DNA of 64,000 nt from an uncultured Ignavibacteria bacterium. GTDB taxonomy: Bacteria; Bacteroidota; Ignavibacteria; Tepidaquicellales; OLB5. Below the pieces are notes generated by a model. It saw nothing but the letters and a program-made list of their open reading frames with translations. It had not been told where the DNA came from and made no database searches. The number at the start of each line of letters is the position of its first letter. Positions within the stretch are counted from its first letter, which is position 1. Below are positions 1 through 64,000 of the stretch, one piece after another. The stretch spans positions 299,369 to 363,368 of the forward strand of contig CALMYL010000008.1 in assembly GCA_937873695.1 (NCBI GenBank). Reading direction: 5' to 3'. The translations under genes were made by a program, and so were the position numbers.

Positions 1-1340
1 GGGAAGGAATGTTTGACCTTGTGATATTTGATGAAGCAAGCCAGCTTAGAGTGGAAGATGTATACGCCGCAAAACTGCGCGGGAAATACCGCATTGTTTC
101 TGGGGATGAGAACCAGATGCCGCCTTCTAGTTACTTTGCGTCTTCTCAGTTGGTAATTGATAGCGATTCGATGAATGAGGATGATGAAGAAATTGTAATT
201 ACCACAGACCCCAGAAATCTCGCAGATGCAGAATCATTGCTTGAGTTCGCGATCCGCAGGGGCTATGTTGAATCATCCCTGGATATTCACTACCGCTCAA
301 GGCATCCTGATCTCATTGATTTTTCTAATGCTGCATTTTATAACTCACGGCTGAACCCTATGCCGCCTGCAAACAACTATAAGGCAATGAGGTATTTCAA
401 TGTATGCGGAATTTACAATCAGGCCGAAGGCATTAATAAGCAGGAAGCTGAAAAAGTTATAAGCCTAATTAATGAGCTTATCATTCCCGAAAAAGGTGAT
501 GATAATCCAAGTATCGGGGTGGCGACATTCAATATCTTCCAGAGGAATTATATTCTTGATATGATAAATTTTGCGGCAAACAATGACAGTGCATTTGCGC
601 AGAAGATCAGTATTATAAGAAACAAAACAGGGGAGCCGTTTTTTGTTAAGAACCTTGAGAATATTCAGGGTGATGAGCGAGATGTGATAATTATTTCCAC
701 TACGTTTGGCAAACGTGCCGATGGCAGTTTCATTCAGAATTACGGACCTATAAACCAGGAAAAAGGATTCCGACTTCTGAATGTAATTGTCACAAGAGCC
801 AAACACATGATGATAGTATGTACTTCAATTCCCGATGAATATATCAGGGAGTATCCTTCTCTTCTTACTGCTTTGGGTAATAAGGGCAAAGGAATATTCT
901 ACGCGTACCTTGCATATGTAAAAGCTGTTGAAGATTATAACCCAAAGGCTAAGAACTCAGTGCTTGAACAGCTCCGGTTAAACTCAGAAAGAAAAGAGCA
1001 GGGTGTAAACCTTTTGAATAAAACTATTTTTGAAGATGAGGTTTATAACAGTCTTTGTAAACAGTACAATTCAGAAAGGCTTGCAGCAAATTATTCTTCA
1101 GGTGGATTTTTGGTCGATATTGCAGTTTTGCCAGAAGAAAAATCAGGTAAAATAGTCGCAATTGAGTGCGATGGGAGTGCATTTCACCTCTCACCCGAAG
1201 CATATGCATGGGATATTTTCCGGGAGAAATATCTGGAAAAGTTCGGAATGAAATTCATAAGGATATGGTCTGTTAACTGGTGGAATAATCATGACCGCGA
1301 GCTTAAAAGACTTATGGAGTTTATTAATAACCCGGATTGA
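1..1340 (+). CDS. SF1 (UPF1/DNA2-like) helicase with C-terminal Vsr/DUF559-type nuclease domain, 5' truncated by window edge
   Basis: The reading frame is open to the first base, so the gene starts upstream; an internal ATG at 9 is not its start. The visible part opens with the Walker B segment FDLVIFDEASQ, typical of UPF1/DNA2-like superfamily 1 helicases. The second RecA fold follows, with DIHYRSRHPDLI, IQGDERDVIIIST and a motif VI stretch RLLNVIVTRAKHMMIV. The last ~110 residues form a restriction-endonuclease-like fold of the Vsr/DUF559 (MTES_1575) type: EDEVY, then IECDG (about residue 385 from the ATG at 9), then REKYLEKFGMKFIRIWSVNWW. Helicase plus nuclease in one chain is common in defence or DNA-repair proteins, but nothing else here confirms a defence role. 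It ends 71 bp before fbp. Confidence 0.85.
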   Translation, partial: EGMFDLVIFDEASQLRVEDVYAAKLRGKYRIVSGDENQMPPSSYFASSQLVIDSDSMNEDDEEIVITTDPRNLADAESLLEFAIRRGYVESSLDIHYRSRHPDLIDFSNAAFYNSRLNPMPPANNYKAMRYFNVCGIYNQAEGINKQEAEKVISLINELIIPEKGDDNPSIGVATFNIFQRNYILDMINFAANNDSAFAQKISIIRNKTGEPFFVKNLENIQGDERDVIIISTTFGKRADGSFIQNYGPINQEKGFRLLNVIVTRAKHMMIVCTSIPDEYIREYPSLLTALGNKGKGIFYAYLAYVKAVEDYNPKAKNSVLEQLRLNSERKEQGVNLLNKTIFEDEVYNSLCKQYNSERLAANYSSGGFLVDIAVLPEEKSGKIVAIECDGSAFHLSPEAYAWDIFREKYLEKFGMKFIRIWSVNWWNNHDRELKRLMEFINNPD

Positions 1341-1411
1341 TTGTGTCATAATTGTGTTTAATTTGCTCATAATAATCAGTAATTTTGCTGAAATAATTTA
1401 AAATCTGCAGA

Positions 1412-2425
1412 ATGTTAAAGAAATTTACAACACTGTACAGGCATATTATAGATGAGGAACGCAAATATCCTGATGCTACTGGTGAACTTAGCGACCTTCT
1501 TGCTGATATTGCCCTGGCTTGCAAGGTTATTTCACTTGAAGTTAACCGCGCAGGTCTGATTGACCTGATGGGAGTAACCGGAACAGAGAATGTACATGGT
1601 GAACAGGTGAAAAAACTTGATGAATATGCACATGATACACTTGTAAGAGCTATGGAGGTCAGCGGTCACTTATGTGCCATTGCTTCTGAAGAAAGCGAGG
1701 ACTTCATACCTGTGAACGAGAAATTCATGGGTGAGCGGCCGTTGAGCAAATACATTATCCATTTCGACCCGCTTGATGGTTCATCGAACATTGACGCCAA
1801 TATAAGTATAGGTACAATATTTTCAATTTATAAGCGGAAATCTGAAAGCGGACCCGGTACACTTGAAGACTGCCTGCAGCAGGGGACAAACCAGGTTGCA
1901 GCAGGATATATAATATATGGTTCAAGCACAATTATGGTGTATACAACAGGCAGGGGAGTGCATGGATTTACTTTGGACCCTACTGTGGGTGAATTTCTTT
2001 TATTCTATGAAAACATACAGATACCGAAACGCTCTAAGACATACAGTATCAACGAAGGAAATTATACAAAATGGAGCGAAGGTCTGCGCAAATACGTAGA
2101 TGATCTGAAATCAGATAATAAAGCCGCAGGGAGACCCTATTCTGCCCGATATGTAGGCTCATTGGTTGCAGATTTTCACCGTAATTTGTTGTATGGCGGG
2201 ATCTTTATGTATCCCGGTGATACAAAAAATCCAAATGGCAAACTTAGGCTGTTGTACGAGGCCAATCCGCTTGCTTTTATTGTTGAACAAGCAGGAGGCA
2301 GAGCCTCCAGCGGCTCACAAAGGATACTTGATATCGTGCCGCTTAATCTCCACCAAAAGACGCCTCTATTTATTGGGAGCGAAGATGATGTTTTGGAAGT
2401 TGAGAAGTATTTGAAATTGAAATAA
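1412..2425 (+). CDS. fbp: Class I fructose-1,6-bisphosphatase
   Basis: Hydrolyses fructose 1,6-bisphosphate to fructose 6-phosphate, the gluconeogenic step in the cytoplasm. The 337-residue length is normal for the class I family. The metal-binding signature [11 protein letters not shown] lies at residues 118-128, and the N-terminal [14 protein letters not shown] helix and the [17 protein letters not shown] segment also fit. Near the C-terminus [19 protein letters not shown] and GGRAS complete the substrate site. The ATG at 1412 gives the expected N-terminus; no strong Shine-Dalgarno is seen. The next gene starts 3 bp after the stop, so co-transcription is likely. Confidence 0.95.
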
Positions 2426-2427
2426 AG

Positions 2428-2727
2428 TTGATAAGTATCAGTCCGGTAAAAATAAGTATAAAAGATTCACGTTATCTTTGCATAAGCTGGGATGATGGCA
2501 GTGAGTCAATGCTGCAGCTTGCAAATTTGCGTAAAAGCTGTCCCTGTGCAAGCTGTATTTCTGAAAAAGAAAATAAACCTGCAACTTATATTCCTCTGCT
2601 TTCATCAGCGCAGCTTACTGTGAAAGATATCAAAATGGTCGGCAATTACGCTATACAGATTACTTGGCAGGATGGCCATGATACCGGAATTTACACTTTT
2701 GATAAGCTTAAAGAAGGCAAGTATTGA
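2428..2727 (+). CDS. DUF971 (GBBH-like N-terminal) protein
   Basis: A 99-residue protein of the DUF971 family, whose fold also forms the N-terminal domain of gamma-butyrobetaine hydroxylase. Visible marks are the WDDGSESMLQLANLRKSCPC segment with the CPCASC cysteine cluster (three Cys), and the closing WQDGHDTGIYTFDKL. In other bacteria such proteins occur with iron-sulfur carrier or Mrp-type genes, but no such neighbour is present here. The start is a TTG 3 bp after the fbp stop; no in-frame ATG lies upstream. The function is unknown. Confidence 0.8.
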   Translation: MISISPVKISIKDSRYLCISWDDGSESMLQLANLRKSCPCASCISEKENKPATYIPLLSSAQLTVKDIKMVGNYAIQITWQDGHDTGIYTFDKLKEGKY

Positions 2728-2728
2728 A

Positions 2729-3406
2729 ATGTTTCCGGATGATAAATTAGTATCAATAAAGCAGAGTTTAGTAAACTTGTTTGGAAGTGAATTAAATGCA
2801 ATTGTTCTCACCGGAAGCTACGCTAAGGGCGATTATCATTCCGAAAGTGATATTGATCTATGGGTGATACTCGGTTCATTGGAGATCAATGATCTGAAGG
2901 AAATAGCCGAAATTATGAAAAAAAATGCGAGAAAACCTGAAATCAATATTCAATGTATAACGTCTGATGAATTGCTTACCAATTCATTCAAAAAATTTTT
3001 CAGCCCTGTTCAGCTTTACGTTGATGGTATTGTACTTCATGGTAAATTGCCGTCATACATTCCATATAATTCTGAAATACGGAATTATTCCGCATCAATC
3101 GCTTCTGAAGTGTTTATGAGTTCACGACACTATATAACTGCCGGGGAAAGTGAAGAAAATCTCTCTGCAGGGAGATTATTAAAATGGGTTATTAAGCCTC
3201 TAAGCTGGGTTTTCAGATATAACGTACTTTTGAAAAGCTCATTATTTCCAAGGACTTTTGAAGACCTGACAATGTATACATCGGATGAGAAAGAACTAAA
3301 GATAATTGGTGCGTATACGGAGATTCTAGACAGGAAATTTAATGGCTCTTTCATTTCTTTAAATGAGCTTTGTCATCAAACATCATTGAAATTATCTAAA
3401 ATATAA
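2729..3406 (+). CDS. Nucleotidyltransferase-domain protein
   Basis: Member of the DNA polymerase beta-like nucleotidyltransferase superfamily. The active-site pattern is clear: GSYAKG at residues 29-34, then SDIDLWVIL with the two metal-binding aspartates at 41 and 43. I chose the ATG at 2729, one base after the stop of the DUF971 gene, with AAGAAGG just upstream; an in-frame ATG at 2672 would overlap that gene by 56 bp. About 225 residues, longer than the minimal MNT toxin/antitoxin type; the helical C-terminal half may bind a substrate. No HEPN partner is adjacent, so a toxin-antitoxin pair is not supported. The substrate is unknown. Confidence 0.8.
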   Translation: MFPDDKLVSIKQSLVNLFGSELNAIVLTGSYAKGDYHSESDIDLWVILGSLEINDLKEIAEIMKKNARKPEINIQCITSDELLTNSFKKFFSPVQLYVDGIVLHGKLPSYIPYNSEIRNYSASIASEVFMSSRHYITAGESEENLSAGRLLKWVIKPLSWVFRYNVLLKSSLFPRTFEDLTMYTSDEKELKIIGAYTEILDRKFNGSFISLNELCHQTSLKLSKI

Positions 3407-3424
3407 ATTATAATAATTATTATC

Positions 3425-3778
3425 ATGAAAACTAAACTAATTCTCTTTTTACTTTTATTTATTGGTATATCAAGTATTGCATATTCACAGGATACTATAT
3501 CATCTAAAGATGCGAAAGATTTTATTGGTGAAACAAAAATTATACGCGGAATTGTGGCATCTGTGTTTGTTTCAAACAAAGGCACTGTGCTGATAAATTT
3601 CGATGAAGCGTATCCTAACGCAACATTCGTTGCTGTAATTAAGCCCGGAAACAATGGTGTTAGCTATGCTGATGTTAAGAAAGGCTCAATAATGACGATA
3701 ACCGGTAAGATCGAAGAATACAATGGCAAACCGGAGGTCATTCTGAATGATCAATCGCAAATACTGAAAGTGGAGTAA
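3425..3778 (+). CDS. Secreted OB-fold protein
   Basis: A 117-residue exported protein. Residues 1-21 form a signal peptide (MKTK, then a long Leu/Ile/Phe core) with likely cleavage after AYS. The mature part has the strand pattern of a small OB-fold, including IIRGIVASVFVSNKGTVLIN, KGSIMTITGKIEEYNGKPEV and a final strand ending ILKVE. Secreted OB-fold proteins of this kind are seen near nucleases or as nucleic-acid-binding exported proteins in Bacteroidota, but no partner is present here. The function is uncertain. Confidence 0.75.
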   Translation: MKTKLILFLLLFIGISSIAYSQDTISSKDAKDFIGETKIIRGIVASVFVSNKGTVLINFDEAYPNATFVAVIKPGNNGVSYADVKKGSIMTITGKIEEYNGKPEVILNDQSQILKVE

Positions 3779-3789
3779 GCTTTCTATAT

Positions 3790-4350
3790 TTGAGAAAATT
3801 TATATTTATATCCAGCGGTATATTATTCATTGCAGCAGCTGCATTACTGGTACTTATAGGCAGCGGCGAAAAAGATAATATACTTATTGTGCTCTCAGCA
3901 GCTGCTGTACCTTTTCTGTTTACCGCTTACTGGAATTTCTATTCAGTGTATTATGAAGGCAGGATAAACACCTCTGAAGGATATTTCACTTACAAAGGCA
4001 ATGGTAATGCAGGAGTTGGTGCTTTTTTTAACAAGGTCATAGCATTACCATTTTTTCTTGTTCTCTTTGGTTCGGTTGCCCTTGCAATTGCATCAGCATT
4101 TTTGGCTTCAAATCGCTCAACTGAAGATATAGCGATAGCAGCAGCCGGTGCTGGTTTCCTATATTCCCTGATAATTACTATTTACTTCACGGTCAAGATA
4201 GGCAAGGGTATAAAAGGTGATGAATCTGCATTATTGGAAAGATCAGCAAATGATACCGGATCCAGGATAGCATTTTTCTTTGCTTCAGTTGCAACTTTAG
4301 GGTTATTTCCTTTAGTATTTTATGTAGTTAAATCGATTAGAAAAAAGTAA
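3790..4350 (+). CDS. Four-helix integral membrane protein, unknown function
   Basis: A 186-residue inner-membrane protein with hydrophobic segments near residues 3-24, 30-50, 83-106 and 113-135, and a last one near 160-180. It is not recognised as a named family. The first usable codon is TTG at 3790, 11 bp after the stop of the upstream OB-fold gene; no ATG alternative lies upstream in frame. The TTG is itself the end of a TATATTTG string, so the true start is uncertain. It ends 17 bp from the convergent PP2C phosphatase gene. Confidence 0.65.
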   Translation: MRKFIFISSGILFIAAAALLVLIGSGEKDNILIVLSAAAVPFLFTAYWNFYSVYYEGRINTSEGYFTYKGNGNAGVGAFFNKVIALPFFLVLFGSVALAIASAFLASNRSTEDIAIAAAGAGFLYSLIITIYFTVKIGKGIKGDESALLERSANDTGSRIAFFFASVATLGLFPLVFYVVKSIRKK

Positions 4351-4366
4351 CGTACCCGTTTCCTGT

Positions 4367-6895
4367 TCAACTCTTAATAACTATCATGGTAAGGTCATCA
4401 TGCAATGGTCTGCCTGCACAGAATTCAACAGCCTTATCCTGAATAGTTCTCACAATTTCACTGGCCGGGAGTTCTCTTGAATGCGTGAGTGTTTCAATTA
4501 TTCTTTCCTGTCCGAAGATCTCACCTTCGGGATTCATGGCTTCTTCAAGTCCGTCGGTAAAGATAGCAATCACTGAGCCGGGCTGAATATTTATTGCCTT
4601 ACGTTCGTACTTCTGGTCAGGCAATACACCCAAAATCAGACCGGTTGCATCAAATGTTGCGGTATTTCCGGCAGCATCTATCATCACAGGCGGATTGTGA
4701 CCTGCGTTGATATAATGGAAGAGCTTTGTAGAAGGCTCCCATGCTCCTATAAATAAGGTTATAAATTCTGATGAAGATGTATTTCTGAAAACATGGTTAT
4801 TTATCCTTGCAATGAATTCCGAAAAATCCTCTGTGATCTCCAGCCCAACCCTGATAGAAGCCTGCAGGTTAGCCATTATCATTGCGGCCCCTGCGCCTTT
4901 CCCGCTTACATCAGCAATTACCATAAACGTATTGCCTTCATCGTTATTTATTATATCATAATAGTCTCCTGCAACTTCGTAACAAGGGCGCGATTCGCCG
5001 TATACTTCAAGCCCGTTTACGGCAGGGATTTCCTGGGGCATTAGCCTGCGCTGGATATTACGGGCCATCTCAAGCTCTTTATCCATTCGTTTTTTGTCTA
5101 TATAAACCGACTGCAGGTTCAGATTCTGCAGTGCAAGCGCCGTTTGGGCAGATGCCTGTGTGAGTATATCAAGGTCCTCCGCTGAAAAATCTTCATGGTT
5201 TTGTTTCTTCCCAAGATTCAGCACACCTATTAATTCACCCTGTGAGATCATTGGTATTGTTACAGAAATATCATTATCGCGTATCCACTCAATTTCGTTC
5301 TCATCAACAGTAATTCTGGATCTTTCAGAAATTTCATCCCAGAAAAATTTATTCCCTCCCCGTATCCTGTGAATAACGCTTTCGTTATCGTTATACCTGA
5401 AAGGTACATTCCCGCTGAATTGCGGACTGAGGGCGAACGGAATTACAGGGTTTATTCCCACAGTTTTGCTTACCCATGAACCAAGTTCGCTCAGCAATTC
5501 CTTAGATTCTATCTGCCCCGAAATGCTGTTGCTGTATCTCTTTAAGGCTTCCGCGTACTTTGTCCTTTCAGGATAAAATGTTTCATCAATCCAGGTTAAA
5601 ATGCGCTTATTGATGGGGGTAAAAGTCAATGATAGCAAAAGGACCGAAATTATAATGACTGTGGGGTCACGGAGATCAAACATACTAACCGAAAGTCTTA
5701 CTATCACAAATATTATAAAAAGGTAAACGCCAATCAAACCAACCGTAACTCCGAATACCCTGACCCTGCGCTTAAGAGCGCTTTCAGTTTCGAGAAGTCT
5801 GTTTTGGAAAAATGAATTCAGGAAAGTGAAGGGGATTATAAGTCCGCCAATTTCACATAGTAAAAATATCAACAGGCTTACCAGCAGCATATTCGCGCCG
5901 ATCTGGTTAAGAAGTATGAACTGCGAAATGATCACCAGTATCCAGCCTATACCTATTGAGATTGAGCCATATTTCACACCAAAAAGCATCAGACGCACTT
6001 GTCGTTTTTCGAGCGCCGTACTTACTTTCTTAAGATTTTTTGAAAGCAGTATCACACCAATTCCCATCTGTATAAACAGCATAAGGAAAATCATGAATGT
6101 AAGTATTTTGCTGTCAAAACTCATCAGGGATGAAATTATGATAATTAAAGGCAGCAGGAATATAAACAGAAGTGATATGAATTTATTTTTTTCATAGATC
6201 CTGTTTCTACGCGGGAATGTTGCAAAAAGGAGTACCCAAAAACTCGGTCCAAGCCACATAATATATGTTACAAATTCTCTAAGGGAATCAAAGTACAGGT
6301 AATTTTTTATGAATGTATCCGGCGCATCTCCAACATTGACAGTCGCGTACATGAAGCTGCCAAAACAAAAGCAAAAAAGCGCTATCAGAATAGTTTCGGT
6401 GGTATACGGGCTCTTAATTATTCCCCAAATGCCTACAAGAAGATATGCCATTAGAAGGAAAACTGGAACAGTTCTAAAAAGAAAAACCATAAGTTTTTCA
6501 AGAGGGAGAAGGGGAGTCAGAGTCAGCTCGTAGTCCACAACCTGAGGGCCGCGTCTTATTGTGTAAGTTATCTTTTCGCCGATCTCTTTCCGGTTTACAT
6601 CACTTCGAATTGCAGACAGATCGCTAACAGGTTTACCTTCAATTTTTATCAGGGTGTCTCCCGGCTGAATACCGGAATTATAAGCGGGATAGTCTTCTGA
6701 AACAGTTGTAACAAGAAGGTAATTGAATTTTTCAGTTTCATTGATGTAACGTACTCCTGTTGAACCATCTTTATTAATGTTAGAAACAGAAATGAATCCC
6801 TGTACCGCAGCCATAACCGCAAAAATGATCAAAAAGATTCCAAGGAACCTTGTGAGGTACGATACGATAAGCCTGGGAGTAGAAACGTCATTCAT
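4367..6895 (-). CDS. Membrane SpoIIE/RsbU-type PP2C phosphatase with PDZ and GAF domains
   Basis: Predicted serine/threonine phosphatase that dephosphorylates an anti-sigma-factor antagonist of the STAS type. Order of parts: an N-terminal membrane helix (about 10-33); a PDZ-like domain (about 45-110, SGIQPGDTLIKIEGKPV); a block of about seven to eight membrane helices (135-395); a GAF-like sensor region (about 430-590); a linker with EMARNIQRRLMPQ; and the PP2C_SIG catalytic domain (about 625-842) with GDYYDI, IADVSGKGAGAAM, FTDGLEEA and DDLTMIVIK. ATG at 6895 is preferred over TTG at 6904. The PDZ on the outer face suggests sensing of an envelope protein. A STAS protein is encoded at 25681 but is not linked. 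Confidence 0.88.
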   Translation of the reverse strand: MNDVSTPRLIVSYLTRFLGIFLIIFAVMAAVQGFISVSNINKDGSTGVRYINETEKFNYLLVTTVSEDYPAYNSGIQPGDTLIKIEGKPVSDLSAIRSDVNRKEIGEKITYTIRRGPQVVDYELTLTPLLPLEKLMVFLFRTVPVFLLMAYLLVGIWGIIKSPYTTETILIALFCFCFGSFMYATVNVGDAPDTFIKNYLYFDSLREFVTYIMWLGPSFWVLLFATFPRRNRIYEKNKFISLLFIFLLPLIIIISSLMSFDSKILTFMIFLMLFIQMGIGVILLSKNLKKVSTALEKRQVRLMLFGVKYGSISIGIGWILVIISQFILLNQIGANMLLVSLLIFLLCEIGGLIIPFTFLNSFFQNRLLETESALKRRVRVFGVTVGLIGVYLFIIFVIVRLSVSMFDLRDPTVIIISVLLLSLTFTPINKRILTWIDETFYPERTKYAEALKRYSNSISGQIESKELLSELGSWVSKTVGINPVIPFALSPQFSGNVPFRYNDNESVIHRIRGGNKFFWDEISERSRITVDENEIEWIRDNDISVTIPMISQGELIGVLNLGKKQNHEDFSAEDLDILTQASAQTALALQNLNLQSVYIDKKRMDKELEMARNIQRRLMPQEIPAVNGLEVYGESRPCYEVAGDYYDIINNDEGNTFMVIADVSGKGAGAAMIMANLQASIRVGLEITEDFSEFIARINNHVFRNTSSSEFITLFIGAWEPSTKLFHYINAGHNPPVMIDAAGNTATFDATGLILGVLPDQKYERKAINIQPGSVIAIFTDGLEEAMNPEGEIFGQERIIETLTHSRELPASEIVRTIQDKAVEFCAGRPLHDDLTMIVIKS

Positions 6896-6968
6896 ATAAT
6901 ACAAAAGTAAGGAATTTTAAGTAATTATCAAGTGTAAATTATTGCTGAAATAGGCATAAAATTGTAAA

Positions 6969-6999
6969 TTGATTTTATTGAAAATTTTGGGGATATTTG
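6969..6999 (+). promoter_or_regulatory. Putative sigma-A-type promoter for the tRNA pair
   Basis: TTG at 6969-6971, a 20-bp spacer, then GATATTTG at 6992-6999, seven of eight matches to the Bacteroidota -7 element TAnnTTTG. It lies 27 bp before the tRNA-Phe, a fitting distance. Inferred from consensus only. Confidence 0.45.
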
Positions 7000-7025
7000 T
7001 GTTTTATGGTAGTTTTCTGACCATT

Positions 7026-7098
7026 GGACAGGTAGCTCAGTAGGTAGAGCAACGGCCTGAAAAGCCGTGTGTCGCCGGTTCGATTCCGGCCCTGTCCA
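7026..7098 (+). tRNA. tRNA-Phe (GAA anticodon)
   Basis: Full cloverleaf of 73 nt. Acceptor GGACAGG pairs with CCTGTCC, followed by discriminator A. The D arm has TAGCTCAGTAGGTAGAGCA. The anticodon stem ACGGC/GCCGT encloses the loop CTGAAAA with anticodon GAA, and the T arm has GGTTCGATTCC. CCA is not encoded, so it must be added after transcription. It is followed 28 bp later by tRNA-Pro. Confidence 0.97.
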
Positions 7099-7126
7099 CA
7101 GTTTTTTGCCCAAAATTCAGTATCAT

Positions 7127-7201
7127 CGGGATATAGCGTAGTCCGGTTATCGCGCCTGCTTTGGGAGCAGGAGGTCGCAGGTTCGAATCCTGCTATCCCG
7201 A
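7127..7201 (+). tRNA. tRNA-Pro (TGG anticodon)
   Basis: Full cloverleaf of 75 nt. Acceptor CGGGATA pairs with TATCCCG plus discriminator A. The 5' C1 is characteristic of proline tRNAs. The anticodon stem CCTGC/GCAGG encloses TTTGGGA with anticodon TGG. The T arm is GCAGGTTCGAATCCTGC. CCA is not encoded. It is probably co-transcribed with tRNA-Phe. Confidence 0.97.
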
Positions 7202-7323
7202 CAGAAAGCTCAACTCTTATTTTTGTTTCCAATAACATAAACATTTAAATATTTAGTCTATTCATATGATTCGTGTAATTGAATTCGATGCTGGATGTTT
7301 AATTGTTTATTCCAATAAAACCA

Positions 7324-7345
7324 AAAGGACGCTATTGCGTCCTTT
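7324..7345. terminator. Bidirectional-looking intrinsic terminator
   Basis: Perfect 9-bp hairpin AAAGGACGC/GCGTCCTTT with a TATT loop. Read on the minus strand it is followed by TTGGTTTTATT, so it could stop transcription from the minus-strand gene starting at 10798; on the plus strand it lies 123 bp past tRNA-Pro. The rest of the 354-bp gap (7202-7555) shows no credible gene. Confidence 0.55.
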
Positions 7346-7532
7346 GATATGGAAAATTCTATGCACAAAGAATGTTTTTTTCTTGTTTTGGTCCACTGCT
7401 CACAATAGCCAGAATCGGACCTTCAGTTAACTTTATAGTATATTATCTCTTTCAGCAAAGATGAATGAAATTTCATCAATTACCCGCATACCTGTTATGC
7501 TGCCCTTCTTCTGCTGTGCAGATTAAGGTTTC

Positions 7533-7555
7533 GATCAGGTCCTTCGGACTTGATC
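7533..7555. repeat. Hairpin abutting a stop codon
   Basis: A 10-bp stem, GATCAGGTCC pairing with GGACTTGATC with one G-T wobble, and a TTC loop. It directly touches the stop codon (7556-7558) of the minus-strand fusion gene. No U-tract follows, so it may stabilise the mRNA 3' end rather than terminate. Confidence 0.5.
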
Positions 7556-10500
7556 TCAAAAATCAGCGCCAATTGATATCATATACCTCGGCTGTGAAAA
7601 TTTCTGCATATCGTACGTCCATGCAATATCAAGCTTCATCGGGAAGTAAAGGAAGAATAGCCTTGTTCCTATACCCATGCTCAGCAGAAGGTCTTTTGTC
7701 TGAAAACCATTAACATTCTGGAAAAGCTGAAGCTTCTTGTTATCGCTCCATACTGAACCCGCGTCTGCGAACAGAACTCCCTGTATATTCTGGAATCCGA
7801 AGGGCAGCAAACCAAGTATTAAGTACCTGAAAAGAGGGAAACGGAACTCCGCATTCATAAGTGCGAATTTACTTCCGGATCTGGTGTTGTAATTGTATCC
7901 TCTCAGCGGCATCACTGGTGTAGAAAATGCAAAATCCTGAATTTCCTCGATCGGGAGCTCATCATTTTGTATTTCATAGTTGATCCAGCTTTCCGTTCCG
8001 CCAATGTAAAAGCGCTGGGGATTCTTACCGAAGCTGTACCCGCCATTAAGCCTTAGTACAAATGTATAATCATCTGCCAGATCAAAGTATGTTCTGTAAT
8101 CACCAATAGCACTGAAAAAGCTCACACCGTTTGAACCGATCTTTGGAGTTCCGAGAAGAGTAATATTATATCTTGTACCCTTTATAGGAGCTGTATAACC
8201 CCATAGAGTATTATCATGGACATAGCTTATGGCCGGCATAACAAAATCGAGTTTTTGCGTAGGTTCCAGGGGATTATCCATATTCTCTTTTGTAAGATGA
8301 TTATATGACAAAGCTCCGTCTATCCTGTTGAATTTACTGAGCGGATATGAAACAGAGAGATCAGTGCCCACAGTTCTGTACCTGTATAACTGAGAATTCC
8401 CAAGGGTTGGACCGATCAGCAAAAATCTGGCTGAATGATAAGCCGAAATGCCGTAGTCAATTCTTTTTGGCAGGTAATAATAGGCGAATGCGTAATCACT
8501 GTTTTTCAGGTCAAGTACGGCGCTTAGCGCGGCATATATTCTGTGATCGCCTGTTACATCGCTGAATGCCATTTGTATCAAACCCTGGACGCCGTAGAAA
8601 CTGCTGTAATTTGCGTTGCTGTATACAAGGTCAGGCGAGAATTTTATCTTATAATTATTAACTTTGTAACTTCCGTCAGGATTTGTGTTATCAGTGATCT
8701 GGAATTTACTCTTGTTCTTTTCCTTAAGCTTCAGTCTCTGGGATGGTGTCTGCTTTATGGTATCAGTTTTATCCGGGTCCAGATTAAGTGAAACTTCATT
8801 GCCATAAATTGACTTTGTTGAGTCTGATGTTAAACTGCTGTCATTCAGATTGGTTCCGCTGGAGTCAAGTGTGAAATATTCTTTTGTACCATTCGTATCA
8901 CTCACTATATTAAGAAGTGAATCAGCTATTGTTTTCATTGAATCGGCAAATGTTTTTTCACGATTAAACTCATCAACCCTTTTCTGAACAAAAGGTGTGT
9001 TTGGCAGTTCTTTCATCCCCAGGTCAATATCAAAGGGATTATCAAGATAAAATATGTCATATCCGCCTCTGTTAAGCGAGGTGAATGCAAGTCTCTTGCC
9101 GTCTGCTGAAAGTGATAGAAGAGAGATAGGATCAATTGAGTTGGTAATTGGTCTTTCTTCTCCTGATTCCAGGTCCCGCAGCCAGATATTATCAATTCCG
9201 TTTCGGTCTGATACATACAGAACCTTTTTGCCGTCAGCTGAGCTTACAACACTTGATTCATTTGCGTGTTTATCTTCGGTGAACCTTGTAAGAGTTTTTG
9301 TTTCTACATCATATACATAAAGATCTTTATCCTTATAGTCATAGTCGTTCATATCAAAATCTGCAGGGATCTCATTCAGGTTAGTATATATGCCCCTATC
9401 CGATGAAAAGAAAATTTTCTTTCCATCTCTTGACCATTTGGGATCAATATCAGAAAATAGATCATTAGTCACGCGTTCTAATCTCTTCAGTTTAAGGTCA
9501 TATATCCAAATATCAGATTGTCTGGAATTATCACCCCTTAATACCAACGAATTATTGACAGGATTCCAGTCAACTGAAAATATCCCGTCAAATTCAATTG
9601 GCAATTCCTGTTCATCGCCGCTTTCCGCGTCAATAATATAAATAGCGTCCTTTGCTCCGCTCTTTACTGATATAGCTATTTTTTTACCATTAGGAGACCA
9701 GCATAAACCGGGTGTAAGAAGGTGCAATTCCTCAAAATCCGCAGTCTGATTTCCGCCTATCAGTTTCTTAATTATTCTGCCAGACTTTATATCAGCTATA
9801 TAAACGCTGAAGTAATCATCACGATTTGATATGAAAACAACCTTATCGCCTTTCGGTGAAATAGAAGGGGCAGTATTATAAAAACCATCTCCCTGTCTTG
9901 AATCAGTCAGGCGCATCGCAAAATCGTTGAGCTCCTGCCTTGTGTTTATATCAGGCCAGTATGTTTGTTTAAGCGATTTGTGCCATTTTTCTGAAAGTTT
10001 TTCGATGCCAAGATTGTAAACATCAATAAAACCTTCGTCAACATCACCAAGAGCCTTAATTTGAATCATCAGGTCGCCGATTTTTTCCTTTCCGTACTCA
10101 TCGGCAAGCCATGAAAAGAAACTCTGTCCGCCGCGGTATGAAAGATAGCCGTCTATATAATCAAGCTGCGGAAGATATTCGTAAATTACCGCATCACGGA
10201 TGAACATATCATTTGCCTTATCCATGCCGCCAAGCGACTGGTATTCAGCCATTCCTTCACTGAACCATCCCGGAAATTGTAAAGCGATATTCTGGGAAAT
10301 TATGTTCTGTATCGATCCGCCGTAGTAAAGGTCGTTCATATATGCATGCAGCAGCTCGTGATGAATAACATGCCGGAATTTGTCATAGTCACCTTCAAAA
10401 GGTACAACTATTCTGTTTTTAAACAACTCCGTAACTCCCCCAATACCTTCTGAAAGATACTCATCAACAGCATTATTCTGCTGGAATTCATTATGTGAAT

Positions 10501-10798
10501 TGAATACAAGTATTGGTATTCTGTTTTTAATGCCATAGCCAATATTGTTTTCAAGGCTTACCAATGAGCTTTCAGCAGCAACTGCTGTAAACTGCGCTAT
10601 GAATTCACCGCCCTGGTTGAAATATACATCAAAATGCTGCGACTGCAGGTACTTCCAGTCAAATACTTTGTACTGCACCTTATTTTGACCAAACTGAGAG
10701 AACACATTTTGTGATACCGCCAAAAAAAGAAATGCGGCAAAAAATGATCTTATCAATAATCCGGGGCTCGAGATCTTAATTAACTTCATTATTTCCAT
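7556..10798 (-). CDS. Exported gluzincin peptidase-like / TolB-type propeller / outer-membrane barrel fusion
   Basis: A 1080-residue exported protein with three parts. After a signal peptide (about 1-34) comes a peptidase-MA-like domain: zinc motif HELLH at 147-151 and a second glutamate motif WFSEGMAEY around 178-186, the gluzincin arrangement. Residues ~310-600 hold repeated PD40/TolB-like blades, each ending in patterns such as SPKGDKVVFISNRDDYFSVY or SADGKKVLYVSDRNGIDNIW. After a Ser/Thr/Asp-rich linker (~610-690), the last ~380 residues form a BamA-like (surface antigen) barrel with MPLRGYNYNTRSGSKF and a C-terminal strand ending in F. So an outer-membrane barrel seems to carry a periplasmic propeller and protease. 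Proteolysis is inferred from motifs. ATG at 10789 is an alternative start. Confidence 0.85.
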   Translation of the reverse strand: MEIMKLIKISSPGLLIRSFFAAFLFLAVSQNVFSQFGQNKVQYKVFDWKYLQSQHFDVYFNQGGEFIAQFTAVAAESSLVSLENNIGYGIKNRIPILVFNSHNEFQQNNAVDEYLSEGIGGVTELFKNRIVVPFEGDYDKFRHVIHHELLHAYMNDLYYGGSIQNIISQNIALQFPGWFSEGMAEYQSLGGMDKANDMFIRDAVIYEYLPQLDYIDGYLSYRGGQSFFSWLADEYGKEKIGDLMIQIKALGDVDEGFIDVYNLGIEKLSEKWHKSLKQTYWPDINTRQELNDFAMRLTDSRQGDGFYNTAPSISPKGDKVVFISNRDDYFSVYIADIKSGRIIKKLIGGNQTADFEELHLLTPGLCWSPNGKKIAISVKSGAKDAIYIIDAESGDEQELPIEFDGIFSVDWNPVNNSLVLRGDNSRQSDIWIYDLKLKRLERVTNDLFSDIDPKWSRDGKKIFFSSDRGIYTNLNEIPADFDMNDYDYKDKDLYVYDVETKTLTRFTEDKHANESSVVSSADGKKVLYVSDRNGIDNIWLRDLESGEERPITNSIDPISLLSLSADGKRLAFTSLNRGGYDIFYLDNPFDIDLGMKELPNTPFVQKRVDEFNREKTFADSMKTIADSLLNIVSDTNGTKEYFTLDSSGTNLNDSSLTSDSTKSIYGNEVSLNLDPDKTDTIKQTPSQRLKLKEKNKSKFQITDNTNPDGSYKVNNYKIKFSPDLVYSNANYSSFYGVQGLIQMAFSDVTGDHRIYAALSAVLDLKNSDYAFAYYYLPKRIDYGISAYHSARFLLIGPTLGNSQLYRYRTVGTDLSVSYPLSKFNRIDGALSYNHLTKENMDNPLEPTQKLDFVMPAISYVHDNTLWGYTAPIKGTRYNITLLGTPKIGSNGVSFFSAIGDYRTYFDLADDYTFVLRLNGGYSFGKNPQRFYIGGTESWINYEIQNDELPIEEIQDFAFSTPVMPLRGYNYNTRSGSKFALMNAEFRFPLFRYLILGLLPFGFQNIQGVLFADAGSVWSDNKKLQLFQNVNGFQTKDLLLSMGIGTRLFFLYFPMKLDIAWTYDMQKFSQPRYMISIGADF

Positions 10799-10941
10799 TT
10801 AGTTTGGTTAATATTATTAATTATTTTGATAAAAAAACATATAAATAGTAGAAAACATTAATTTTGGTGTATTGGGTTACCTAAAATCCCCAGGTCACAC
10901 CTTTTGTTTTAACGCTTCTCTTTTAAAAAGGGAGACGGAAT

Positions 10942-13488
10942 TCAAAATCTCGCGTTCACCCCTATAGTAGGTAATATGGGGAACTGCCCTATTGGTTTCA
11001 ACTGAACCTGCAAATTATCATCAATGAAGAAATCATAGCCAATAACATTCTGGCGGTTATATACATTTATTACATCTAAGTAGAATCCCCAATCAATTCC
11101 CCAAAACTTAGTGTATGCAGTTGCCCTTATATCAAGCCTGTGATAAAGAGGCTTTTTATCTGCGAATTTGTTACCTTCTCCTCCGAAGTCAAAATCAAAC
11201 TGAACAAGATTCAGTATCGGAAGTACAGCCAGCGAGTCTCCTACAACTCTTGGACGGATACCTTTTGGCAGAGTGACAGGGAAGTTTGATGAATAATTAA
11301 AACGCGCGCCAAGCTCAAGCCAGCTTAAAATTTTGTAATTTGCAACCAGGTTTATTGAGTGCCGCTGGTCATATCTGAAAGGAGTGACCTCACCATCACG
11401 GTTACGGTTTGCGAAACTCAGAGAATAACTTAACCACCCTGAAAATTTAGAGCTCGGATTGACCGATTTCTTTTCTAAGTAGAGCTCAAAACCATATGAA
11501 TAACCGCTTGCCCCGTTAACTGGTGTTGCCGTAACTGAATCGTATGGCAGTTTCTCTGCACTTCGGTACCAATTATCCGGGTTGCGTAAATAATCAGGAT
11601 CGTTATTGCCGGGGTCATACCTGTAAAATTCATAGCGGAAGCCTGTGAGTTTTTCCTGTACTATGAGATTTGTAAACTTCTTGTAATATGTTTCGAATTT
11701 TACAAGCAGATCATTAGAGAGCCACCTTTCAGCGCCTAGTATATAATGCAAAGAGCGTTCTGCTTCCAGATTTTTCGCCTTATCTTCAGTCAGATCAAAA
11801 AATATCTGGGCGTCTATCAATTTTTCGTAGCCGGGTGACTGGTAATAAATACCCGTCCCTGCTCGGATAGTTGTTACTTTATCAATTGCATAAGATAAAT
11901 TTATGCGAGGCGAAAGGTAAGCTTTTTTATTTATGGCAAAATAGTCCATTCTTAATCCGTATTGAGCGTACAGCTTATCAGATATTTTTAGCCTGTCCTG
12001 TGCATAAACATTTGCCCGGTAATAATCTTTCCCGTCCAGCTGCCCGTTCGAAATTGCGCTGAAATTAGGATTGTTCTGTACTATCGCCCTGAGACGTTCA
12101 TCAAGGTCCAGAGTAAACGAAAGGTCAGTGCGAAGAATATCAATTCCCGTTCCGATCTCAGTTTTGTGACCCTCTGAAAGGAATATGGTATTGTTTTGAA
12201 TTGAATATTTGCGGAATGTGTACTGTGACTTGAACCCTATACCCAGAAAAAGACCCAAAGCCCTTAAACTATCACGTACTTCGGGAGTGTATGTCTCTCT
12301 ATCAAGCACCGGGTCAAGCAGTTCGCCGCCAAACTGTGCATCTCCTTTGTTTCGGTACCATGATAGTGTTGTTTTGGTAAGGAAACTGGTATTTGGGGCG
12401 TAGTGCCACGCAAAGCCAAGAACATCGTTTGAAGACTGGTCACGTACAGAAACAGAATCTTCAAGTTCTTTTGATTCACCCGGGATAATGTTTACACCAT
12501 CACGGGAGTATATGCCGTTTACTATGAATTTGTGATCTTTGAACGGCCCGAAAGTCAGCTTCCCCTGAATATCCTCAAAAGAGGGGAATGACGCACTTTC
12601 ATCTATCAACCCTGATTTTTTGGCGAATGGTCCGAGTATCAGGTCATAGTAGCTCCTCCTGGTCGAAACTATCCATGAACCGGGTATGTTTTTGAACGGC
12701 ATCCTGCCGCTGAACACCAGATTTGCGTTCGCGATATTGACGTTAGTCTGTCCTGTGAAATATTTTGTCTTGCTGCCTTCCCGGTTTGAGACTTCAAGTA
12801 CCGCAGAGAGCCTATCACCATACTTCGAAGGAAACCCCCCTGTTATCAGGTTTATATCATCAAGTGTTTCAGGGTTGAACATGCTGAACACACCGTACAA
12901 TCTGTATGGATTAAATATTTCGATGTTATCCATAACTATCAGGTTTTGGTCAGGACCCGAACCGCGCACTATGAGCTGTGATGAAAAATCATTTGGAGCG
13001 CTTACCCCAGGCAGCGTCTGCAGTGAACGCAATACATCTTCGCCAACGCCAGGAATTACCCGTGTTGTTTTCGGAGAAAGGTTCTGGAGGCTGATACGCA
13101 TATCGTTTTGCGCCTGACGGAAACGTTCAGAAACTACATCAATTTCTTCTGTGGAGTAGCTTTCATCATCAAGAATAATATCCAGGGTAATGGTATCATT
13201 GACGTAAACATTAATCTTCTTCCGCTCCGCTGATTTATACCCTATAAGTTCAGCCTTTAGGTTATATACACCAGGCAAAAGATCAGGAAAAAAATACTTA
13301 CCTGAAGAATCTGTTTCAGTCCCGGTTTCTTTGGTATTCTCTGAAGTAAGAACAATTATCACTCCTTCTACGGGAGTATCATCCGGCTTTGTGATGGTGC
13401 CCTTGATCACAGACCTGTTTTGCGAATATATTTGGATATTACTTAAGAGCAGTAACAGTAACAGTATTCCGGAAAGTTTTATCTTCAT
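10942..13488 (-). CDS. TonB-dependent outer-membrane receptor with carboxypeptidase-regulatory-like N-terminal domain
   Basis: An 848-residue receptor for energised uptake across the outer membrane; the ligand is unknown. Residues 1-22 are a signal peptide. Residues ~27-112 form a CarboxypepD_reg-like beta-sandwich (GTITKPDDTPVEGVIIVLTS). The plug follows (~115-240, with GVGEDVLRSLQTLPGV and LIVRGSGPDQNLIVMDNIEI), then a 22-strand-type barrel rich in Tyr and Asn, ending in NARF. No SusD partner is adjacent, so glycan uptake is not indicated. Energy could come from the ExbB/ExbD genes at 26-28 kb, which is inference. Confidence 0.92.
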   Translation of the reverse strand: MKIKLSGILLLLLLLSNIQIYSQNRSVIKGTITKPDDTPVEGVIIVLTSENTKETGTETDSSGKYFFPDLLPGVYNLKAELIGYKSAERKKINVYVNDTITLDIILDDESYSTEEIDVVSERFRQAQNDMRISLQNLSPKTTRVIPGVGEDVLRSLQTLPGVSAPNDFSSQLIVRGSGPDQNLIVMDNIEIFNPYRLYGVFSMFNPETLDDINLITGGFPSKYGDRLSAVLEVSNREGSKTKYFTGQTNVNIANANLVFSGRMPFKNIPGSWIVSTRRSYYDLILGPFAKKSGLIDESASFPSFEDIQGKLTFGPFKDHKFIVNGIYSRDGVNIIPGESKELEDSVSVRDQSSNDVLGFAWHYAPNTSFLTKTTLSWYRNKGDAQFGGELLDPVLDRETYTPEVRDSLRALGLFLGIGFKSQYTFRKYSIQNNTIFLSEGHKTEIGTGIDILRTDLSFTLDLDERLRAIVQNNPNFSAISNGQLDGKDYYRANVYAQDRLKISDKLYAQYGLRMDYFAINKKAYLSPRINLSYAIDKVTTIRAGTGIYYQSPGYEKLIDAQIFFDLTEDKAKNLEAERSLHYILGAERWLSNDLLVKFETYYKKFTNLIVQEKLTGFRYEFYRYDPGNNDPDYLRNPDNWYRSAEKLPYDSVTATPVNGASGYSYGFELYLEKKSVNPSSKFSGWLSYSLSFANRNRDGEVTPFRYDQRHSINLVANYKILSWLELGARFNYSSNFPVTLPKGIRPRVVGDSLAVLPILNLVQFDFDFGGEGNKFADKKPLYHRLDIRATAYTKFWGIDWGFYLDVINVYNRQNVIGYDFFIDDNLQVQLKPIGQFPILPTIGVNARF

Positions 13489-13886
13489 ATTAAGTTACAA
13501 CCTGTAAAAGCCTGAGCTGTTTCGCCCGCTTCAAAAATTACTTAATCCTTATTCCATGTTCCAAAAAAGACTGAAAAAGCCTGATTCGGAATATATGTAT
13601 ATGAATGAATTGTTAATTATAACAATTTTAAAGAAGTTGTATAAGTTCCTCTTTTTGTACTTAATACACAAAATTAAACAAAATTTACTAAATAATAAGT
13701 AAATTAATGTAAATATTCGATTTGCTGTAATGTTTATATTAACTTGCGATTCATTTGAAAATATTACAAATTTGAAAATTCTACTTATTAACCTACAGAC
13801 TGACAATAGCTTTTAAGACAGACCTAACCGAGTTTAATTTGTACTGAAGCTATAGTAATAGTTTTTGTTAAAGGGGAAGCATATAA
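13489..13886. other. 398-bp AT-rich gap between divergent genes, no gene seen
   Basis: Very AT-rich DNA between the TonB receptor (minus) and the AAA protein (plus). It must hold promoters for both. On the minus strand TAATTTTG (plus positions 13669-13676) matches the -7 consensus, but no TTG is correctly spaced. No convincing ORF or RNA is visible. Confidence 0.5.
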
Positions 13887-14444
13887 ATGCGGAGAAACAA
13901 TTATTATATTTTGACTGGTGCTATGGGAGGCGGGAAATCGACCATTCTCAAATCACTCATTGAGCATGGTTATACTTGCATGCCCGAGCCAGCCAGGCAG
14001 ATTTTGAAGGAACAAAGATCGTCAGGGAAAGAAGGTACACCCGATAAAGATCCTGCGCGGTTCAATGAATTGATGCTCGAAAAAATGATCATGGATTATG
14101 TAAATAATCAGGTAAATGATGAAATTATTATCTTCGATAGGGGAATACCAGATGTTATTGCTTATGCGGAACTGCTTAATACGGATGGATACGCAGCGCT
14201 TAAGGCTGCAAATGAATACAAATATAACAATAGTGTATTTATGTTTAGTGCGTGGAAAGAAATTTATGCTAATGATGAAGAACGCAGGATGAGTTTTGAA
14301 CTTTCTGCACATTTCGAATTTCATGTCAGGAAAGTATATGCAGAACTTGGATATGAGATCATTGATGTACCGTTGGTTCCGGTTTCTGAGCGTGTTGAAT
14401 TTTTAAAGAAATTCATTGGCCAAATCCAATATGAATTAGAATGA
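13887..14444 (+). CDS. AAA_28-type ATPase (NadR/Ttd14-like P-loop protein)
   Basis: A 185-residue P-loop protein. Walker A is GAMGGGKST at residues 11-19, and IIIFDRGIPDVIAYAEL supplies a kinase-like Walker B/lid region, as in the AAA_28 group related to NadR-type nucleoside kinases. Its middle part contains EPARQILKEQ, a conserved feature of this group. Small-molecule kinase or GTP-binding roles have been proposed for relatives; the substrate is unknown. AAAGGGGAAG just upstream can serve as ribosome-binding site. Flanked by gaps on both sides, so it is probably monocistronic. Confidence 0.8.
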   Translation: MRRNNYYILTGAMGGGKSTILKSLIEHGYTCMPEPARQILKEQRSSGKEGTPDKDPARFNELMLEKMIMDYVNNQVNDEIIIFDRGIPDVIAYAELLNTDGYAALKAANEYKYNNSVFMFSAWKEIYANDEERRMSFELSAHFEFHVRKVYAELGYEIIDVPLVPVSERVEFLKKFIGQIQYELE

Positions 14445-14628
14445 AAAGGTTCGTCACTCAACATTAACTCCTGAAGATTCACTCCTGATGCCATTGTTTA
14501 TTAATTCTTTTAGTGGGGTTAATGTAAAGCGATCTTACTTAAAAAAGTGAACTATTTCAAAATATCTTTTGTTATTTATTCAGAAGTGACAAAACAGCAG
14601 AACATTTACTGTAAACTTTATTAAATTA

Positions 14629-15054
14629 TTGAGTTCATTGAAGATATCAAAAATTGATTCCAGCAATTATCTTAAAGGGCTGATGCTTCTGATAAGAAAA
14701 GATCATCAGGTTACGGAGATAGAAGCTATATTGATAAAACGTATTGGCAAATCATTAGGTTTTGAATCAGAGTTCTGTGAAAGAACGATAAGTGAAATCC
14801 TGCATAATAAATTCGTTGAAGATACCCCTCCGGTATTTTCTGAAAAAGAACTTGCTGGAAAATTCATCAGGGACGGGCTTGCGGTAATTTTTTCAGATAA
14901 TATACTCCATCCAGCTGAAGAAAACTGGCTTATTGCCACCGCTGAAAAGAACGGAATTGAAGTATCGGAATATTATGAGATCAAAAACAGTTTTTTAAAC
15001 TCAAATCAGAAATTACAGAAACTGGAAGTAGATGACCTGATTGTAAGCCAATAA
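14629..15054 (+). CDS. TerB-like small helical protein
   Basis: A 141-residue cytoplasmic protein that appears all-helical. The pattern LLIRKDHQVTEIEAILIKRIGK followed later by DNILHPAEENWLIATAEKNGI (broken by about 65 residues) resembles TerB/tellurite-resistance-like folds, where acidic loops bind metal. The match is by eye and weak. The start is TTG at 14629 or the TTG three codons later. No terZ/terD partners are nearby. Confidence 0.6.
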   Translation: MSSLKISKIDSSNYLKGLMLLIRKDHQVTEIEAILIKRIGKSLGFESEFCERTISEILHNKFVEDTPPVFSEKELAGKFIRDGLAVIFSDNILHPAEENWLIATAEKNGIEVSEYYEIKNSFLNSNQKLQKLEVDDLIVSQ

Positions 15055-15198
15055 AGCCGTTATTGGACTGTAGTTTTCTCCCTGTTTTTTGGTGAAAAAT
15101 CCCCGGATTATCGGTCTGTTGTTATCCATTCATTTGTGAACCCTTTCATTTATATAAAATGTTTATTATTATGTAAATACATAATCAAAACCATAGAT

Positions 15199-16263
15199 AT
15201 GAACGATAAGAAAAAACTTGCGCAATTCATACTGCTAATGGCAATAACTTTCCTTATGATATATATCTGCTGGCTGATGATAAAGCCGCTTGTGTCCGTT
15301 CTGTTGTGGTCATCAATTCTGGTGATAATATTTTTCCCGTTATATAAAAAACTTATATCAAAAATAAAGAATCACACCATTTGTGCAATAATTACTATCC
15401 TTGCATCTCTTCTGATATTTATAATTCCATTAACCCTTATTTCAGCGGCGGTAGTAAATGAGCTGGCCGGAATTGCAGCAACTACAGTTAACAATGTACA
15501 GGAAATGATTAAACATCCCGAAAGCGGGCAATTGAAATATGTGTATGATATTATCAGCCAATATGTGAATCTGGAAGAGATCGTTAAATCAGAAGAACTT
15601 AAAAGCATCGCAGGCAGGCTCAGCGAAACAGCCCTGCAGGCTTCCTGGTATGTGCTTGGTGGTGTAGCCGGAACACTTGTTAGCATTTTCTTTGCCATTT
15701 TTACTATGTTCTATTTGTTCCGCGATGGTGAAAAAATTGTTTCTGATCTTCCCGATATTTTACCGCTTGATAACGACCAGGCAAGAGAACTTATTAAAAG
15801 CACCAGCGATCTTATCAGTGCTACTATTCGCGGATCTTTGATGGTTGCCCTGATGCAGGGGGTACTGGCGGGCCTTATGTTCTGGATACTCGGAATCCCC
15901 AGTTACCTGGTGCTTGGAATGGTAACAATGATATTTGCACTCATACCGACGGGCGGAACGGCATTTGTAACTGGTCCGGTTATAATAATACTTGCCCTTA
16001 CCGGCGAATACTGGAAGGCGGGCATTTTACTTGTATATGCTTCACTTGTTATAGGTATGGTCGATAACTTCCTGCTGCCCCGTTTGATAAAGCAGAAAGC
16101 AAAGATGAATGAGTTGTTTGTTTTCTTTTCAGTAATTGGGGGAATACAGCTCTTCGGTATACTTGGTTTGTTCTTAGGTCCGATAATACTTGCAATAGCA
16201 ATCGGACTCCTGACAGTATTTAAAGGCGGAAAGATAAATAAAGAGCAAATTACGGTGCAATAA
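15199..16263 (+). CDS. AI-2E family (PF01594) membrane transporter
   Basis: About 354 residues with roughly eight membrane helices in the AI-2E arrangement: two N-terminal pairs, a cytoplasmic helical region (about 115-175), a helix near 180-205 ending in FYLFRDGEK, then the conserved C-terminal block with MFWILGIPSYLVLG, IFALIPTGG and VDNFLLPRLIKQKAKMNELFVF (within about residues 290-315). Members include TqsA (autoinducer-2 export) and Na+/H+ antiporters; the cargo here is unknown. The ATG at 15199 is preferred to the longer frame from 15136. Its last codon and stop merge into a heptamer repeat tract. Confidence 0.88.
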   Translation: MNDKKKLAQFILLMAITFLMIYICWLMIKPLVSVLLWSSILVIIFFPLYKKLISKIKNHTICAIITILASLLIFIIPLTLISAAVVNELAGIAATTVNNVQEMIKHPESGQLKYVYDIISQYVNLEEIVKSEELKSIAGRLSETALQASWYVLGGVAGTLVSIFFAIFTMFYLFRDGEKIVSDLPDILPLDNDQARELIKSTSDLISATIRGSLMVALMQGVLAGLMFWILGIPSYLVLGMVTMIFALIPTGGTAFVTGPVIIILALTGEYWKAGILLVYASLVIGMVDNFLLPRLIKQKAKMNELFVFFSVIGGIQLFGILGLFLGPIILAIAIGLLTVFKGGKINKEQITVQ

Positions 16264-16298
16264 ACAATGAACAATGAGCAATGAGCAATAAACAATAA
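16257..16298. repeat. Degenerate heptamer tract (CAATGAR type), six units
   Basis: Six consecutive 7-bp units: GCAATAA, ACAATGA, ACAATGA, GCAATGA, GCAATAA, ACAATAA. The first unit contains the last sense codon and the TAA stop of the transporter gene, so the tract begins in coding DNA. One of four such tracts in the window, each placed at a stop codon. Confidence 0.85.
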
Positions 16299-16312
16299 GT
16301 GAAAATAGCATC

Positions 16313-16597
16313 TTATTTTTTTGTGATGTAACGGGATCTATCCACTTTGCTGTGAGCAAATGTATGTTTTGATGTCAGCTTATCGGTTTTTTTGGTATTT
16401 TTGTTTACCGCAAGACCCATATTGCTCATATGTTTTGATATGTTTTTATCATCCCCGGTTTTATCCTTTATAAATTGCTCCATTGCCGAAGTTGGATTAT
16501 TACTGACTGTTTCTGCTGCCATTGCTGATTTTATGGGATTCTTTTCTGAAGCTGTAGTTTCTTTTTTTGTTTTCATGGGTTTTTTAAGTATTTCCAT
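16313..16597 (-). CDS. Small Lys-rich hypothetical protein
   Basis: A 94-residue polar protein rich in Lys, Thr, Ser and Asn, with no signal peptide, membrane helix or Cys. It is preceded by GGGAG eight bases before the ATG at 16597, which supports translation. The N-terminus (MEILKKPMKTKKETTASEK) is strongly basic and the whole chain is probably disordered. No family recognised. An overlapping plus-strand frame (16392-16616) is less likely because it lacks a ribosome-binding site. Confidence 0.5.
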   Translation of the reverse strand: MEILKKPMKTKKETTASEKNPIKSAMAAETVSNNPTSAMEQFIKDKTGDDKNISKHMSNMGLAVNKNTKKTDKLTSKHTFAHSKVDRSRYITKK

Positions 16598-16634
16598 CAA
16601 TATACTCCCATTTTAAATGCAATACTATATAAAA

Positions 16635-16663
16635 AAAAGACGGCCAAATATGGTCGTCTTTTT
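16635..16663 (-). terminator. Intrinsic terminator of the peptide-ABC ATPase gene
   Basis: Read on the minus strand, an 11-bp stem AAAAGACGACC/GGCCGTCTTTT with one wobble pair is followed by a run of Ts. It lies 24 bp past the stop of the ATPase gene. Confidence 0.8.
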
Positions 16664-16686
16664 GTTAATTATAATTTCAATTTGCC

Positions 16687-17694
16687 TTACGCTGCCTTCA
16701 CATCCTTTGTGGGATAGCTTTCAGGATAAAGCAGGCATTTCACTTCATGAGTTGTCTGGTTATGTGATGCAAGCAATGGCCTTATATGTTCACACTCGCC
16801 CTTTATGATTTTGGGGCAGCGCGGATGGAAATAACATCCTGTAGGCACATTTGCAGGTGATGGCACATCACCTGTTAAAATTATCCTCTTGCGCTTTTGT
16901 TTGGGGTCAGGTATAGGCACCGCTGAAAGCAATGCTTCTGAATAAGGATGCAGTGTTTTTGAATACAGTTCATTGCAATCCGATATTTCAACTATCTGTC
17001 CAAGATACATTACTGCTACTCTGTCACTGATATGCTCAACGACCGATAGATCATGAGAAATGAATAAATAAGTTAAATCTAATTCCTTCTGCAGGTCCTG
17101 CAGCAGGTTTATGATCTGTGACTGAATGGATACATCAAGCGCTGAAACAGGTTCATCACAAACAATGAATTTTGGCTGTACCGAAAGCGCGCGCGCAATA
17201 CCTATTCTCTGCCTCTGTCCGCCTGAAAATTCATGCGGGTACCTTCTGGCATGGAGGCGGGAAAGTCCGACTTTTTCAAGAAGGTCCATAACCATCGTTT
17301 CAGCTTTTTCGCCTTCTGCAATTTCATGATATTTCAATATCTCCGTTATCATGCCGCCTACAGTCATTCGTGGATTAAGCGATGAATACGGGTCCTGGAA
17401 AATGATCTGCATATCCTTGCGCAGCTTTTTCAGCGCATTGGCATCCATGGCGGTAACATCATCGCCATCAAATACAACCTTGCCGCCTGTCGGCTCTATG
17501 AGCCTGAGCAGGGTTCTGCCAATAGTTGTTTTCCCGCAGCCTGATTCACCCACCAAACCAAGTGTTTCACCCTTGTTAATTTTGAAAGATACATCATCGA
17601 CGGCTTTTACATAGCCAACAGTCTTTGAAAGCAGCCCTTTTTTAATTGGGAAGTACTTCTTGAGGTTCTCAACATTCAGCAGAATTTCCGGCAT
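16687..17694 (-). CDS. Oligopeptide/dipeptide ABC transporter ATP-binding protein (OppF/DppF type)
   Basis: A 335-residue cytoplasmic ATPase that powers peptide import. It shows Walker [11 protein letters not shown]-loop [14 protein letters not shown], signature [15 protein letters not shown], Walker [13 protein letters not shown] and the H-loop FISHDLSVV. The C-terminal oligo_HPY extension contains GCYFHPRCP with cysteines. Usually this subunit pairs with OppD and is encoded with permeases, but no permease, binding protein or OppD lies next to it here; the partner genes must be elsewhere. A terminator follows directly. Confidence 0.92.
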
Positions 17695-17784
17695 AATACG
17701 TTATTTTCTTTGTTTTTTGTGATAAATATCACCTAATATATGTTTTATACTTAAAAATTTCAATGTTAATCTAAAATTGAGGCT

Positions 17785-18681
17785 TTAAGCCCGAGTTGTT
17801 GTGTTTATCCTGTTTTTAAGCAATTTCAGGTTTTCATTTATCTTGTTCAGGTCTTCTGCGATCAGGTTTATTTCTTCTTCAACTGTAATATTTTTTAGTT
17901 CTTCACGTATTCTTGCCAGTTCTTTGATTTCTTCCTCTTTATTTGTCTCTTCCATACCGCTTATTATTACACCGATAAACAAATTCAGCATTATCATTGT
18001 GCCAAGCAGTATAAAACTTACAAAATAAACCGGAGCCGCAAACGGATGAGCAGATGGAACCCTGAAAGTATCCGGGAAATTTTCATATCCATAAACATTG
18101 CTTCCGTAAACCTGTATGTTCATGAAATCAATCCAGCCTTCAAGTGTGATTGTCTTGAACAACGTCATCATAGTAACCTGCAGGCTGCCGAAATGAATTG
18201 GATCGTTCTGTCCGAACATAAATGTTCCGATTACCGCATAAATGTAGAACAATAGAAATAACAGTATACCGACATAACTCATTGAAGGAATACTTTTAAG
18301 CAATGCGCCAACCAGAATTTGCAGCTTAGGCAGTGCGCTTACCAAACGGAAAACCCTGAGTATTCTTGCAAGACGAAGAACGGCAATATACGCGCCGCCA
18401 ATCGGCATAAAACAAACGGCAACAATTATGAAATCAAACACATTCCATCCGTCATTAAAGTATTCCCACGGTTTTGAGCCTTTTGCCCCTATTTTAATCA
18501 GTATTTCTGCCACAAAAATATACAGAACTATATGGTCAAGAAGGTGAAGCAGATCGCCGCTGGTTTGCATCAGAGCCGGGTAGGTTTCAAGTCCTACAAT
18601 GACTCCTGCGGCAAGTATTACTCCAACAATAAAGTACTGAAACGCCTTTGAATCAACAATTTTCCTGAAATATTCTGCCAT
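17785..18681 (-). CDS. Bacterial voltage-gated cation channel (NaChBac/BacNav-like)
   Basis: A 298-residue single-repeat 6-TM channel that would assemble as a tetramer. Helices S1-S3 span roughly 12-33, 47-66 and 79-96. S4 carries four arginines at every third position (R103, R106, R109, R112). S5 is about 136-157 and S6 about 212-243. The pore loop holds the selectivity filter TLEGW at 179-183, in place of TLESW of NaChBac and NavAb. The C-terminal ~45 residues are a charged coiled coil, as in BacNav tetramers. Whether it passes Na+ or Ca2+ cannot be settled by eye. It stands alone, with no linked partner. Confidence 0.9.
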   Translation of the reverse strand: MAEYFRKIVDSKAFQYFIVGVILAAGVIVGLETYPALMQTSGDLLHLLDHIVLYIFVAEILIKIGAKGSKPWEYFNDGWNVFDFIIVAVCFMPIGGAYIAVLRLARILRVFRLVSALPKLQILVGALLKSIPSMSYVGILLFLLFYIYAVIGTFMFGQNDPIHFGSLQVTMMTLFKTITLEGWIDFMNIQVYGSNVYGYENFPDTFRVPSAHPFAAPVYFVSFILLGTMIMLNLFIGVIISGMEETNKEEEIKELARIREELKNITVEEEINLIAEDLNKINENLKLLKNRINTTTRA

Positions 18682-18768
18682 AATAAAAAATTAATTTTAC
18701 GAATATATTTAAAAAGGGAATAAGACTCAATCAGCAGCCTTGAATAATCAAATTCAATAATGTAATAA

Positions 18769-19470
18769 TCAGATCAGTTTGCTTATAACATAAATTGCAG
18801 CAGTTTCACTGCGGAATTTTCTGGGGCCAAGCGATAAGACTTTAAAGCCATGTGCTGCTGCCAACTCAGTTTCACCGGCGGTGAAACCGCCTTCAGGACC
18901 GATAAACACATCAATTGTGCTGATTGGAACAATTATATCTGCTGTACTTATCCTCAATTCATTTTCTTTTTCATCTGCTATCAGTTTAAGCTCACCATTT
19001 GCCACTTTCAAGGCCTCTGCAAAGTGTAGAGGCTCAAATACTTTTGGCAGCATACAGCGCTGCGATTGTTTCATTGCCGCCAGTGCAATTGACTGCCACC
19101 GCTCAGTTTTATTTGTAGTTTTGTTGATAACGTGCTCGGTAATTACGGGATGTATTGTGTGTACGCCCAGCTCAACAGCCTTTTCAACTGCAAACTCAAA
19201 TCTATCCGGATTTTTTATCAGGCTTTGGTAAAGATTGATCTTCATTTTCGGCTCATTAAGGCTGCTTAATTTTTCTATAACATTGCAGTCTATAAGTTCC
19301 TTTGAAATGGTATTAATTTTGCAGCGGAAAACCGAGCCTTCTCCATCTGTTACATAAATTTCTTCGCCAGGCTGTTTGCGCAATACACGCCCCAGATGTT
19401 TGGCCTCATCATCCACAATAGCCAGTGTTCCTGATGATATATATTGTTTTGGAGTGTAGTAGAATTCCAT
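18769..19470 (-). CDS. rsmE: 16S rRNA (uracil-1498-N3)-methyltransferase RsmE
   Basis: A SPOUT-class methyltransferase that modifies U1498 of 16S rRNA using S-adenosylmethionine. The 233-residue length is typical. An N-terminal PUA-like part (EAKHLGRVLRKQPGEEIYV) is followed by the knotted domain with ERWQSIALAAMKQSQRCMLP, the signature FIGPEGGFTAGE and SLGPRKFRSETAA. The ATG sits two bases after the stop of the upstream BamA-like gene, so the pair forms an operon. Confidence 0.95.
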   Translation of the reverse strand: MEFYYTPKQYISSGTLAIVDDEAKHLGRVLRKQPGEEIYVTDGEGSVFRCKINTISKELIDCNVIEKLSSLNEPKMKINLYQSLIKNPDRFEFAVEKAVELGVHTIHPVITEHVINKTTNKTERWQSIALAAMKQSQRCMLPKVFEPLHFAEALKVANGELKLIADEKENELRISTADIIVPISTIDVFIGPEGGFTAGETELAAAHGFKVLSLGPRKFRSETAAIYVISKLI

Positions 19471-19471
19471 T

Positions 19472-20908
19472 TTAAAATTTAGCGGATAAACTGAAATTAA
19501 GTTCCCCGACAGTTGGCTTTCCCAGCCTGAAAACCCAGTCTGCCCTCAAAACATAGCCAAACGGAGCAATAATATTCACACCAATACCTGCGCCCGAGTA
19601 AAATCTTTTTGAAGAAATTTTTTCATTCTTGTACCACACAGTGCCTATATCATAAATAAGCGTGAAATATAATCCGTGCCTTATATCAAGGTTCTTGACA
19701 ATCGGAATATCTTTAACAAGTATCATATCTTTTCCGCGGATATACCTGGGTTTGATTACCGGTATTCTCAGTTCATTATAAACAGTGAAGACATCGTCAC
19801 CTTCATAAGCTTTGCCTTTCCATCCGCGCACATAATCTTCGCTGTAACCAAGATATTCATGATTGTAAACCGGTATTACTGCGCCCATTGCAAGGCTTGT
19901 ATAGAGTTTTGAAGCAAGTGTCAAATAATAATTCTTTGTTACAGGCAGGGGAATAAAACTCTGATTTTCCAGAATGAATCTTCCGAAATTCACTTCTTCA
20001 TCCAGGAAGCCGTATCTTTCATACAATGTTCTGAACATAAGACCCTTTGTTGCATACTCATTTATATCACGGCTATCCCATGAAATACCAGCTCCAAGTG
20101 TAATATACCTGTCTACACCATCTGCTGAAACCGTTCTGCCGGGCGCGTATTGAGAAACACGCAGGTGACTGAATTTGTACTCTGTAAACACCGAGAAATT
20201 TTTCCCGAAATACCTTCCCAAAGTAAGCTCCGCTTTGTACTGCACATTTTCGTAATTGCTGTCATTGTATGCAATAGTATTGGAGCCGCTCTCTCTGCCA
20301 ACTGCTGTGAGACTGCGGTTCCTTTGTCTCTGCCACGCGCCGCCAATGCCCATGAACAAATGCAGCTTTTCGCCTATCCATGGCACATAATAGCTTAAAC
20401 TAACCGAAGGATTATAAAACACTCTGAAACCCGCATTCAGTCTTTCATTTCGCCCGCGGAAGTTATCCCACCTTAAATTCATGCTGAGCCATATTTTTTT
20501 CCATTCGCCTTCTTCAATTCCGGCATTTGGCAAGGGGAGTATATACCACCTTTCCTTAACGTCAACGTTCAGCGCTATTTCCTTTTCGCCTACCGGCACA
20601 GGTATTATATCAACTTTTGTGAAGAGTGCCAGGTTATATATACTCAGCAGGTCTTCTGAATATTCTTTTAAAGTGAACCTGCTGTCTTTTTTAAGGTGCA
20701 TCTCGCGCAGAATGATATCATCTTTGGTGGTTTTGTTGCCTGTAATGATAATACTGCTTACCTTCAGGTTCAGTGTATCTATCTTAAGTGCGTTCTCTTC
20801 AAATTGCTTCTGAAGTGAGTCGTTTAAGCTTTCATTATACGGATCCGGTTCAACCTGCGCAAAAAGAACGAAAGGGGCAAATAGTACTAGTAAAAAAATA
20901 TATTTCAA
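19472..20908 (-). CDS. BamA/TamA-type outer-membrane protein (short, POTRA plus barrel)
   Basis: A 478-residue outer-membrane protein. A signal peptide covers residues 1-17. A POTRA-type domain follows (about 45-120, VSSIIITGNKTTKDDIILREM), then an omp85/surface-antigen barrel from ~150 with LGAGISWDSRDINEYATKG, the lid-motif-like EDYVRGWKGK and a C-terminal strand ending NFSLSAKF. At one or two POTRAs it is shorter than housekeeping BamA, so it is a paralog of unknown cargo. Located just upstream of rsmE in one transcription unit. Confidence 0.85.
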   Translation of the reverse strand: MKYIFLLVLFAPFVLFAQVEPDPYNESLNDSLQKQFEENALKIDTLNLKVSSIIITGNKTTKDDIILREMHLKKDSRFTLKEYSEDLLSIYNLALFTKVDIIPVPVGEKEIALNVDVKERWYILPLPNAGIEEGEWKKIWLSMNLRWDNFRGRNERLNAGFRVFYNPSVSLSYYVPWIGEKLHLFMGIGGAWQRQRNRSLTAVGRESGSNTIAYNDSNYENVQYKAELTLGRYFGKNFSVFTEYKFSHLRVSQYAPGRTVSADGVDRYITLGAGISWDSRDINEYATKGLMFRTLYERYGFLDEEVNFGRFILENQSFIPLPVTKNYYLTLASKLYTSLAMGAVIPVYNHEYLGYSEDYVRGWKGKAYEGDDVFTVYNELRIPVIKPRYIRGKDMILVKDIPIVKNLDIRHGLYFTLIYDIGTVWYKNEKISSKRFYSGAGIGVNIIAPFGYVLRADWVFRLGKPTVGELNFSLSAKF

Positions 20909-20960
20909 ATTGATGGTTTTTATTGGCTGTGTTTATTAATTGAAAATGATTAACGAATTG

Positions 20961-23084
20961 TTATAAACTGTATTTCTTTTTTAATTCCATTGCCTGCGGG
21001 AAATTAGGAACCGCAGCTAAGGAAAGTTCAATATATTTACTGGCATCTTCAGTTCTGCCGGTGGTTATAAGATATGAGGCAGAAGCTGTCAGCATCATCG
21101 CATAGGAGCGCATTAACGTCTCGTAGTAATAATCCTTAGGGGCTGCAGGCGTGAATTTGAAATCGTACACTTTATAATCTGCAACCTGGTTATTCTTAAG
21201 CTGGTCCTTTGGTACCATTCTGAATAACAGCCCGTCAGGCAGTCTGATAAAATCCTGCGCGAATGGCTCATTCTTATTCTGTTCAATTTCCCAGGTAATG
21301 TAGCTTCTGCGGTTTGGATTATTTTTCACGAAGCTTGTCATCATTTCCTCAAAAAGCTTCATAATATTGCGGGTGTCGTAGGGTATATCATGTTCAAACT
21401 TATACAGCTCGGGCAGGAATCTTTCAATTTCAGCGCGGGAATTATTGTAAACTTCGGGGTAGTTGTTTTCGAGGAACTTAAAGTACCAGCTTCTGCGAAG
21501 CAGCTCTTTATCTATAACAACTATATCGGGCCTTATGTTCTTCACAAAATGGAAATACCAGCTTGCCGAAACCCAGAAATCCCATTGACTTGAAATTATT
21601 ATACTGTTAGGCTCTGCATTCTGAAAGATGTTCATTGTGAACTCTTCGACAAAGTGGTTCTTGCTTTCATCGTTTCCGGCGTAATTTGCATTCAAAGCTA
21701 TCAGCGATGTTAATGCTACAACAACACCAAATGCCAGGCGCTGTATGTTTGTCTTCAGCATCACGGCAAGCTGTGTGTAAATAAACACAGCCCCGAAGCC
21801 GATCCATACGGCAAGCGTAATGTATGCAAGCAGAAAGTATGAGTATATATCGTTAATATCGTAATTGATAGAGTAGAACAAACAGCCAAAGAAAGTAAGG
21901 AATGTGAAGTAATATATCCGCGTATTGAAGCGTGAAAGAAAATAAATGCCTAAAATGGATAGCAATACCAGACCCGTGCCGAACTCACTCCAAAGCGAAG
22001 CGGAAAATTTTTTGAACTGGGTATTCACTATCTCTGATGAACCTGAAATTAGCAGGTAGCCAAGTACGCACACTATAATAAAGAAAATAAAATGCATGGC
22101 TTGATTTAGAGTCTTTTGTTTTATGAGTCCGTAAACAGCCAGCCCGACAGTTGTGCCCATTAACAATAGAAAGGCGGGGATAGAACCCTTTGCGCTGAAG
22201 ATCCACACAGAAAACTGCTTGCCTGTTATGTGCCAGTAAAATCTTTCAAAATTATACGGGTTGCCCCATATCAATGTCGGGTTCATATTAGCTCTAATGG
22301 GCAGATATATGTAGACTGAAAATCCCACAACAAAACATACAGCCATAAATGCAAGCAGCTTATATAGCCTATGTTTATTGTATACGTTTGTATAGAAGAA
22401 CAAAGTCAGGCAAGCCGGTGCCAGCAGTATTGTTGTTAAGTGGTTGGTGAATGAGAGCCCGAGTAAAAACGCGAATATAAGATAATACTTATTCTGAGTT
22501 ATGAAAGAGCTTTCGTTATCATTTCGTTTTGTGCTGAATACAGCCTTCATGAAAACGAACATCAGAGTTGAAAGGAAGAATACATGCAGGGGATAAACTT
22601 CCACGGAGTTTGCCGCTGCCCAGTAGGTCTTACTGAAAGCAAGTACAAGCGCCGCGAATCCGGAAACTGTATATACTATAATATCAGGTATAGTTGTGAT
22701 TTTTTCTTTAATTGCCGCGGCAGGTGATTTAGTGCTTTTGCCCTTAGGCTGCTTTGCAGCCGGTTTATCTTCTGCAATTGTGCCCTGCTGCATAAAAAAC
22801 TTAACCAGCATATAGAACATGAATATTCCCAGTGAACAGAAGAACGCGCTCATTAAATTGAGCCTGTATATTTCACTGGAGCCGATTGGAAGGAGAGTGA
22901 AAATATGTCCTATGATAGTGAAAAGCGGATAACCCGTAGGGTGTGCAATTCCGAGAGTTGTCGCAACGGCGGCAAGCTCACCGCTATCTATAAACCAGAC
23001 AGTTGGTGCAAGTGTCATAATATAGACCGCAAAGGCAATAATTCCCGCAGCAATACCGTATATATATGTAAGCTTTTTCATCAA
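20961..23084 (-). CDS. DUF2723 membrane protein (TMEM260/O-mannosyltransferase-like)
   Basis: A 707-residue polytopic membrane protein with about eleven hydrophobic helices in the first 470 residues. The N-terminus carries the DUF2723 hallmark LAPTVWFIDSGELAAVATTL followed by IAHPTGYPLFT, resembling GT-C glycosyltransferases with an acidic residue in the first outside loop. Human TMEM260 of this family is a protein O-mannosyltransferase. By analogy this may glycosylate exported proteins, but that is inference. The soluble C-terminus (~480-707) ends in a TPR-like segment (DASKYIELSLAAVPNFPQAMELKKKY). A low-complexity Lys/Ala stretch lies around 110-130. Confidence 0.85.
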   Translation of the reverse strand: MMKKLTYIYGIAAGIIAFAVYIMTLAPTVWFIDSGELAAVATTLGIAHPTGYPLFTIIGHIFTLLPIGSSEIYRLNLMSAFFCSLGIFMFYMLVKFFMQQGTIAEDKPAAKQPKGKSTKSPAAAIKEKITTIPDIIVYTVSGFAALVLAFSKTYWAAANSVEVYPLHVFFLSTLMFVFMKAVFSTKRNDNESSFITQNKYYLIFAFLLGLSFTNHLTTILLAPACLTLFFYTNVYNKHRLYKLLAFMAVCFVVGFSVYIYLPIRANMNPTLIWGNPYNFERFYWHITGKQFSVWIFSAKGSIPAFLLLMGTTVGLAVYGLIKQKTLNQAMHFIFFIIVCVLGYLLISGSSEIVNTQFKKFSASLWSEFGTGLVLLSILGIYFLSRFNTRIYYFTFLTFFGCLFYSINYDINDIYSYFLLAYITLAVWIGFGAVFIYTQLAVMLKTNIQRLAFGVVVALTSLIALNANYAGNDESKNHFVEEFTMNIFQNAEPNSIIISSQWDFWVSASWYFHFVKNIRPDIVVIDKELLRRSWYFKFLENNYPEVYNNSRAEIERFLPELYKFEHDIPYDTRNIMKLFEEMMTSFVKNNPNRRSYITWEIEQNKNEPFAQDFIRLPDGLLFRMVPKDQLKNNQVADYKVYDFKFTPAAPKDYYYETLMRSYAMMLTASASYLITTGRTEDASKYIELSLAAVPNFPQAMELKKKYSL

Positions 23085-23205
23085 AATTCTACAAATATAG
23101 TTAGATTTATATTAATTTAAAGGGATTAACTCGGGAGAGTGCCTGTCTATATGCATGCTTTTCCAAATCCTGAGAATAGGAAAGAGAGTGGTGGTGGATA
23201 AAAAC

Positions 23206-23238
23206 AAACCTGCCAGATTCACAAGATATGGCAGGTTT
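23206..23238 (-). terminator. Intrinsic terminator after the CADD-like gene
   Basis: Perfect 10-bp stem AAACCTGCCA/TGGCAGGTTT around a 13-nt loop; on the minus strand TTTGTTTTTATCC follows. It stands 80 bp beyond the stop of the CADD-like gene. Confidence 0.75.
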
Positions 23239-23290
23239 ATAATTTTATGCCTTTTGACTTTCAAGAAAATGTCTGTATACATTTTCGCAG

Positions 23291-23306
23291 TCCCGCTTTA
23301 GCGGGA
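23291..23306. repeat. Short palindrome of the TCCCGC/GCGGGA family
   Basis: TCCCGC, TTTA loop, GCGGGA, 12 bp before the 3' end of the CADD-like gene. The same core is seen at 39449-39464 and inside the composite palindrome at 46066-46088. Confidence 0.6.
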
Positions 23307-23317
23307 TTACTTACATA

Positions 23318-23995
23318 TTAATTCACATAAACCCCATCAAGCATCTGCCAGTATAATCCGGCGGATTTTTCTGCAGCATCAAGAACCCTGTTCTGGTCTT
23401 CCTGTGTTTTGCAGCTTGCAATTATTGCATCAAGCTCAGACTTGCTGTGATATATATCAGCTTCATGATGTACTGCGAAGAATTCGAGTGCCTTTTCGCT
23501 ATCTATATTATAGAATTTCTTCAAGCCGTCAATTTTAACCTGTGATACTTCGGGTATCTGTTTTTCATAGCCGAATAAAGCGGCGAGTCCGATACGGTAA
23601 TCTTCATTCCTGCACAGGTCATAGAATCCTTTAATTGACCTTTTAACTTCATCAACTACTTCAACGTTTTCAGCTTCTTCAGCGCTTACGCCAAGTGAAT
23701 TGGCGAAGTTCATCCAGAGTGTCGGATGGTCGCTGATACCTGTCTTGTAGCCGTCTTCATCGGCAATGTTTTCAACAAGCATTTTGCGTGTTTCGGTATC
23801 CATGCAGTTGCTGTGGACTGAGCTTACGAACATCGGGAAATGTTTCACAAAGTGGTAATACTGCTTTGCGTAATCCTGAAGTTCGCCAATGGTTAGCTTG
23901 CCTTCGTTCCATTTCTGGTAGAATGGATGTTTAAGTATGCTTTTCTCCTCAAGAATTCTGTCGAGTTCTTTTGTGAGCTGCTCTGATGTCATCAT
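23318..23995 (-). CDS. CADD-like haem-oxygenase-fold dimetal protein, candidate sacrificial p-aminobenzoate synthase
   Basis: A 225-residue helical protein of the TENA/PqqC/haem-oxygenase fold, closest by eye to the CADD folate-related family. CADD from Chlamydia makes p-aminobenzoate from one of its own tyrosines using a dinuclear metal site. Candidate ligands are E80 (IADEDG), H90 (SDHPTLW), E144 (FGYEKQIPE), H176, D180 and H183 (VHHEADIYHS). Y26 (HPFYQKW) fits the sacrificed tyrosine and K154 the catalytic lysine, with nearly constant offset from Chlamydia numbering as I recall it. AGGAG precedes the ATG-ATG start. No other folate gene is nearby. It could instead be a different oxidase of this fold. 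Confidence 0.82.
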   Translation of the reverse strand: MMTSEQLTKELDRILEEKSILKHPFYQKWNEGKLTIGELQDYAKQYYHFVKHFPMFVSSVHSNCMDTETRKMLVENIADEDGYKTGISDHPTLWMNFANSLGVSAEEAENVEVVDEVKRSIKGFYDLCRNEDYRIGLAALFGYEKQIPEVSQVKIDGLKKFYNIDSEKALEFFAVHHEADIYHSKSELDAIIASCKTQEDQNRVLDAAEKSAGLYWQMLDGVYVN

Positions 23996-24070
23996 TTATT
24001 ATTTTCTCCTTTTTACCGAATACTTTAGTATCAAAGCAAAGTCGGTTTATTTTTTAATTTAATATTTTTT

Positions 24071-24099
24071 TGCCTTTTGCTTTTTGCCTTCTGCCTTAT
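24071..24099. repeat. Degenerate heptamer tract (GGCAAAA type) at a stop codon
   Basis: Read on the minus strand, immediately after the TAA of the cytochrome gene: GGCAGAA, GGCAAAA, AGCAAAA, GGCAAAA. Four period-7 units, purine-rich. Confidence 0.75.
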
Positions 24100-24659
24100 A
24101 AGCCCTTAACATACTTAACCGCCGCGTCAATTTCTTCATCGGTTAGTTTTCCCTTAAACGAAGGCATATCTTCGTCATCATCAGTCTTGCCCTTTTTGCC
24201 GTTCTCAATTATCTGTTTAAGTTTGTTATTGCTGGTACCTTTTACTTCACTTGATGTCAGGTCAGGTACGCCTTCAACTTTGCCCTTGCCATCTTTACCA
24301 TGGCACTTGGCGCATTTCTTTGGCCATATAGCTGCAAAATCAACGTTACTTTCAGGACGCTGATCTTGTTTAAGTGTTTCTTCAAGTTTCTTTTTCTCTT
24401 CTTCTTTTTTCTTCTCTTCCTCTTTCTTTTTTTCTTCTTCCTTTTTCTTGTCATCAGTCTTCACTGAATCTTTCTTCACTTCCTGCTGCTGTGTTTGCTG
24501 CTGGGTATTTTGCTGCTGCTGAATTGTCTGCTGCTGTGTTTTGCTGGTATCCTGGGTTGTTGTGGTGTCATCTTTCTTTCCGCATGATGGCAGTATAACA
24601 GATGCGCTCCAGAAAAGCACCAGAACGATGAAAGTAAAAAATCTTGTTGTTGTTTTCAT
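24096..24659 (-). CDS. Monohaem cytochrome c lipoprotein with low-complexity linker
   Basis: A 187-residue exported electron carrier. The N-terminus has a signal sequence and a lipobox-like LPSC with Cys26, so it is probably a lipoprotein. Residues 41-60 are Gln-rich and 68-92 are alternating KKK/EEE blocks, which form a long charged spacer. The class I cytochrome c domain starts near 105 with haem motif CAKCH (116-120) and a likely axial methionine M165 (EDMPSF). The end LTDEEIDAAVKYVKGL is the usual C-terminal helix. The long spacer would hold the haem away from the membrane. Redox partner unknown. Confidence 0.88.
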   Translation of the reverse strand: MKTTTRFFTFIVLVLFWSASVILPSCGKKDDTTTTQDTSKTQQQTIQQQQNTQQQTQQQEVKKDSVKTDDKKKEEEKKKEEEKKKEEEKKKLEETLKQDQRPESNVDFAAIWPKKCAKCHGKDGKGKVEGVPDLTSSEVKGTSNNKLKQIIENGKKGKTDDDEDMPSFKGKLTDEEIDAAVKYVKGL

Positions 24660-24963
24660 TGAGTGATTCCCGTATATTGTTTTTTAAAATAATCGCTCAA
24701 TTTAGCTAATGAGCAAGTAATATTCAATGCAAAGAAATTTTTCGGCAAAGCCCGGCCCATCAAACTGAAAGCGAGACCGTTACTTCATGCTTTCATCCCA
24801 AAACGAATTATGACGGACTACACGGGATTTTGCTACCTAAAATTTCATAAATTTAAAAGTCACAAAATAAATAATTAGTTTTTAAACAGTTTCTTTTAAT
24901 AATTTTTTAACTAAATTTGATTTCACTTCTAACAAAAATTTAGTAAGTTACTGTTTATCTATT
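24660..24963. other. 304-bp gap between divergent genes, nothing clear seen
   Basis: Between the cytochrome gene (minus) and adk (plus). The half next to adk is AT-rich and must hold its promoter, but I find no well-spaced TTG/TAnnTTTG pair. No ORF or hairpin of note. Confidence 0.5.
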
Positions 24964-25512
24964 ATGTATTTGATAATTTTAGGTCCCCCGGGAGCGGGGA
25001 AGGGCACACAATCTGTTCTGATTGCCCGAGAACTGGGTTTGAAGCATCTTTCTACCGGAGAGATCCTGCGGCATGCTGTCACTAAGGGCACACCTCTGGG
25101 TCTAAAAGCAAAGGAAGTTATGGATGCAGGAAACCTGGTATCCGATGATATTATGGTTGGTATTATTAAAGATGCAATTTCAGCAGATGATGCCAGGAAG
25201 GGATTTATACTTGACGGTTTTCCCAGAACAATAGAGCAGGCAAAAGAGTTAGATAAGATAATGGATTCATTGTGGTATGATTCTGTAAAAGTGATAAATA
25301 TCACCCTGGATGACAATGAGCTTATCAGGCGAATGCTTGGCAGAGGCAGGGTTGATGATACTGAAGAAACCATTAAAAACAGGCTGAATGTGTACAAAGC
25401 TCAGACAGCTCCCGTAAAAGAGCATTATAGCTCAAAATCGGCGGTTTTTGATATATATGGAATTGGAAGTATTAACGAGATAAACGAGAAAATACTGGAT
25501 GTGCTTAAGTAA
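24964..25512 (+). CDS. adk: Adenylate kinase (short-LID form)
   Basis: Interconverts ATP + AMP and two ADP in the cytoplasm. 182 residues, with P-loop GPPGAGKGTQ, the AMP-site segment HLSTGEILRHAV, DGFPRTIEQA and LGRGRVDDTEETIKNRL. The LID is reduced to a few residues (GRGRVDD), so there is no Cys4 zinc site as in long forms. The ATG at 24964 places the P-loop at residues 7-16, as expected. STAS and Exb genes follow after 168 bp. Confidence 0.95.
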   Translation: MYLIILGPPGAGKGTQSVLIARELGLKHLSTGEILRHAVTKGTPLGLKAKEVMDAGNLVSDDIMVGIIKDAISADDARKGFILDGFPRTIEQAKELDKIMDSLWYDSVKVINITLDDNELIRRMLGRGRVDDTEETIKNRLNVYKAQTAPVKEHYSSKSAVFDIYGIGSINEINEKILDVLK

Positions 25513-25607
25513 GGCAGATTGGCATAATACTTGATTTCATTAATTGATAATACTAACTGTGCAGATAATTTTCTCTTTAATATTTCGTAAAAAACAGCAA
25601 TATTTGA

Positions 25608-25638
25608 TTGCAAATAATAAAAAATCAGTTTATCTTTG
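25608..25638 (+). promoter_or_regulatory. Putative promoter for the STAS gene
   Basis: TTG at 25608-25610, a 20-bp spacer, and TATCTTTG at 25631-25638, a perfect TAnnTTTG. It leaves a leader of about 35 nt before the ATG at 25681. Consensus-based. Confidence 0.6.
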
Positions 25639-25680
25639 CCATTAGACAATCCAAATTAATAAAATCTACAACACTACAAT

Positions 25681-26034
25681 ATGAGCTCACACATTAAGGA
25701 GTCATCTTTACAGGATGGGAAAATTCAGGTTTTAAAGCTAAAAGGTAATTTTGTAGGAGGCGATGAAACAGATGAACTGCAGAATACGATCAAGAAACTT
25801 TCTGAAGAAGGTAACCTGAAACTCGTAATTGATTTGGGCGAGGTTTCCTATCTTAACAGTTCAGCTCTTGGCGTACTAATTTCAGCTCACGCAAATTATA
25901 CTAAAAGAGAAGGCAAAGTAAAACTTTGCCAGCTGAATAAAAATCTTGAGAATTTGTTTGTTATCACAAAGCTTAGCCTGATATTTGATACATATCCGTC
26001 TGAAATGGAAGCTGTAGCCTCTTTTTCTGACTGA
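25681..26034 (+). CDS. STAS-domain anti-sigma factor antagonist-like protein
   Basis: A 117-residue single STAS domain of the SpoIIAA/RsbV type. The key segment VIDLGEVSYLNSSALGVLI places the likely phosphorylated serine at S60 or S61; the usual preceding Asp is replaced by Asn (N59). Such proteins switch partner between an anti-sigma kinase and a phosphatase such as the one at 4367-6895, but no RsbW-type kinase gene is seen here. Own promoter likely. Confidence 0.85.
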   Translation: MSSHIKESSLQDGKIQVLKLKGNFVGGDETDELQNTIKKLSEEGNLKLVIDLGEVSYLNSSALGVLISAHANYTKREGKVKLCQLNKNLENLFVITKLSLIFDTYPSEMEAVASFSD

Positions 26035-26143
26035 AACGGGTAAAAAGTTTTTAAAGCTAATATAATATTTTCATACAGGGAATATATTTTAAGACTAAGA
26101 ATAAAAAAGAAACTCAATAATCTATTGGAGGAATAACTTAACT

Positions 26144-26920
26144 ATGAAACAATCCGTTTTTATCACAGTAGTCCTGGTAGTAGCATTAGTAGTATCATTT
26201 GCAGTATTCCAGTTCGTATTTGGAAGCCCAAACAATTTTAAGGGCGGCGATACCATAGCAGGAACCCCGGTTAACGTATTCGGTCAGATCTATAAAGGCG
26301 GACCGGTTGTTGTTGCACTTATGACCATCAGTATTATGGTTATTACATTCATTATCGAAAGACAGCTCTCCTTAGGCAAAGCCAAAGGAAGAGGCGCAAT
26401 TGAACCTTTTGTAAAAAAAGTCCAGACACTTGTTATGGATAACGACATAGATGGAGCAATTGCAGAGTGCAATAAACAGAAGGGTTCGCTGGCCAATGTA
26501 CTTAGGCTGGCACTGGAGCGCTACAATGTGGTTAAAAATGACCCCATTGACGGCGAAAAGAAAATGGCAGAAGTACAGCGCGCCATTGAAGAAGCTATGA
26601 TGCTTGAAGTTCCTCTTTTAGAAAGAAATCTTGTTGCGCTTTCAACAATCGCATCAATTTCTGTGTTAGTGGGTCTGTTTGGTACAGTACTTGGTATGAT
26701 CCGTTCATTCCAGGCGCTTGCTACAGCAGGTACACCTAACGCTACAGAACTTTCAACAGGTATTTCTGAAGCTCTTATCAATACGGCTTTCGGTATCTTC
26801 GGAGCTATTGTTGCTATTATAGGTTACAATTACTTCTCAACTCGCGTAAGCAACTTCACCTATATGATCGATGAAGCTACTTACAACATAATGCAGATTT
26901 TGACTGTTAAATCCAAATAA
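26144..26920 (+). CDS. exbB: ExbB/TolQ/MotA family proton channel
   Basis: A 258-residue inner-membrane protein that uses proton motive force to energise TonB- or Tol-type systems. It has an extra N-terminal helix (5-28), then the three ExbB helices at about 57-78, 165-190 and 205-232, with the long cytoplasmic part between the first two. The signature LVGLFGTVLGMIRSF and the following GISEALINTAFGIFGAI are intact. GGAGG lies 10 bp before the ATG. Together with two ExbD genes it forms a classic operon; no TonB gene follows. Confidence 0.92.
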   Translation: MKQSVFITVVLVVALVVSFAVFQFVFGSPNNFKGGDTIAGTPVNVFGQIYKGGPVVVALMTISIMVITFIIERQLSLGKAKGRGAIEPFVKKVQTLVMDNDIDGAIAECNKQKGSLANVLRLALERYNVVKNDPIDGEKKMAEVQRAIEEAMMLEVPLLERNLVALSTIASISVLVGLFGTVLGMIRSFQALATAGTPNATELSTGISEALINTAFGIFGAIVAIIGYNYFSTRVSNFTYMIDEATYNIMQILTVKSK

Positions 26921-26980
26921 GGCACTGTTTAATTTAAAGGACATTTACTTAAAAAATTTAGTATAAGAAAGTAAAAGAAT

Positions 26981-27568
26981 ATGCCAGCAGTCAAAAAACG
27001 CAGAAAACCCGCACAAGCTATAGATATGACGCCGTATGTAGACGTTATCATGCTTATATTGACCTTCTTTATCTTAACGGCACAGTTCAAAGCAGAGCTT
27101 GCCGAGGATATTCAGGTAAAGCTGCCTAACTCAGGTAATGATACAACTAAACTGCCTGAAAGAAATGTTATGACGCTTGTTATCAATCGTTTTGGTGATA
27201 TCTTTGCCGATGTTGATAACATCAATGTAAGAGAAGATGTTCTCGGTGATCCTATCGGCCTTGCTGCTTATCACCCGGATAGCACAACTCAGCCGGGATG
27301 GACAAATCCCTCTAATCTGAATGATAAAGGGGAAATGAAAAGACCGATCGTTGCTTTTAATGACAGGGAAAAGTTCAAGAAACTATTGATCGATTTCCGT
27401 TTGTCTTCGAAAAGTAATGTAGGTAAAGATCTGAGAATAGTGGTTAAAGGTGATAAAGAAGCTGATATAGGCGCAGTGCAGGACCTGATGGAAATTATGA
27501 AAGAAACCAAAAATACAAGGTTTTCTTTTGTAACGGATCTCGAAACTGACGAAAAAGAGAAGAAGTAA
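26981..27568 (+). CDS. exbD: ExbD/TolR family protein (first copy)
   Basis: A 195-residue bitopic protein. After a basic cytoplasmic N-terminus, a single helix (about 20-42) begins with IDMTPYVDVIMLILTFFIL, which holds the essential proton-carrying aspartate. The periplasmic domain follows (45-195), larger than in E. coli ExbD (~141) because of an insert around 85-125. It ends with a lysine-rich tail. It lies 60 bp after exbB. Confidence 0.9.
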   Translation: MPAVKKRRKPAQAIDMTPYVDVIMLILTFFILTAQFKAELAEDIQVKLPNSGNDTTKLPERNVMTLVINRFGDIFADVDNINVREDVLGDPIGLAAYHPDSTTQPGWTNPSNLNDKGEMKRPIVAFNDREKFKKLLIDFRLSSKSNVGKDLRIVVKGDKEADIGAVQDLMEIMKETKNTRFSFVTDLETDEKEKK

Positions 27569-27661
27569 AGGTAACACAGTTAATTCTGTTAACTTTGTAA
27601 TTTAAATAATTAGTTTTACCTGTTCGTACTTTTGTTTGAACAGGTACAGGAGAAATACATA

Positions 27662-28189
27662 ATGGCAAGTGTTGAACAGGCCGAAGGCGGCAGCGAAAAA
27701 CGCGGACGCAAACAAAATAAATGGGCTAAGCGTAAACGTGTAGGATTCCATATTGATATGACGCCCTATGTTGACGTTATTATGCTTTTGCTTACATTTT
27801 TCATTATGACATCAACATTGAACCAGCCGCAGGTTATGCAGATAAACCTGCCGAAAGGCGATATTGAATCAACCGTAAAGGTTGATATGGGTAATGTTGT
27901 ATTCATAAGAATATCTGAAAAAGGCAATATCGGGCTGTCAAAAGGTAAGTCTGATGGAACCGAAGAACAGCCAATAAAGGTAAGTCTTGAACAGATGAGG
28001 CAGTATCTCGAAGGCTGGGGAACGGCAAATAAGGAAATGATCATGATCCTTAAGTTCCACCGCAAAGCCAAGTATGATATGATGATATCGGTGCTTGATG
28101 AGATAAACCGCGCAGCTATAGAAAAGCGTTACAGCTTTTCTAAAATGGAAGAGCCTGATTTCAAGGTGCTCGAAGCCATTGGCGGTTAG
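27662..28189 (+). CDS. ExbD/TolR family protein (second copy)
   Basis: A 175-residue ExbD paralog. The start is set at the ATG 27662, with AGGAG 9 bp before it. The very basic N-terminus (KRGRKQNKWAKRKR) precedes the helix with IDMTPYVDVIMLLLTFFIM and its key Asp. The periplasmic domain has VVFIRISEKGNIGLSKGK. Two ExbDs with one ExbB are usual in Bacteroidota and may form a mixed stator. It ends with a good terminator. Confidence 0.9.
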   Translation: MASVEQAEGGSEKRGRKQNKWAKRKRVGFHIDMTPYVDVIMLLLTFFIMTSTLNQPQVMQINLPKGDIESTVKVDMGNVVFIRISEKGNIGLSKGKSDGTEEQPIKVSLEQMRQYLEGWGTANKEMIMILKFHRKAKYDMMISVLDEINRAAIEKRYSFSKMEEPDFKVLEAIGG

Positions 28190-28264
28190 TTTTGCCCGAA
28201 TAGATCAGCAATAAATATTTTCATAGATTATGCTTAACTGATTCACGGATTGTTTCAAAATATT

Positions 28265-28300
28265 AAAGGACATTCTATTGATAGAGTGTCCTTTTTGTTT
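28265..28300 (+). terminator. Intrinsic terminator of the exb operon
   Basis: Stem AAAGGACA/TGTCCTTT extended inside by TCTAT/ATAGA with one T-G mismatch, followed by TTTTTGTTT. It lies 76 bp past the second exbD. Confidence 0.85.
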
Positions 28301-28320
28301 AACATCATACTCGAATGTAT

Positions 28321-28806
28321 CTACAAATCGCCTTCAACTTCCACTTTGGTTACCTTGTATGAGTTTATCACATCCTTAGCGGAGTAAATTATCCCAATTA
28401 GAACAAGTGTCATACCAACCAAAAATATTAGAAGTGGGGCCATTCGCAGAATATAAGATGTGAAAAATATATTTACTCCAATTAAGATCGAGGTCAAAAC
28501 AAACAAAAGTATAGAACCCATTGTGTACAAAATCGCATTGCGGATTTCTTTGCATCTTTGGGTCAGCATTGCTATCTGGCTTGAAATACTTGAATAACGG
28601 AACTGTTCATTTACTCCGGGTTCTTCATTCCTTGATATTTTAATGTGATGCCTTCTTCTTTCTTCGTTCAGCAGCCTTATTCGGTTGATTGTGCTTGTAT
28701 AACGGTTGTGCATACTAAGCAGAAGCAAAGCGGTTGCTGAAATTCCCAGTGCCGGGGCAAGTATTGCCTGAATAGCTTCAATACCTGTCAAAATAGTGTC
28801 ATTCAT
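28321..28806 (-). CDS. DUF2721 membrane protein
   Basis: A 161-residue protein with three membrane helices (about 8-31, 90-112 and 117-140) and the DUF2721 feature of a basic amphipathic segment after helix 1 (RLLNEERRRHH) and MLTQRCKEIRNAI before helix 2. The ATG at 28806 has no clear ribosome-binding site. Conserved in many phyla; function unknown. Convergent with the exb operon. Confidence 0.85.
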   Translation of the reverse strand: MNDTILTGIEAIQAILAPALGISATALLLLSMHNRYTSTINRIRLLNEERRRHHIKISRNEEPGVNEQFRYSSISSQIAMLTQRCKEIRNAILYTMGSILLFVLTSILIGVNIFFTSYILRMAPLLIFLVGMTLVLIGIIYSAKDVINSYKVTKVEVEGDL

Positions 28807-29024
28807 TTTATTGATCTGTAAAAATTATTTTTCTGTAATGGATGCATTTACACAAATTTAATCAACAATTAATGAATCTACTATTCATTTGCCTATGCTA
28901 AAGCTGCTTTTAAACATGATTTTTCTTTCTTCAGTTATCTAAAAAACTTTATAATACATGTTTTCAGCATAACCATTATTTTTTTCACTACTTAATTTTC
29001 ATCTGAATAATCCTATATTTGTAA

Positions 29025-30356
29025 ATGAATTCTAAAGTGCTGATAATAGACGATGAACCTGCGATCAGAAGCCTGCTTGAAAGGATACTTACTCTTGATG
29101 GTTTCGCAGTTATCACAGCCCCGGATTTTGCTTCTGGTATAGCGCAAGCCGAAAAAGAAAATATTGCAGTAATTGTAACTGATGTAAAGCTGCCGGACGG
29201 CAGCGGAATTGACCTTACCAGAAAGATTAAATCCGCTTACCCTGATATTGAAATAATAGTTATTACCGCATTTGGACAAATAAAAGACGGCGTCGAAGCA
29301 ATGAAAAACGGCGCATTTGATTACCTGGTAAAGGGTGATGATGACGATAAGCTTCCGCTCACCGTTAAGCGCGCTTATGAAAAGGCAATGATGCATCGTG
29401 AAGTTAAAGAGCTCCGCAGCCGTATAGATTCCAAATTTGCTTTCAGTAAGATAATCGGCAAATCAAAAAAGATTTCAGAAGCTATTGAATTTGCCAAAAA
29501 AGCCGCGCCAACTGATACAACAGTGCTGCTATTGGGTGAAACCGGGACAGGTAAAGAGCTTTTCGCGCAGGCCATTCACAATTCAAGCAAACGTGCCGCT
29601 AAAAAATTCATAGCGGTAAACTGCAGCGCAATTCCAAAGGACCTTCAGGAATCGGAATTCTTCGGTCACAAAAAAGGCGCGTTTACCGGCGCAGTGAACG
29701 ATAAGAAGGGTTACTTTGAAGAAGCCAATGGCGGCACAATTTTTCTTGATGAAATTGGCGAAATGTCAATGCAAACGCAGGCTAAATTACTGCGTACCAT
29801 CGAAGAAAAAACTTACCTGCGTGTTGGCGATCCCAAAGAGCATACACTTGATATAAGAATAATTGCTGCAACTAACCGTGACCTGAAAGCAGCTATTGCT
29901 GAAGGCACTTTCCGTGAGGACCTTTATTACAGGCTGAATACATTTACAATTCACCTGCCTTCTCTTGCTGAAAGACCTGATGACCTGGATATACTGATAA
30001 GTTATTTTGTGGATTACTACTCGGAGAAACTTAACAAGAAGATCGGTACTGTTAGATCTGATTTTGCTGATACCCTGAAGTCATACAGATTTAAGGGAAA
30101 TATCAGAGAACTAAAAAATATTATCGAGCGTGCAGTAATACTTGCAGGAGATAACCAGCTTACTAAGGAACTTCTTCCGGAAGAATATTCAGATTCAAAA
30201 CCCGGCAGCACTGAACATTCCCTTGAAAGTGTTGAGAAAGCTCATATCATCAAAACTTTAAAAGATTTCCATGGCAACAAAACACAAACCGCTAAAGCAC
30301 TTGGTATTGGCACTGTTACCCTTTACCGAAAACTAAAAGAATACGGAATAGAATAA
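29025..30356 (+). CDS. Sigma-54-dependent response regulator (NtrC family), probable regulator of kdp
   Basis: A 443-residue transcription activator. The receiver domain (1-118) has the phospho-acceptor D53 (VTDVKLPDGSG). The AAA+ domain (about 135-365) has Walker A GETGTGKELFAQ, the sigma-54 contact loop GAFTGA and Walker B GGTIFLDEIGEM. A C-terminal Fis-type helix-turn-helix (KTQTAKALGIGTVTLYRKLKEYG) ends it. It is encoded 150 bp before the kdp operon, and that gap holds a -24/-12 promoter with candidate activator repeats. So it very likely replaces KdpE; its kinase may be the one at 37609. A perfect TATATTTG ends 3 bp before the ATG but lacks a -33 TTG. Confidence 0.92.
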   Translation: MNSKVLIIDDEPAIRSLLERILTLDGFAVITAPDFASGIAQAEKENIAVIVTDVKLPDGSGIDLTRKIKSAYPDIEIIVITAFGQIKDGVEAMKNGAFDYLVKGDDDDKLPLTVKRAYEKAMMHREVKELRSRIDSKFAFSKIIGKSKKISEAIEFAKKAAPTDTTVLLLGETGTGKELFAQAIHNSSKRAAKKFIAVNCSAIPKDLQESEFFGHKKGAFTGAVNDKKGYFEEANGGTIFLDEIGEMSMQTQAKLLRTIEEKTYLRVGDPKEHTLDIRIIAATNRDLKAAIAEGTFREDLYYRLNTFTIHLPSLAERPDDLDILISYFVDYYSEKLNKKIGTVRSDFADTLKSYRFKGNIRELKNIIERAVILAGDNQLTKELLPEEYSDSKPGSTEHSLESVEKAHIIKTLKDFHGNKTQTAKALGIGTVTLYRKLKEYGIE

Positions 30357-30359
30357 TCC

Positions 30360-30430
30360 TTTGAAACACATTTAGGACCCTTTCAATATGATATAACCAT
30401 TTCATTTTGAAACACTGCTTTCTTGAAATC
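30360..30430 (+). promoter_or_regulatory. Candidate upstream activator sites for the NtrC-type regulator
   Basis: The 10-mer TTTGAAACAC occurs at 30360-30369 and again at 30406-30415, 46 bp apart on the same face to within about four helical turns. TTTCAA at 30381-30386 and CTTGAAATC at 30422-30430 give further half-sites, partly as inverted repeats (TTGAAA...TTTCAA). They lie 35-105 bp upstream of the -24/-12 promoter, the usual place for enhancer sites. Inferred. Confidence 0.45.
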
Positions 30431-30464
30431 ATGTGATTTTGAGCCGGAATTGCTATAAATTTTC

Positions 30465-30478
30465 GGCACAGCAATTGC
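30465..30478 (+). promoter_or_regulatory. Sigma-54 (-24/-12) promoter of the kdp operon
   Basis: The string cGGCACAGCAATTGCTTT has GG at 30465-30466 and GC at 30477-30478 with exactly 10 bp between. It matches TGGCAC-N5-TTGC except for the first base. Transcription would start near 30490, about 17 bp before the first ORF of the operon. The gene just upstream encodes a sigma-54 activator with an intact GAFTGA loop. Confidence 0.8.
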
Positions 30479-30506
30479 TTTGTACCTGGTTAAAAATTAC
30501 TAAAAT

Positions 30507-30605
30507 ATGCATGAAATACTAATCATCTTATTGATGCTGTGGCTTGGGGGATTGATGTTCTGGATATTCTTCAGACTTACCGAAAAAGGGGAAAATATAT
30601 TATGA
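30507..30605 (+). CDS. 32-residue single-TM peptide coupled to kdpF
   Basis: ORF MHEILIILLMLWLGGLMFWI plus a 12-residue polar tail (FFRLTEKGENIL). One hydrophobic helix (about 3-22), then a charged tail, so probably inner-membrane. Its TGA stop overlaps the kdpF start as ATGA, a sign of translational coupling. It is the first ORF after the sigma-54 promoter. Short, so its reality rests on position, hydrophobic pattern and overlap. Might be a second KdpF-like subunit or a leader peptide. Confidence 0.55.
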   Translation: MHEILIILLMLWLGGLMFWIFFRLTEKGENIL

Positions 30606-30679
30606 CGATTTTGTTTATCATCAGTATCGCGGTTTTTGCTTACCTGGTTTATTCACTAATTAAAGCAGAAAGGTTTTAG
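30602..30679 (+). CDS. kdpF: KdpF, small subunit of the K+-transporting ATPase
   Basis: A 25-residue one-helix peptide (starting MTILFIISIAVF, ending LIKAERF), matching KdpF in size, hydrophobic core and basic tail. KdpF stabilises the KdpABC complex in the membrane. AAGGGG lies about 10 bp before its ATG. kdpA follows after 6 bp. Confidence 0.88.
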   Translation: MTILFIISIAVFAYLVYSLIKAERF

Positions 30680-30685
30680 TACGAA

Positions 30686-32386
30686 ATGGAATTTCTTTAT
30701 TCTGCAATAATTATTCTGGTTACAATATTACTTGCTGTTCCGCTTGGCAGGTATGTTTCAAAAGTATTTAAAGGTGAAAAGACTTTATTGGATTTCTTTG
30801 AACCCATCGAAAAGCTGATCTTCAAAGTCAGCGGGGTAAACCCGCTTTCGGAAATGGACTGGAAGCAGAACCTGAAGGCTTTGCTGACAATCAATTTGGT
30901 TTGGTTTATCTGGATAATGTTCGTGCTTCTTACGCAAACATGGCATCCGTTCTGGAATCCCGATAACATACTATCTATGGAGCCAACTCAGGCTTTTAAT
31001 ACTGCTGTTAGTTTTGTTACAAACACTAACCTGCAGCATTATTCCGGCGAAACAGGTGCATCATATTTTACACAGCTGCTTGCGCTCGCATTTCTGCAGT
31101 TTGTTTCTGCGGGTACAGGTATCGCAGCGCTTGCGCTGCTGTTTAAAGGTCTCGCAAACAAATCAACCAGGAATCTGGGTAATTTTTATTATCATTTAGT
31201 AAGAGCCTGCACACGGATACTGCTTCCTCTTTCAATAGTACTGGCAGTTGTGTTGCTGCTGAACCAGACACCAATGACATTCAAAGGATCTGAAACAATT
31301 GTGACTCTGCAGGGCGATACAGTAAGCGTGGCACGCGGACCCGTTGCTGCGATGGTTGCAATTAAACAGCTTGGCACAAACGGCGGCGGATTTTTCGGTC
31401 CAAACTCAACACATCCGTTCGAAAATCCGAACGGCATTACAAATGCCGCGGAAAATGCAGCAATTCTTCTGATCCCAATAGCAATGGTGTTTGCTTTGGG
31501 GTACTACCTGAATAGAAAGAAACTCTCATACATTATTATAGCAGTAATGACTGCCGGGTATCTGATGCTTCTTATTCCGACGATTGTGCAGGAAACAGGC
31601 GGCAACCCAAAGATAACACAAATGGGTATAACGCAGCCGCAGGGCAGCATGGAAGGCAAAGAAGCCGGGTTTGGACCCGTGCTTTCAGCACTATGGTCAA
31701 TAAGTACTACAGTAACATCAAACGGCTCTGTAAACTCCATGCACGATAGCTTCACAGCCTTATCGGGCGCGTTCCAGATGATGGGTATGCAGCTCAATGC
31801 TTTTTATGGGGGAGTTGGAGTAGGCTTTATCAATATGTTTATTTTTATGATAATCGCCGTGTTTATTTCCGGACTCATGGTTGGCAGAACGCCTGAATTT
31901 TTGGGTAAAAAGATAGAAGTACGGGAAGTTAAAATTGCAATTCTGGTTGCATTACTGCACCCGTTGTTAATTTTGGGCGGTACGGCACTCGCATCGCATA
32001 CATGGATGATAACAGAAAATCCGGGGGAAGTCTTGAAATGGCTTAATAATCCCGGCTTCCACGGATTCAGCGAAATGCTTTATGAATTCACTTCCGCTGC
32101 GGCAAATAACGGCTCCGGGTTTGAAGGACTTGGCGATAACACACCGTTCTGGAATATTTCTGCAGGTATAGCTATGCTGCTTGGCAGGTATATCCCGATT
32201 ATAGGACCTATAATGATCGCCGGACTCCTTTCGCAGAAGAAATATATTCCTGAATCAGCAGGTACACTTAAGCTAGATTCCGGTATGTTTGGAGTAATGT
32301 TATTTGCGGTGATACTTATTGTAGGTGCACTTTTATTTATACCTGCACTTGTGCTGGGTCCAGTTTCAGAATACTTAACAATTTAA
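30686..32386 (+). CDS. kdpA: K+-transporting ATPase subunit A (K+ channel-like subunit)
   Basis: 566 residues, about ten membrane helices. The four pore-loop selectivity filters of the SKT superfamily are visible: VTNTNLQHYSGE, GTNGGGFFGPNSTHPFENP, STTVTSNGSVN and AAANNGSGFEGL. KdpA binds and admits K+ while KdpB hydrolyses ATP. Normal length (E. coli 557). Start ATG 30686 gives the usual short N-terminus. Confidence 0.97.
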   Translation: MEFLYSAIIILVTILLAVPLGRYVSKVFKGEKTLLDFFEPIEKLIFKVSGVNPLSEMDWKQNLKALLTINLVWFIWIMFVLLTQTWHPFWNPDNILSMEPTQAFNTAVSFVTNTNLQHYSGETGASYFTQLLALAFLQFVSAGTGIAALALLFKGLANKSTRNLGNFYYHLVRACTRILLPLSIVLAVVLLLNQTPMTFKGSETIVTLQGDTVSVARGPVAAMVAIKQLGTNGGGFFGPNSTHPFENPNGITNAAENAAILLIPIAMVFALGYYLNRKKLSYIIIAVMTAGYLMLLIPTIVQETGGNPKITQMGITQPQGSMEGKEAGFGPVLSALWSISTTVTSNGSVNSMHDSFTALSGAFQMMGMQLNAFYGGVGVGFINMFIFMIIAVFISGLMVGRTPEFLGKKIEVREVKIAILVALLHPLLILGGTALASHTWMITENPGEVLKWLNNPGFHGFSEMLYEFTSAAANNGSGFEGLGDNTPFWNISAGIAMLLGRYIPIIGPIMIAGLLSQKKYIPESAGTLKLDSGMFGVMLFAVILIVGALLFIPALVLGPVSEYLTI

Positions 32387-32413
32387 TTACAGATAAGAGA
32401 ATTTAATAAACAT

Positions 32414-34465
32414 ATGTCTAAACATCCACGAGTATCAAAATTATTTCAGAAAGAGCTTGTTGCCGAAGCGTTCAAACATTCTTTTGTAAAGCTGAACCCG
32501 GCGGCAATGATAAAGAATCCGGTAATGTTCGTTGTTGAGCTTGGTACAGTAATAATGCTTGTTATGAGCTTCTATTTACTGGCAAAGCCCGATGCAGTAC
32601 AGGGAAGTTTCGGTTATAACCTTGCTATCACTATGGTTCTTTTCATAACAGTGCTATTCGCGAATTTTGCAGAGGCATTAGCTGAAGCAAGGGGTAAGGC
32701 GCAGGCTGAAACCCTTCGCAGAACAAGGCAAGAAACACCTGCGAATGTTTTAATGCCGGGTGGAGAATTGAAAAAAGTAATGTCTTCTGAGCTGAAAAAG
32801 GGCGATGTGTTCGTTACAGCAGCAGGTGAAATTATTGCCACAGACGGCGAAATAATTGAAGGTATTGCTACTATTGATGAGTCAGCAATTACGGGTGAAT
32901 CAGCCCCGGTTATCCGCGAAGCAGGCGGCGACCGCTCAGGCGTAACCGGCGGCACAAAAGTACTTACAGATTTTATCAAAGTACAGGTTACTACTGAAAA
33001 AGGTGAATCATTTTTAGATAAAATGATAACCCTTGTTGAAGGCGCTAAAAGACAAAAAACGCCGAACGAGATAGCGTTAACTATCCTGCTTTCGGGTTTT
33101 ACCTTAATGTTCTTAATTGTTACAGTAACCCTTGAGCCCTTCGGTAGATTTGCGAATACCCCGATTGCAATTGCATCGCTGATATCATTATTTGTCTGCC
33201 TGATACCTACTACAATAGGCGGATTACTATCCGCAATTGGTATAGCCGGTATGGATAGAGCTCTTAGGGCTAACATAATAGCTAAATCAGGCAGGGCAGT
33301 TGAAACTGCCGGTGATATTGATACACTGCTGCTGGATAAGACCGGTACTATCACAATTGGTAACCGTAAGGCAACAAATTTCTACAATGTAAACGGAATG
33401 CCTGACAGCGATTTTATAAAATACTGCGTATTGAGCTCTATTGCGGATGAAACACCTGAGGGGAAATCGATACTTGAGCTTGCAAAAAAAAGCAATATTG
33501 AAGTAAATTTAAGCGACCACAAGGATGATACTTTTATAAAGTTTACTGCCCAGACCAGGATGAGCGGATTGGATACTAAAAACGGACTTTCAGTGCGCAA
33601 AGGTTCAATTGATACTATCAGGGATCTTGTGCAATCCGGCGGAAAATCTATTCCGGTGAATATGCAGAAGATAGTCGCCGAGATCGCATCAAATGGCGGT
33701 ACGCCGCTTGCTGTTGCAGTAAACGGCGAAGCTGCCGGTGTGATACAGCTTGAAGATATTATAAAAACAGGTATACAGGAAAGATTTGAAAGGCTGCGCA
33801 AAATGGGTGTAAAGACCGTTATGGTAACGGGCGATAACCCGCTTACAGCAAAATTCATTGCAGGTAAAGCCGGCGTTGATGATTTCATAGCTGAAGCAAA
33901 ACCTGAAGATAAAATGAACTACATCAAGACGGAACAAAGATCAGGAAAACTTGTGGCTATGATGGGTGACGGCACCAATGACGCTCCCGCATTGGCGCAG
34001 GCTGATGTTGGTGTGGCAATGAATTCCGGTACACAGGCTGCCAAGGAAGCCGGTAATATGGTTGATCTTGATAACGACCCGACAAAACTTATTGAAGTAG
34101 TCGAGATTGGCAAGCAGCTTTTAATTACAAGAGGCGCATTAACAACATTTTCAATTGCAAATGATGTTGCTAAGTATTTCGCTATTGTTCCCGCCCTTTT
34201 CATCGCTTCTATACCTGAGCTGCAGGCGCTGAATATCATGGGACTCGTTTCGCCTCAGTCCGCGATACTTTCCGCGGTGATATTTAACGCGATAATTATC
34301 CCGATTCTTATTCCGCTTGCATTAAAGGGAGTTGCATACCGTCCCTTAGGAGCGGAATCACTTCTGGCAAGGAACCTGCTGATCTACGGTCTGGGCGGAG
34401 TAATTGTACCTTTTGCAGGTATTAAGCTGATAGATGTACTATTAACAATTTTTAACTTAGTCTAA
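32414..34465 (+). CDS. kdpB: K+-transporting P-type ATPase subunit B
   Basis: 683 residues, the catalytic P-type ATPase subunit. The phosphorylated aspartate D308 lies in [13 protein letters not shown], the TGES actuator motif is at [18 protein letters not shown], the nucleotide domain has KGS and [11 protein letters not shown], and the hinge [18 protein letters not shown] is complete. Membrane helices at ~33-55, ~62-82, ~217-240, ~250-275 and in the last 100 residues. It starts 28 bp after kdpA. Confidence 0.97.
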
Positions 34466-34475
34466 TTTAATAAAA

Positions 34476-35030
34476 ATGATAAAGAATTTAAAAAGTTCGC
34501 TCATCTTAACAGTAATATTGATCTTAATGTTCGGTGTTGTTTACCCGCTTGGAATATATACAATAGGATTGGTGTTTTCTTCAAACTCAGTTGGTTCGCC
34601 AATTGTGAAGAATGAACAGATTGTAGGATTTGAAAATATCGGTCAAAGTTTCACTGATGATAAATATTTCTGGGGCAGACCCTCGACAGTAGGTTACAAT
34701 GCTGCCTCCACGGGCGGTTCAAACAAAGGTCCCACTAACCCCGATTACCTGGCTGAAGTACAGGCAAGGATCGATACTTTCCTGTTGCATAACCCGGGCG
34801 TAAAGAAAGAAGAAATTCCATCTGACCTGGTTACTGCGCCCGGCTCGGGTATCGACCCCAATATCTCGCCAAACTCTGCGTACATACAGGTAAAAAGGAT
34901 AGCTGTAGTGCGGAATTTACCTGAAGCACAAATAAAAGCTCTTGTTGATCAAAGCATTGAAAACACAGTGTTGGGAATGCCTGTAATAAATGTACTTAAA
35001 CTGAATTTAAAACTTGATGAATTAAAATAA
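34476..35030 (+). CDS. kdpC: K+-transporting ATPase subunit C
   Basis: 184 residues. One N-terminal membrane helix (8-32) followed by a periplasmic domain with the family motifs FWGRPSTVGYNAASTGGSN and DLVTAPGSGIDPNISP. KdpC is an accessory subunit that raises K+ affinity and complex stability. It follows kdpB by 10 bp and shares its operon. Confidence 0.96.
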   Translation: MIKNLKSSLILTVILILMFGVVYPLGIYTIGLVFSSNSVGSPIVKNEQIVGFENIGQSFTDDKYFWGRPSTVGYNAASTGGSNKGPTNPDYLAEVQARIDTFLLHNPGVKKEEIPSDLVTAPGSGIDPNISPNSAYIQVKRIAVVRNLPEAQIKALVDQSIENTVLGMPVINVLKLNLKLDELK

Positions 35031-35063
35031 ACAGATCAAATTGAAAATGTCCTACGCTGTAAT

Positions 35064-35142
35064 AACACACCCCGTCTTTTCGGCTATCGCCGAACAGACA
35101 CCCCTCTTGAGAGGGGAGGGAGCGAAGCGGAAGGGGTGTGTT
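35064..35142. repeat. Nested palindrome (cloverleaf-like) in the kdp spacer
   Basis: Outer arms AACACACCCC (35064-35073) and GGGGTGTGTT (35133-35142) pair over 10 bp. Inside lie TTCGGC-TATC-GCCGAA (35079-35094) and CCCCTCTTGAGAGGGG (35101-35116). No coding sense. Resembles REP/MITE-like elements; related composite palindromes occur at 42.97-43.19 kb and 46.04-46.12 kb. Confidence 0.75.
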
Positions 35143-35173
35143 ACTTACTTTTTTAATTAAAATAATTAAACAT

Positions 35174-35299
35174 ATGATCACATTAAAAATGAAAAACCAC
35201 GATATTGATCATTATGAATTACTAATTGAAATGCTCCCGGTGATAATAACACTATTGGGAGTACTAATAGCGAACATATTATATTTTATCTATGACTAA
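35174..35299 (+). CDS. 41-residue single-TM peptide between kdpC and porin
   Basis: ORF beginning MITLKMKNHDIDHYE, with a hydrophobic helix at about 19-39 and a short FIYD end. No ribosome-binding site. Its stop overlaps an ATG at 35292 of the next frame, and lies 4 bp before the better porin ATG at 35304. Probably a small membrane protein; reality uncertain. Confidence 0.4.
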   Translation: MITLKMKNHDIDHYELLIEMLPVIITLLGVLIANILYFIYD

Positions 35300-35303
35300 C
35301 TTC

Positions 35304-36368
35304 ATGAAAAAGTTTTACACTGTTCTGATTTTTGTTTTTCTTCCGCTTGTTGTTTGTGGGCAGGATCTTACCAAGTTTACATTAGGCGGATATGTTGATA
35401 CTTACTACTCATGGGATGATGATAAAAACGGTAATCCCATAAGGCAATTCTCTTCTATTGTTCCCTACAGGGAAGAATTCAGGTTGAATATCGCACAGGT
35501 ATCGCTTAAGTACAATGATACAAAAGTACACGGCGTGTTGACGATGCATTACGGTGATATCCCTTCAGTAAACTGGCCGGCAAACCAGCAGTTTGTACAG
35601 GAAGCTTATGCCGGATTTTCACCTGCTGAGAATCTATGGATAGACGCCGGGTATTTCTTGACTCACATTGGAGCCGAAGGGTTGCTGCCTAAAGGGAATT
35701 TTTTCAATACGCTGGCTTTGGCAACATACTATGAGCCCTTTTACCAGAGCGGGGTGAGAGTATCATATGAATTTTCACCTAAGGTTTATGGTTCATTGCA
35801 TCTGTTGAACGGCTATAATGTATTTGCTGATAATAATAAAAATAAATCATTTGGTTTAACGATTGGCGTGAAACCGGCTAAGAACCTCGAAATAATTTAT
35901 AATAATCTTGTTGGCAACGAAATTTCCTCTGGCTCAGGAGGTAAAACAAGGATGTATAACAATCTTGTTTTCAAATTTTCACCTTCATCCAAAGTTGATT
36001 TTCTCCTGGGGGCTGATTTAGCCTTCCAGGAAAGATCATCTCTCACTGATTCGACTGCATCTGCGACAATGTTTTCGGGTCTTGCCGGAATTAAGTATAA
36101 AATTTCAAAGAAAGTTTCCGCGACCATTCGCGGTGAAATATTCAATGATAAAGATGGTTTCTTATCAGGTGAAATAACAGATGCTGCCGGAAAACAAACC
36201 GGGCTGAAAGCTTTTGGAGTGACTTTCGGGATTGAAGTAAGACCTGTGGATAACGCCTATTTCAGGATCGAATCGAGATATTTATCAGCTGATAAATATC
36301 AAAAGATATTCAATGAAGATAAAAACTCACGAATTGAGGCAAATACCAGTATAGGAATAGAATTTTAG
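35304..36368 (+). CDS. Outer-membrane beta-barrel porin of the kdp locus
   Basis: About 354 residues. Start chosen at ATG 35304 so that MKKFYTVLIFVFLPLVVCGQ is a signal peptide (cleavage near CGQ); an upstream in-frame ATG at 35292 would add four polar residues. The mature protein alternates aromatic and polar residues in ~16 strands (GGYVDTYYSWDDD, VYGSLHLLNGYNVF, AYFRIESRYLS) and ends in a strand with terminal F (SIGIEF). Such porins follow kdpC in other Bacteroidota and may bring K+ across the outer membrane, which is inference from position. Confidence 0.82.
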   Translation: MKKFYTVLIFVFLPLVVCGQDLTKFTLGGYVDTYYSWDDDKNGNPIRQFSSIVPYREEFRLNIAQVSLKYNDTKVHGVLTMHYGDIPSVNWPANQQFVQEAYAGFSPAENLWIDAGYFLTHIGAEGLLPKGNFFNTLALATYYEPFYQSGVRVSYEFSPKVYGSLHLLNGYNVFADNNKNKSFGLTIGVKPAKNLEIIYNNLVGNEISSGSGGKTRMYNNLVFKFSPSSKVDFLLGADLAFQERSSLTDSTASATMFSGLAGIKYKISKKVSATIRGEIFNDKDGFLSGEITDAAGKQTGLKAFGVTFGIEVRPVDNAYFRIESRYLSADKYQKIFNEDKNSRIEANTSIGIEF

Positions 36369-36403
36369 CTTTAAAGCAAAAATAAATTAAGATATTATGG
36401 CAG

Positions 36404-36429
36404 CTCCGCAGGGTATAAATCCAGCGGAG
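36404..36429. repeat. Hairpin before the KdpD-like gene
   Basis: CTCCGC and GCGGAG pair around a 14-nt loop, 15 bp upstream of the ATG at 36445. May affect translation of the sensor gene or be another spacer palindrome. Confidence 0.45.
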
Positions 36430-36444
36430 TTTCACCATTTATAG

Positions 36445-37593
36445 ATGGTTAATCCAATTGATCTGAAATACGATGCCGCCGGGCAGAATTTCTACCAGCT
36501 TATTCAAAAGGGAAGGCGGGGGAGCTTTAAGATATATATCGGGCTTGCCGCCGGGGTTGGCAAAACTTACCGGATGCTGCAGGAAGCGCACCAGCTGATG
36601 ACCGCAGGAGTTGATGCGGCCATTGGATATATTGAAACGCACGGAAGGGCTGAAACTGAAAAGCTTGTTCAGGGAATTCCGTTAATACCCCGGAAACAGA
36701 TATATTACAAAGGCAAAGAGCTTGAGGAAATGGATATTGATTCGATACTTTTGCGCAGACCCGAAGTTGTGATAGTTGATGAGCTTGCGCATACAAATGC
36801 ACCGGGCAGCAGGAATGAAAAACGTTACCAGGATGTTGAAGAATTGCTGAATAACGGAATTAACGTCATAAGCGCCATTAACATACAGCATATTGAAAGC
36901 CTGAACAACTTTGTTGCCGGTATTACAAAAATAAAAGTAGCTGAAACTGTTCCCGATAAAATTGTTGGGTTAGCCGATGAAGTTGTGAATATTGATCTCA
37001 CGGCTGATGAACTGATACAAAGACTTAAGGACGGCAAAATTTACAAAAGTGATAAGATCCAGTCAGCGCTTGCGAATTTTTTCAAACGCGAACACCTGCT
37101 TCAGCTGCGGGAGCTTGCTCTCAGAGAAGTTGCCAATGCTGTTGAAAAGAAAATAAATTCCGAAGTTACTGCTTACGACAGGGCGCCGGATGAAGTTATA
37201 CTTGTTTGTCTTGGCAACGACCCTGAAAAAAATGAAAAGCTTATCAGAAGAAGTGCAAGGATATCTGAGAGATTTGAACAGAAATGGTTTACCCTTTATG
37301 TTGATACACCCGATAACTCATTCGAAAATATAGACCTGAAGCTGCAGCGCTACCTTATAAATAATTTCAAGATGGCAACGGAAATGGGCGGTATCAGCGA
37401 GAAGGTAAGCGCGCCTGATGTAATAACAGGTATAATTGAGTTTGCCAAAGAGAAGAATATTACTAAAATTGTTCTTGGCAAACCTGCTAAAAAAGGATAC
37501 CTGAAAAAAATAATCACAACCCCAATTGTTGATAAACTCATTGAGGCGGTTTCGAAGGAAGAACGGGATTACGATATTGAAATTATTGCTTAA
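36445..37593 (+). CDS. KdpD-like sensor protein: Walker A/Usp part only, no kinase
   Basis: A 382-residue cytoplasmic protein equal to the N-terminal half of KdpD. The KdpD domain (about 22-230) has the Walker-A-like GLAAGVGKTYRML, GYIETHGRAETE, EVVIVDELAHTNAPGS and INIQHIESLN. The Usp domain (about 245-380) follows with DRAPDEVILVC and IVLGKPAKKGY. The membrane helices, GAF and histidine kinase of E. coli KdpD are missing, so it cannot phosphorylate a regulator alone. The next gene, 15 bp on, encodes a separate kinase. It may act as a K+/ATP-dependent modulator of that kinase. Confidence 0.92.
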   Translation: MVNPIDLKYDAAGQNFYQLIQKGRRGSFKIYIGLAAGVGKTYRMLQEAHQLMTAGVDAAIGYIETHGRAETEKLVQGIPLIPRKQIYYKGKELEEMDIDSILLRRPEVVIVDELAHTNAPGSRNEKRYQDVEELLNNGINVISAINIQHIESLNNFVAGITKIKVAETVPDKIVGLADEVVNIDLTADELIQRLKDGKIYKSDKIQSALANFFKREHLLQLRELALREVANAVEKKINSEVTAYDRAPDEVILVCLGNDPEKNEKLIRRSARISERFEQKWFTLYVDTPDNSFENIDLKLQRYLINNFKMATEMGGISEKVSAPDVITGIIEFAKEKNITKIVLGKPAKKGYLKKIITTPIVDKLIEAVSKEERDYDIEIIA

Positions 37594-37608
37594 AATATTA
37601 CTTAAGTC

Positions 37609-39444
37609 ATGAAAATTAAGCTGAAAACTCTTTTCTTGCTGGGCTATTTGCTGATGGGAGCAATTGTTCTTCTTCTTGGTTTTACCGGCATATATTTTAT
37701 AGAGAGACTCTCCAATACACCCGATAAGATATTAAAGGATAATTACGGAAGTATCATTGCGGCACAGAATATGATAGATGAGCTTGATAACATGGATAAC
37801 GCAATTATAACCTATGTTTCGGGTAAGCCGGATAAAAATATGGCGGATTCATTATTTACTTCGGCCAGAGATAAATATTTTCTTAACTTGAAAAAATGCG
37901 AAAGCAACATTACTGAGCCCGGCGAAACAGAATTGACGGCTGATATCAGGAAAAAGACCGAACATTATATCAGATCATATGAGCAAAACAGGACTTCTCT
38001 TAATAACATTTTAGCATATGATTCTGTTATTTCGCCGCAGTATACTCTGCTGAAAAAATCCTGTTATGAACTTCTCAATCTTAATCATAAGGGAATGCTT
38101 AACAGGCGCGATGAAACAGTGAAAATTTCCGAGAGCGCTGAGCTGTATATGATGGTAATTTCAGCTTTATCTCTGATTATAGTGCTGATTGCTATACTTA
38201 AGGTACCGTCTCTTATTGTAAATCCGGTTAATGAATTCACTCGGAAAGTCGAGGCCATTGCTGAAAAACGATATTCAGAAAGGGTTGAAATAAATTCAGG
38301 CAATGAGCTGGGTAAGCTTGCACTTTCGTTCAATAACATGGCTTCAAAGCTGGAGGAGTATGAAAAGAGCAATATAGAAATGCTCATTGCCGAAAAGAAA
38401 CGCGCTGAAGCAATTGTTAAGAGCATGATCGACGGTATAATTGTTCTGAATGAAAATTATGATGTAATACTTGTAAATAATATCGGCACGGAACTTCTGG
38501 GGATATCAGAATCAGCCCTGCTGGGAAAAAATATGCTTGAAGTATCACATACAAACAGCTTAGTAAAGAACATAACTGATGATTTTGCAGGGCATGATAA
38601 AGAAAAGGGCAACCTGAATTATATAAGGATTGTATTCCGCGAAAGGGAAGAGTACTTCCTGAAAGAAATTCTTAATGTCACCGATGAAAACAATCCGCAA
38701 AAGACCCTGGGTTATATAATAATATTAAAAAATGTGACAGGATTCAAAGAGCTTGATGAATTAAAAAGCGGGTTTGTGGCTACTGTATCGCATGAGCTGC
38801 GCACCCCGCTCTCGGCAATGAATATGAGCCTCAGGCTGCTGCAGGATGAGCGTATAGGCGGCATGAATGATGAGCAGAAGCGAATTACTTCCGCTATGAA
38901 GGATGAAGTGAAGAGGCTGCTAAAGCTTGTGAATGAACTGCTTGACCTTTCAAGAATTGAATCAGGGAGCGAAATACTTAAATACAGGGAAGTGAAAGCA
39001 GATGAGCTTGTTGATGCCGCGATAACGCCAATGCTCCTTCAGTTTGAGCAGAAGAATATTGAGCTTGTTACAGAAATTGAACCGGATCTTCCGGGGTTGA
39101 AAGTTGACGCCAATAAAATAGCATGGGTTATGATAAACCTGCTCAATAATGCTGTAAGGTATTCTGCTGATGGCGGAGAAATAGTTCTGAAGGTACACAA
39201 AGATACCGGCAAAGTGATATTTTCTGTGAAAGACCACGGCTCGGGAATTGAACCGCAATACCTGAGCAGGATTTTCGAAAAATTTGTTCAGGTGAAATCA
39301 AGAAATATTGAAAGTATAAATAAAGGTGTGGGGTTAGGACTCGCTATTTCAAAAGAATTTGTTAACGCCCACGGCGGTGATATCTGGGTTAAGAGTGAAA
39401 TAGGGAAGGGAAGTGAATTCAGCTTTTCGATACCTGTAAACTAA
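37609..39444 (+). CDS. HAMP-PAS sensor histidine kinase of the kdp locus
   Basis: A 611-residue membrane kinase. Helix 1 is at about 8-32, a helical periplasmic region at 33-178, helix 2 at about 180-200, HAMP at 200-255, PAS about 265-370. The HisKA domain has H395 in VSHELRTPL and the ATPase has MINLLNNAVRYS, DHGSGIEPQYLSRIFEKF and GVGLGLAISKEF. It follows the KdpD-like protein by 15 bp, so the two are likely to work together. Its target is probably the NtrC-type regulator at 29025, not encoded beside it but in the same locus. Confidence 0.93.
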   Translation: MKIKLKTLFLLGYLLMGAIVLLLGFTGIYFIERLSNTPDKILKDNYGSIIAAQNMIDELDNMDNAIITYVSGKPDKNMADSLFTSARDKYFLNLKKCESNITEPGETELTADIRKKTEHYIRSYEQNRTSLNNILAYDSVISPQYTLLKKSCYELLNLNHKGMLNRRDETVKISESAELYMMVISALSLIIVLIAILKVPSLIVNPVNEFTRKVEAIAEKRYSERVEINSGNELGKLALSFNNMASKLEEYEKSNIEMLIAEKKRAEAIVKSMIDGIIVLNENYDVILVNNIGTELLGISESALLGKNMLEVSHTNSLVKNITDDFAGHDKEKGNLNYIRIVFREREEYFLKEILNVTDENNPQKTLGYIIILKNVTGFKELDELKSGFVATVSHELRTPLSAMNMSLRLLQDERIGGMNDEQKRITSAMKDEVKRLLKLVNELLDLSRIESGSEILKYREVKADELVDAAITPMLLQFEQKNIELVTEIEPDLPGLKVDANKIAWVMINLLNNAVRYSADGGEIVLKVHKDTGKVIFSVKDHGSGIEPQYLSRIFEKFVQVKSRNIESINKGVGLGLAISKEFVNAHGGDIWVKSEIGKGSEFSFSIPVN

Positions 39445-39446
39445 CT

Positions 39447-39466
39447 ATTCCCGCGAAAGCGGGAAT
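39447..39466. repeat. Palindrome ATTCCCGC-GAAA-GCGGGAAT
   Basis: Perfect 8-bp stem with a GAAA tetraloop, 3 bp after the histidine kinase stop. Followed by ATCTCAATTTTC rather than a T-run, so termination is possible but not certain. Confidence 0.65.
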
Positions 39467-39656
39467 CTCAATTTTCGAATGAAACCATAGTCTCTGACAA
39501 TCTTTTTTTATATATTATTCCCCGTCTAAAGTCTTCGTTGGTCAGGAATTGAAGATTGATCATGGATAATAATAACTTCAAAATTATCGTCCCCACTGTC
39601 AAAGCCAGTTCTTCGACTTTTCAAGGGGCAGTAGTATAAGCAGCCATCTGCTTCAA

Positions 39657-39680
39657 AACAAGGGGCTGAAGCCCCTTGTT
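39657..39680. repeat. Perfect palindrome AACAAGGGGCT-GA-AGCCCCTTGTT
   Basis: 11-bp stem with a 2-nt centre. A close relative with core AAGGGGCT-CA-AGCCCCTT lies at 40600-40617. Confidence 0.75.
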
Positions 39681-39704
39681 CGCAAGTTCCAAAGTTCTTT
39701 CGTC

Positions 39705-39736
39705 TTCGCGGAGTCTCCTGAAAGGGACTCTGCGAA
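39705..39736. repeat. Imperfect palindrome TTCGCGGAGTC/GACTCTGCGAA
   Basis: 11-bp stem with one wobble pair around a 10-nt loop. Shares GAGTC/GACTC with the hairpin at 39754. Confidence 0.6.
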
Positions 39737-39753
39737 ATTCAGTTACTCATTTC

Positions 39754-39787
39754 CCACAGAGTCCTTGCTTCGCAAGAGACTCTGTGG
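39754..39787. repeat. Long hairpin CCACAGAGTC...GACTCTGTGG
   Basis: Outer 10-bp stem, inner stem CTTGC/GCAAG with TTC loop, one unpaired A: 15 bp in 34 nt. It lies just past the 3' end of the minus-strand small gene. Confidence 0.7.
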
Positions 39788-39810
39788 AGACGATGTGGTT
39801 ACTAAATTCC

Positions 39811-39966
39811 CTAAAGCAGCGCAGCCAGATTTACATCTTCAATTAATCCGAACATTTTGCTTACTATATTATTCAGTCCCGCGAAATACTGCGCCGTCAT
39901 TACCAGGCAGTTAATGAAGATCAGTGTGTAAACCGTTGCCCATAGTAAATGTTTAATGATGGTCAT
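39811..39966 (-). CDS. Small single-TM membrane protein (51 aa)
   Basis: Start at ATG 39966, with AGGAG eight bases before it, is much better than the longer frame from 39996. The protein has one membrane helix (about 5-28: MTIIKHLLWATVYTLIFINC), then AQYFAGLNNIVSKMFGLIED. No known family. It resembles in size and layout the 44-residue protein at 58344-58478, which also has QY-x3-L after the helix. Confidence 0.65.
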   Translation of the reverse strand: MTIIKHLLWATVYTLIFINCLVMTAQYFAGLNNIVSKMFGLIEDVNLAALL

Positions 39967-40105
39967 TTTTACGCTCCTTTTAAAAATATTTGACAATACT
40001 TTTAATAGTAAACCCGGCGGGTTTACGTGGAGTTGTTTCGGGTATGTTAAGTTTTGTTAAAAGTTGTAACGGGGAATTAATTTAATCAATTTTAGCTAAA
40101 AATCA

Positions 40106-40567
40106 TCACCTTTTGCTGTTCAAATATCTCTTCAGCCAGCTAAGGTCATAAATCAGAGTTGTTAAATTAACCATCGAAGTCCTTGAAAGTGATAAATACT
40201 TTTCTTCGATTTCCTTACGGTCAGCTTCATCGGCATCAAGAAGCAGGTCCTTCAAATAATTTGTGAGCTTAATCATATTTGCTTTGTATTCACCCATGAT
40301 CTTTTCACGGGCTTCGTCAGCCGTCGGCGGCTCTTCGCCATTTGAGCCCGGTTTTTTCTGGGTTGTTAAAGCAACATTACTCTGCAAAATTCTGCCTAAA
40401 CCGTTGAGGTACTTTGCCGCAAACTGGATATCATAGAATAATTTATCCTTACCTGACTGCTCTGCCAGTTCAATAAGCACCATCAACTCAATTACATTTT
40501 TCAGCTTATTGCCTGAATAAACATAAAGCTCTTCTATTGTCTTTTTTGTTTTATCTGAAATTTTCAT
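40106..40567 (-). CDS. Hypothetical helical protein
   Basis: A 153-residue soluble protein with high Lys, Glu and Leu, predicted almost all helical (KKTIEELYVYSGNKLKNVI..., LKDLLLDADEADRKEIEEK). No known domain. Residues 68-80 form a loop rich in Pro, Gly and Glu. Starts 65 bp after the GlmU-like gene stop on the same strand, with a palindrome in between. Function unknown. Confidence 0.7.
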   Translation of the reverse strand: MKISDKTKKTIEELYVYSGNKLKNVIELMVLIELAEQSGKDKLFYDIQFAAKYLNGLGRILQSNVALTTQKKPGSNGEEPPTADEAREKIMGEYKANMIKLTNYLKDLLLDADEADRKEIEEKYLSLSRTSMVNLTTLIYDLSWLKRYLNSKR

Positions 40568-40599
40568 GTTGTTCTAAAATGAAGCAGGCTGTTATGGAA

Positions 40600-40617
40600 A
40601 AGGGGCTCAAGCCCCTT
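40600..40617. repeat. Palindrome AAGGGGCT-CA-AGCCCCTT
   Basis: 8-bp perfect stem in the spacer between two minus-strand genes; followed by GTTAGTG. Same core as 39657-39680. Confidence 0.65.
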
Positions 40618-40632
40618 GTTAGTGATTACACT

Positions 40633-41859
40633 TTAAATTAAATTCTCATCCTTCTTTTCAAATACATGGCGCAGCATTTTTTCGTATGCATCAGACATAT
40701 TCACATTTCTTCTGTTCATCGATGTTCTTGCAGTACTGATTGCTTTTTCTATTTCGTAAGAGATCACTTCGTTATTCGAAGCATCTTCCCAACTGAAAGA
40801 ACTTATCTTTTTGTTATGATAACCTGCTCCGTAGAGATTTGATGAAATGCCAACCATTGTTCCTGTATTCAGCATGGTTTGTATGCCTGTTTTAGTATGA
40901 TCGCCAATTATACTGCCAAGGAAAATTGAATTTGTATTTACTTTCTTATCGTCAATATTCAGTACAATTTTGGAATAATTGTTTTTTAAGTTGCTTGTTG
41001 TTGTTCCTGCTCCAAGGTTGGTCCATTCACATAAATATGAATGTCCTAAAAAACCGTAATGCTGCTTGTTAACATACCAGTGCAGAACAGAGCAGGTAAT
41101 TTCACCTGATACCTTACATGAGCCGCCAATCCTCACCGGACCGTATATTTGAGAGCCTGAACGTATAGTAGAGTTTTCGCCAATGTAAACCGGACCTTTA
41201 ATATATGTGAATGGTTCAATTACGGAATTATCATTAATGTATATCCTGCCGGCAGATGTATCTAAAACAACATTTTTGCCGATGCTGCATTTTTTCCCGA
41301 TGTGAAGTTTCTTTTTACCCTTCATTTCGCGGTTAAGGTCGTAATTCAACTGGTCCTCATTATACAGTATCAGGTCAGATGGATAATTTATCAGCCTGTA
41401 GATATCAGAATCAATTTTATTCAGCCCAAGCCATTCAACATCTGCATACGATATAAGGTTGTCATCTTCGGGATTAACAATTTCCTTGTACTGCTGCACT
41501 TTTTCTTTGGAAAGGTGAAATGCGATTATCACTTTATCCTGCAGTACTGCTGTATTGTTTTCCTTTTTGAATAATTTCGTAATAGCTTTAAGCTCCTCGG
41601 CTTTGAATACAACACGCGAATTGAAAAATATACAATCGCCTTCGGCAAGCTCGTTAATTTTTGCCTTGGGGAATTTTTCAGCCAGGTATGGCGCTATGTA
41701 TTTTCTGGAGTGGAGCGTGAGGGGAGTCTTCGCCGGGAAAAAATTTACAATTTTTTCCAGCAGGGTATCCGCGCCGCAAATAAGCTTTGATGTATGCCTT
41801 AAATAATTTATAGGGGCTAATTGCGAAATAAAAAGATCCTCAAATATACAGATATTCAT
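40633..41859 (-). CDS. Alternate Bacteroidota-type GlmU (sugar-phosphate nucleotidyltransferase/acetyltransferase-like)
   Basis: A 408-residue protein of the 'alternate bacterial GlmU' family. An N-terminal transferase-like part (1-190; MNICIFEDLFISQLAPINYL) lacks the usual GxGTRM signature. Residues 190-345 form a left-handed parallel beta helix (IGKNVVLDTSAGRI, ENSTIRSGSQIYGPVRI) with the acetyltransferase-like FLGHSYLCEWTNLGAGTTTSN. It should supply UDP-N-acetylglucosamine for peptidoglycan, an attribution taken from the family. The gene lies 76 bp from L31 on the same strand. Confidence 0.88.
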   Translation of the reverse strand: MNICIFEDLFISQLAPINYLRHTSKLICGADTLLEKIVNFFPAKTPLTLHSRKYIAPYLAEKFPKAKINELAEGDCIFFNSRVVFKAEELKAITKLFKKENNTAVLQDKVIIAFHLSKEKVQQYKEIVNPEDDNLISYADVEWLGLNKIDSDIYRLINYPSDLILYNEDQLNYDLNREMKGKKKLHIGKKCSIGKNVVLDTSAGRIYINDNSVIEPFTYIKGPVYIGENSTIRSGSQIYGPVRIGGSCKVSGEITCSVLHWYVNKQHYGFLGHSYLCEWTNLGAGTTTSNLKNNYSKIVLNIDDKKVNTNSIFLGSIIGDHTKTGIQTMLNTGTMVGISSNLYGAGYHNKKISSFSWEDASNNEVISYEIEKAISTARTSMNRRNVNMSDAYEKMLRHVFEKKDENLI

Positions 41860-41935
41860 AATTAGAATTGATATTTGAGGATCATTAAATAATTGTAATT
41901 TTTAAAAGCCTGCCAAAGGCTTTAAATTATATGAA

Positions 41936-42205
41936 CTATGATGCTGCTTCTTCAGTCTTAACTTCTTCAGCCTTAACTTCAGCGGTAACCGGTTTCTTTT
42001 TTGCGTATTTACGGTTAAATTTCTCAACTCGTCCTGCGCTATCTACCAGCTTCTGTTTGCCAGTAAAGAAAGGATGACACATAGAGCATATTTCCACCTT
42101 TATCTGCGGTACTGTTGAGCGGGTTGTGAATAAAACGCCGCGGTTTTCACCGCAATTGCAGATTACGTCACATTTCATATATTTTGGGTGCGTTCCCTTT
42201 TTCAT
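41936..42205 (-). CDS. rpmE: 50S ribosomal protein L31 (zinc-type, with C-terminal extension)
   Basis: 89 residues. Cysteines C16, C18, C40 and C43 form the zinc-binding set of C+ L31. Start [12 protein letters not shown] and the [19 protein letters not shown] motif are diagnostic. The last ~20 residues are a Glu/Lys/Ala extension beyond the usual ~70 aa. The promoter is divergent from purN. Confidence 0.95.
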
Positions 42206-42250
42206 GGTTCCTTTAGTCCTGTTCTCTGTATATAATGATATTAAAGACTA

Positions 42251-42281
42251 CAAATATACAAATTTCATTGAAATTTTGCAA
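42251..42281 (-). promoter_or_regulatory. Promoter of rpmE
   Basis: On the minus strand TTG (plus positions 42281-42279), a 20-bp spacer and TATATTTG (42258-42251). A perfect match to TTG-N20-TAnnTTTG, about 46 bp before the ATG. Confidence 0.65.
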
Positions 42282-42289
42282 TTAGTTAA

Positions 42290-42320
42290 TTGATTGTTAA
42301 GACATTTTTGCTTATTTTTG
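42290..42320 (+). promoter_or_regulatory. Promoter of purN
   Basis: TTG at 42290-42292, 20-bp spacer, TATTTTTG at 42313-42320. Transcription would start near 42327, which rules out the longest purN frame starting at 42294. Confidence 0.6.
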
Positions 42321-42353
42321 CTTAAAATCAATAAAATTCCGTGTACGTTGGGT

Positions 42354-42968
42354 TTGAATTTATGTGTTTTTGCCTCAGGCAGCGGCTCAAATTTAAAAGC
42401 AATTATTAAAGCTTCTCTTTCCGGCCGGATCAGTTCCGGGGTTTCTCTGGTAATAAGCAATAATTCCGGATCAGGCGCTTTAAAAACTGCAGCTGAATAT
42501 AATATCCCTCATTTACATCTGTCGCAAAAATTATTTTCAACACAAATAGAATTTACAGCAGAAATTTTAAGATCACTGAAAAAACATAAGGTGAATTTTA
42601 TTCTGCTTGCGGGCTATATGAAAATGCTTGACCCTGTTATTATAAAAAAATTTAAGAACAGGATAATCAACATTCACCCCGCATTATTGCCAAAGTTTGG
42701 AGGTAAAGGAATGTTCGGCATTCACGTGCATGAAGCGGTGATTGCAGCCAGGGAAACATTTACCGGCGCAACAGTGCATTTTGTAAACGAAGTTTACGAC
42801 AGCGGTGCTGTCATCCTGCAAAAGCAGGTGAAGGTTAAACCCACGGATGATGCATTAACATTGCAGAAAAGAGTATTGCGCGCTGAACACAAACTGTACC
42901 CCGAAGCAATTAAACTTTTTGAAGAGAGAAGAGTTAAGGTAAGGAAGAATAAAGTTTTTATTTCATAA
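42354..42968 (+). CDS. purN: Phosphoribosylglycinamide formyltransferase 1
   Basis: Transfers a formyl group from 10-formyl-THF to GAR in purine synthesis. About 204 residues, the usual size. N-terminal CVFASGSGSNLKAIIKA, then MLDPVIIKKFKNRIINIHPALLPKF with the catalytic His, and TGATVHFVNEVYDSGAVI with the catalytic Asp. The start is TTG 42354; a TTG at 42348 is also possible. Upstream TTG 42294 lies before the likely transcription start. purH follows 225 bp later, across a palindrome block. Confidence 0.92.
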   Translation: MNLCVFASGSGSNLKAIIKASLSGRISSGVSLVISNNSGSGALKTAAEYNIPHLHLSQKLFSTQIEFTAEILRSLKKHKVNFILLAGYMKMLDPVIIKKFKNRIINIHPALLPKFGGKGMFGIHVHEAVIAARETFTGATVHFVNEVYDSGAVILQKQVKVKPTDDALTLQKRVLRAEHKLYPEAIKLFEERRVKVRKNKVFIS

Positions 42969-42971
42969 GTA

Positions 42972-43191
42972 ATGACCTCACCCCTTGTCGTTCCTTCGGA
43001 ACGACATTCCCCTCTCCAGAGGAGAGGGGAGCGAAGTTTTTTTTTGATTACCTAACCCCCTCTCCTTTGGAGAGGGGGCAGGTCCGAAGGACTCCTTTGG
43101 AGGGGAGAGGTCAGTTACAAAATTTTAATAGAAAAATAATTAAAGAATAAACTCCCCCCTCTCCTTTGGAGAGGGGCTGGGGGTGAGGTCA
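42972..43191. repeat. GC-rich palindromic block between purN and purH
   Basis: At least four hairpins: GTCGTTCC/GGAACGAC (42987-43005); CCCCTCTCC/GGAGAGGGG (43009-43029); CCCCCTCTCC/GGAGAGGGGG (43056-43078); and CCCCTCTCC/GGAGAGGGG (43156-43176). It opens with GACCTCACCCC and closes with CTGGGGGTGAGGTC, so the ends are also inverted repeats. The end lies 3 bp before the purH ATG. Confidence 0.8.
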
Positions 43192-43193
43192 AA

Positions 43194-44711
43194 ATGAAAA
43201 GAGCATTAATAAGCGTGTACGATAAATCCGGTGTTGTGGAGTTTGCAAAAGAGCTCGTATCAAACGGATTTGAAATTGTATCAACCAGCGGCACTGCAAA
43301 ACTGTTGAAAGATAACGGCATTGCACTCAAAACAATTGAGGAAATCACAAAAGCACCGGAGGTGCTGGGAGGCAGGGTTAAGACCCTGCAGCATTTGATA
43401 TTTGCGGGGATACTTGCTGATAAAACAAATCCGGAACATCAAAATGAGGTTAGAACTCACGGTTTTGAGCTTTTTGACCTTGTTTGCGTGAGTCTGTACC
43501 CGTTTAAACAGACCATCAGCAGACCTGATTGCACCGAAGCCGAAGCTATTGAACAGATCGATATCGGCGGGGTATCGTTGATCAGGGCGGCTGCCAAAAA
43601 TTTCTCAAGTGTTAGTGTGCTTGTAGATCCGCACCAGTATGAAATTTACATTGAATCGTTGAAGCATCAGAAAGATATCAATAAACTTCTTGCCGCAGAT
43701 GCATTTGAATATATAGCATCGTACGATATAAGTATTGCGAATTACTTCCGCAGGATATCGGGAGAGAAAAGCGGTATCTTTGATATATTTTACACAGGAT
43801 ATGAAGAGTTGCGTTATGGCGAAAATCCGCACCAGCGAGCTGCGCTATACGATGTTGGCGAAGCGGGTTTCTCGCAGATATTCGAAAAACTCCACGGCAA
43901 AGAACTCTCGTATATCAACATACTTGATATTGACGCGGCGTATAACCTGATAAATGAATTCACCGAACCTGCCTGCGCGATATTGAAGCATATCAATCCA
44001 TGCGGAGTAGCCGAAGGCACAGATGTTAAAGATGCCTACATTAAAGCTTTCGCAACGGATACTGTTTCGCCATTTGGCGGAATTGTAATTGTGAATCGTA
44101 AGCTTACTTTGGATGCTGCGGAAGAGATGGATAAGATATTCACCGAAATTGTTATCGCACCTGAATATGATGAAGATACACTTGCATTTTTATTTAAGAA
44201 GAAGAACAGGCGCGTTATAAAATACACTCACCCAAGATTAGAAAACGCGATGGAGCTGAAATCAGTTACCGGCGGCTTGCTTGTGCAGGATGTAAATAAA
44301 GTTGTTGTGAACGATAAGGAGATGAAAACTGTTACGCAAAGAAACCCAACTGATGATGAGATGAAAGATATGCTCTTTGCTATGAAAGTATGCAAGCATA
44401 CAAAAAGTAACGCTGTGATATATGCAAAAGATGGCAGAACTCTGGGCATCGGCGGGGGGCAGCCTTCAAGAGTTGACTCATCCATGCTCGCAGTAACCAA
44501 AGCCAAGCGCTTCGGGCTATCGCTCGAAGGGTGTTCCGTGGCATCAGATGCGTTCTTCCCGTTCCCCGATGGTGTAATTGAAGCCGCGAAAGCGGGGGCT
44601 AAGTCCGTTATCCACCCGGGCGGTTCTGTGAAAGATGAAGAAGTGATAAAAGCGGCTGATGAGCATGGTATAGCTATGGTTTTAACGGGGATAAGGCATT
44701 TCAGACACTAA
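43194..44711 (+). CDS. purH: Bifunctional AICAR formyltransferase/IMP cyclohydrolase
   Basis: Catalyses the last two steps of IMP synthesis. 505 residues: an MGS-like cyclohydrolase domain (1-145; ALISVYDKSGVVEFAKELV) and the AICARFT domain (~200-505; RYGENPHQRAALY, CAILKHINPCGVA, SPFGGIVIVNR, IGGGQPSRVD, DAFFPFPDGVIEAAKAG). The ATG at 43194 is preceded by GGGTGAGG inside the palindromic block, so the block seems to provide its ribosome-binding site. Confidence 0.96.
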   Translation: MKRALISVYDKSGVVEFAKELVSNGFEIVSTSGTAKLLKDNGIALKTIEEITKAPEVLGGRVKTLQHLIFAGILADKTNPEHQNEVRTHGFELFDLVCVSLYPFKQTISRPDCTEAEAIEQIDIGGVSLIRAAAKNFSSVSVLVDPHQYEIYIESLKHQKDINKLLAADAFEYIASYDISIANYFRRISGEKSGIFDIFYTGYEELRYGENPHQRAALYDVGEAGFSQIFEKLHGKELSYINILDIDAAYNLINEFTEPACAILKHINPCGVAEGTDVKDAYIKAFATDTVSPFGGIVIVNRKLTLDAAEEMDKIFTEIVIAPEYDEDTLAFLFKKKNRRVIKYTHPRLENAMELKSVTGGLLVQDVNKVVVNDKEMKTVTQRNPTDDEMKDMLFAMKVCKHTKSNAVIYAKDGRTLGIGGGQPSRVDSSMLAVTKAKRFGLSLEGCSVASDAFFPFPDGVIEAAKAGAKSVIHPGGSVKDEEVIKAADEHGIAMVLTGIRHFRH

Positions 44712-44773
44712 AATAATTTAAGAAAAATAGGTTAAGTATTAATAATTTCACTTAAATAAATAAAATTAAACCT

Positions 44774-44781
44774 TATATTTG
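44774..44781 (+). promoter_or_regulatory. Putative -7 element before mreB
   Basis: TATATTTG, a perfect TAnnTTTG, about 100 bp before the mreB ATG. No TTG is at the expected -33 distance (CTT there), so confidence is modest. A promoter is expected here because the mre operon starts at this point. Confidence 0.45.
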
Positions 44782-44883
44782 CAAATTGGTTTTTAAGGAT
44801 TTTCGCATTTTACAGGCTTTTTTAGCATTGAACATTGAATTTCATTTTATATAATTTTAATCTTCACGGGATACCTCAAATAG

Positions 44884-45909
44884 ATGGCATTATTCGGATT
44901 TTTATCGGCAGATATTGCAATAGATCTTGGAACTGCAAATACGCTCATATACATTAAAGGCAAAGGAATAATTCTTAACGAACCTTCCATTGTAGCTTTT
45001 GATGAAACGACAAAAAAAATAATTGCTGTCGGTCACGAAGCAAAACAGATGCACGAAAAAACCCATAAGGGAATTAAAACTATCCGCCCGATGGGTGATG
45101 GTGTTATCGCCGATTTTGAAATTGCCGAAGGCATGCTTCGTAACTTCATCAAAAAAGTTCATTCAAGTATTTTTCCAAGCTCACGCGTTGTTATTTGTGT
45201 GCCGAGCGGAATCACAGAAGTAGAAAAACGCGCGGTTCGTGATTCAGCAGAACATGCAGGCGCAAAAGAAGTTTATCTTTTAGCAGAACCGATGGCTGCT
45301 GCAATTGGCGTTGGACTTGATGTATCATCACCCGTGGGTAACATGATAATTGATATCGGCGGCGGCACAACTGAAATTGCTATCATATCGCTTTCAGGTA
45401 TTGCAAACGGCGCATCAATCAGAGTCGCAGGTGATGAATTAAATATTTCAATTGTAGAATACTTCAGAAAAAATTATAATATCTTAATTGGTGAAAGAAC
45501 CGCCGAGGAAATTAAATGCCAGGTTGGTTCAGTTATGCCGCTTAAGGAAGAAGTTATCATCGAAGTAAAAGGGCGTGACCTTGTTTCGGGTCTGCCTAAA
45601 ATGACCGAGGTGAGCTCAATCGAAATTCGTGAGGCTTTGAGCGATCCTGTCAACCAAATGATACGAGCGGTAAAAGTAGCCCTCGAAAACACACAGCCTG
45701 AGCTTGCTTCAGATATACTGGATAGGGGCATCATGCTGAGCGGCGGCGGGGCTTTGATTAAAGGACTTGATGAACGTATCAGGCTTGAGACCAATCTGCC
45801 TGTACACGTAGCCGAAGACCCCTTAACGGCTGTTGTACGCGGTGCCGGCAAGGTACTCGAGGACCTGCAAAAGTACTCAAAAGTGCTGATAAAGAGCAAA
45901 AAGTATTAG
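44884..45909 (+). CDS. mreB: Rod-shape-determining actin MreB
   Basis: A bacterial actin that guides lateral wall synthesis. 341 residues, with phosphate-1 loop DIAIDLGTANTLIY, phosphate-2 MIIDIGGGTTEIAIIS and the adenosine motif GIMLSGGGALIKGLDERI. The N-terminal amphipathic stretch MALFGFLSAD anchors it to the membrane. The operon continues with mreC after a hairpin-rich spacer. Confidence 0.97.
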   Translation: MALFGFLSADIAIDLGTANTLIYIKGKGIILNEPSIVAFDETTKKIIAVGHEAKQMHEKTHKGIKTIRPMGDGVIADFEIAEGMLRNFIKKVHSSIFPSSRVVICVPSGITEVEKRAVRDSAEHAGAKEVYLLAEPMAAAIGVGLDVSSPVGNMIIDIGGGTTEIAIISLSGIANGASIRVAGDELNISIVEYFRKNYNILIGERTAEEIKCQVGSVMPLKEEVIIEVKGRDLVSGLPKMTEVSSIEIREALSDPVNQMIRAVKVALENTQPELASDILDRGIMLSGGGALIKGLDERIRLETNLPVHVAEDPLTAVVRGAGKVLEDLQKYSKVLIKSKKY

Positions 45910-45917
45910 TTTACGCA

Positions 45918-45941
45918 GTGCCCGGTCTTGTGACCCGGCAC
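45918..45941. repeat. Palindrome GTGCCCGGTC-TTGT-GACCCGGCAC
   Basis: Ten-base arms with one mismatch after mreB. Part of the hairpin cluster in the mreB-mreC spacer. Confidence 0.6.
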
Positions 45942-45947
45942 ATTTAT

Positions 45948-45974
45948 GCGTCAGGTCATAAGACCTCCTGACGC
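45948..45974. repeat. Palindrome GCGTCAGG...CCTGACGC
   Basis: Perfect 8-bp stem, with an inner TC/GA pair around ATAA. Six bases after the previous hairpin. Confidence 0.65.
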
Positions 45975-46040
45975 CGCAAAGGTAGTAGTAATTCCTTATA
46001 CCTGAAACAAATGTTGATTGAAGCAAAATTATAGAATTAT

Positions 46041-46117
46041 CTCCCCCCTCCGGCGCTTTTTGCCGTCCCGCTTTTTAACTTAGCGGGATTATGATAGAGA
46101 GGGGCCGGGGGTGAGGT
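46041..46117. repeat. Composite nested palindrome between mreB and mreC
   Basis: Outer arms CCCCTC (46045-46050) and GAGGGG; inside CGGC/GCCG (46051-46065) and TCCCGC/GCGGGA (46066-46088). It ends GAGAGGGGCCGGGGGTGAGGT, nearly the same as the block end before purH. It has the same outer-plus-inner hairpin design as 35064-35142. Confidence 0.75.
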
Positions 46118-46160
46118 GAAAAAACAGCAAATTCATTAACACTCAACTCCACTCCATATA

Positions 46161-46994
46161 ATGAAGATCCTGCTTTCATATTTAGGAAATCTCAAAGAAT
46201 ACATAATATTTTCAGCGCTCATTGTTATCAGTTTACTGCTGATATTCCAGAATGATAATGTGCAGATACGTTTTGTTCGTGTCATAGCTGTTAATGTAAT
46301 TGGCACTATTCAGGATGGATTTTCTATAATACCAAATATTTTTGAGCTGGAGCGTGAAAATAAATCCCTTCGCGAAACCAATATTGACCTATCCAAAGAA
46401 CTAAGCATGCTTAAAGAAGCCAAGCTTGAAAACCTGAGGCTTAACCAGATGCTTGAGTTCAAGCAGCGCACAAATTACCGTGTTGCTACAGGAAAGATTA
46501 TCGGCAAGACATTAATTCAGACCAGGAATAACATCACAATAAATATCGGCGAAAATGATTCTGTAAAAATAGGTATGCCTGTTATAACTGATAGGGGTCT
46601 CGTTGGCAAAATCGTAGCAACCAGCGGTAACTACAGTATTGCGCAGATTCTGCTGAATAAGGACCTGAAGGTCAGCGCTAAAGACCAGCGCAGCAGGGTA
46701 GATGGCATTATTGCCTGGGATGGTGAAGGCAAGATCAGGATGAAGAATGTGTCCAAAAGCGCAGATGTAAAGGTAGGTGATATTCTTATGACCTCCGAAT
46801 ACAGCAATTCATTTCCGGCAGGTATTCCCATCGGTTATGTAACAACAGATAACACACTTGATAATCTATTCAAAAATATTGAAGTTGAATGCTTTGTGAA
46901 TTTTGAAACTGTTGAAGAGGTTTTTGTTCTGAAGTTCCTTTCTGAGGATGAAAGAAGAGAACTTGAAAAGAAATTTAATGAAAAGTCGAAATGA
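46161..46994 (+). CDS. mreC: Rod-shape-determining protein MreC
   Basis: 277 residues. One N-terminal helix (12-30), a coiled coil (about 65-110, ERENKSLRETNIDLSKELSM) and two beta-barrel-like domains outside, with VITDRGLVGKIVATSGNYS and the ending KNIEVECFVNFETVEEVFVL. MreC links MreB to PBP2 and RodA. It follows mreB and precedes mreD. Confidence 0.93.
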   Translation: MKILLSYLGNLKEYIIFSALIVISLLLIFQNDNVQIRFVRVIAVNVIGTIQDGFSIIPNIFELERENKSLRETNIDLSKELSMLKEAKLENLRLNQMLEFKQRTNYRVATGKIIGKTLIQTRNNITINIGENDSVKIGMPVITDRGLVGKIVATSGNYSIAQILLNKDLKVSAKDQRSRVDGIIAWDGEGKIRMKNVSKSADVKVGDILMTSEYSNSFPAGIPIGYVTTDNTLDNLFKNIEVECFVNFETVEEVFVLKFLSEDERRELEKKFNEKSK

Positions 46995-47012
46995 TAGTAA
47001 AGTTCTGATATG

Positions 47013-47504
47013 ATGGAATATCTTAAATATGCTGGAATTTTGCTCGGTCTTATAATTATTCAGAAAACTGCTGTTAGTTTTATTGATGTAACCGAGTTTA
47101 AGATCACCCCCGACCTTGTTATAATTGGTTTGGTTTACATTGGAGTAAAACGCGGCAAGATAACAGGAAGCATTGCCGGATTTGCCTCAGGGCTCATATT
47201 GGATATTTTCAGTTTTTCGTTTATCGGGCTGATGGCTTTGGCAAAAACAATTGCCGGATTTACTTCGGGATTCTTTAACAATGAACAGAAAACAGAACGA
47301 TATTTGAACAGTTACATTTTCGTTCTACTGGTTTCGATCTGTTCAATCATAAACAATACAATTTATTATACATTCTATTTCCAGGGAACGAATTTGCTGT
47401 TCCTTGATATTTTAATAAGATATGTGCTTCCCACAACGGTTTATACTGCTTTATTCAGCGTGATACCCGTTATTTTTGCCAGAAGAAGGCGCTTTGCAAG
47501 GTAG
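47013..47504 (+). CDS. mreD: Rod-shape-determining protein MreD
   Basis: 163 residues, five membrane helices. Typical pattern: TPDLVIIGLVYIGVKRGKITGSIAGFASGLILDI inside about residues 30-65 and a basic tail ARRRRFAR. The ATG at 47013 is taken over 47010 (two adjacent ATGs). It lies 18 bp after mreC. Confidence 0.9.
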   Translation: MEYLKYAGILLGLIIIQKTAVSFIDVTEFKITPDLVIIGLVYIGVKRGKITGSIAGFASGLILDIFSFSFIGLMALAKTIAGFTSGFFNNEQKTERYLNSYIFVLLVSICSIINNTIYYTFYFQGTNLLFLDILIRYVLPTTVYTALFSVIPVIFARRRRFAR

Positions 47505-47536
47505 CAATTGTGTAAATGATTCAATAACGCGTAAAA

Positions 47537-49318
47537 ATGGATCTCAGCAAAAGAAAAAATTTTTATTATATCTTTTCACTCGTTATCGTAATGATAATTG
47601 CAGGAAGGCTTGTACAGCTTCAGCTTATTAATCCCGAAAAGTTCGATAAGGATGCTGAGCGCAATTCAGTTAAGACTATAATAACCACCCCTGCCCGCGG
47701 CCTGATCTTTGACCGTAACGGCAAGCTGCTTGTTGATAATAAACCCTCATACAGCGTAACAGTAGTAAAAAAAGAATTTGATACGAATAATATTCCTGTT
47801 GTCTGCAGTTTGCTGGGAATTGAACAACAATACCTCCGGAGTGAGCTCAAGAAGATAGAAGGTACTAACCGGTTTATTCCCACAAGAATTCAGCGCGATG
47901 TAGAATTCAGGATAATTTCTTTCATTGAAGAGAACAGGGAACTGCTGAAAGGAATCGATTACAGCATAGATCCCATCAGGCTTTATCCAACCGATTTCCG
48001 AGGCTCTCATACTATAGGCTACACTAAAGAGATCTCTGAGAGCATGCTTAAGAAACAGCAGGGAGACTATTACAAGCAGGGCGATCTTATTGGCACCACC
48101 GGACTTGAAGCGGGATACGAAAATTACCTTCGGGGTGAAAAAGGCTTTGAATTTATACTGCAGGATAATAAGGGAAGAGAAGTGGGGCCGCTGAATGACG
48201 GAAAGAACGATGTTAAAGCTATCAGCGGGTATGACCTCATATTGAGCGTTGATGCGGAAGTTCAGAAGTTTGCCGAAAAGCTGCTGGAAGGCAGAACAGG
48301 CGGTATAGTAGCTATTGATCCGACTAATGGTGAAATCATCTGTATGGTTAGCAAGCCTGATTATGACCTGAATGACTTCAGCGGGAAACTTAAGCCTGAA
48401 GTATGGACTGCCCTGAATACAGATAAAAAGAATCCGTTGTTTAACCGTGCAACACAGACCAGGTACCCTCCCGGTTCTACATACAAAATGGTATCTGCTC
48501 TTGCTTCGCTGCAGGAAGGGATACTTAAGACCAACAGTACAATTCCCTGTGAAGGAAGTTTCCGGTACGGCAACAAAGTTTTTGGAGACCACGGCGCTTT
48601 TGGTTCAATTACAATACCAACCGCAATTGAACATTCATCCAATGTATTCTTCTATAAACTTGTGCTGCGCATAGGGCTTGATAACTGGAATAAGTACGGA
48701 CAGATGCTGGGTTTTGGGCATAAAACGGGCATAGATATTCCGGAGGAAACTAAAGGATTGCTGCCTTCCACAGAATATTACAATAAGCGGTACGGGCCCA
48801 CCGGCTGGACCCAGGGATATGTTGTCAGTTTGGGTATCGGACAGGGTGAGCTTGGTGTCTCTCCGCTTCAGATGGCTTTGTATACATCAATACTTGCAAA
48901 CTCGGGTACATTTATTCAGCCGCACCTGGTCAGGTCAATTAAAAATCCCGTAACAGGAGAGATCACTCCCGTACAGTTTAAGAAACATGAAGTGGCAATT
49001 GATAAAGACTATTTTAAAGTGATACAAAAAGGTATGTATCTTGTTGTTAATGGTAACGGCACAGCGAGATCTATAAGAACAAGTGAAGTAACCATTGCGG
49101 GAAAGACCGGCACGGCGCAGAATCCTCATGGGCAGGACCATTCATGGTTCATTGCATATGCGCCGGCGGATGACCCAAAGATAGCGATCTGTGTAATGGT
49201 GGAAAATGCCGGTTTTGGAGCAACTGTTGCTGCTCCTATAGCGCAGAGAATAATTCTGAGATATTTGCTCGGGCTTCAGGATGAGTCGGAAGTAAAAGAT
49301 TCATTTGGCGAAAGATAG
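47537..49318 (+). CDS. mrdA: Penicillin-binding protein 2 (elongation transpeptidase)
   Basis: 593 residues. A single N-terminal helix (10-27), dimerisation domain (~40-230) with TTPARGLIFDRNGKLLVDNK, and transpeptidase domain with active site PPGSTYKM (SxxK), the SSN motif in EHSSNVFFYKL and KTG in AGKTGTAQNP. It crosslinks lateral peptidoglycan together with RodA and MreCD. The GTTGLEAGYENYLRG motif is family-typical. Confidence 0.95.
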   Translation: MDLSKRKNFYYIFSLVIVMIIAGRLVQLQLINPEKFDKDAERNSVKTIITTPARGLIFDRNGKLLVDNKPSYSVTVVKKEFDTNNIPVVCSLLGIEQQYLRSELKKIEGTNRFIPTRIQRDVEFRIISFIEENRELLKGIDYSIDPIRLYPTDFRGSHTIGYTKEISESMLKKQQGDYYKQGDLIGTTGLEAGYENYLRGEKGFEFILQDNKGREVGPLNDGKNDVKAISGYDLILSVDAEVQKFAEKLLEGRTGGIVAIDPTNGEIICMVSKPDYDLNDFSGKLKPEVWTALNTDKKNPLFNRATQTRYPPGSTYKMVSALASLQEGILKTNSTIPCEGSFRYGNKVFGDHGAFGSITIPTAIEHSSNVFFYKLVLRIGLDNWNKYGQMLGFGHKTGIDIPEETKGLLPSTEYYNKRYGPTGWTQGYVVSLGIGQGELGVSPLQMALYTSILANSGTFIQPHLVRSIKNPVTGEITPVQFKKHEVAIDKDYFKVIQKGMYLVVNGNGTARSIRTSEVTIAGKTGTAQNPHGQDHSWFIAYAPADDPKIAICVMVENAGFGATVAAPIAQRIILRYLLGLQDESEVKDSFGER

Positions 49319-49350
49319 AGTTTGAAAACGATTTTAATTTTAGAAAATTA

Positions 49351-50580
49351 ATGCAGGCTAAAGTTTTTGAAAGATTTAATTTTGTGGTTTTTCTGTCGGC
49401 ATTCGCACTCATTGCGTTCGGGCTGGTAGCTATTTACAGCGCTACTTTTGGCAATGAGCTGGTTTCGGGGAATTTTACCAAACAGCTTATTTCAGCATGC
49501 ATAGGGATTATTGTGGTTCTTGCAATTATGTACACTCCCCCAAAGTACCTGGCTATGTCATCATATTTGATCTACGGTTTGGTTATGATACTTCTTATTG
49601 CGGTCATAATCCTGGGCAAGAAGATAAAAGGGCAGACCAGCTGGTTCAGCGTTGGCGGATTTGGTGTTCAGCCATCGGAATTCGCAAAAGTAGCAACAGT
49701 AATGGCTCTTGCTTATTTCCTTTCTAACAAAAATAAGGAAGCTGATGTGACCAAACTGCGTGATTTTATGTACGCTGTTGCAATTTGCCTGGTGCCTGTA
49801 GCTTTAATTATGCTTCAGCCTGATATGGGTACCACTCTTGTATTTCTGTTCCTTTTGCTGCCTGTGCTTTACTGGGCAGGCATGCCCAACTACATAATGT
49901 TTTTCATTGTTGCCCCGGCAATAACGGCGGTTTGCGCCTTTTTGGGTACCTGGTATTTTGTAGCCGCAGTTATTTTCATTGTCGCAATGATGATGGTTTT
50001 TAAGAAGAACATCCTGGTATCTGTAATTGTTGTGTGTATAGCCATAGCCTCGGGTTTTTCCGTTAACATGGTATACAGCAAACTGCAGCCTTACCAGCAG
50101 AAGCGCATACAAAGCATGTTTGACCCGGAATCTGACCCGCTGGGAGCAGGTTACAATGTTATCCAGTCTAAAATCGCTATCGGTTCAGGGGGACTCTCAG
50201 GTAAAGGATTCCTGCAGGGAACTCAGACTCAGCTTAAATACATACCTGAGCAATGGACAGATTTTATCTTCTGCATGGTTGGAGAGGAGTTCGGTTTCGT
50301 TGGCTCAATCGCTGTAGTACTGCTCTTCCTGATCTTAATTTGGCAAACTATTCATATTGCCTTCATTTGCAAGAACCAATTCTTAAGCATATGCTGTATA
50401 GGGTTTGCTACGATCTTTTCGTTCCATATTCTCATAAATCTTGGAATGATAATGGGTATTATGCCGGTTATCGGGATTCCTTTACCCTTTATGAGCTATG
50501 GCGTATCATTTTTGCTCAGCAACCTGATAATGCTTGGAATAATTTTGAATGCATTCAGGAACCGTAAGGAATATGTGTAA
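49351..50580 (+). CDS. rodA: SEDS peptidoglycan polymerase RodA
   Basis: 409 residues with ten membrane helices. SEDS motifs: QPSEFAKVATVMALAYFLS, LQPDMGTTLVFLFLLLP, SDPLGAGYNVIQSKIAIGSGG, EQWTDFIFCMVGEEFGFVGS and GIPLPFMSYG. It polymerises glycan strands in partnership with PBP2. It is the last gene of the mre operon. Its last codons and stop run into a heptamer tract. Confidence 0.95.
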   Translation: MQAKVFERFNFVVFLSAFALIAFGLVAIYSATFGNELVSGNFTKQLISACIGIIVVLAIMYTPPKYLAMSSYLIYGLVMILLIAVIILGKKIKGQTSWFSVGGFGVQPSEFAKVATVMALAYFLSNKNKEADVTKLRDFMYAVAICLVPVALIMLQPDMGTTLVFLFLLLPVLYWAGMPNYIMFFIVAPAITAVCAFLGTWYFVAAVIFIVAMMMVFKKNILVSVIVVCIAIASGFSVNMVYSKLQPYQQKRIQSMFDPESDPLGAGYNVIQSKIAIGSGGLSGKGFLQGTQTQLKYIPEQWTDFIFCMVGEEFGFVGSIAVVLLFLILIWQTIHIAFICKNQFLSICCIGFATIFSFHILINLGMIMGIMPVIGIPLPFMSYGVSFLLSNLIMLGIILNAFRNRKEYV

Positions 50581-50629
50581 TGTGAAACGTCAAACGTGAA
50601 ATTTGAAAAGCGAAACGTGAGATATGAAA
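50574..50629. repeat. Degenerate heptamer tract (NGTGAAA type), eight units
   Basis: Units: TGTGTAA, TGTGAAA, CGTCAAA, CGTGAAA, TTTGAAA, AGCGAAA, CGTGAGA, TATGAAA. The first unit includes the rodA stop TAA; the others follow without interruption. Confidence 0.85.
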
Positions 50630-50691
50630 AGGTTTGAGTATATAGTAAGTAATGAGTATTCTAAAATATTTTAATAAGTATATTATGATTG

Positions 50692-50744
50692 CCACGACCT
50701 TTAGGTCGTGGATAAAAATACTCAAAAAAATAGGGCTTTAGCCC
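50692..50744. repeat. Palindrome pair before the AT-rich orphan
   Basis: CCACGACC-TTTA-GGTCGTGG (50692-50711) and GGGCTTTAGCCC (50733-50744), 21 bp apart. Pairs like this resemble REP elements handled by Y1/RAYT transposases, but no such transposase is here. Confidence 0.7.
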
Positions 50745-50752
50745 CAAACGAT

Positions 50753-51649
50753 ATGATACGAAACGATAAAGAGTTAATAAAAGAGGTCAAGCGATATTTT
50801 GGAAAAGATAGACGATTATTAAAAAGAACAATCAAGTCGTTATATACGAATGAAAAAGATATAGATTATTGGAATAAATTCTTTAGTAATTTATGTCCTG
50901 ATAAATATGAAGTAAATGGAAGAATCTTACAAGAGACAGTAGATGCAATATATTCGCAAAAATTTGATAATATTGATTGGAACTTTGTTGGAGATTTTAG
51001 CTGGGATGTGGATATTATTTTGAATAATGAAATTACTTCTCATTTAGATTTCGATAAAAAGCTAACTGCAAAATGCAAAAACAATACCGCTCGGTTTTTG
51101 AATATTTATATTTCTGAAATAATCCCGGCTTTTGCAATTTGCACTTTTTGTAAGTATTATAAAGTGAATGTATACGAGTTTGGACCTTTAAAGCTAAGTG
51201 AAGCTGAAAAAAACTTAATTAATAAAATTAAGAGTGAACTAAAGAAAAAAGGATATTATTATGTTAAAAAACAGATTGCGCTAAAAAAGTTTAAGGATTT
51301 AAGATCAGATCTCAACTCTGAGGGAAATGCTTCAATTTTTGATTGTTTATTTAATGATATGGATAATTATACTGATGATTATTTTAGATGTAATGACGAA
51401 GATATCGTTGATTCCTTTGGTAGAAAGACATTGTGGAGAGAATATTTTGATTCCAAAAGAAAATTGATAAAACGTGAAGATAGTAGGTGGTTCAATTCAG
51501 GTGATTTAGAACAGGTTATCACTAATGGAAAAGGTCAAATAATTGAGGTAAATGTTTACCCAAAGGAAAGTAAACCACGTTCTATTGAATTAAATATTGA
51601 GAAAACAAAGAAAAAATATAAAAATAAATATTCAGTAAATTTACCATAA
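50753..51649 (+). CDS. AT-rich orphan protein of unknown function
   Basis: A 298-residue soluble protein. The start is set at ATG 50753, after the palindrome; the longer frame from a GTG at 50708 would run through both hairpins and read a low-quality leader. It is rich in Lys, Asn, Asp, Ile and Tyr, and the DNA is plainly more AT-rich than the neighbours. No domain is recognised; a patch with two Cys (AICTFCKYYKVNVYEF, about 140-155) and a lysine-rich end. The base use and the palindrome and heptamer flanks hint at a foreign or transient insert. It lies between mre and pyr genes on the same strand. Confidence 0.65.
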   Translation: MIRNDKELIKEVKRYFGKDRRLLKRTIKSLYTNEKDIDYWNKFFSNLCPDKYEVNGRILQETVDAIYSQKFDNIDWNFVGDFSWDVDIILNNEITSHLDFDKKLTAKCKNNTARFLNIYISEIIPAFAICTFCKYYKVNVYEFGPLKLSEAEKNLINKIKSELKKKGYYYVKKQIALKKFKDLRSDLNSEGNASIFDCLFNDMDNYTDDYFRCNDEDIVDSFGRKTLWREYFDSKRKLIKREDSRWFNSGDLEQVITNGKGQIIEVNVYPKESKPRSIELNIEKTKKKYKNKYSVNLP

Positions 51650-51674
51650 TTCCTAATTCGTAATTTATAATTGA
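51647..51674. repeat. Degenerate heptamer tract (TAATTNN type) at a stop codon
   Basis: TAATTCC, TAATTCG, TAATTTA, TAATTGA. The first TAA is the stop codon of the orphan gene. Confidence 0.8.
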
Positions 51675-51680
51675 ACAATA

Positions 51681-52499
51681 TTGCATTTTTCCAAAAAATT
51701 TAAAGGCGCTTTAAGAGAATCAAACTCGCATTTAGTTGTGGGACTCGATTCTGATATTACTAAGATCCCCGAATTCCTCAAAACCGAAGTGAACCCCATT
51801 GCCGCATTCAACAATCTGATTGTTGAAGCTACAAAAGAATTTGCCTGCGGCTATAAGCTTAACATTGCTTTCTATGAGCGGGATACCGACCGCGGCTTTG
51901 CCGCAATACGCTCAACACTTGCAGCAATTCCCGAAAACCTCATAACAATAGCAGATGCAAAGCGCGGCGATATAGAAAACACAACCGAGCTTTACGCTCA
52001 GGCTTTCTTTGATGAGCTGAATTTTGATTCAATTACCGTACAGCCCTATATGGGGCAGGACTCTGCCAGGCCATTCCTGAGAAGGAAAAATAAATTCGTA
52101 TGGATGCTTGCGCTTACTTCTAATTACGGGGCAAATGATTTTCAGTTCCTTAAAGTTGAAAATAAACCCCTGTGGGAAGTTGTGGTTGAAAAATCACTCG
52201 GTTGGAACGACCATAAAACAGGTTTTGTGTTTGGCGCAAGTCATACTAAAGAAATTGCCAAGATGACAAAGAATTTTCCTGAAGTCCCGTTACTTATACC
52301 CGGCATAGGCGCACAGAAGGGCTCACTTGAAAAAACCATCAATTCACTTAATCATACATTATTTGTGATTAACCAAAGCCGCTCAATTATATACGCCGCA
52401 CCAAAGGCTGAGACTGCCGAGGAGTTCATGACTGTTGTTGGCGAAGCTGCCATGAAGGCTAGAGACGAGATCAACGGCTTTTTGATGATGAAGAAGTAA
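51681..52499 (+). CDS. pyrF: Orotidine-5'-phosphate decarboxylase (type 2)
   Basis: Converts OMP to UMP. 272 residues, the long subtype 2 form. Key sites: HLVVGLDSDITKIPEF (first Asp), the catalytic ADAKRGDIENTTELYA with Lys, and the C-terminal LIPGIGAQKGS phosphate site. The start is TTG at 51681 (no ATG at a suitable place). It begins 31 bp after the orphan, right after the heptamer tract. Other pyrimidine genes are not in view. Confidence 0.93.
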   Translation: MHFSKKFKGALRESNSHLVVGLDSDITKIPEFLKTEVNPIAAFNNLIVEATKEFACGYKLNIAFYERDTDRGFAAIRSTLAAIPENLITIADAKRGDIENTTELYAQAFFDELNFDSITVQPYMGQDSARPFLRRKNKFVWMLALTSNYGANDFQFLKVENKPLWEVVVEKSLGWNDHKTGFVFGASHTKEIAKMTKNFPEVPLLIPGIGAQKGSLEKTINSLNHTLFVINQSRSIIYAAPKAETAEEFMTVVGEAAMKARDEINGFLMMKK

Positions 52500-52519
52500 A
52501 ATATTAATCCTGAGCGTTA

Positions 52520-52545
52520 ACTGCTGGAGCGATTGCGAAAGCAGT
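52520..52545. repeat. Palindrome ACTGCT...AGCAGT after pyrF
   Basis: Six-base arms around a 14-nt centre in the 155-bp spacer. Followed by AAGCGAAGGATC. A weak hairpin; perhaps another spacer element. Confidence 0.4.
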
Positions 52546-52654
52546 AAGCGAAGGATCACATCAGTGGAGCGTTTTTTAAAATACTGGTAACTGAATTTGC
52601 GTGTTTCTACCCAATAGAAATATGCGACCTAAATAATGTTAAATTTCCAAACAA

Positions 52655-54082
52655 TTGTTGAAACCCAAACTTAACATCAACGAAGATTTTATCTGCCGTA
52701 TCTGGGAAGGCGGCATTTCCTATTATACATCCCTTGTAACAGATTCCGGCGAAGATGTTGAAGTATTGGATCACGGTACCCGAAATTATGATTCGGGTCC
52801 GGATTACAGAAATGCGAAAGTAAAAATTGGCGTTAAGACTCTTACCGGAGATGTAGAAATACACCGTGATTTTAAGAATTGGGCTGAACACTCACACCCA
52901 AAAGACCGCAGGTATAACTCCGTTATATTGCACGTAGTGCTTTGGGATTCAGATGAACGCACTCCGCCAAAGCTCCGTATAAAACGCGAGCTTCCAACCG
53001 TCATACTTGCAAATCATTTAACTGCTTCTATTCACGATATCTGGCAGGATATAATATCAAAGCCTTCGGCTAAGTTCCGCCTGCCATGTTTTGATTGTAA
53101 TCATTTAGCTGATGATGAACTGATTACCAAATGGCTCGGAAAACTGGCAATTGAAAGGCTTAACCTAAAAACAGAGAGAATCAAAAACAGGCTCATTGAA
53201 TTATCAGGCTCAAATAAAGTAATATCAAAGAACAAAAGTATCTGGGAGCAGGTTCTGTATGAGTTTATTTTTGAAGCTCTTGGGTTTGCCAAAAATAAAG
53301 AACAGATGATGAAGCTTTCAGCAAATCTTACACTTGAGCTTATAAAAAAGCACACAGGCAGAGATATTACCGGTATCCAGGCATTGTTGTACGGTGCAGG
53401 TGGTTTATTATTTGATGTGAGGTCCAAAGACACCTATATTGATGAGATAAAATCGAAATGGAAGGAAATTGAACCAAAACTGAAAATTGCCAGGCTTGAA
53501 CGAAGTCACTGGAATTTCTTTGGTCAAAGACCGCAGAACTTTCCAACATTAAGATTAGCGTACGGCTCACAACTCATTTACAATTTACTTTACAATGAGC
53601 AATTCAAAAGAATTATTGGTTTGTTCAGCAATAAGTTGCTTAAGCCACGGGAGTTATTTTTAGGCTTATTTGAAATGTTCGCTCCGCAAACAAATAAATA
53701 CTGGCATAGTCACTATGATTTTGGAAAGTCTTCCAGATCGCCCAACACTCTTGGCGGCAAACAACGCATAACTGATATCATAATAAATGTATTGATACCT
53801 TTCGCGAAATTGTATGGTGAAATATTTGATGATACAAATATATCAGGCAATACAATTGAGCTATATAGGAAATTGAAGATAAAAGCTGATAATAATATTA
53901 TCAGGGTTATGAATGAACAACTGATTAAGGAACGGAATATTAAGATCAATACTCCCGCCAATGAACAGGCAATTATTCAATTGCATAACTTTTACTGTAC
54001 CCGAGAGAAATGCGGTAAATGCGAAATAGGAAAGTATGTGTTTGAAATGAAAGGATATGATTATAAGATTATTTATTACTAA
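52655..54082 (+). CDS. DUF2851 family protein
   Basis: A 475-residue protein of the DUF2851 family, common in Bacteroidota and of unknown role. The conserved start has LNINEDFICRIWEGG and GPDYRNAKVKIG. Then comes VEIHRDFKNWAEHSHPKDRR, with His, Asp and acidic residues as candidate catalytic groups. Near the end there is a cysteine cluster CTREKCGKCEIG, perhaps a metal site. The start is TTG 52655, as no ATG is in frame. It ends 4 bp inside the convergent BamA-like gene. Confidence 0.85.
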   Translation: MLKPKLNINEDFICRIWEGGISYYTSLVTDSGEDVEVLDHGTRNYDSGPDYRNAKVKIGVKTLTGDVEIHRDFKNWAEHSHPKDRRYNSVILHVVLWDSDERTPPKLRIKRELPTVILANHLTASIHDIWQDIISKPSAKFRLPCFDCNHLADDELITKWLGKLAIERLNLKTERIKNRLIELSGSNKVISKNKSIWEQVLYEFIFEALGFAKNKEQMMKLSANLTLELIKKHTGRDITGIQALLYGAGGLLFDVRSKDTYIDEIKSKWKEIEPKLKIARLERSHWNFFGQRPQNFPTLRLAYGSQLIYNLLYNEQFKRIIGLFSNKLLKPRELFLGLFEMFAPQTNKYWHSHYDFGKSSRSPNTLGGKQRITDIIINVLIPFAKLYGEIFDDTNISGNTIELYRKLKIKADNNIIRVMNEQLIKERNIKINTPANEQAIIQLHNFYCTREKCGKCEIGKYVFEMKGYDYKIIYY

Positions 54083-55857
54083 AAATCATTTATTAACCCG
54101 AAGTGGATCTTACCTTCTAATATTGAATCACCTTTACCCAATGCGTAGCTTACTCCAAACATTCCCAGTGATGTTTCTATCCTTACTCCAAGTCCGTACC
54201 CGTAAATAAAACCTTCCTGTGAAAGAATATTGTATAGATCATCCTCGGGTTTCAGATAGTAACCCGCATCATAAAATACTGCCGCAAAGCTTCGGCGGGT
54301 GAGTGAGTAGCGAATTTCAAAGTTTCCCCATGCAGCCCTGGAAGCAAGAAATTGACCTTCCCGGTACCCGCGGATTGTGCTGTTGCCACCCAGCCTGAAA
54401 AGATCGGCCGCTTCAAAACGGGGTGAGCGTATTTCTATCCCGTGCAGCCCCAATAGAGAACTTTGCCGTTTAAAGAATGAATAATAGAGATCTATATCCA
54501 TTGATCCTTTTTGCACTGTGAAATCTGCGGGTATATCCATGTTGGGAAATGACGCAGTATTGTAAATTTTTTTCTGTCCTACTGAGTAACTGGTTCTGTA
54601 TAATATTCCTGAAAAGGGATTATAAACATAATCCCTGCTGTCATATCTGATCTCAGCGCCTGCCCCAAGAATTCTGCTGTCAAACAATGTAAACACACTG
54701 TTTTTGGTGTTGGGAATTACACGTTCATAATTGAATATTGCCGAAAGTGTGATCTTCTTTGATATCATTGCATCGGCCTTAAGGCTTAGATTGCGTTTGG
54801 TGTAAGATGAATCTTCAATTCTCTGCAGAAAAGCGAAATTCATATTTACGGGATATCCAAGTATCCATGGCTCAAGATACTCAAGTTCCAGTTCCTGTGT
54901 GGATTTAATTTCTTTTTTGAATCTTGCCTCTACTTTTCTGCCGGTACCAAAGAGATTCCGTATCGAAAGATTCACAAGTCCGGTAAAATAACCCCTGTCT
55001 TCACTTTGTGATGGCGGTACATATCCAAGTATACCGTCAAATGTATTTGTATTCCCTTCTTTTACTCTTATCAATAATACCGTTGAGTTTTTATATTTCA
55101 GAATCCTGGGCTGTTCAACAGTTTCAAAATAACCTAGATTCTCCAATCTGCGCCTTATTTCTACAAGATTTTCTTTGGTTATGGAATTATCTTCTCCAAG
55201 AGAAATTTCACGCAGCACAACATTTTCTTTTGTCTCGGTGTTGCCTTCAACTTTGATGTTATCTATCCTTACCCGGTCATTTTCATCTATCCTGATATTT
55301 ATCCTCAGCATTTGCCGGCCGCCGCTTTCATATTGGCTTATATCAGTTACATTTACAGAAGCGAAAGTGTACCCTTTTTTTTCGTACATATTCAGCAATT
55401 CAGTCATATCGGCGCTTAATGTTAATGAGTTTAATACTGTTCCCGTCTTGGTATCAATGCTGTTCTTCAGCAGCTCAGTTGAAAAAAGCCTGTTACCTGA
55501 GATCTGTATTTCGCCAATTAACACTTTTGGACCTTCCTCAATTTCTGCTGAAAGAGTAACACCGGATGAATCAAAGTTAAATTCTGCCTTCGAGCTTTTT
55601 ATGCGGCAGTCTGTAAATCCGTTGTCATTGTAGTTCTTTAAAATATTCTTCAGGTCAAGCTCAAATTGAAGGGGTGAATAAATCGTACCCGGTTTTGATG
55701 CTATGAATCCGTTAAGTTCTCCGTTGGAGAAAAAGCTGTTCCCCGCAAAATCGATCGATGTGATCCTGGCTTGTTCCGTCTGTGAAAATATACTGCACTG
55801 CAGAAATAATGCCAGTATATAAAGCCGAGGCGCGATATTTCTTAAGAATTGATGCAT
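54079..55857 (-). CDS. Omp85-type outer-membrane protein with three to four POTRA domains
   Basis: 592 residues. Signal peptide 1-26, POTRA domains through ~300 (ITSIDFAGNSFFSNGELNGF, VLIGEIQISGNRLFSTELLK, VRIDNIKVEGNTETKENVVL), then a barrel with GAEIRYDSRDYVYNPFSG, the RLGGNSTIRGYREGQF lid-like motif and FGLINDF at the end. It is closer to BamA/TamA in POTRA count than the 19472 gene, but shorter than E. coli BamA (810). It may be a TamA-like or accessory factor. Confidence 0.87.
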   Translation of the reverse strand: MHQFLRNIAPRLYILALFLQCSIFSQTEQARITSIDFAGNSFFSNGELNGFIASKPGTIYSPLQFELDLKNILKNYNDNGFTDCRIKSSKAEFNFDSSGVTLSAEIEEGPKVLIGEIQISGNRLFSTELLKNSIDTKTGTVLNSLTLSADMTELLNMYEKKGYTFASVNVTDISQYESGGRQMLRINIRIDENDRVRIDNIKVEGNTETKENVVLREISLGEDNSITKENLVEIRRRLENLGYFETVEQPRILKYKNSTVLLIRVKEGNTNTFDGILGYVPPSQSEDRGYFTGLVNLSIRNLFGTGRKVEARFKKEIKSTQELELEYLEPWILGYPVNMNFAFLQRIEDSSYTKRNLSLKADAMISKKITLSAIFNYERVIPNTKNSVFTLFDSRILGAGAEIRYDSRDYVYNPFSGILYRTSYSVGQKKIYNTASFPNMDIPADFTVQKGSMDIDLYYSFFKRQSSLLGLHGIEIRSPRFEAADLFRLGGNSTIRGYREGQFLASRAAWGNFEIRYSLTRRSFAAVFYDAGYYLKPEDDLYNILSQEGFIYGYGLGVRIETSLGMFGVSYALGKGDSILEGKIHFGLINDF

Positions 55858-55981
55858 TATCCGGCTAATATTTGTGTGATGGTTTGAATATTCAAGTCAT
55901 TAATAAACCATTCCTTTATTGATTGCATCTAAATTATGAAACCGTATTACTGACATTTCCGTCATAACAATAAATACATAT

Positions 55982-58252
55982 ATGAATTTTAAAATTACCG
56001 CAATTTGTGCCATTTTATGCATTTTATCAATTGATTGTTTCACCCAGGAATCAGTTGTTAATGATTCTGCAATTACCAACGCAAGACCTGAGATAACAAT
56101 TTCAAAATGCGGAAATTCTCTTATCAAGATTGACGGAGTATTAAGCGAAACCGTTTGGGAAACCTGTGAAACAGCCGGCAACTTTGTGGAAATACAGCCC
56201 GGCGACAATCTGCCTGCTATGGTAAGAACTGATGTTAAAATGACGTACGATGATGACAATTTGTATGTTGCATTTATTTGTTATGATGACAGGATATCGA
56301 AGTTAAGGGTTAATCTTTCTGACAGGGATAAAATGTATCAGGATGATTTCGTGGGAATACTGCTTGATACTTATAATGACCACAAGCAGGCATATGAGAT
56401 ATTCCTTAATCCATATGGGATACAGGGTGATGGAATTTGGACGAGGCAGGGAGAAGAAATGAATTTTGATATGCTCTATGATGCTGAGGCAAAGATATAC
56501 AAAGATAAGTGGATAGTTGAGCTGGCAATACCATTCAAAAGTCTTAGATTCCCTGAAAAAGATGAACAGCAGTGGGGAGTTCACATTATCCGCACCAGGC
56601 CCAGGGAAAGCCGAACACAGTTTTCTTGGGCAAAAGTATCCAGAGACAATTCAGAATTCCTCAGCCAGGCCGGCATACTGAAAGGATTTAAGAAACTGAA
56701 AAAAGGCAAGCAGCTTGAACTGCTGCCGTATGTTATAGGTTCGCAATTTGGTTTTCGGGAAGATCCCTACATCCCTGATTCTCCCTTCAAAAATGAGAAG
56801 TTTAAAGGTGATCTGGGTATTGGCATTAAATACGGATTTTCATCTAATCTCACAGGGGAAATATCATTTAATCCTGATTTCTCACAGGTTGAAAGCGATG
56901 CAGCTCAGATAAATGTAAATTCATCTTCTGCCGTGTTTTACCCTGAAAAACGTCCGTTCTTTCTGGATGGAGCGAATATTTTCAACTCTTATATAAATGT
57001 AGTATATACCAGGATGCTGAATAATCCTTTGTACACGGCAAAGTTAATTGGTAAAATAGGGGATGTTGACGTTGGCTACCTGATGGGATATGACCAAAGT
57101 ACTCCATATATAATACCAACAAAGTACGGAAGCGATTTTTTACAGACTGACCTGAAATCTTTTGGCAACGCCCTAAGACTTAAGAAGAGCCTTAAAGGTT
57201 CATCATTTATCGGGTTCATTGGCACCGATCACGAAACAGGGGATAGTTACAACAGGGTGGCGGGATTTGACGGTTCTTTCAATTTCGCTGATAATTACTA
57301 TTTCAACTGGGAAGCATTAGGTTATTTTACCAGGGAGATCAATGATACAGGTATCTATGACAATTCAACCGTAATTAATTCAAAAGGCAATGATGCCGGG
57401 TTTAATGGTGAGAGTCTTTTCGGATTTGGAGGTACCTTCTCTTTGGTAAGAAGCTCCCGTCACTGGAACGGTGAAATATTTATGAATATTGCACCACCGG
57501 AAGCAAGGCGCGAACTTGGATATATGTCAAAAAACGATTTTCGGGAATTAGGGATTTGGCAAGGGTACACTATCTACCCCGAAAACTCTGTGGTACTCAG
57601 GTTTGAACCGAATTTTAACGGCGGAGTTCAGTACGATTACTCAGGAAAGATCAAAGAACAATGGCTTGTACCGCAGTTCTATATTCAATTCAAGCACCAG
57701 ATAAATATGAGCGGCGGGTTTTTAGCAGTTAACAATGAAAATTATTATGATGTTTATCACAAAAATGTGCACAGGGGCTGGCTGAATATGAATATAAATA
57801 CTTTCAGTAAAGCCACAGGAGGCGCGTTTTTTGAAATGGGGAAGTATATCGTAAGGTTTGAAGAACCCTCATATATTGGCTGGGGCTGGAATGCTGAAGC
57901 GTGGCTGACCGTTAAGCCTCTGCATAACCTGGTCCTTGAAAATAACTACAGCTATTTTGAGCTCTCTAAAGAAAAAGGGGGTGAGAAACTTTATACCGGA
58001 TATGTATTCCGGAACAAAACTTCATTTCAGTTCACACGAAGTTTCTTTCTGAGACTTGTAGTGCAGTATGATTCCTTCAGTAAGAGCTTTGATATTGACC
58101 CGTTGTTAAGCTATAAATGGAACCCGTTCACTATATTCTATATTGGGTCAACCCATAATTTAGCAGATATAGGTTCTTCTCAGGATCATGGCAGGTTCAT
58201 AGAAACCAAAAGGCAGTTCTTTGCCAAGTTTCAGTATCTTATAAAGCTATGA
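55982..58252 (+). CDS. DUF5916 outer-membrane barrel with CBM9-like N-terminal domain
   Basis: A 756-residue exported protein. Signal peptide 1-22. Residues ~38-215 form a carbohydrate-binding-like (CBM9) sandwich with GVLSETVWETCETAGNF, MTYDDDNLYVAFICYDD and FDMLYDAEAKIYKDKWIVEL. From ~225 the DUF5916 barrel follows (SRDNSEFLSQAGILKGF, NPDFSQVESDAAQINVN, FYPEKRPFFLDGA), ending YLIKL. Substrate and role unknown. It is divergent from the Omp85 gene by 124 bp. Confidence 0.9.
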   Translation: MNFKITAICAILCILSIDCFTQESVVNDSAITNARPEITISKCGNSLIKIDGVLSETVWETCETAGNFVEIQPGDNLPAMVRTDVKMTYDDDNLYVAFICYDDRISKLRVNLSDRDKMYQDDFVGILLDTYNDHKQAYEIFLNPYGIQGDGIWTRQGEEMNFDMLYDAEAKIYKDKWIVELAIPFKSLRFPEKDEQQWGVHIIRTRPRESRTQFSWAKVSRDNSEFLSQAGILKGFKKLKKGKQLELLPYVIGSQFGFREDPYIPDSPFKNEKFKGDLGIGIKYGFSSNLTGEISFNPDFSQVESDAAQINVNSSSAVFYPEKRPFFLDGANIFNSYINVVYTRMLNNPLYTAKLIGKIGDVDVGYLMGYDQSTPYIIPTKYGSDFLQTDLKSFGNALRLKKSLKGSSFIGFIGTDHETGDSYNRVAGFDGSFNFADNYYFNWEALGYFTREINDTGIYDNSTVINSKGNDAGFNGESLFGFGGTFSLVRSSRHWNGEIFMNIAPPEARRELGYMSKNDFRELGIWQGYTIYPENSVVLRFEPNFNGGVQYDYSGKIKEQWLVPQFYIQFKHQINMSGGFLAVNNENYYDVYHKNVHRGWLNMNINTFSKATGGAFFEMGKYIVRFEEPSYIGWGWNAEAWLTVKPLHNLVLENNYSYFELSKEKGGEKLYTGYVFRNKTSFQFTRSFFLRLVVQYDSFSKSFDIDPLLSYKWNPFTIFYIGSTHNLADIGSSQDHGRFIETKRQFFAKFQYLIKL

Positions 58253-58343
58253 TTAATTGATCTATTTGGAAGGGTCCTGTAAACACTAAAACGGAAATCT
58301 CAGAATTGAATGTATCAAAAAATACGGACCGAAATTTCCGCTG

Positions 58344-58478
58344 CTATCTTGCTACTGTACTGATTAGATTCTGTACTGTTCCGTAAAGTGACCATACATA
58401 CTGTACATTGTAGAACAAAATGTAAAGTATTACAATTGTAACCTGGAACATAGAGATGATAAAATTTACTGCTTTCAT
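58344..58478 (-). CDS. Small single-TM membrane protein (44 aa)
   Basis: ORF starting MKAVNFIISMFQVTIVILYI with one helix (about 5-24), then VQYVWSLYGTVQNLISTVAR. AAGGGGAAG lies 5 bp before the ATG at 58478. No known family. Comparable to the 51-residue protein at 39811, including the Q-Y-x3-L spacing. Confidence 0.6.
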   Translation of the reverse strand: MKAVNFIISMFQVTIVILYILFYNVQYVWSLYGTVQNLISTVAR

Positions 58479-58657
58479 AATACTTCCCCTTATTTACTAA
58501 CTGTTTTCAACTACTCAAATTTAGTAGTTATCGCTATATATTTCAATACCCCTTATTCGGGATATTAATAGATGAGGTCAGAGAAAAGATTGTTTAACTA
58601 ATTTAAAGGGGCTTTTTTCGATTGTGCATACCGTGATACGGGTAGGTAATTTAGACA

Positions 58658-58684
58658 AAAACGCCGATCTTAAATCGGCGTTTT
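58658..58684. terminator. Terminator of the 58732 gene (bidirectional)
   Basis: Perfect 11-bp stem AAAACGCCGAT/ATCGGCGTTTT with CTTAA loop. On the minus strand TTTTTGTC follows, 48 bp past the stop. Confidence 0.8.
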
Positions 58685-58731
58685 CTTAATTCATTTGACT
58701 AAAAATGAATTGCCCAGACATGATAATTATC

Positions 58732-60003
58732 TTATTTGGTCAGGATCATTTTCATTGTTTTGGTTATTTCCATTGAACCTGAATTCACTCTTAATACGTA
58801 GAAATAAATTCCGCTTGCGAGATTTGAAGCGTTAAAGCTTACTGAATATGTTCCCGCATTCTGGAATGTATTAACAAGTGTTCTTACTTCTCTTCCGGTC
58901 ATATCATATACCTTGATGCTTACATTCGCGTTATCATTAACATTATAACTGATCACTGTAGATGGGTTAAACGGATTCGGGAAATTCTGGCTTAACTTTA
59001 CCTGTTCATTCGCATTTTTGGATGCTGCCGGTGGCTCAATGCTTCCTATCCATGTAACGCCGCCATCTGTTGTGTATAACTCGGTGCTTTCGCTGCCGAT
59101 CGAAATACCAAATGATTCACTTCCGAAGTTTACTGCGAATAGATCAACTTCTGAAGGTGTCAAAATTGTTGACCATGTCCCGCCGAGGTCTTCTGATCTT
59201 ACTATGGTTCCGTTTTCGCTGGTACCAACAATTACATTTGCTGAAACGAATTTAATATCAAATATTTTTGTTGTAACGCCTGATGTTGCAGCTGCCCATG
59301 TTGCACCATTATCATCTGATTTCAGGATCGTACCATTATCACCTGCGCATATAACGTTGTTGCCCATAAAAGCCGCGGTAAGCAGATTCTCGGTAGTACC
59401 TGAAGCTATTTCGAACCACTCATTGTTATCGGTCGAAACAAAGATCGTTCCCCCGCTGCCTACTACAACTGAACTGATCCTTACTTCCATCAGGCTTGAA
59501 CCGATCGATGCTATTTCATTCAGGTTTGCATTTGTATTGATTGTAACAGCTGTCCATGTTGCACCATAATCTTCTGATCTAAGCATTGTTCCGTTGTTTC
59601 CGCATACTAATATTGTATTTGGAGAGTAGATCGTTACATCATTCAGATGTTCGGTTGTGCCGCTGGTCATTACTTCCCACGTGGTTCCATCATCAAATGA
59701 TCTCAGGATAACGCCGTTTTCGCCGACTGCTATCTGAAGTTTTGTATCTTCACCATTTTCATCAACATAATTTACATAATCATTGCTGTTCAGAACATTT
59801 GTGATGCCGCTTGTCTGCTCTGTCCAGTTAAGGCCGCCATCTTCAGTCCTGAGGATCAGTCCATCCTGGCCAACCAGTGTTGCAGTGGTTACACTTTCAA
59901 ACTTTATGCTGTTTTCATTCAGCAATGATTGTGAAAATATCTTAACTGCGGATAAAATAAAAAATAAAGCGATTAAAGTTACAAGAGTTTTGTTGAGTTT
60001 CAT
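58732..60003 (-). CDS. Ycf48/BNR-repeat protein with T9SS sorting domain
   Basis: 423 residues, predicted secreted and surface-bound. Signal peptide 1-25. Residues 38-320 are a propeller of YCF48-like repeats, each with GENGVILRSFDDGTTWEVM-type patterns. The C-terminal ~80 residues form the T9SS type A domain (LSQNFPNPFNPSTVISYNV, VKVYDMTGREV-like, SGIYFYVL, TKTMKMILTK). AGAGG precedes the ATG. It is a paralog of the 62058 gene. Confidence 0.9.
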   Translation of the reverse strand: MKLNKTLVTLIALFFILSAVKIFSQSLLNENSIKFESVTTATLVGQDGLILRTEDGGLNWTEQTSGITNVLNSNDYVNYVDENGEDTKLQIAVGENGVILRSFDDGTTWEVMTSGTTEHLNDVTIYSPNTILVCGNNGTMLRSEDYGATWTAVTINTNANLNEIASIGSSLMEVRISSVVVGSGGTIFVSTDNNEWFEIASGTTENLLTAAFMGNNVICAGDNGTILKSDDNGATWAAATSGVTTKIFDIKFVSANVIVGTSENGTIVRSEDLGGTWSTILTPSEVDLFAVNFGSESFGISIGSESTELYTTDGGVTWIGSIEPPAASKNANEQVKLSQNFPNPFNPSTVISYNVNDNANVSIKVYDMTGREVRTLVNTFQNAGTYSVSFNASNLASGIYFYVLRVNSGSMEITKTMKMILTK

Positions 60004-60218
60004 TTTTTGCCTCTTTCATACAGGGTTTAGTTATTGAATTATTTTTGAAACAATTAGCTATCTGTTTTTAGATAGTCTAAAACTTTTTTGTCAGATTTAT
60101 TGAATTTCTTTGTAAGCGTTCAACATTCTACTGCTTCAAACTTAACTTATTATTAGTAGGTTAACAATAGCTGATTTCGTTATATATAATTCTGTGAAAA
60201 AATTCCCAAATGCATGAA

Positions 60219-60244
60219 AAAAGCCGCCAGGTGAGGCGGCTTTT
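60219..60244. terminator. Terminator of the 60281 gene
   Basis: Perfect 10-bp stem AAAAGCCGCC/GGCGGCTTTT with a 6-nt loop; Ts follow on the minus strand. 37 bp after the stop. Confidence 0.8.
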
Positions 60245-60280
60245 CAGGCAGAAAGTTCTGCCGGATCTGTAATCAAGTTT

Positions 60281-61750
60281 CTACTTGGCGAGTATCATTT
60301 TCACTGTTTTTATGAAGTTTCCTGCATTTATTGAATAGAAGTATACTCCGCTCGATAAGCCTGATGCGTCAAAATCAACTGTGTGAATGCCTGCGGTCAT
60401 ATCAGAATTTACTAAAACTGCTATTTCTTTTCCGCTGATATCGTACACTTTCAGTGTAACTTTGGAATCAGCAGGAAGGCTAAAATCTATCTTTGTTGAA
60501 GGATTGAACGGGTTCGGGTAGTTTTGTGAAATTGAATATTCTGCAGGAATGTTAACGTTAACCGGAGATGTATTGCCGCCGTTATGCCCTTCATTGCTGT
60601 TAGTGTGAAGTGCAGACGATTTTGAGCCCTGGAAAGGATTTCCAAATACAGGATTGTAATTAAATACAAATCCGTTAGTCAGTATTTCATATCTGTTTAC
60701 CACAAGGGGGCAGTTTACAGTCAGATCTCTTTGAAGTGAAATAGTATTTGAAAGTGTAAATTTGCTTAAATTAACAGGTATAAGCAGTTCACCGCCCCCA
60801 GAAATGGTCTGAAGTGAACTTCCGTTCATGTTGATCATCAACCTGTTATCAGAAGCGTCAGAAAATTTGAGTGAGCCATTTGCGGTAATATTGCCGCTTA
60901 CATTTACTGTAGGTATGAATGATGTGTTTGTATTCCTGATGAGAAGAGAACCACCGTTATTTACGGTAATATTGGATACACTCATGTCTGCTGTAAATGA
61001 CTCGTTTATACTGATGCTTGAACCCTGTTCTACTGTCAGGTCAGCAATGTTTCTGCCTGATAGCTGCATTGCGTTAATGCTGGAGATCATAAGGTTGCTG
61101 GAACCTTCAAAAAGGACCTTTGAACCAGGTGCACTTAGTCCGAATGGGTTCAATGCTCCGTTATGGTTTATCTTCATTGCTGAACCGCTTTCAAATACAA
61201 CCGCGTTGCTGACACCAATTGTATTAAACATGTTTCCCGGGCATAACTGGCTTAAAACAGAGCCTGACCTGAACCTGATAGCCATCTCGTCAGCGGCGTT
61301 CAGGTAATGGGCTATAGAGCCTTCAAATATCAGATTACCGTTAACAGATGCTGTTGCTCCGGTACCCAAATAAAAATTCAGCGCAGGGTCATTTCCGAAA
61401 ATTCTGAGGCTTGAACCGCTATCAACAACCAGGTCTTCGCCGGCTGCTCCTTTTATAGTCACTAATTTAGCGTTACCTGATGCTGGTGAAAGCACCAGGT
61501 TTGTATTATTTCTTACTATCAGCTGACCTATTGTAACCTGGTACACATTGGTAACATTTAGATTGCCTGAGTTTTCAAATACAAGAATATCTGTAACAAG
61601 TCCTATCTGCCTGAAAGGTGTCCAGTTGCCCGCAGTTGAAAAACTTGAGTTAACGGAACCATTCCATGTATAAATGGTCTGAGCTTCAGATATGTTTCCG
61701 AATACAAAAAAAAGAAGTGATAACGAAAAGAGTTTAAGCAGTTTATTCAT
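60281..61750 (-). CDS. Secreted beta-repeat protein with T9SS sorting domain
   Basis: 489 residues. Signal peptide 1-23, then a run of short beta-strand repeats rich in Ser, Asn, Gly and Leu (SGSSLRIFGNDPALNFYLG, SVNGNLIFEGSIAHYL, NGSLKFSDASDNRLMIN), typical of parallel beta-helix or adhesin-like proteins. The C-terminal T9SS domain has ISQNYPNPFNPSTKIDFSL and VKMILAK. Probable cell-surface or extracellular adhesin; no enzyme motif. Confidence 0.85.
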   Translation of the reverse strand: MNKLLKLFSLSLLFFVFGNISEAQTIYTWNGSVNSSFSTAGNWTPFRQIGLVTDILVFENSGNLNVTNVYQVTIGQLIVRNNTNLVLSPASGNAKLVTIKGAAGEDLVVDSGSSLRIFGNDPALNFYLGTGATASVNGNLIFEGSIAHYLNAADEMAIRFRSGSVLSQLCPGNMFNTIGVSNAVVFESGSAMKINHNGALNPFGLSAPGSKVLFEGSSNLMISSINAMQLSGRNIADLTVEQGSSISINESFTADMSVSNITVNNGGSLLIRNTNTSFIPTVNVSGNITANGSLKFSDASDNRLMINMNGSSLQTISGGGELLIPVNLSKFTLSNTISLQRDLTVNCPLVVNRYEILTNGFVFNYNPVFGNPFQGSKSSALHTNSNEGHNGGNTSPVNVNIPAEYSISQNYPNPFNPSTKIDFSLPADSKVTLKVYDISGKEIAVLVNSDMTAGIHTVDFDASGLSSGVYFYSINAGNFIKTVKMILAK

Positions 61751-62057
61751 TTGAAAAGATTAGTTTTTAAAAGTTTTTAATCTTCTCTGCGTATTCCCTG
61801 ACTAATTTTGATATACAAAGATAGCTGGAATTACCTCTAAAAGTCCATAAGTTTTAAGAGTATATATGAAAATGGGCTATAAACCGAATGCTACATTGTT
61901 TTACGGTATAAATCTACTAATTGAAATAGGGTAGGTGATTTGTAGGAATAAAATGTCTCAAAAATAATGAAAAACGCCGCTTTTTGAGCGGCGTTAGCAG
62001 TAACAATACGAAGGAGAAACAAGAATCATTCCGGCATATCGCTGAAATTCTGAAAAA
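61751..62057. other. 307-bp spacer with terminator, no gene seen
   Basis: AT-rich spacer between two T9SS genes on the minus strand. It holds the terminator at 61973-61995 and must hold the promoter of the 60281 gene. No ORF. Confidence 0.5.
61973..61995 (-). terminator. Terminator of the 62058 gene
   Basis: 9-bp stem AACGCCGCT/AGCGGCGTT; on the minus strand TTTTTCATT follows. 63 bp past the stop. Confidence 0.78.
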
Positions 62058-63299
62058 TTACTTTGTAAGGATCATTTTGTTTACTTTTGTAATGCTGTTA
62101 GAGCCATTTACTACATTAAGTCTGTAAAAATACACCCCGCTTGAAAGATTTGAAGCATTGAACTGAACACTGTGTTTACCTTCGTTCTGGTATCCTGAAA
62201 ACAGTGACGCTACTTCTTTTCCTGTGATATCAAATACTTTGACAGTAACATTTGCATTATAAGGAAGTTCATAATTTATGACAGTCGAAGGATTGAACGG
62301 GTTTGGATAGTTCTGCATTAAAGAAACACTCCTTGGTTTGCTTCCTGTAAATACCAGGTTTGCCGGGGCTGATTCAGTCCAGCTTGCTCCGCCATCTACT
62401 GTGTATATCTCTTTGCCTTCGTTACCGGTCGAAATTCCGATATATGAATCATAAAATGATACTGCATGAAAATCATAATTATCAAGCCCCGGATCTTTTT
62501 CGCTCTGCTGCCATGAGTATCCGGCATCTTCTGTTCTTAAAATTATTCCGTTCATACCGGTTAATACACCTGTATTTACATCAAAGAACACAACATCCAT
62601 AAAATCCGATTCATACATAAGTCCATTTGGTCCGTACCATGTTTCGCCGCCATCATTGCTCAGAAATATTGTACCGGCATCACCAACTACACATATATTA
62701 TTCTGATCTATTACTTCAATTGCGTTAAAATCCCTGGTAGTAAAACCGGTATTCAGTAAATCCCATGTTGAGCCGCCATCATTTGTCTTCAATACAACTC
62801 CGTTATCGCCGGTCATATATCCGATATCAGCGGAATAAAGTTTTACGTCATTGATCCTGCTTGATGTCGGTACTGTTGAGCGTTCCCATGTTTCGCCGGC
62901 ATCAAATGAAAAATAAACTGTTCCGCTATCTCCGCAAACTACCGCACTATTACCATTAAGCTCAATATCGTAAAAGTTAACTGTGGTTCCCGGCAGTATT
63001 ATATCCCATGTTGTTCCAAAATCAACTGAACGAAGCACAACGCCGTTTTCACCTGCTGCCAGTGATACTCCATTCTTTATTGCAGTGCCGTACAGAACAT
63101 TTGTTATATTGGTTGTTTGTTCTACCCAGTTTATCCCGTTGTTTGTGGTTCTCATTATAAGTCCACCTTCACCGACTATTGACACAGTTGTCGGATTTTC
63201 AAATTTCACCGCATATTCATTTAGCAGCGGATTCTGTGAAAATATTGCTGTTGATAGCACGAGTAAAAGGGTTAAAGATCTTAAAGTAAGTGTGAACAT
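62058..63299 (-). CDS. Ycf48/BNR-repeat protein with T9SS sorting domain (paralog)
   Basis: 413 residues with the same plan as the 58732 protein: signal peptide 1-21, opening LLNEYAVKFENPTTVSIVGE that parallels LLNENSIKFESVTTATLVGQ, six or so WxxxxT-type YCF48 repeats and a T9SS tail (LMQNYPNPFNPSTVINYEL, VNKMILTK). GGAGG lies before the ATG. Tandem duplication with later divergence is likely. Confidence 0.9.
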   Translation of the reverse strand: MFTLTLRSLTLLLVLSTAIFSQNPLLNEYAVKFENPTTVSIVGEGGLIMRTTNNGINWVEQTTNITNVLYGTAIKNGVSLAAGENGVVLRSVDFGTTWDIILPGTTVNFYDIELNGNSAVVCGDSGTVYFSFDAGETWERSTVPTSSRINDVKLYSADIGYMTGDNGVVLKTNDGGSTWDLLNTGFTTRDFNAIEVIDQNNICVVGDAGTIFLSNDGGETWYGPNGLMYESDFMDVVFFDVNTGVLTGMNGIILRTEDAGYSWQQSEKDPGLDNYDFHAVSFYDSYIGISTGNEGKEIYTVDGGASWTESAPANLVFTGSKPRSVSLMQNYPNPFNPSTVINYELPYNANVTVKVFDITGKEVASLFSGYQNEGKHSVQFNASNLSSGVYFYRLNVVNGSNSITKVNKMILTK

Positions 63300-63465
63300 T
63301 TTTGTATCCTCCGTTTAGGGTTTGTTTAATAAAGAGTTATTGTTTCTGCTTTTTTCTTGTTTTTTTGTGTGATTTTTGTTACATAGGGAAATCTAACTAC
63401 ACAAAGTTAGCTGAAAGCGTGTAGAGAGGCAATAACGAAAAACGTTAATTATTGATTTATAAGAA

Positions 63466-63490
63466 AGCCGGTCATTTTAAATAACCGGCT
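63466..63490 (-). terminator. Hairpin after the last T9SS gene
   Basis: 7-bp stem AGCCGGT/ACCGGCT with an 11-nt loop; a weak T-rich stretch (TTTCTTAT) follows on the minus strand. 28 bp past the stop. Confidence 0.6.
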
Positions 63491-63518
63491 GTATGGACTT
63501 ATCAAATGAAAATAATGA

Positions 63519-64000
63519 TTATTTAACCAGAACCATTTTCATAGTTTTGTTTAAAGTTTCGCTGCCTGAGCTTAGAGTTATTCTGTAGAAATAGATTCCG
63601 GAAGAAATGTTGCTGCCGTCAAACAGGGCAGTGTGGTAATCTGCATCCTGATAGCCATTAACAAGCTCTTTAACGGCTTTGCCTGTAATATCAAATACTG
63701 TCAGATTCACAATCCCTGCATAGGGAAGCTGATAGTCTATTCTGCTTACGGGATTGGAAGGATTAGGATAATTTTGATATAATCCAAACTCACGCGGTTC
63801 AGCAATCGTTATACTTTCTGAGTTTGAGGGGTAAAAATATTCAAAATTGCCGTTATAGTCAACCTGCTTCAAACGATACCTGAACTTTCCGGCTTTCAGT
63901 TTGTTATCCTGGTACTGGTATTCTTTAGGTTCATTTATTGTACCACAGCCGGGTACAAATCCAGTTTTATGCCATTGGGCAGAAGTGCTGCTGCCGATCT
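63519..64000 (-). CDS. Secreted protein with T9SS sorting domain, 5' truncated by window edge
   Basis: The frame stays open to the end of the window, so only the last ~160 residues are visible. Before the tail there is HKTGFVPGCGTINEPKEYQY and FRYRLKQVDYNGNFEYFYP, a common pre-sorting-domain module. The T9SS domain follows with LYQNYPNPSNPVSRIDYQL (with a Ser in place of the usual Phe) and ends TMKMVLVK. The N-terminal function is outside the window. Confidence 0.88.
   Translation of the reverse strand, partial: IGSSTSAQWHKTGFVPGCGTINEPKEYQYQDNKLKAGKFRYRLKQVDYNGNFEYFYPSNSESITIAEPREFGLYQNYPNPSNPVSRIDYQLPYAGIVNLTVFDITGKAVKELVNGYQDADYHTALFDGSNISSGIYFYRITLSSGSETLNKTMKMVLVK

Follow-up and report, generated by a model that had tools for sequence, protein, structure and literature searches.

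A predicted sigma-54 promoter and NtrC-type activator for the kdp cluster of Ignavibacteria and Bacteroidota

The kdp cluster of the window (the whole stretch of 64 kb that was analysed, from an uncultured bacterium of the Ignavibacteria with a genome of 3.78 Mb) is very probably run from a sigma-54 promoter at 30464–30479 by the NtrC-type activator encoded upstream, which would act through two dyads in the spacer and replace KdpE. With good but lesser confidence, sequence comparisons place kdp in Ignavibacteria and much of Bacteroidota under one orthologous NtrC-type activator, with CCTTTCA-N3-TGAAAGG enhancers and sigma-54 promoters (having a TTGG-type -12 element in Bacteroidota), and not under KdpE.

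Gene cluster and predicted regulators

The cluster lies entirely on the plus strand. Its proposed activator, an NtrC-type response regulator or enhancer-binding protein (29025..30356), has a receiver (PF00072), a Sigma54_activat AAA+ domain with GAFTGA (PF00158), an AAA lid (PF25601), and a Fis-type HTH (HTH_8; PF02954). The GAFTGA loop and the phospho-acceptor Asp of the receiver are retained, and domains and motif confirm the earlier note, which had recognized the gene adjacent to kdp as an NtrC-type activator with intact GAFTGA.

Downstream of the spacer are kdpF (30602..30680; TIGR02115, PF09604), kdpA (30686..32386; TIGR00680), kdpB (34465 being its last position, from 32414; TIGR01497), which keeps a TGES motif with the inhibitory serine, and kdpC (34476..35030; TIGR00681, PF02669). 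KdpD is split into two ORFs. The first (36445..37593; PF02702) encodes a stand-alone KdpD/Usp-like protein without histidine kinase domain, has NF038185 KdpD_non_kinase as its best match, under the curated cut-off of that model, and keeps GLAAGVGKT (Walker A) and VIVDE (Walker B), so that by sequence it has the features of the short atypical serine kinase KdpD. The second (37609..39444; PF00672, PF00989, PF00512, PF02518) encodes a separate HAMP-PAS-HisKA-HATPase sensor kinase, which is retained in the cluster of relatives and is probably the partner of the activator. No ORF for an OmpR-type regulator (KdpE) was found in or beside the kdp cluster, and the E. coli-type KdpDE arrangement is thus absent from it. 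An outer-membrane porin-like gene (BBP2, 35292..36368; PF07642) is located between kdpC and kdpD, and has the same position in many relatives.

The first ORF 3' of the promoter, ORF1 (30507..30605), encodes a membrane-protein-like peptide of 32 aa and overlaps kdpF at ATGA. Its type (26–32 aa, just 5' of kdpF, e.g., MLTIILILAGLVCFALFFKAIDFFDKI) has orthologues in Ignavibacteria and Bacteroidota (loci L083, L107, L120, and others) and is matched by no Pfam or NCBIfam model; it is possibly an unrecognized small Kdp subunit. In six loci (L039, L040, L042, L043, L044, and L048), differing small ORFs of ~46–60 aa are found between the promoter and ORF1.

In the proposed mechanism, the histidine kinase would probably phosphorylate the NtrC-type regulator, with low K+ as the presumed signal, and the regulator would bind the tandem pair of TTTCA-N3-TGAAA dyads, which lie almost on one face of the helix. 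Looping would then bring it to RNAP-sigma54, where the GAFTGA loop would drive open-complex formation; an activator that drives sigma-54 transcription of kdp in this manner would thus substitute for KdpE. The target of the stand-alone KdpD/Usp protein would be the pump and not transcription, through the inhibitory phosphorylation of KdpB that other KdpD proteins have been shown to perform. With KdpD/Usp acting on KdpB and the kinase and activator on the promoter, the two control arms would reside on different proteins. A gene with a diadenylate cyclase domain is present in the genome. Sigma-54 promoters in general allow tight off/on switching.

Promoter and dyads in the activator-kdp spacer

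The sequence CGGCACAGCAATTGCT at 30464–30479 has the GG-N10-GC arrangement and matches the sigma-54 consensus TGGCACGNNNNTTGCW at 10 of 12 positions. It conforms to the promoter definition that was used, GG/GC at -24/-12 spacing within TGGCAC-N5-TTGCW. The -24 element, cGGCACA (30464..30470, plus strand), matches TGGCACG and has GGCA invariant among congeners; the -12 element, TTGCT (30475..30479, plus strand), keeps the GG-N10-GC spacing and is conserved. The earlier note had placed a GG/GC pair at exact -24/-12 spacing ahead of the first ORF of the kdp operon, and this is correct, with GG at 30465–30466, GC at 30477–30478 and the ORF beginning at 30507. From the position of GG-N10-GC, transcription of the cluster is predicted to start near 30490. 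A riboswitch upstream of kdp was considered and rejected, since Rfam gave no match in the vicinity of kdp and the predicted leader has just ~17 nt; two adjacent tRNA genes (7026–7201) are the sole Rfam matches in the window.

The window site is not significant by itself, since 2.7% of Markov-shuffled spacers reach its 10/12 score and the 64 kb hold six sites with two mismatches to the consensus; conservation is therefore what decides. The combination of site and dyad at 60–71 bp occurred in 0 of 20,000 shuffles (the dyad pattern having been defined post hoc), and the genome of 3.78 Mb has three matches to the pattern GGCAYRGNAATTGCW, the two besides that of kdp lying within ORFs. The genome encodes rpoN (PF04552, E 4.2e-58; G000 C18), and none of the 99 genomes searched lacks RpoN.

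Two predicted activator dyads (no strand assigned) precede the promoter: dyad 1, TTTCA-ATA-TGATA (30381..30393), is centred at ~-103, and dyad 2, TTTCA-TTT-TGAAA (30400..30412), which is the inverted repeat TTTCATTTTGAAA, at ~-84. They stand in tandem, 19 bp apart, have the general form TTTCA-N3-TGA(A/T)A, and fall in the range expected of palindromic activator sites, ~80–150 bp upstream of the start. The earlier note had taken the direct repeat TTTGAAACAC for the enhancer. Its two copies, at 30360 and 30406, are exact and are the only ones in the window, but the interpretation has to be given up: the copy at 30406 makes up the right half of dyad 2, the copy at 30360 directly follows the stop codon of the activator gene and is not conserved as a dyad, and the conserved units are the tandem inverted repeats.

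Conservation among Ignavibacteria

Of 99 related genomes searched for KdpA, 44 encode it, and their kdp neighbourhoods were compared. Two types of kdp locus were distinguished, one with the activator family directly upstream (KdpA ~56–96% identical to that of the window) and one without it (~35–47%). Locus L041, of the first type, was left out because its contig ends before the promoter region. Among the 16 informative activator-kdp loci, the window included, 12 have a -24/-12 site of 10–12/12 (perfect in L046 and L054) and three a weaker site of 9/12 (L045, L048, and L051). Locus L049 (3621–4012) retains the activator-kdp order, yet has no recognizable -24/-12 site or strict dyad. The GG/GC pair is thus kept in 15 of the 16, which favours the promoter in the test set beforehand by the earlier note, conservation of the pair in relatives keeping the gene order.

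No comparable -24/-12 element was found in 30 kdpA upstream regions without the window's activator family, and the dyads were likewise absent from these control regions; for ten non-redundant activator-kdp loci against the 30 controls, P = 2.7e-5 (phylogeny ignored). In four loci without the window's activator type (L057, L065, L066, and L071), kdpA adjoins a histidine kinase gene and has, ~2.5 kb upstream, the gene of another NtrC-like activator; in the activator tree, these proteins make up a clade of their own.

Across nine congeneric loci, identity is 93% in the -24 box, 92% in the -12 box, 96% in the arms of dyad 2 and 84% in those of dyad 1, as against 63% in the remaining spacer, a gap equalled by 0 of 20,000 random choices of columns. 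In relatives, the dyads begin 62–68 and 83–87 bp ahead of the -24 box. It is hardly credible that the -24/-12 match arose by chance and has been conserved through genome relatedness alone; the site taken singly would allow it (P = 0.027, with six equally good strings in the window), but the element is kept even where orthologous activators share only 47–65% identity, is more conserved than its flanks, is missing where the activator is absent, and stands at a fixed distance from the dyads.

The same columns bear on whether most kdp transcription might come from a housekeeping promoter or from polymerases reading through the activator gene, with a minor part for the sigma-54 site. This is improbable, although activator gene and kdp share a strand and are separated by ~150 bp, a terminator-like hairpin was not found in 30300–30700, and some 5/6 TAnnTTTG-like strings are present in the spacer. 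Simple scans of the spacer gave neither an exact TAnnTTTG nor a plus-strand sigma-70-type site, and its most conserved columns are the -24/-12 boxes and the dyads.

Activator family and Bacteroidota loci

A scan with the KdpA alignment gave 80 loci, mostly of Bacteroidota, 57 of which have the activator at most 2.5 kb upstream of kdpA; 55 of these 57 are outside Ignavibacteria. A tree of 62 proteins unites the kdp-linked activators of both groups, Ignavibacteria and Bacteroidota, in a single clade (100/99). Outside it fall the genome's remaining sigma-54 activators, as far as the tree included them, and those encoded close to kdp loci of the second type. Tree rows marked 'other' within the clade mostly represent activators at a greater distance from kdpA, where genes have been inserted into the locus. 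Among 69 kdp-linked activators, the loop reads GAFTGA in 62, GSFTGA in five and GAYTGA in one, with one giving no match, and 68 of the proteins showed the phospho-acceptor Asp.

The activator might be sigma-54-dependent with its main targets elsewhere, kdp being only one of the genes in a larger regulon that answers another signal, and the binding of three response regulators at kdp of Desulfovibrio vulgaris (PMC3333781) is compatible with this. Such a regulon is unlikely here: the 16-base dyad form has a single occurrence in the 3.78 Mb genome (searched at one mismatch or fewer), and the activator gene accompanies kdp in two phyla.

The canonical TGGCACGNNNNTTGCW score fails as a promoter criterion in Bacteroidota. 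The first motifs found de novo in these loci were coding sequence (the C-termini of KdpF and ORF1) and were discarded; ranked below the ORF1 motif was CCTTTCATTTTGAAAGG, which is the same dyad as in the window. It occurs in 45 of the 55 loci of the Bacteroidota set (shuffles: mean 2.8, max 9), and a GG-N-TTGG element follows it downstream in 30 of these 45 (shuffles: mean 0.37, max 3), the other 15 giving no match to it; the counts for dyad and element overstate significance somewhat, because the patterns were chosen after inspecting the sequences. The element became apparent only after anchoring on the KdpF and ORF1 reading frames and the dyad. Its distances from the dyad are 71, 84, 92–95, 104–105, and 114–117 bp, in steps of about one helical turn.

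In loci L080–L155 the element reads GG-N-TTGG(C/T), not GG-N10-GC, and its -12 part has TTGG in place of TTGC. We infer that the variant is the sigma-54 promoter of Bacteroidota, and its form suggests a different -12 preference of sigma-54 in this phylum. Typical -24/-12 sigma-54 promoters are described for Flavobacterium psychrophilum in a start-site paper (PMC9723704). The predicted cis-code is testable in cultivable species of Flavobacterium or Pedobacter.

Comparison with known systems

In E. coli, KdpE is an OmpR-type regulator of the sigma-70 transcription of kdpFABC, and KdpD is one fused chain. The window's cluster shares with the E. coli KdpDE-sigma-70 system the pump and the presence of a two-component system, and differs in having an NtrC-type regulator, a predicted sigma-54 promoter, and a split KdpD.

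A close likeness, compared by published description, is to D. vulgaris Hildenborough, in which DVU3334, a GAFTGA NtrC-type response regulator in the sigma-54 regulome, controls kdpFABC, and KdpD is divided between a sensor/Usp ORF and a histidine kinase encoded separately (PMC3333781, PMC4641369). Both systems have an NtrC-type regulator beside kdp, a split KdpD, and a sigma-54 promoter, predicted in the window. The D. vulgaris regulator is described within the kdp operon that it controls (DVU3334–3339), whereas in the window it is encoded upstream in its own ORF with the candidate enhancers in the spacer, and D. vulgaris belongs to a different phylum. The earlier note had regarded sigma-54 control of kdp as a different logic. 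Promoter, RpoN, activator, and conservation speak for such control, but as a regulatory logic it was already known, because DVU3334 is a published precedent.

What is new, as read from sequence, is the extent of sigma-54 kdp control, with its wide distribution, and its cis-code; a circuit documented in one sulfate reducer would be extended to two more phyla. The literature searched, with subscription journals mostly outside it, held no report of sigma-54 kdp control in Ignavibacteria or Bacteroidota, and kdp is not mentioned in the main texts of a 2025 sigma-54 survey (PMC12316311) and of the F. psychrophilum paper (PMC9723704). Papers on Acidihalobacter and Geobacter that pair kdp with sigma-54 were rejected as precedents, since they describe neighbours or a KdpDE system.

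A 2024 study found that species without KdpE mostly have a KdpD able only to inhibit the pump, and where no separate kinase has been identified, kdp expression, according to that study, may be constitutive or under an unknown mechanism (PMC11018627). The short KdpD/Usp form, without histidine kinase domain and with Walker motifs, occurs mostly in species without KdpE, and is named as the main form in Bacteroidota; inhibition of the pump by the KdpD domain proceeds via phosphorylation of a KdpB serine, and in one short KdpD/Usp protein this takes place under c-di-AMP (PMC11018627). The window's protein resembles this form in lacking the kinase domain and keeping the Walker motifs. Unlike the species for which no kinase has been identified, the window's cluster includes both a kinase and an activator. 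If the proposed circuit is true, it answers how species with a serine-kinase-only KdpD control pump transcription, and it assigns K+ control at the transcriptional level and at the post-translational level to separate proteins. For Ignavibacteria and Bacteroidota, the layout offers a concrete, testable answer to the gap left by that study, a dedicated sigma-54 activator with defined predicted DNA sites.

Follow-up and report, generated by a model that had tools for sequence, protein, structure and literature searches.

Heptanucleotide tracts at stop codons in an Ignavibacteria genus keep their place and period while their units are replaced

Why should tandem repeats that differ in their units, and share only a period of 7 nt, begin at the stop codons of unrelated genes? 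The question is raised by a stretch of 64,000 nucleotides from an uncultured Ignavibacteria bacterium (contig CALMYL010000008.1 of assembly GCA_937873695.1), here called the window. In this stretch rodA (49351-50580, + strand), assigned by its translation to the FtsW/RodA/SpoVE family (PF01098, E 2.4e-90), has an open reading frame ending in TAA at 50578-50580, and this stop anchors a heptad tract at 50574-50629 (+). The tract consists of eight units of the GTGAAAC/GTCAAAC type (TGTGTAA TGTGAAA CGTCAAA CGTGAAA TTTGAAA AGCGAAA CGTGAGA TATGAAA), the first of which spans the stop codon, and was found on direct reading exactly as an earlier sequence-only reading had described it. That reading had also reported three further period-7 tracts starting at stops. 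All three exist and either adjoin a stop codon or overlap it: CAATGAA/CAATGAG units at 16258-16298 (+) lie at the end of an AI-2E family transporter gene (15136-16263, +), whose stop at 16263 falls within the tract; a tract at 24068-24097 (-), which reads GGCAAAA/GGCAGAA on the coding strand, lies directly 3' of the stop (24096-24098) of a cytochrome c gene (24096-24659, -); and TAATTCC/CGTAATT units at 51647-51672 (+) lie at the stop (51647-51649) of orfX (50708-51649, +), a frame of 313 aa for which the gene caller gave the ATG at 50753 as the likelier start and for which searches of Pfam and NCBIfam returned no match. A strict scan for lags across the window (score of at least 14) gave two segments for period 7 and two, one and one for periods 15, 18 and 21, respectively, and none for the other periods from 4 to 24 or in ten order-1 Markov sequences. 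Lowering the threshold to 10 gave four period-7 matches, which are exactly these four tracts, and a consensus detector recovered the same four together with one weak match within rodA (49778-49798). The Rfam matches in the window were two tRNA genes only (7026-7098 and 7127-7201).

The tract at 51647 is at a stop codon today, but its association with orfX is secondary. In the relatives examined rodA adjoins pyrF (OMP decarboxylase, PF00215; 51681-52499, + in the window), although L066, a short locus, yielded no pyrF, and the spacer between the two genes measures 2 and 8 nt in two outgroup genera. In congeners lacking orfX it extends over 40-172 nt and is largely made up of heptad tracts, of the GTGAAAC/GTCAAAC or GGCAAAA type on the rodA side and of the CTATCAA or TAATTCC type on the pyrF side. 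The rodA tract has thus enlarged the spacer, and length is therefore not always held. Among the congeners examined, only the window genome (G000) and G002 carry orfX and REP-like hairpins (CCACGACC...GGTCGTGG; GGGCTTTAGCCC; 50688-50751, no strand assigned) between the two spacer tracts, and it is because of this arrangement that the 51647 tract begins at the orfX stop: it is the older, pyrF-proximal part of the spacer, in front of which orfX was inserted. The same REP-like hairpins recur across the genome sample, and a small element, CCTTCCTTCGCTTCGCTCA.TAAGGCAGG, was seen with its reverse within the heptad tracts of several rodA and nadE spacers (L011, L013, L234).

Position of the tracts relative to stop codons

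The genome of the window comprises 3.78 Mb in 30 contigs. Our own sample consisted of its complete contigs C8 and C7 (846 kb, 22% of the genome), to which 800 kb of a congener, G009, were added. Genes were called with a simple phased Markov model, and a tract was recorded where a 28-nt window matched a 7-column consensus at 23 or more positions. This detector found 99 period-7 tracts (30, 24, 20 and 25 in the four stretches; 54 in our own sample and 45 in G009), compared with a total of eight (3, 2, 3 and 0) in order-3 Markov controls. Only 17 tracts were located in coding DNA (9 own, 8 G009), while 82 were intergenic, and the 81 with called genes on both flanks comprised 62 between same-strand genes, 12 between convergent and 7 between divergent genes. 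Each genome contains multiple types of heptamer unit, mainly between genes and in excess over other periods. Extrapolation gives about 200 tracts per genome, and within the Ignavibacteria group sampled they follow the stops of about one gene in 20. In an order-level relative, G028, 29 tracts were present in 200 kb, with units such as AGTATTG, AGTATAA and GAATTCA.

The tracts are concentrated at stop codons. Between same-strand genes 43 of 62 began within 10 nt of the stop, a number well outside 5000 draws of uniform placement, whose mean was 13.9 and whose highest value was 25, and 9 of the 62 lay equally close to the next start. Among convergent tracts 11 of 12 were at a stop. The corresponding numbers for control periods were low (10/74 for period 5, 1/9 for period 6 and 3/13 for period 8), and none of 44 REP-like hairpins in the same spacers lay within 10 nt of a stop, the 44 being matches to two patterns that may share loci. 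Counting all tracts irrespective of their setting, 33 of 54 in our own sample and 21 of 45 in G009 were within 10 nt of a stop, a zone that accounts for 6% of intergenic bases. The sequence-only reading had held that the pattern would be chance if most period-7 tracts of the genome lay away from stops; in the 846 kb sampled the majority lie at them. In G028, 11/20 tracts between same-strand genes and 4/6 between convergent genes were within 10 nt of a stop.

A similar picture was obtained without a detector, by scoring how far lag-7 matches exceeded those at other lags in bins counted from stops and starts. The excess peaked in the first 0-20 nt after stops (own sample +0.039, z 6.4; G028 +0.081, z 5.7; G009 +0.013, z 1.9) and came near background past about 30-45 nt in our own sample and G009 or 60-90 nt in G028, with a second rise in our own sample in the bin 90-150 nt after stops (z 3.7). 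Bins adjoining starts had no such excess, and in G028 an excess was found 60-150 nt upstream of starts. A diffuse weak periodicity as the source of this signal was rejected, since removal of the tract regions abolished the excess in our own sample and in G009 and left it weak in G028; the signal therefore comes from discrete tracts. When a strict null confined placement to the stretch that runs from the stop as far as the first hairpin, or to 50 nt before the next start, the number of anchored tracts still exceeded expectation in our own sample (26/34 versus 17.3) and in G009 (17/28 versus 11.4, P 0.002), while the result for G028 was not significant (11/20 versus 10.7). Where the free room was 50 nt or more, 10 of 17 own tracts were anchored, with 3.6 expected. 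Together, the placement nulls, the convergent tracts and the lag-7 excess bear out the suggestion that the association with stops is not a matter of chance, and the pattern is real, quantifiable and lineage-wide.

Replacement of units at orthologous stops

The congeners serve as natural replicates, in which the same stops of closely related species are followed by different units. At the cytochrome c stop the unit is GGCAAAA in G000, CAATGAG in G003, GTGAAAC/CTCAAAT in G001 and CAAATAG in G008; a weaker tract, AAATAG, is present in G006; in G002 the tail of the gene is duplicated and then followed by CAATGAA, and G009 has no tract at this stop. In nadE (NAD+ synthase) six loci share a conserved GGCGC...GCGTC-TTTT terminator 39-46 nt past the stop, and the gap between the two is occupied by GGTTGCA (three loci), CAATGAG (two) or GAATTAG (one) units, the distance keeping to this range whatever the unit. 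Over six genes that were hand-picked as tract carriers, 27 of 48 congener ortholog stops bore a tract (rodA 11/12, AI-2E transporter 1/7, cytochrome c 4/6 genomes, nadE 6/9 loci, C7-133 gene 3/6, epimerase gene 2/8); two rodA outgroups (0/2) were excluded from this count, and for rodA the four shortest spacers were scored by their TAATTC tract. The base rate in G009 was 21 of 441 stops. Moreover, among reciprocal-best gene pairs of our own sample and G009, tracts were present in both members of 5 pairs, only in our own member of 12, only in the G009 member of 5 and in neither member of 236 (odds ratio 19.7, p 1.4e-4). Tracts thus stay at a stop, or come back to it, far more often than chance would allow, but turnover is high. 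Some ortholog stops have no tract at all, as in the AI-2E transporter and epimerase genes, which implies that any selection is weak or gene-specific.

Units within a tract resemble each other more than they resemble the units at the orthologous stop of another species. Mean lag-7 identity within tracts was 0.75-0.80 per locus, whereas between species the consensus heptamers, compared in their best rotation with shuffled heptamers as the reference, matched at 4.36 of 7 positions for rodA (shuffled 3.76), 4.14 for nadE (3.73) and 4.20 for cytochrome c (4.23). Some similarity was retained at the C7-133 gene (4.50 versus 3.63) and the epimerase gene (5.67 versus 4.87). In 27 genus tracts of at least 42 nt, unit identity decayed with distance, from 0.744 at lag 7 through 0.745, 0.711, 0.690, 0.658 and 0.644 to 0.621 at lag 49, with values of 0.28-0.30 at off-register lags. 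Retention of the period together with an exchange of units at orthologous stops amounts to concerted evolution. The decay by itself points to local copying only, for which slippage would be a plausible step; on template-copying repair, another cause listed in the sequence-only reading, it says no more than that copying is local. What outlives the letters is the place and the period.

The tracts of the genus also have a direction. In 43 of 54 anchored tracts CA[AG] triplets dominated the coding strand (reverse in 7, ties in 4), and this bias held for genes on both chromosome strands. AT skew averaged +0.29 in 56 anchored tracts, 42 of them with positive values, versus +0.02 in 830 tract-free 45-mers following stops. 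The CA[AG] bias was absent from G028. Predicted RNA structure was lower within tracts, with a difference that was not significant (p 0.07). Median distances from stop to hairpin were alike with and without a tract (41.5/44, 34/31 and 34/32 nt). An association with terminators was rejected, as there was no consistent link across the three samples: a terminator-like hairpin came after 10/33 stops with a tract and 135/437 without one in our own sample, after 3/21 and 145/420 in G009, and after 8/13 and 25/81 in G028. Type IX secretion tails as a common feature of the genes were likewise discarded, since enrichment was inconsistent (by a loose tail pattern, 1/35 tract genes versus 46/437 others in our own sample, 2/22 versus 53/420 in G009 and 5/15 versus 11/81 in G028). 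The idea that tracts are attC-like ends of gene cassettes was dropped because clustering was seen in one stretch only (G9b, 11 neighbours closer than 5 kb versus 5.9, P 0.008; the other four stretches not significant). A family search showed the tract-bearing genes to be ordinary and diverse, with no obvious highly expressed class among them.

Possible origins of the tracts

The reading that we favour, with modest confidence, is that these are degenerate heptanucleotide tracts akin to the cyanobacterial STRRs, which would be renewed by slippage or template switching, fill the 3' untranslated gap and most likely be weakly selected as a spacer as well. Under this reading slippage in 7-nt steps, or template switching over short distances, would both create the tracts and keep rewriting them. 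Their habitat would run from the stop codon to whatever is constrained next, either a terminator hairpin or the leader of the downstream gene. Coding DNA would exclude them because a change of 7 nt shifts the frame, so that the stop would form the left edge of the habitat and the next constraint its right edge. Since units would be copied from their neighbours with errors, period and place would persist while the wording is replaced, and would outlast it over the divergence of the species of the genus. The part attributed to weak selection would be that of an unstructured and, in the genus, A-rich mRNA spacer between the terminating ribosome and the terminator or next leader. Position, strand orientation and persistence at orthologous stops all agree with a function at mRNA 3' ends, which the sequence-only reading had listed among possible causes. 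Passive filling of the gap alone would produce too little anchoring in the genus, as the excess over the strict null and among tracts with free room indicates, and the birth of tracts near stops therefore needs a cause of its own. Some observations count against the favoured reading, among them the non-significant difference in RNA structure, the ortholog stops that lack tracts, the enlarged rodA spacer and the behaviour of G028, which has neither the strand bias nor significant anchoring under the strict null.

More tentatively, and as a view that we regard as rather doubtful, the tracts might be regarded as a regenerating 3' UTR element at stops that keeps period, strand and place while its letters are rewritten, in which case they would constitute either a heptad-spaced RNA signal that makes hardly any demand on sequence or the trace of a mutation process acting where ribosomes leave. 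For the signal, the specific proposal would be a protein, with a cold-shock or S1-type OB-fold protein as the candidate, that contacts the 3' UTR every 7 nt, has a loose sequence preference and protects the mRNA or governs termination, so that selection would act on spacing and not on the letters. Spacing and strand are indeed kept while units change, by our own reading the units share a loose register NNCARNN on the coding strand, and heptamer binding has been reported for CspB (PMC4679880). However, no conserved column is common to all tracts, G028 is without strand bias, tracts are gained and lost fast and the genes concerned belong to no particular kind; we therefore consider such a reader unlikely. 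For the mutation process, RNA that is free of ribosomes past the stop would form R-loops, and the exposed non-template strand would slip by 7 nt, so that position and strand would follow from the mechanism and no function would be needed. This would account for the onset at the stop, the orientation with the gene on both strands, the lack of a signal before starts and the recurrence of different units at the same stops, but it leaves the step size of 7 unexplained and is at odds with the unbiased strands of G028 and with the lack of an obvious highly expressed class among the genes identified by family search. We rank this hot spot, as an improbable explanation, just after the heptad reader.

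The sequence-only reading had also proposed slippage seeded by the stop region, and the window tract, which opens TGTGTAA TGTGAAA, appears to invite this explanation. When tracts were detected only in the DNA following stops and gene ends were swapped as a control, the stop codons of the genus matched the tract register no better than the swapped ends (82/183 matches versus 77.6, p 0.14), with positions -7 to -4 slightly raised (91/244 versus 73.7, p 0.009). Furthermore, several rodA relatives have an extra A between a TAG stop and the tract (TGTGTAG-A-TGTGAAA), so that the in-phase TGTGTAA is peculiar to the window species, and there is no stop codon in GGCAAAA, GGTTGCA and similar units. In G028 the stop was somewhat in phase with the tract (22/42 versus 17.9, p 0.0055) and TAG was commoner among the stops before tracts than among the others (9/13 versus 14/81), which is in favour of seeding in that relative; for the genus, slippage seeded by the stop-containing heptamer itself is largely refuted and very improbable. 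Chance, or an intergenic repeat blind to stops, is refuted for the genus and hardly credible: although tracts are rare enough for four in one window to be few, and CCCGC-GCGGG palindromes also lay slightly near stops (6/24 own, null 2.8, P 0.04; 1/9 G009), neither the REP-like hairpins nor the control periods reproduce the anchoring, which went far beyond the maximum of the uniform null.

Heptanucleotide repeats in other bacteria

Bacterial heptanucleotide repeats have been noted for decades, with no agreed reason for the number seven or for their placement. The general kind of repeat is thus already known in other bacteria, and the present tracts are a variant of it; among the papers listed in searches of the open-access literature, the only prior description in Ignavibacteria or at stops was that of Rehm et al. 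(2015). These authors described G-rich GGGAATC and GGGGA(C/T)T heptamers in Xanthomonas and Nostoc (PMC4692102). According to that account, the GGGAATC repeats resemble the present tracts in lying mostly between genes of the same direction and rarely between divergent ones, in occurring on the coding strand within 50 bp of stops, in forming inverted pairs (a minority of 17/109 tracts here, with short loops), in sharing gene neighbours between two species while length and sequence vary, and in having no link to phase-variable genes. In contrast to the many AT-rich units found here, however, the GGGAATC repeats consist of one G-rich unit capable of forming G-quadruplexes; moreover, anchoring is tighter in the present tracts (0-10 nt) and shows no preference for the positions just before starts, and whole unit families are replaced at orthologous stops (compare PMC4692102). 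With a longest G run of 0-2 in 53 of 54 anchored tracts, the present sequences would be unable to form G-quadruplexes. The natural replicates therefore rule out these structures as a general cause of such repeats and argue against a fixed binding sequence, and it now becomes possible to distinguish a copying by-product in free 3' DNA, a spacer acting after termination and an RNA signal read in heptads.

The STRRs of Calothrix and Nostoc are similar to the present tracts in that several tandem intergenic heptanucleotides occur per genome, while a position at stops and replacement at orthologous sites are absent from the cited descriptions (PMC4692102, PMC2670836). TAACTGA direct repeats, reported from Beggiatoaceae, Cyanobacteria and a few Bacteroidetes (MacGregor, 2015; PMC4679880), are likewise intergenic tandem heptamers with a patchy distribution over lineages, and as described there 13 sets overlap the upstream stop and one Flexibacter set directly follows a stop. 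They differ in having one fixed unit that lies mostly a few nt upstream of starts in the BOGUAY genome (PMC4679880), whereas the present tracts have variable units at stops and are seldom near starts; none of the four window tracts has a TAACTGA unit. Heptanucleotides were found to be the commonest class of long simple sequence repeats (Mrazek et al., 2007, via PMC4679880), and the preference for 7 nt was explained by polymerase slippage, which bears on the period observed here; as cited, this account is silent on stop codons and unit replacement (PMC4679880). Further heptanucleotide repeats are mentioned in PMC2670836 and PMC2700814.

Within the phylum, the CAATGAG pattern was present in 15 of 148 genomes. 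In four distant ones (G127, G078, G158 and G116) anchoring was weak: by a hand count of stretches that were chosen around CAATGAG matches and are biased accordingly, 9 of 43 tracts between genes were no more than 10 nt from a stop. In G022 period-7 tracts were rare (3 in 200 kb). Large numbers of different heptamer repeats were seen in G174, G159 and G127, and G174 and G159 matched mainly the backward-read control pattern. An example of an inverted tract pair is located in G028 (L196, G028:C1) at about 307-309 kb.
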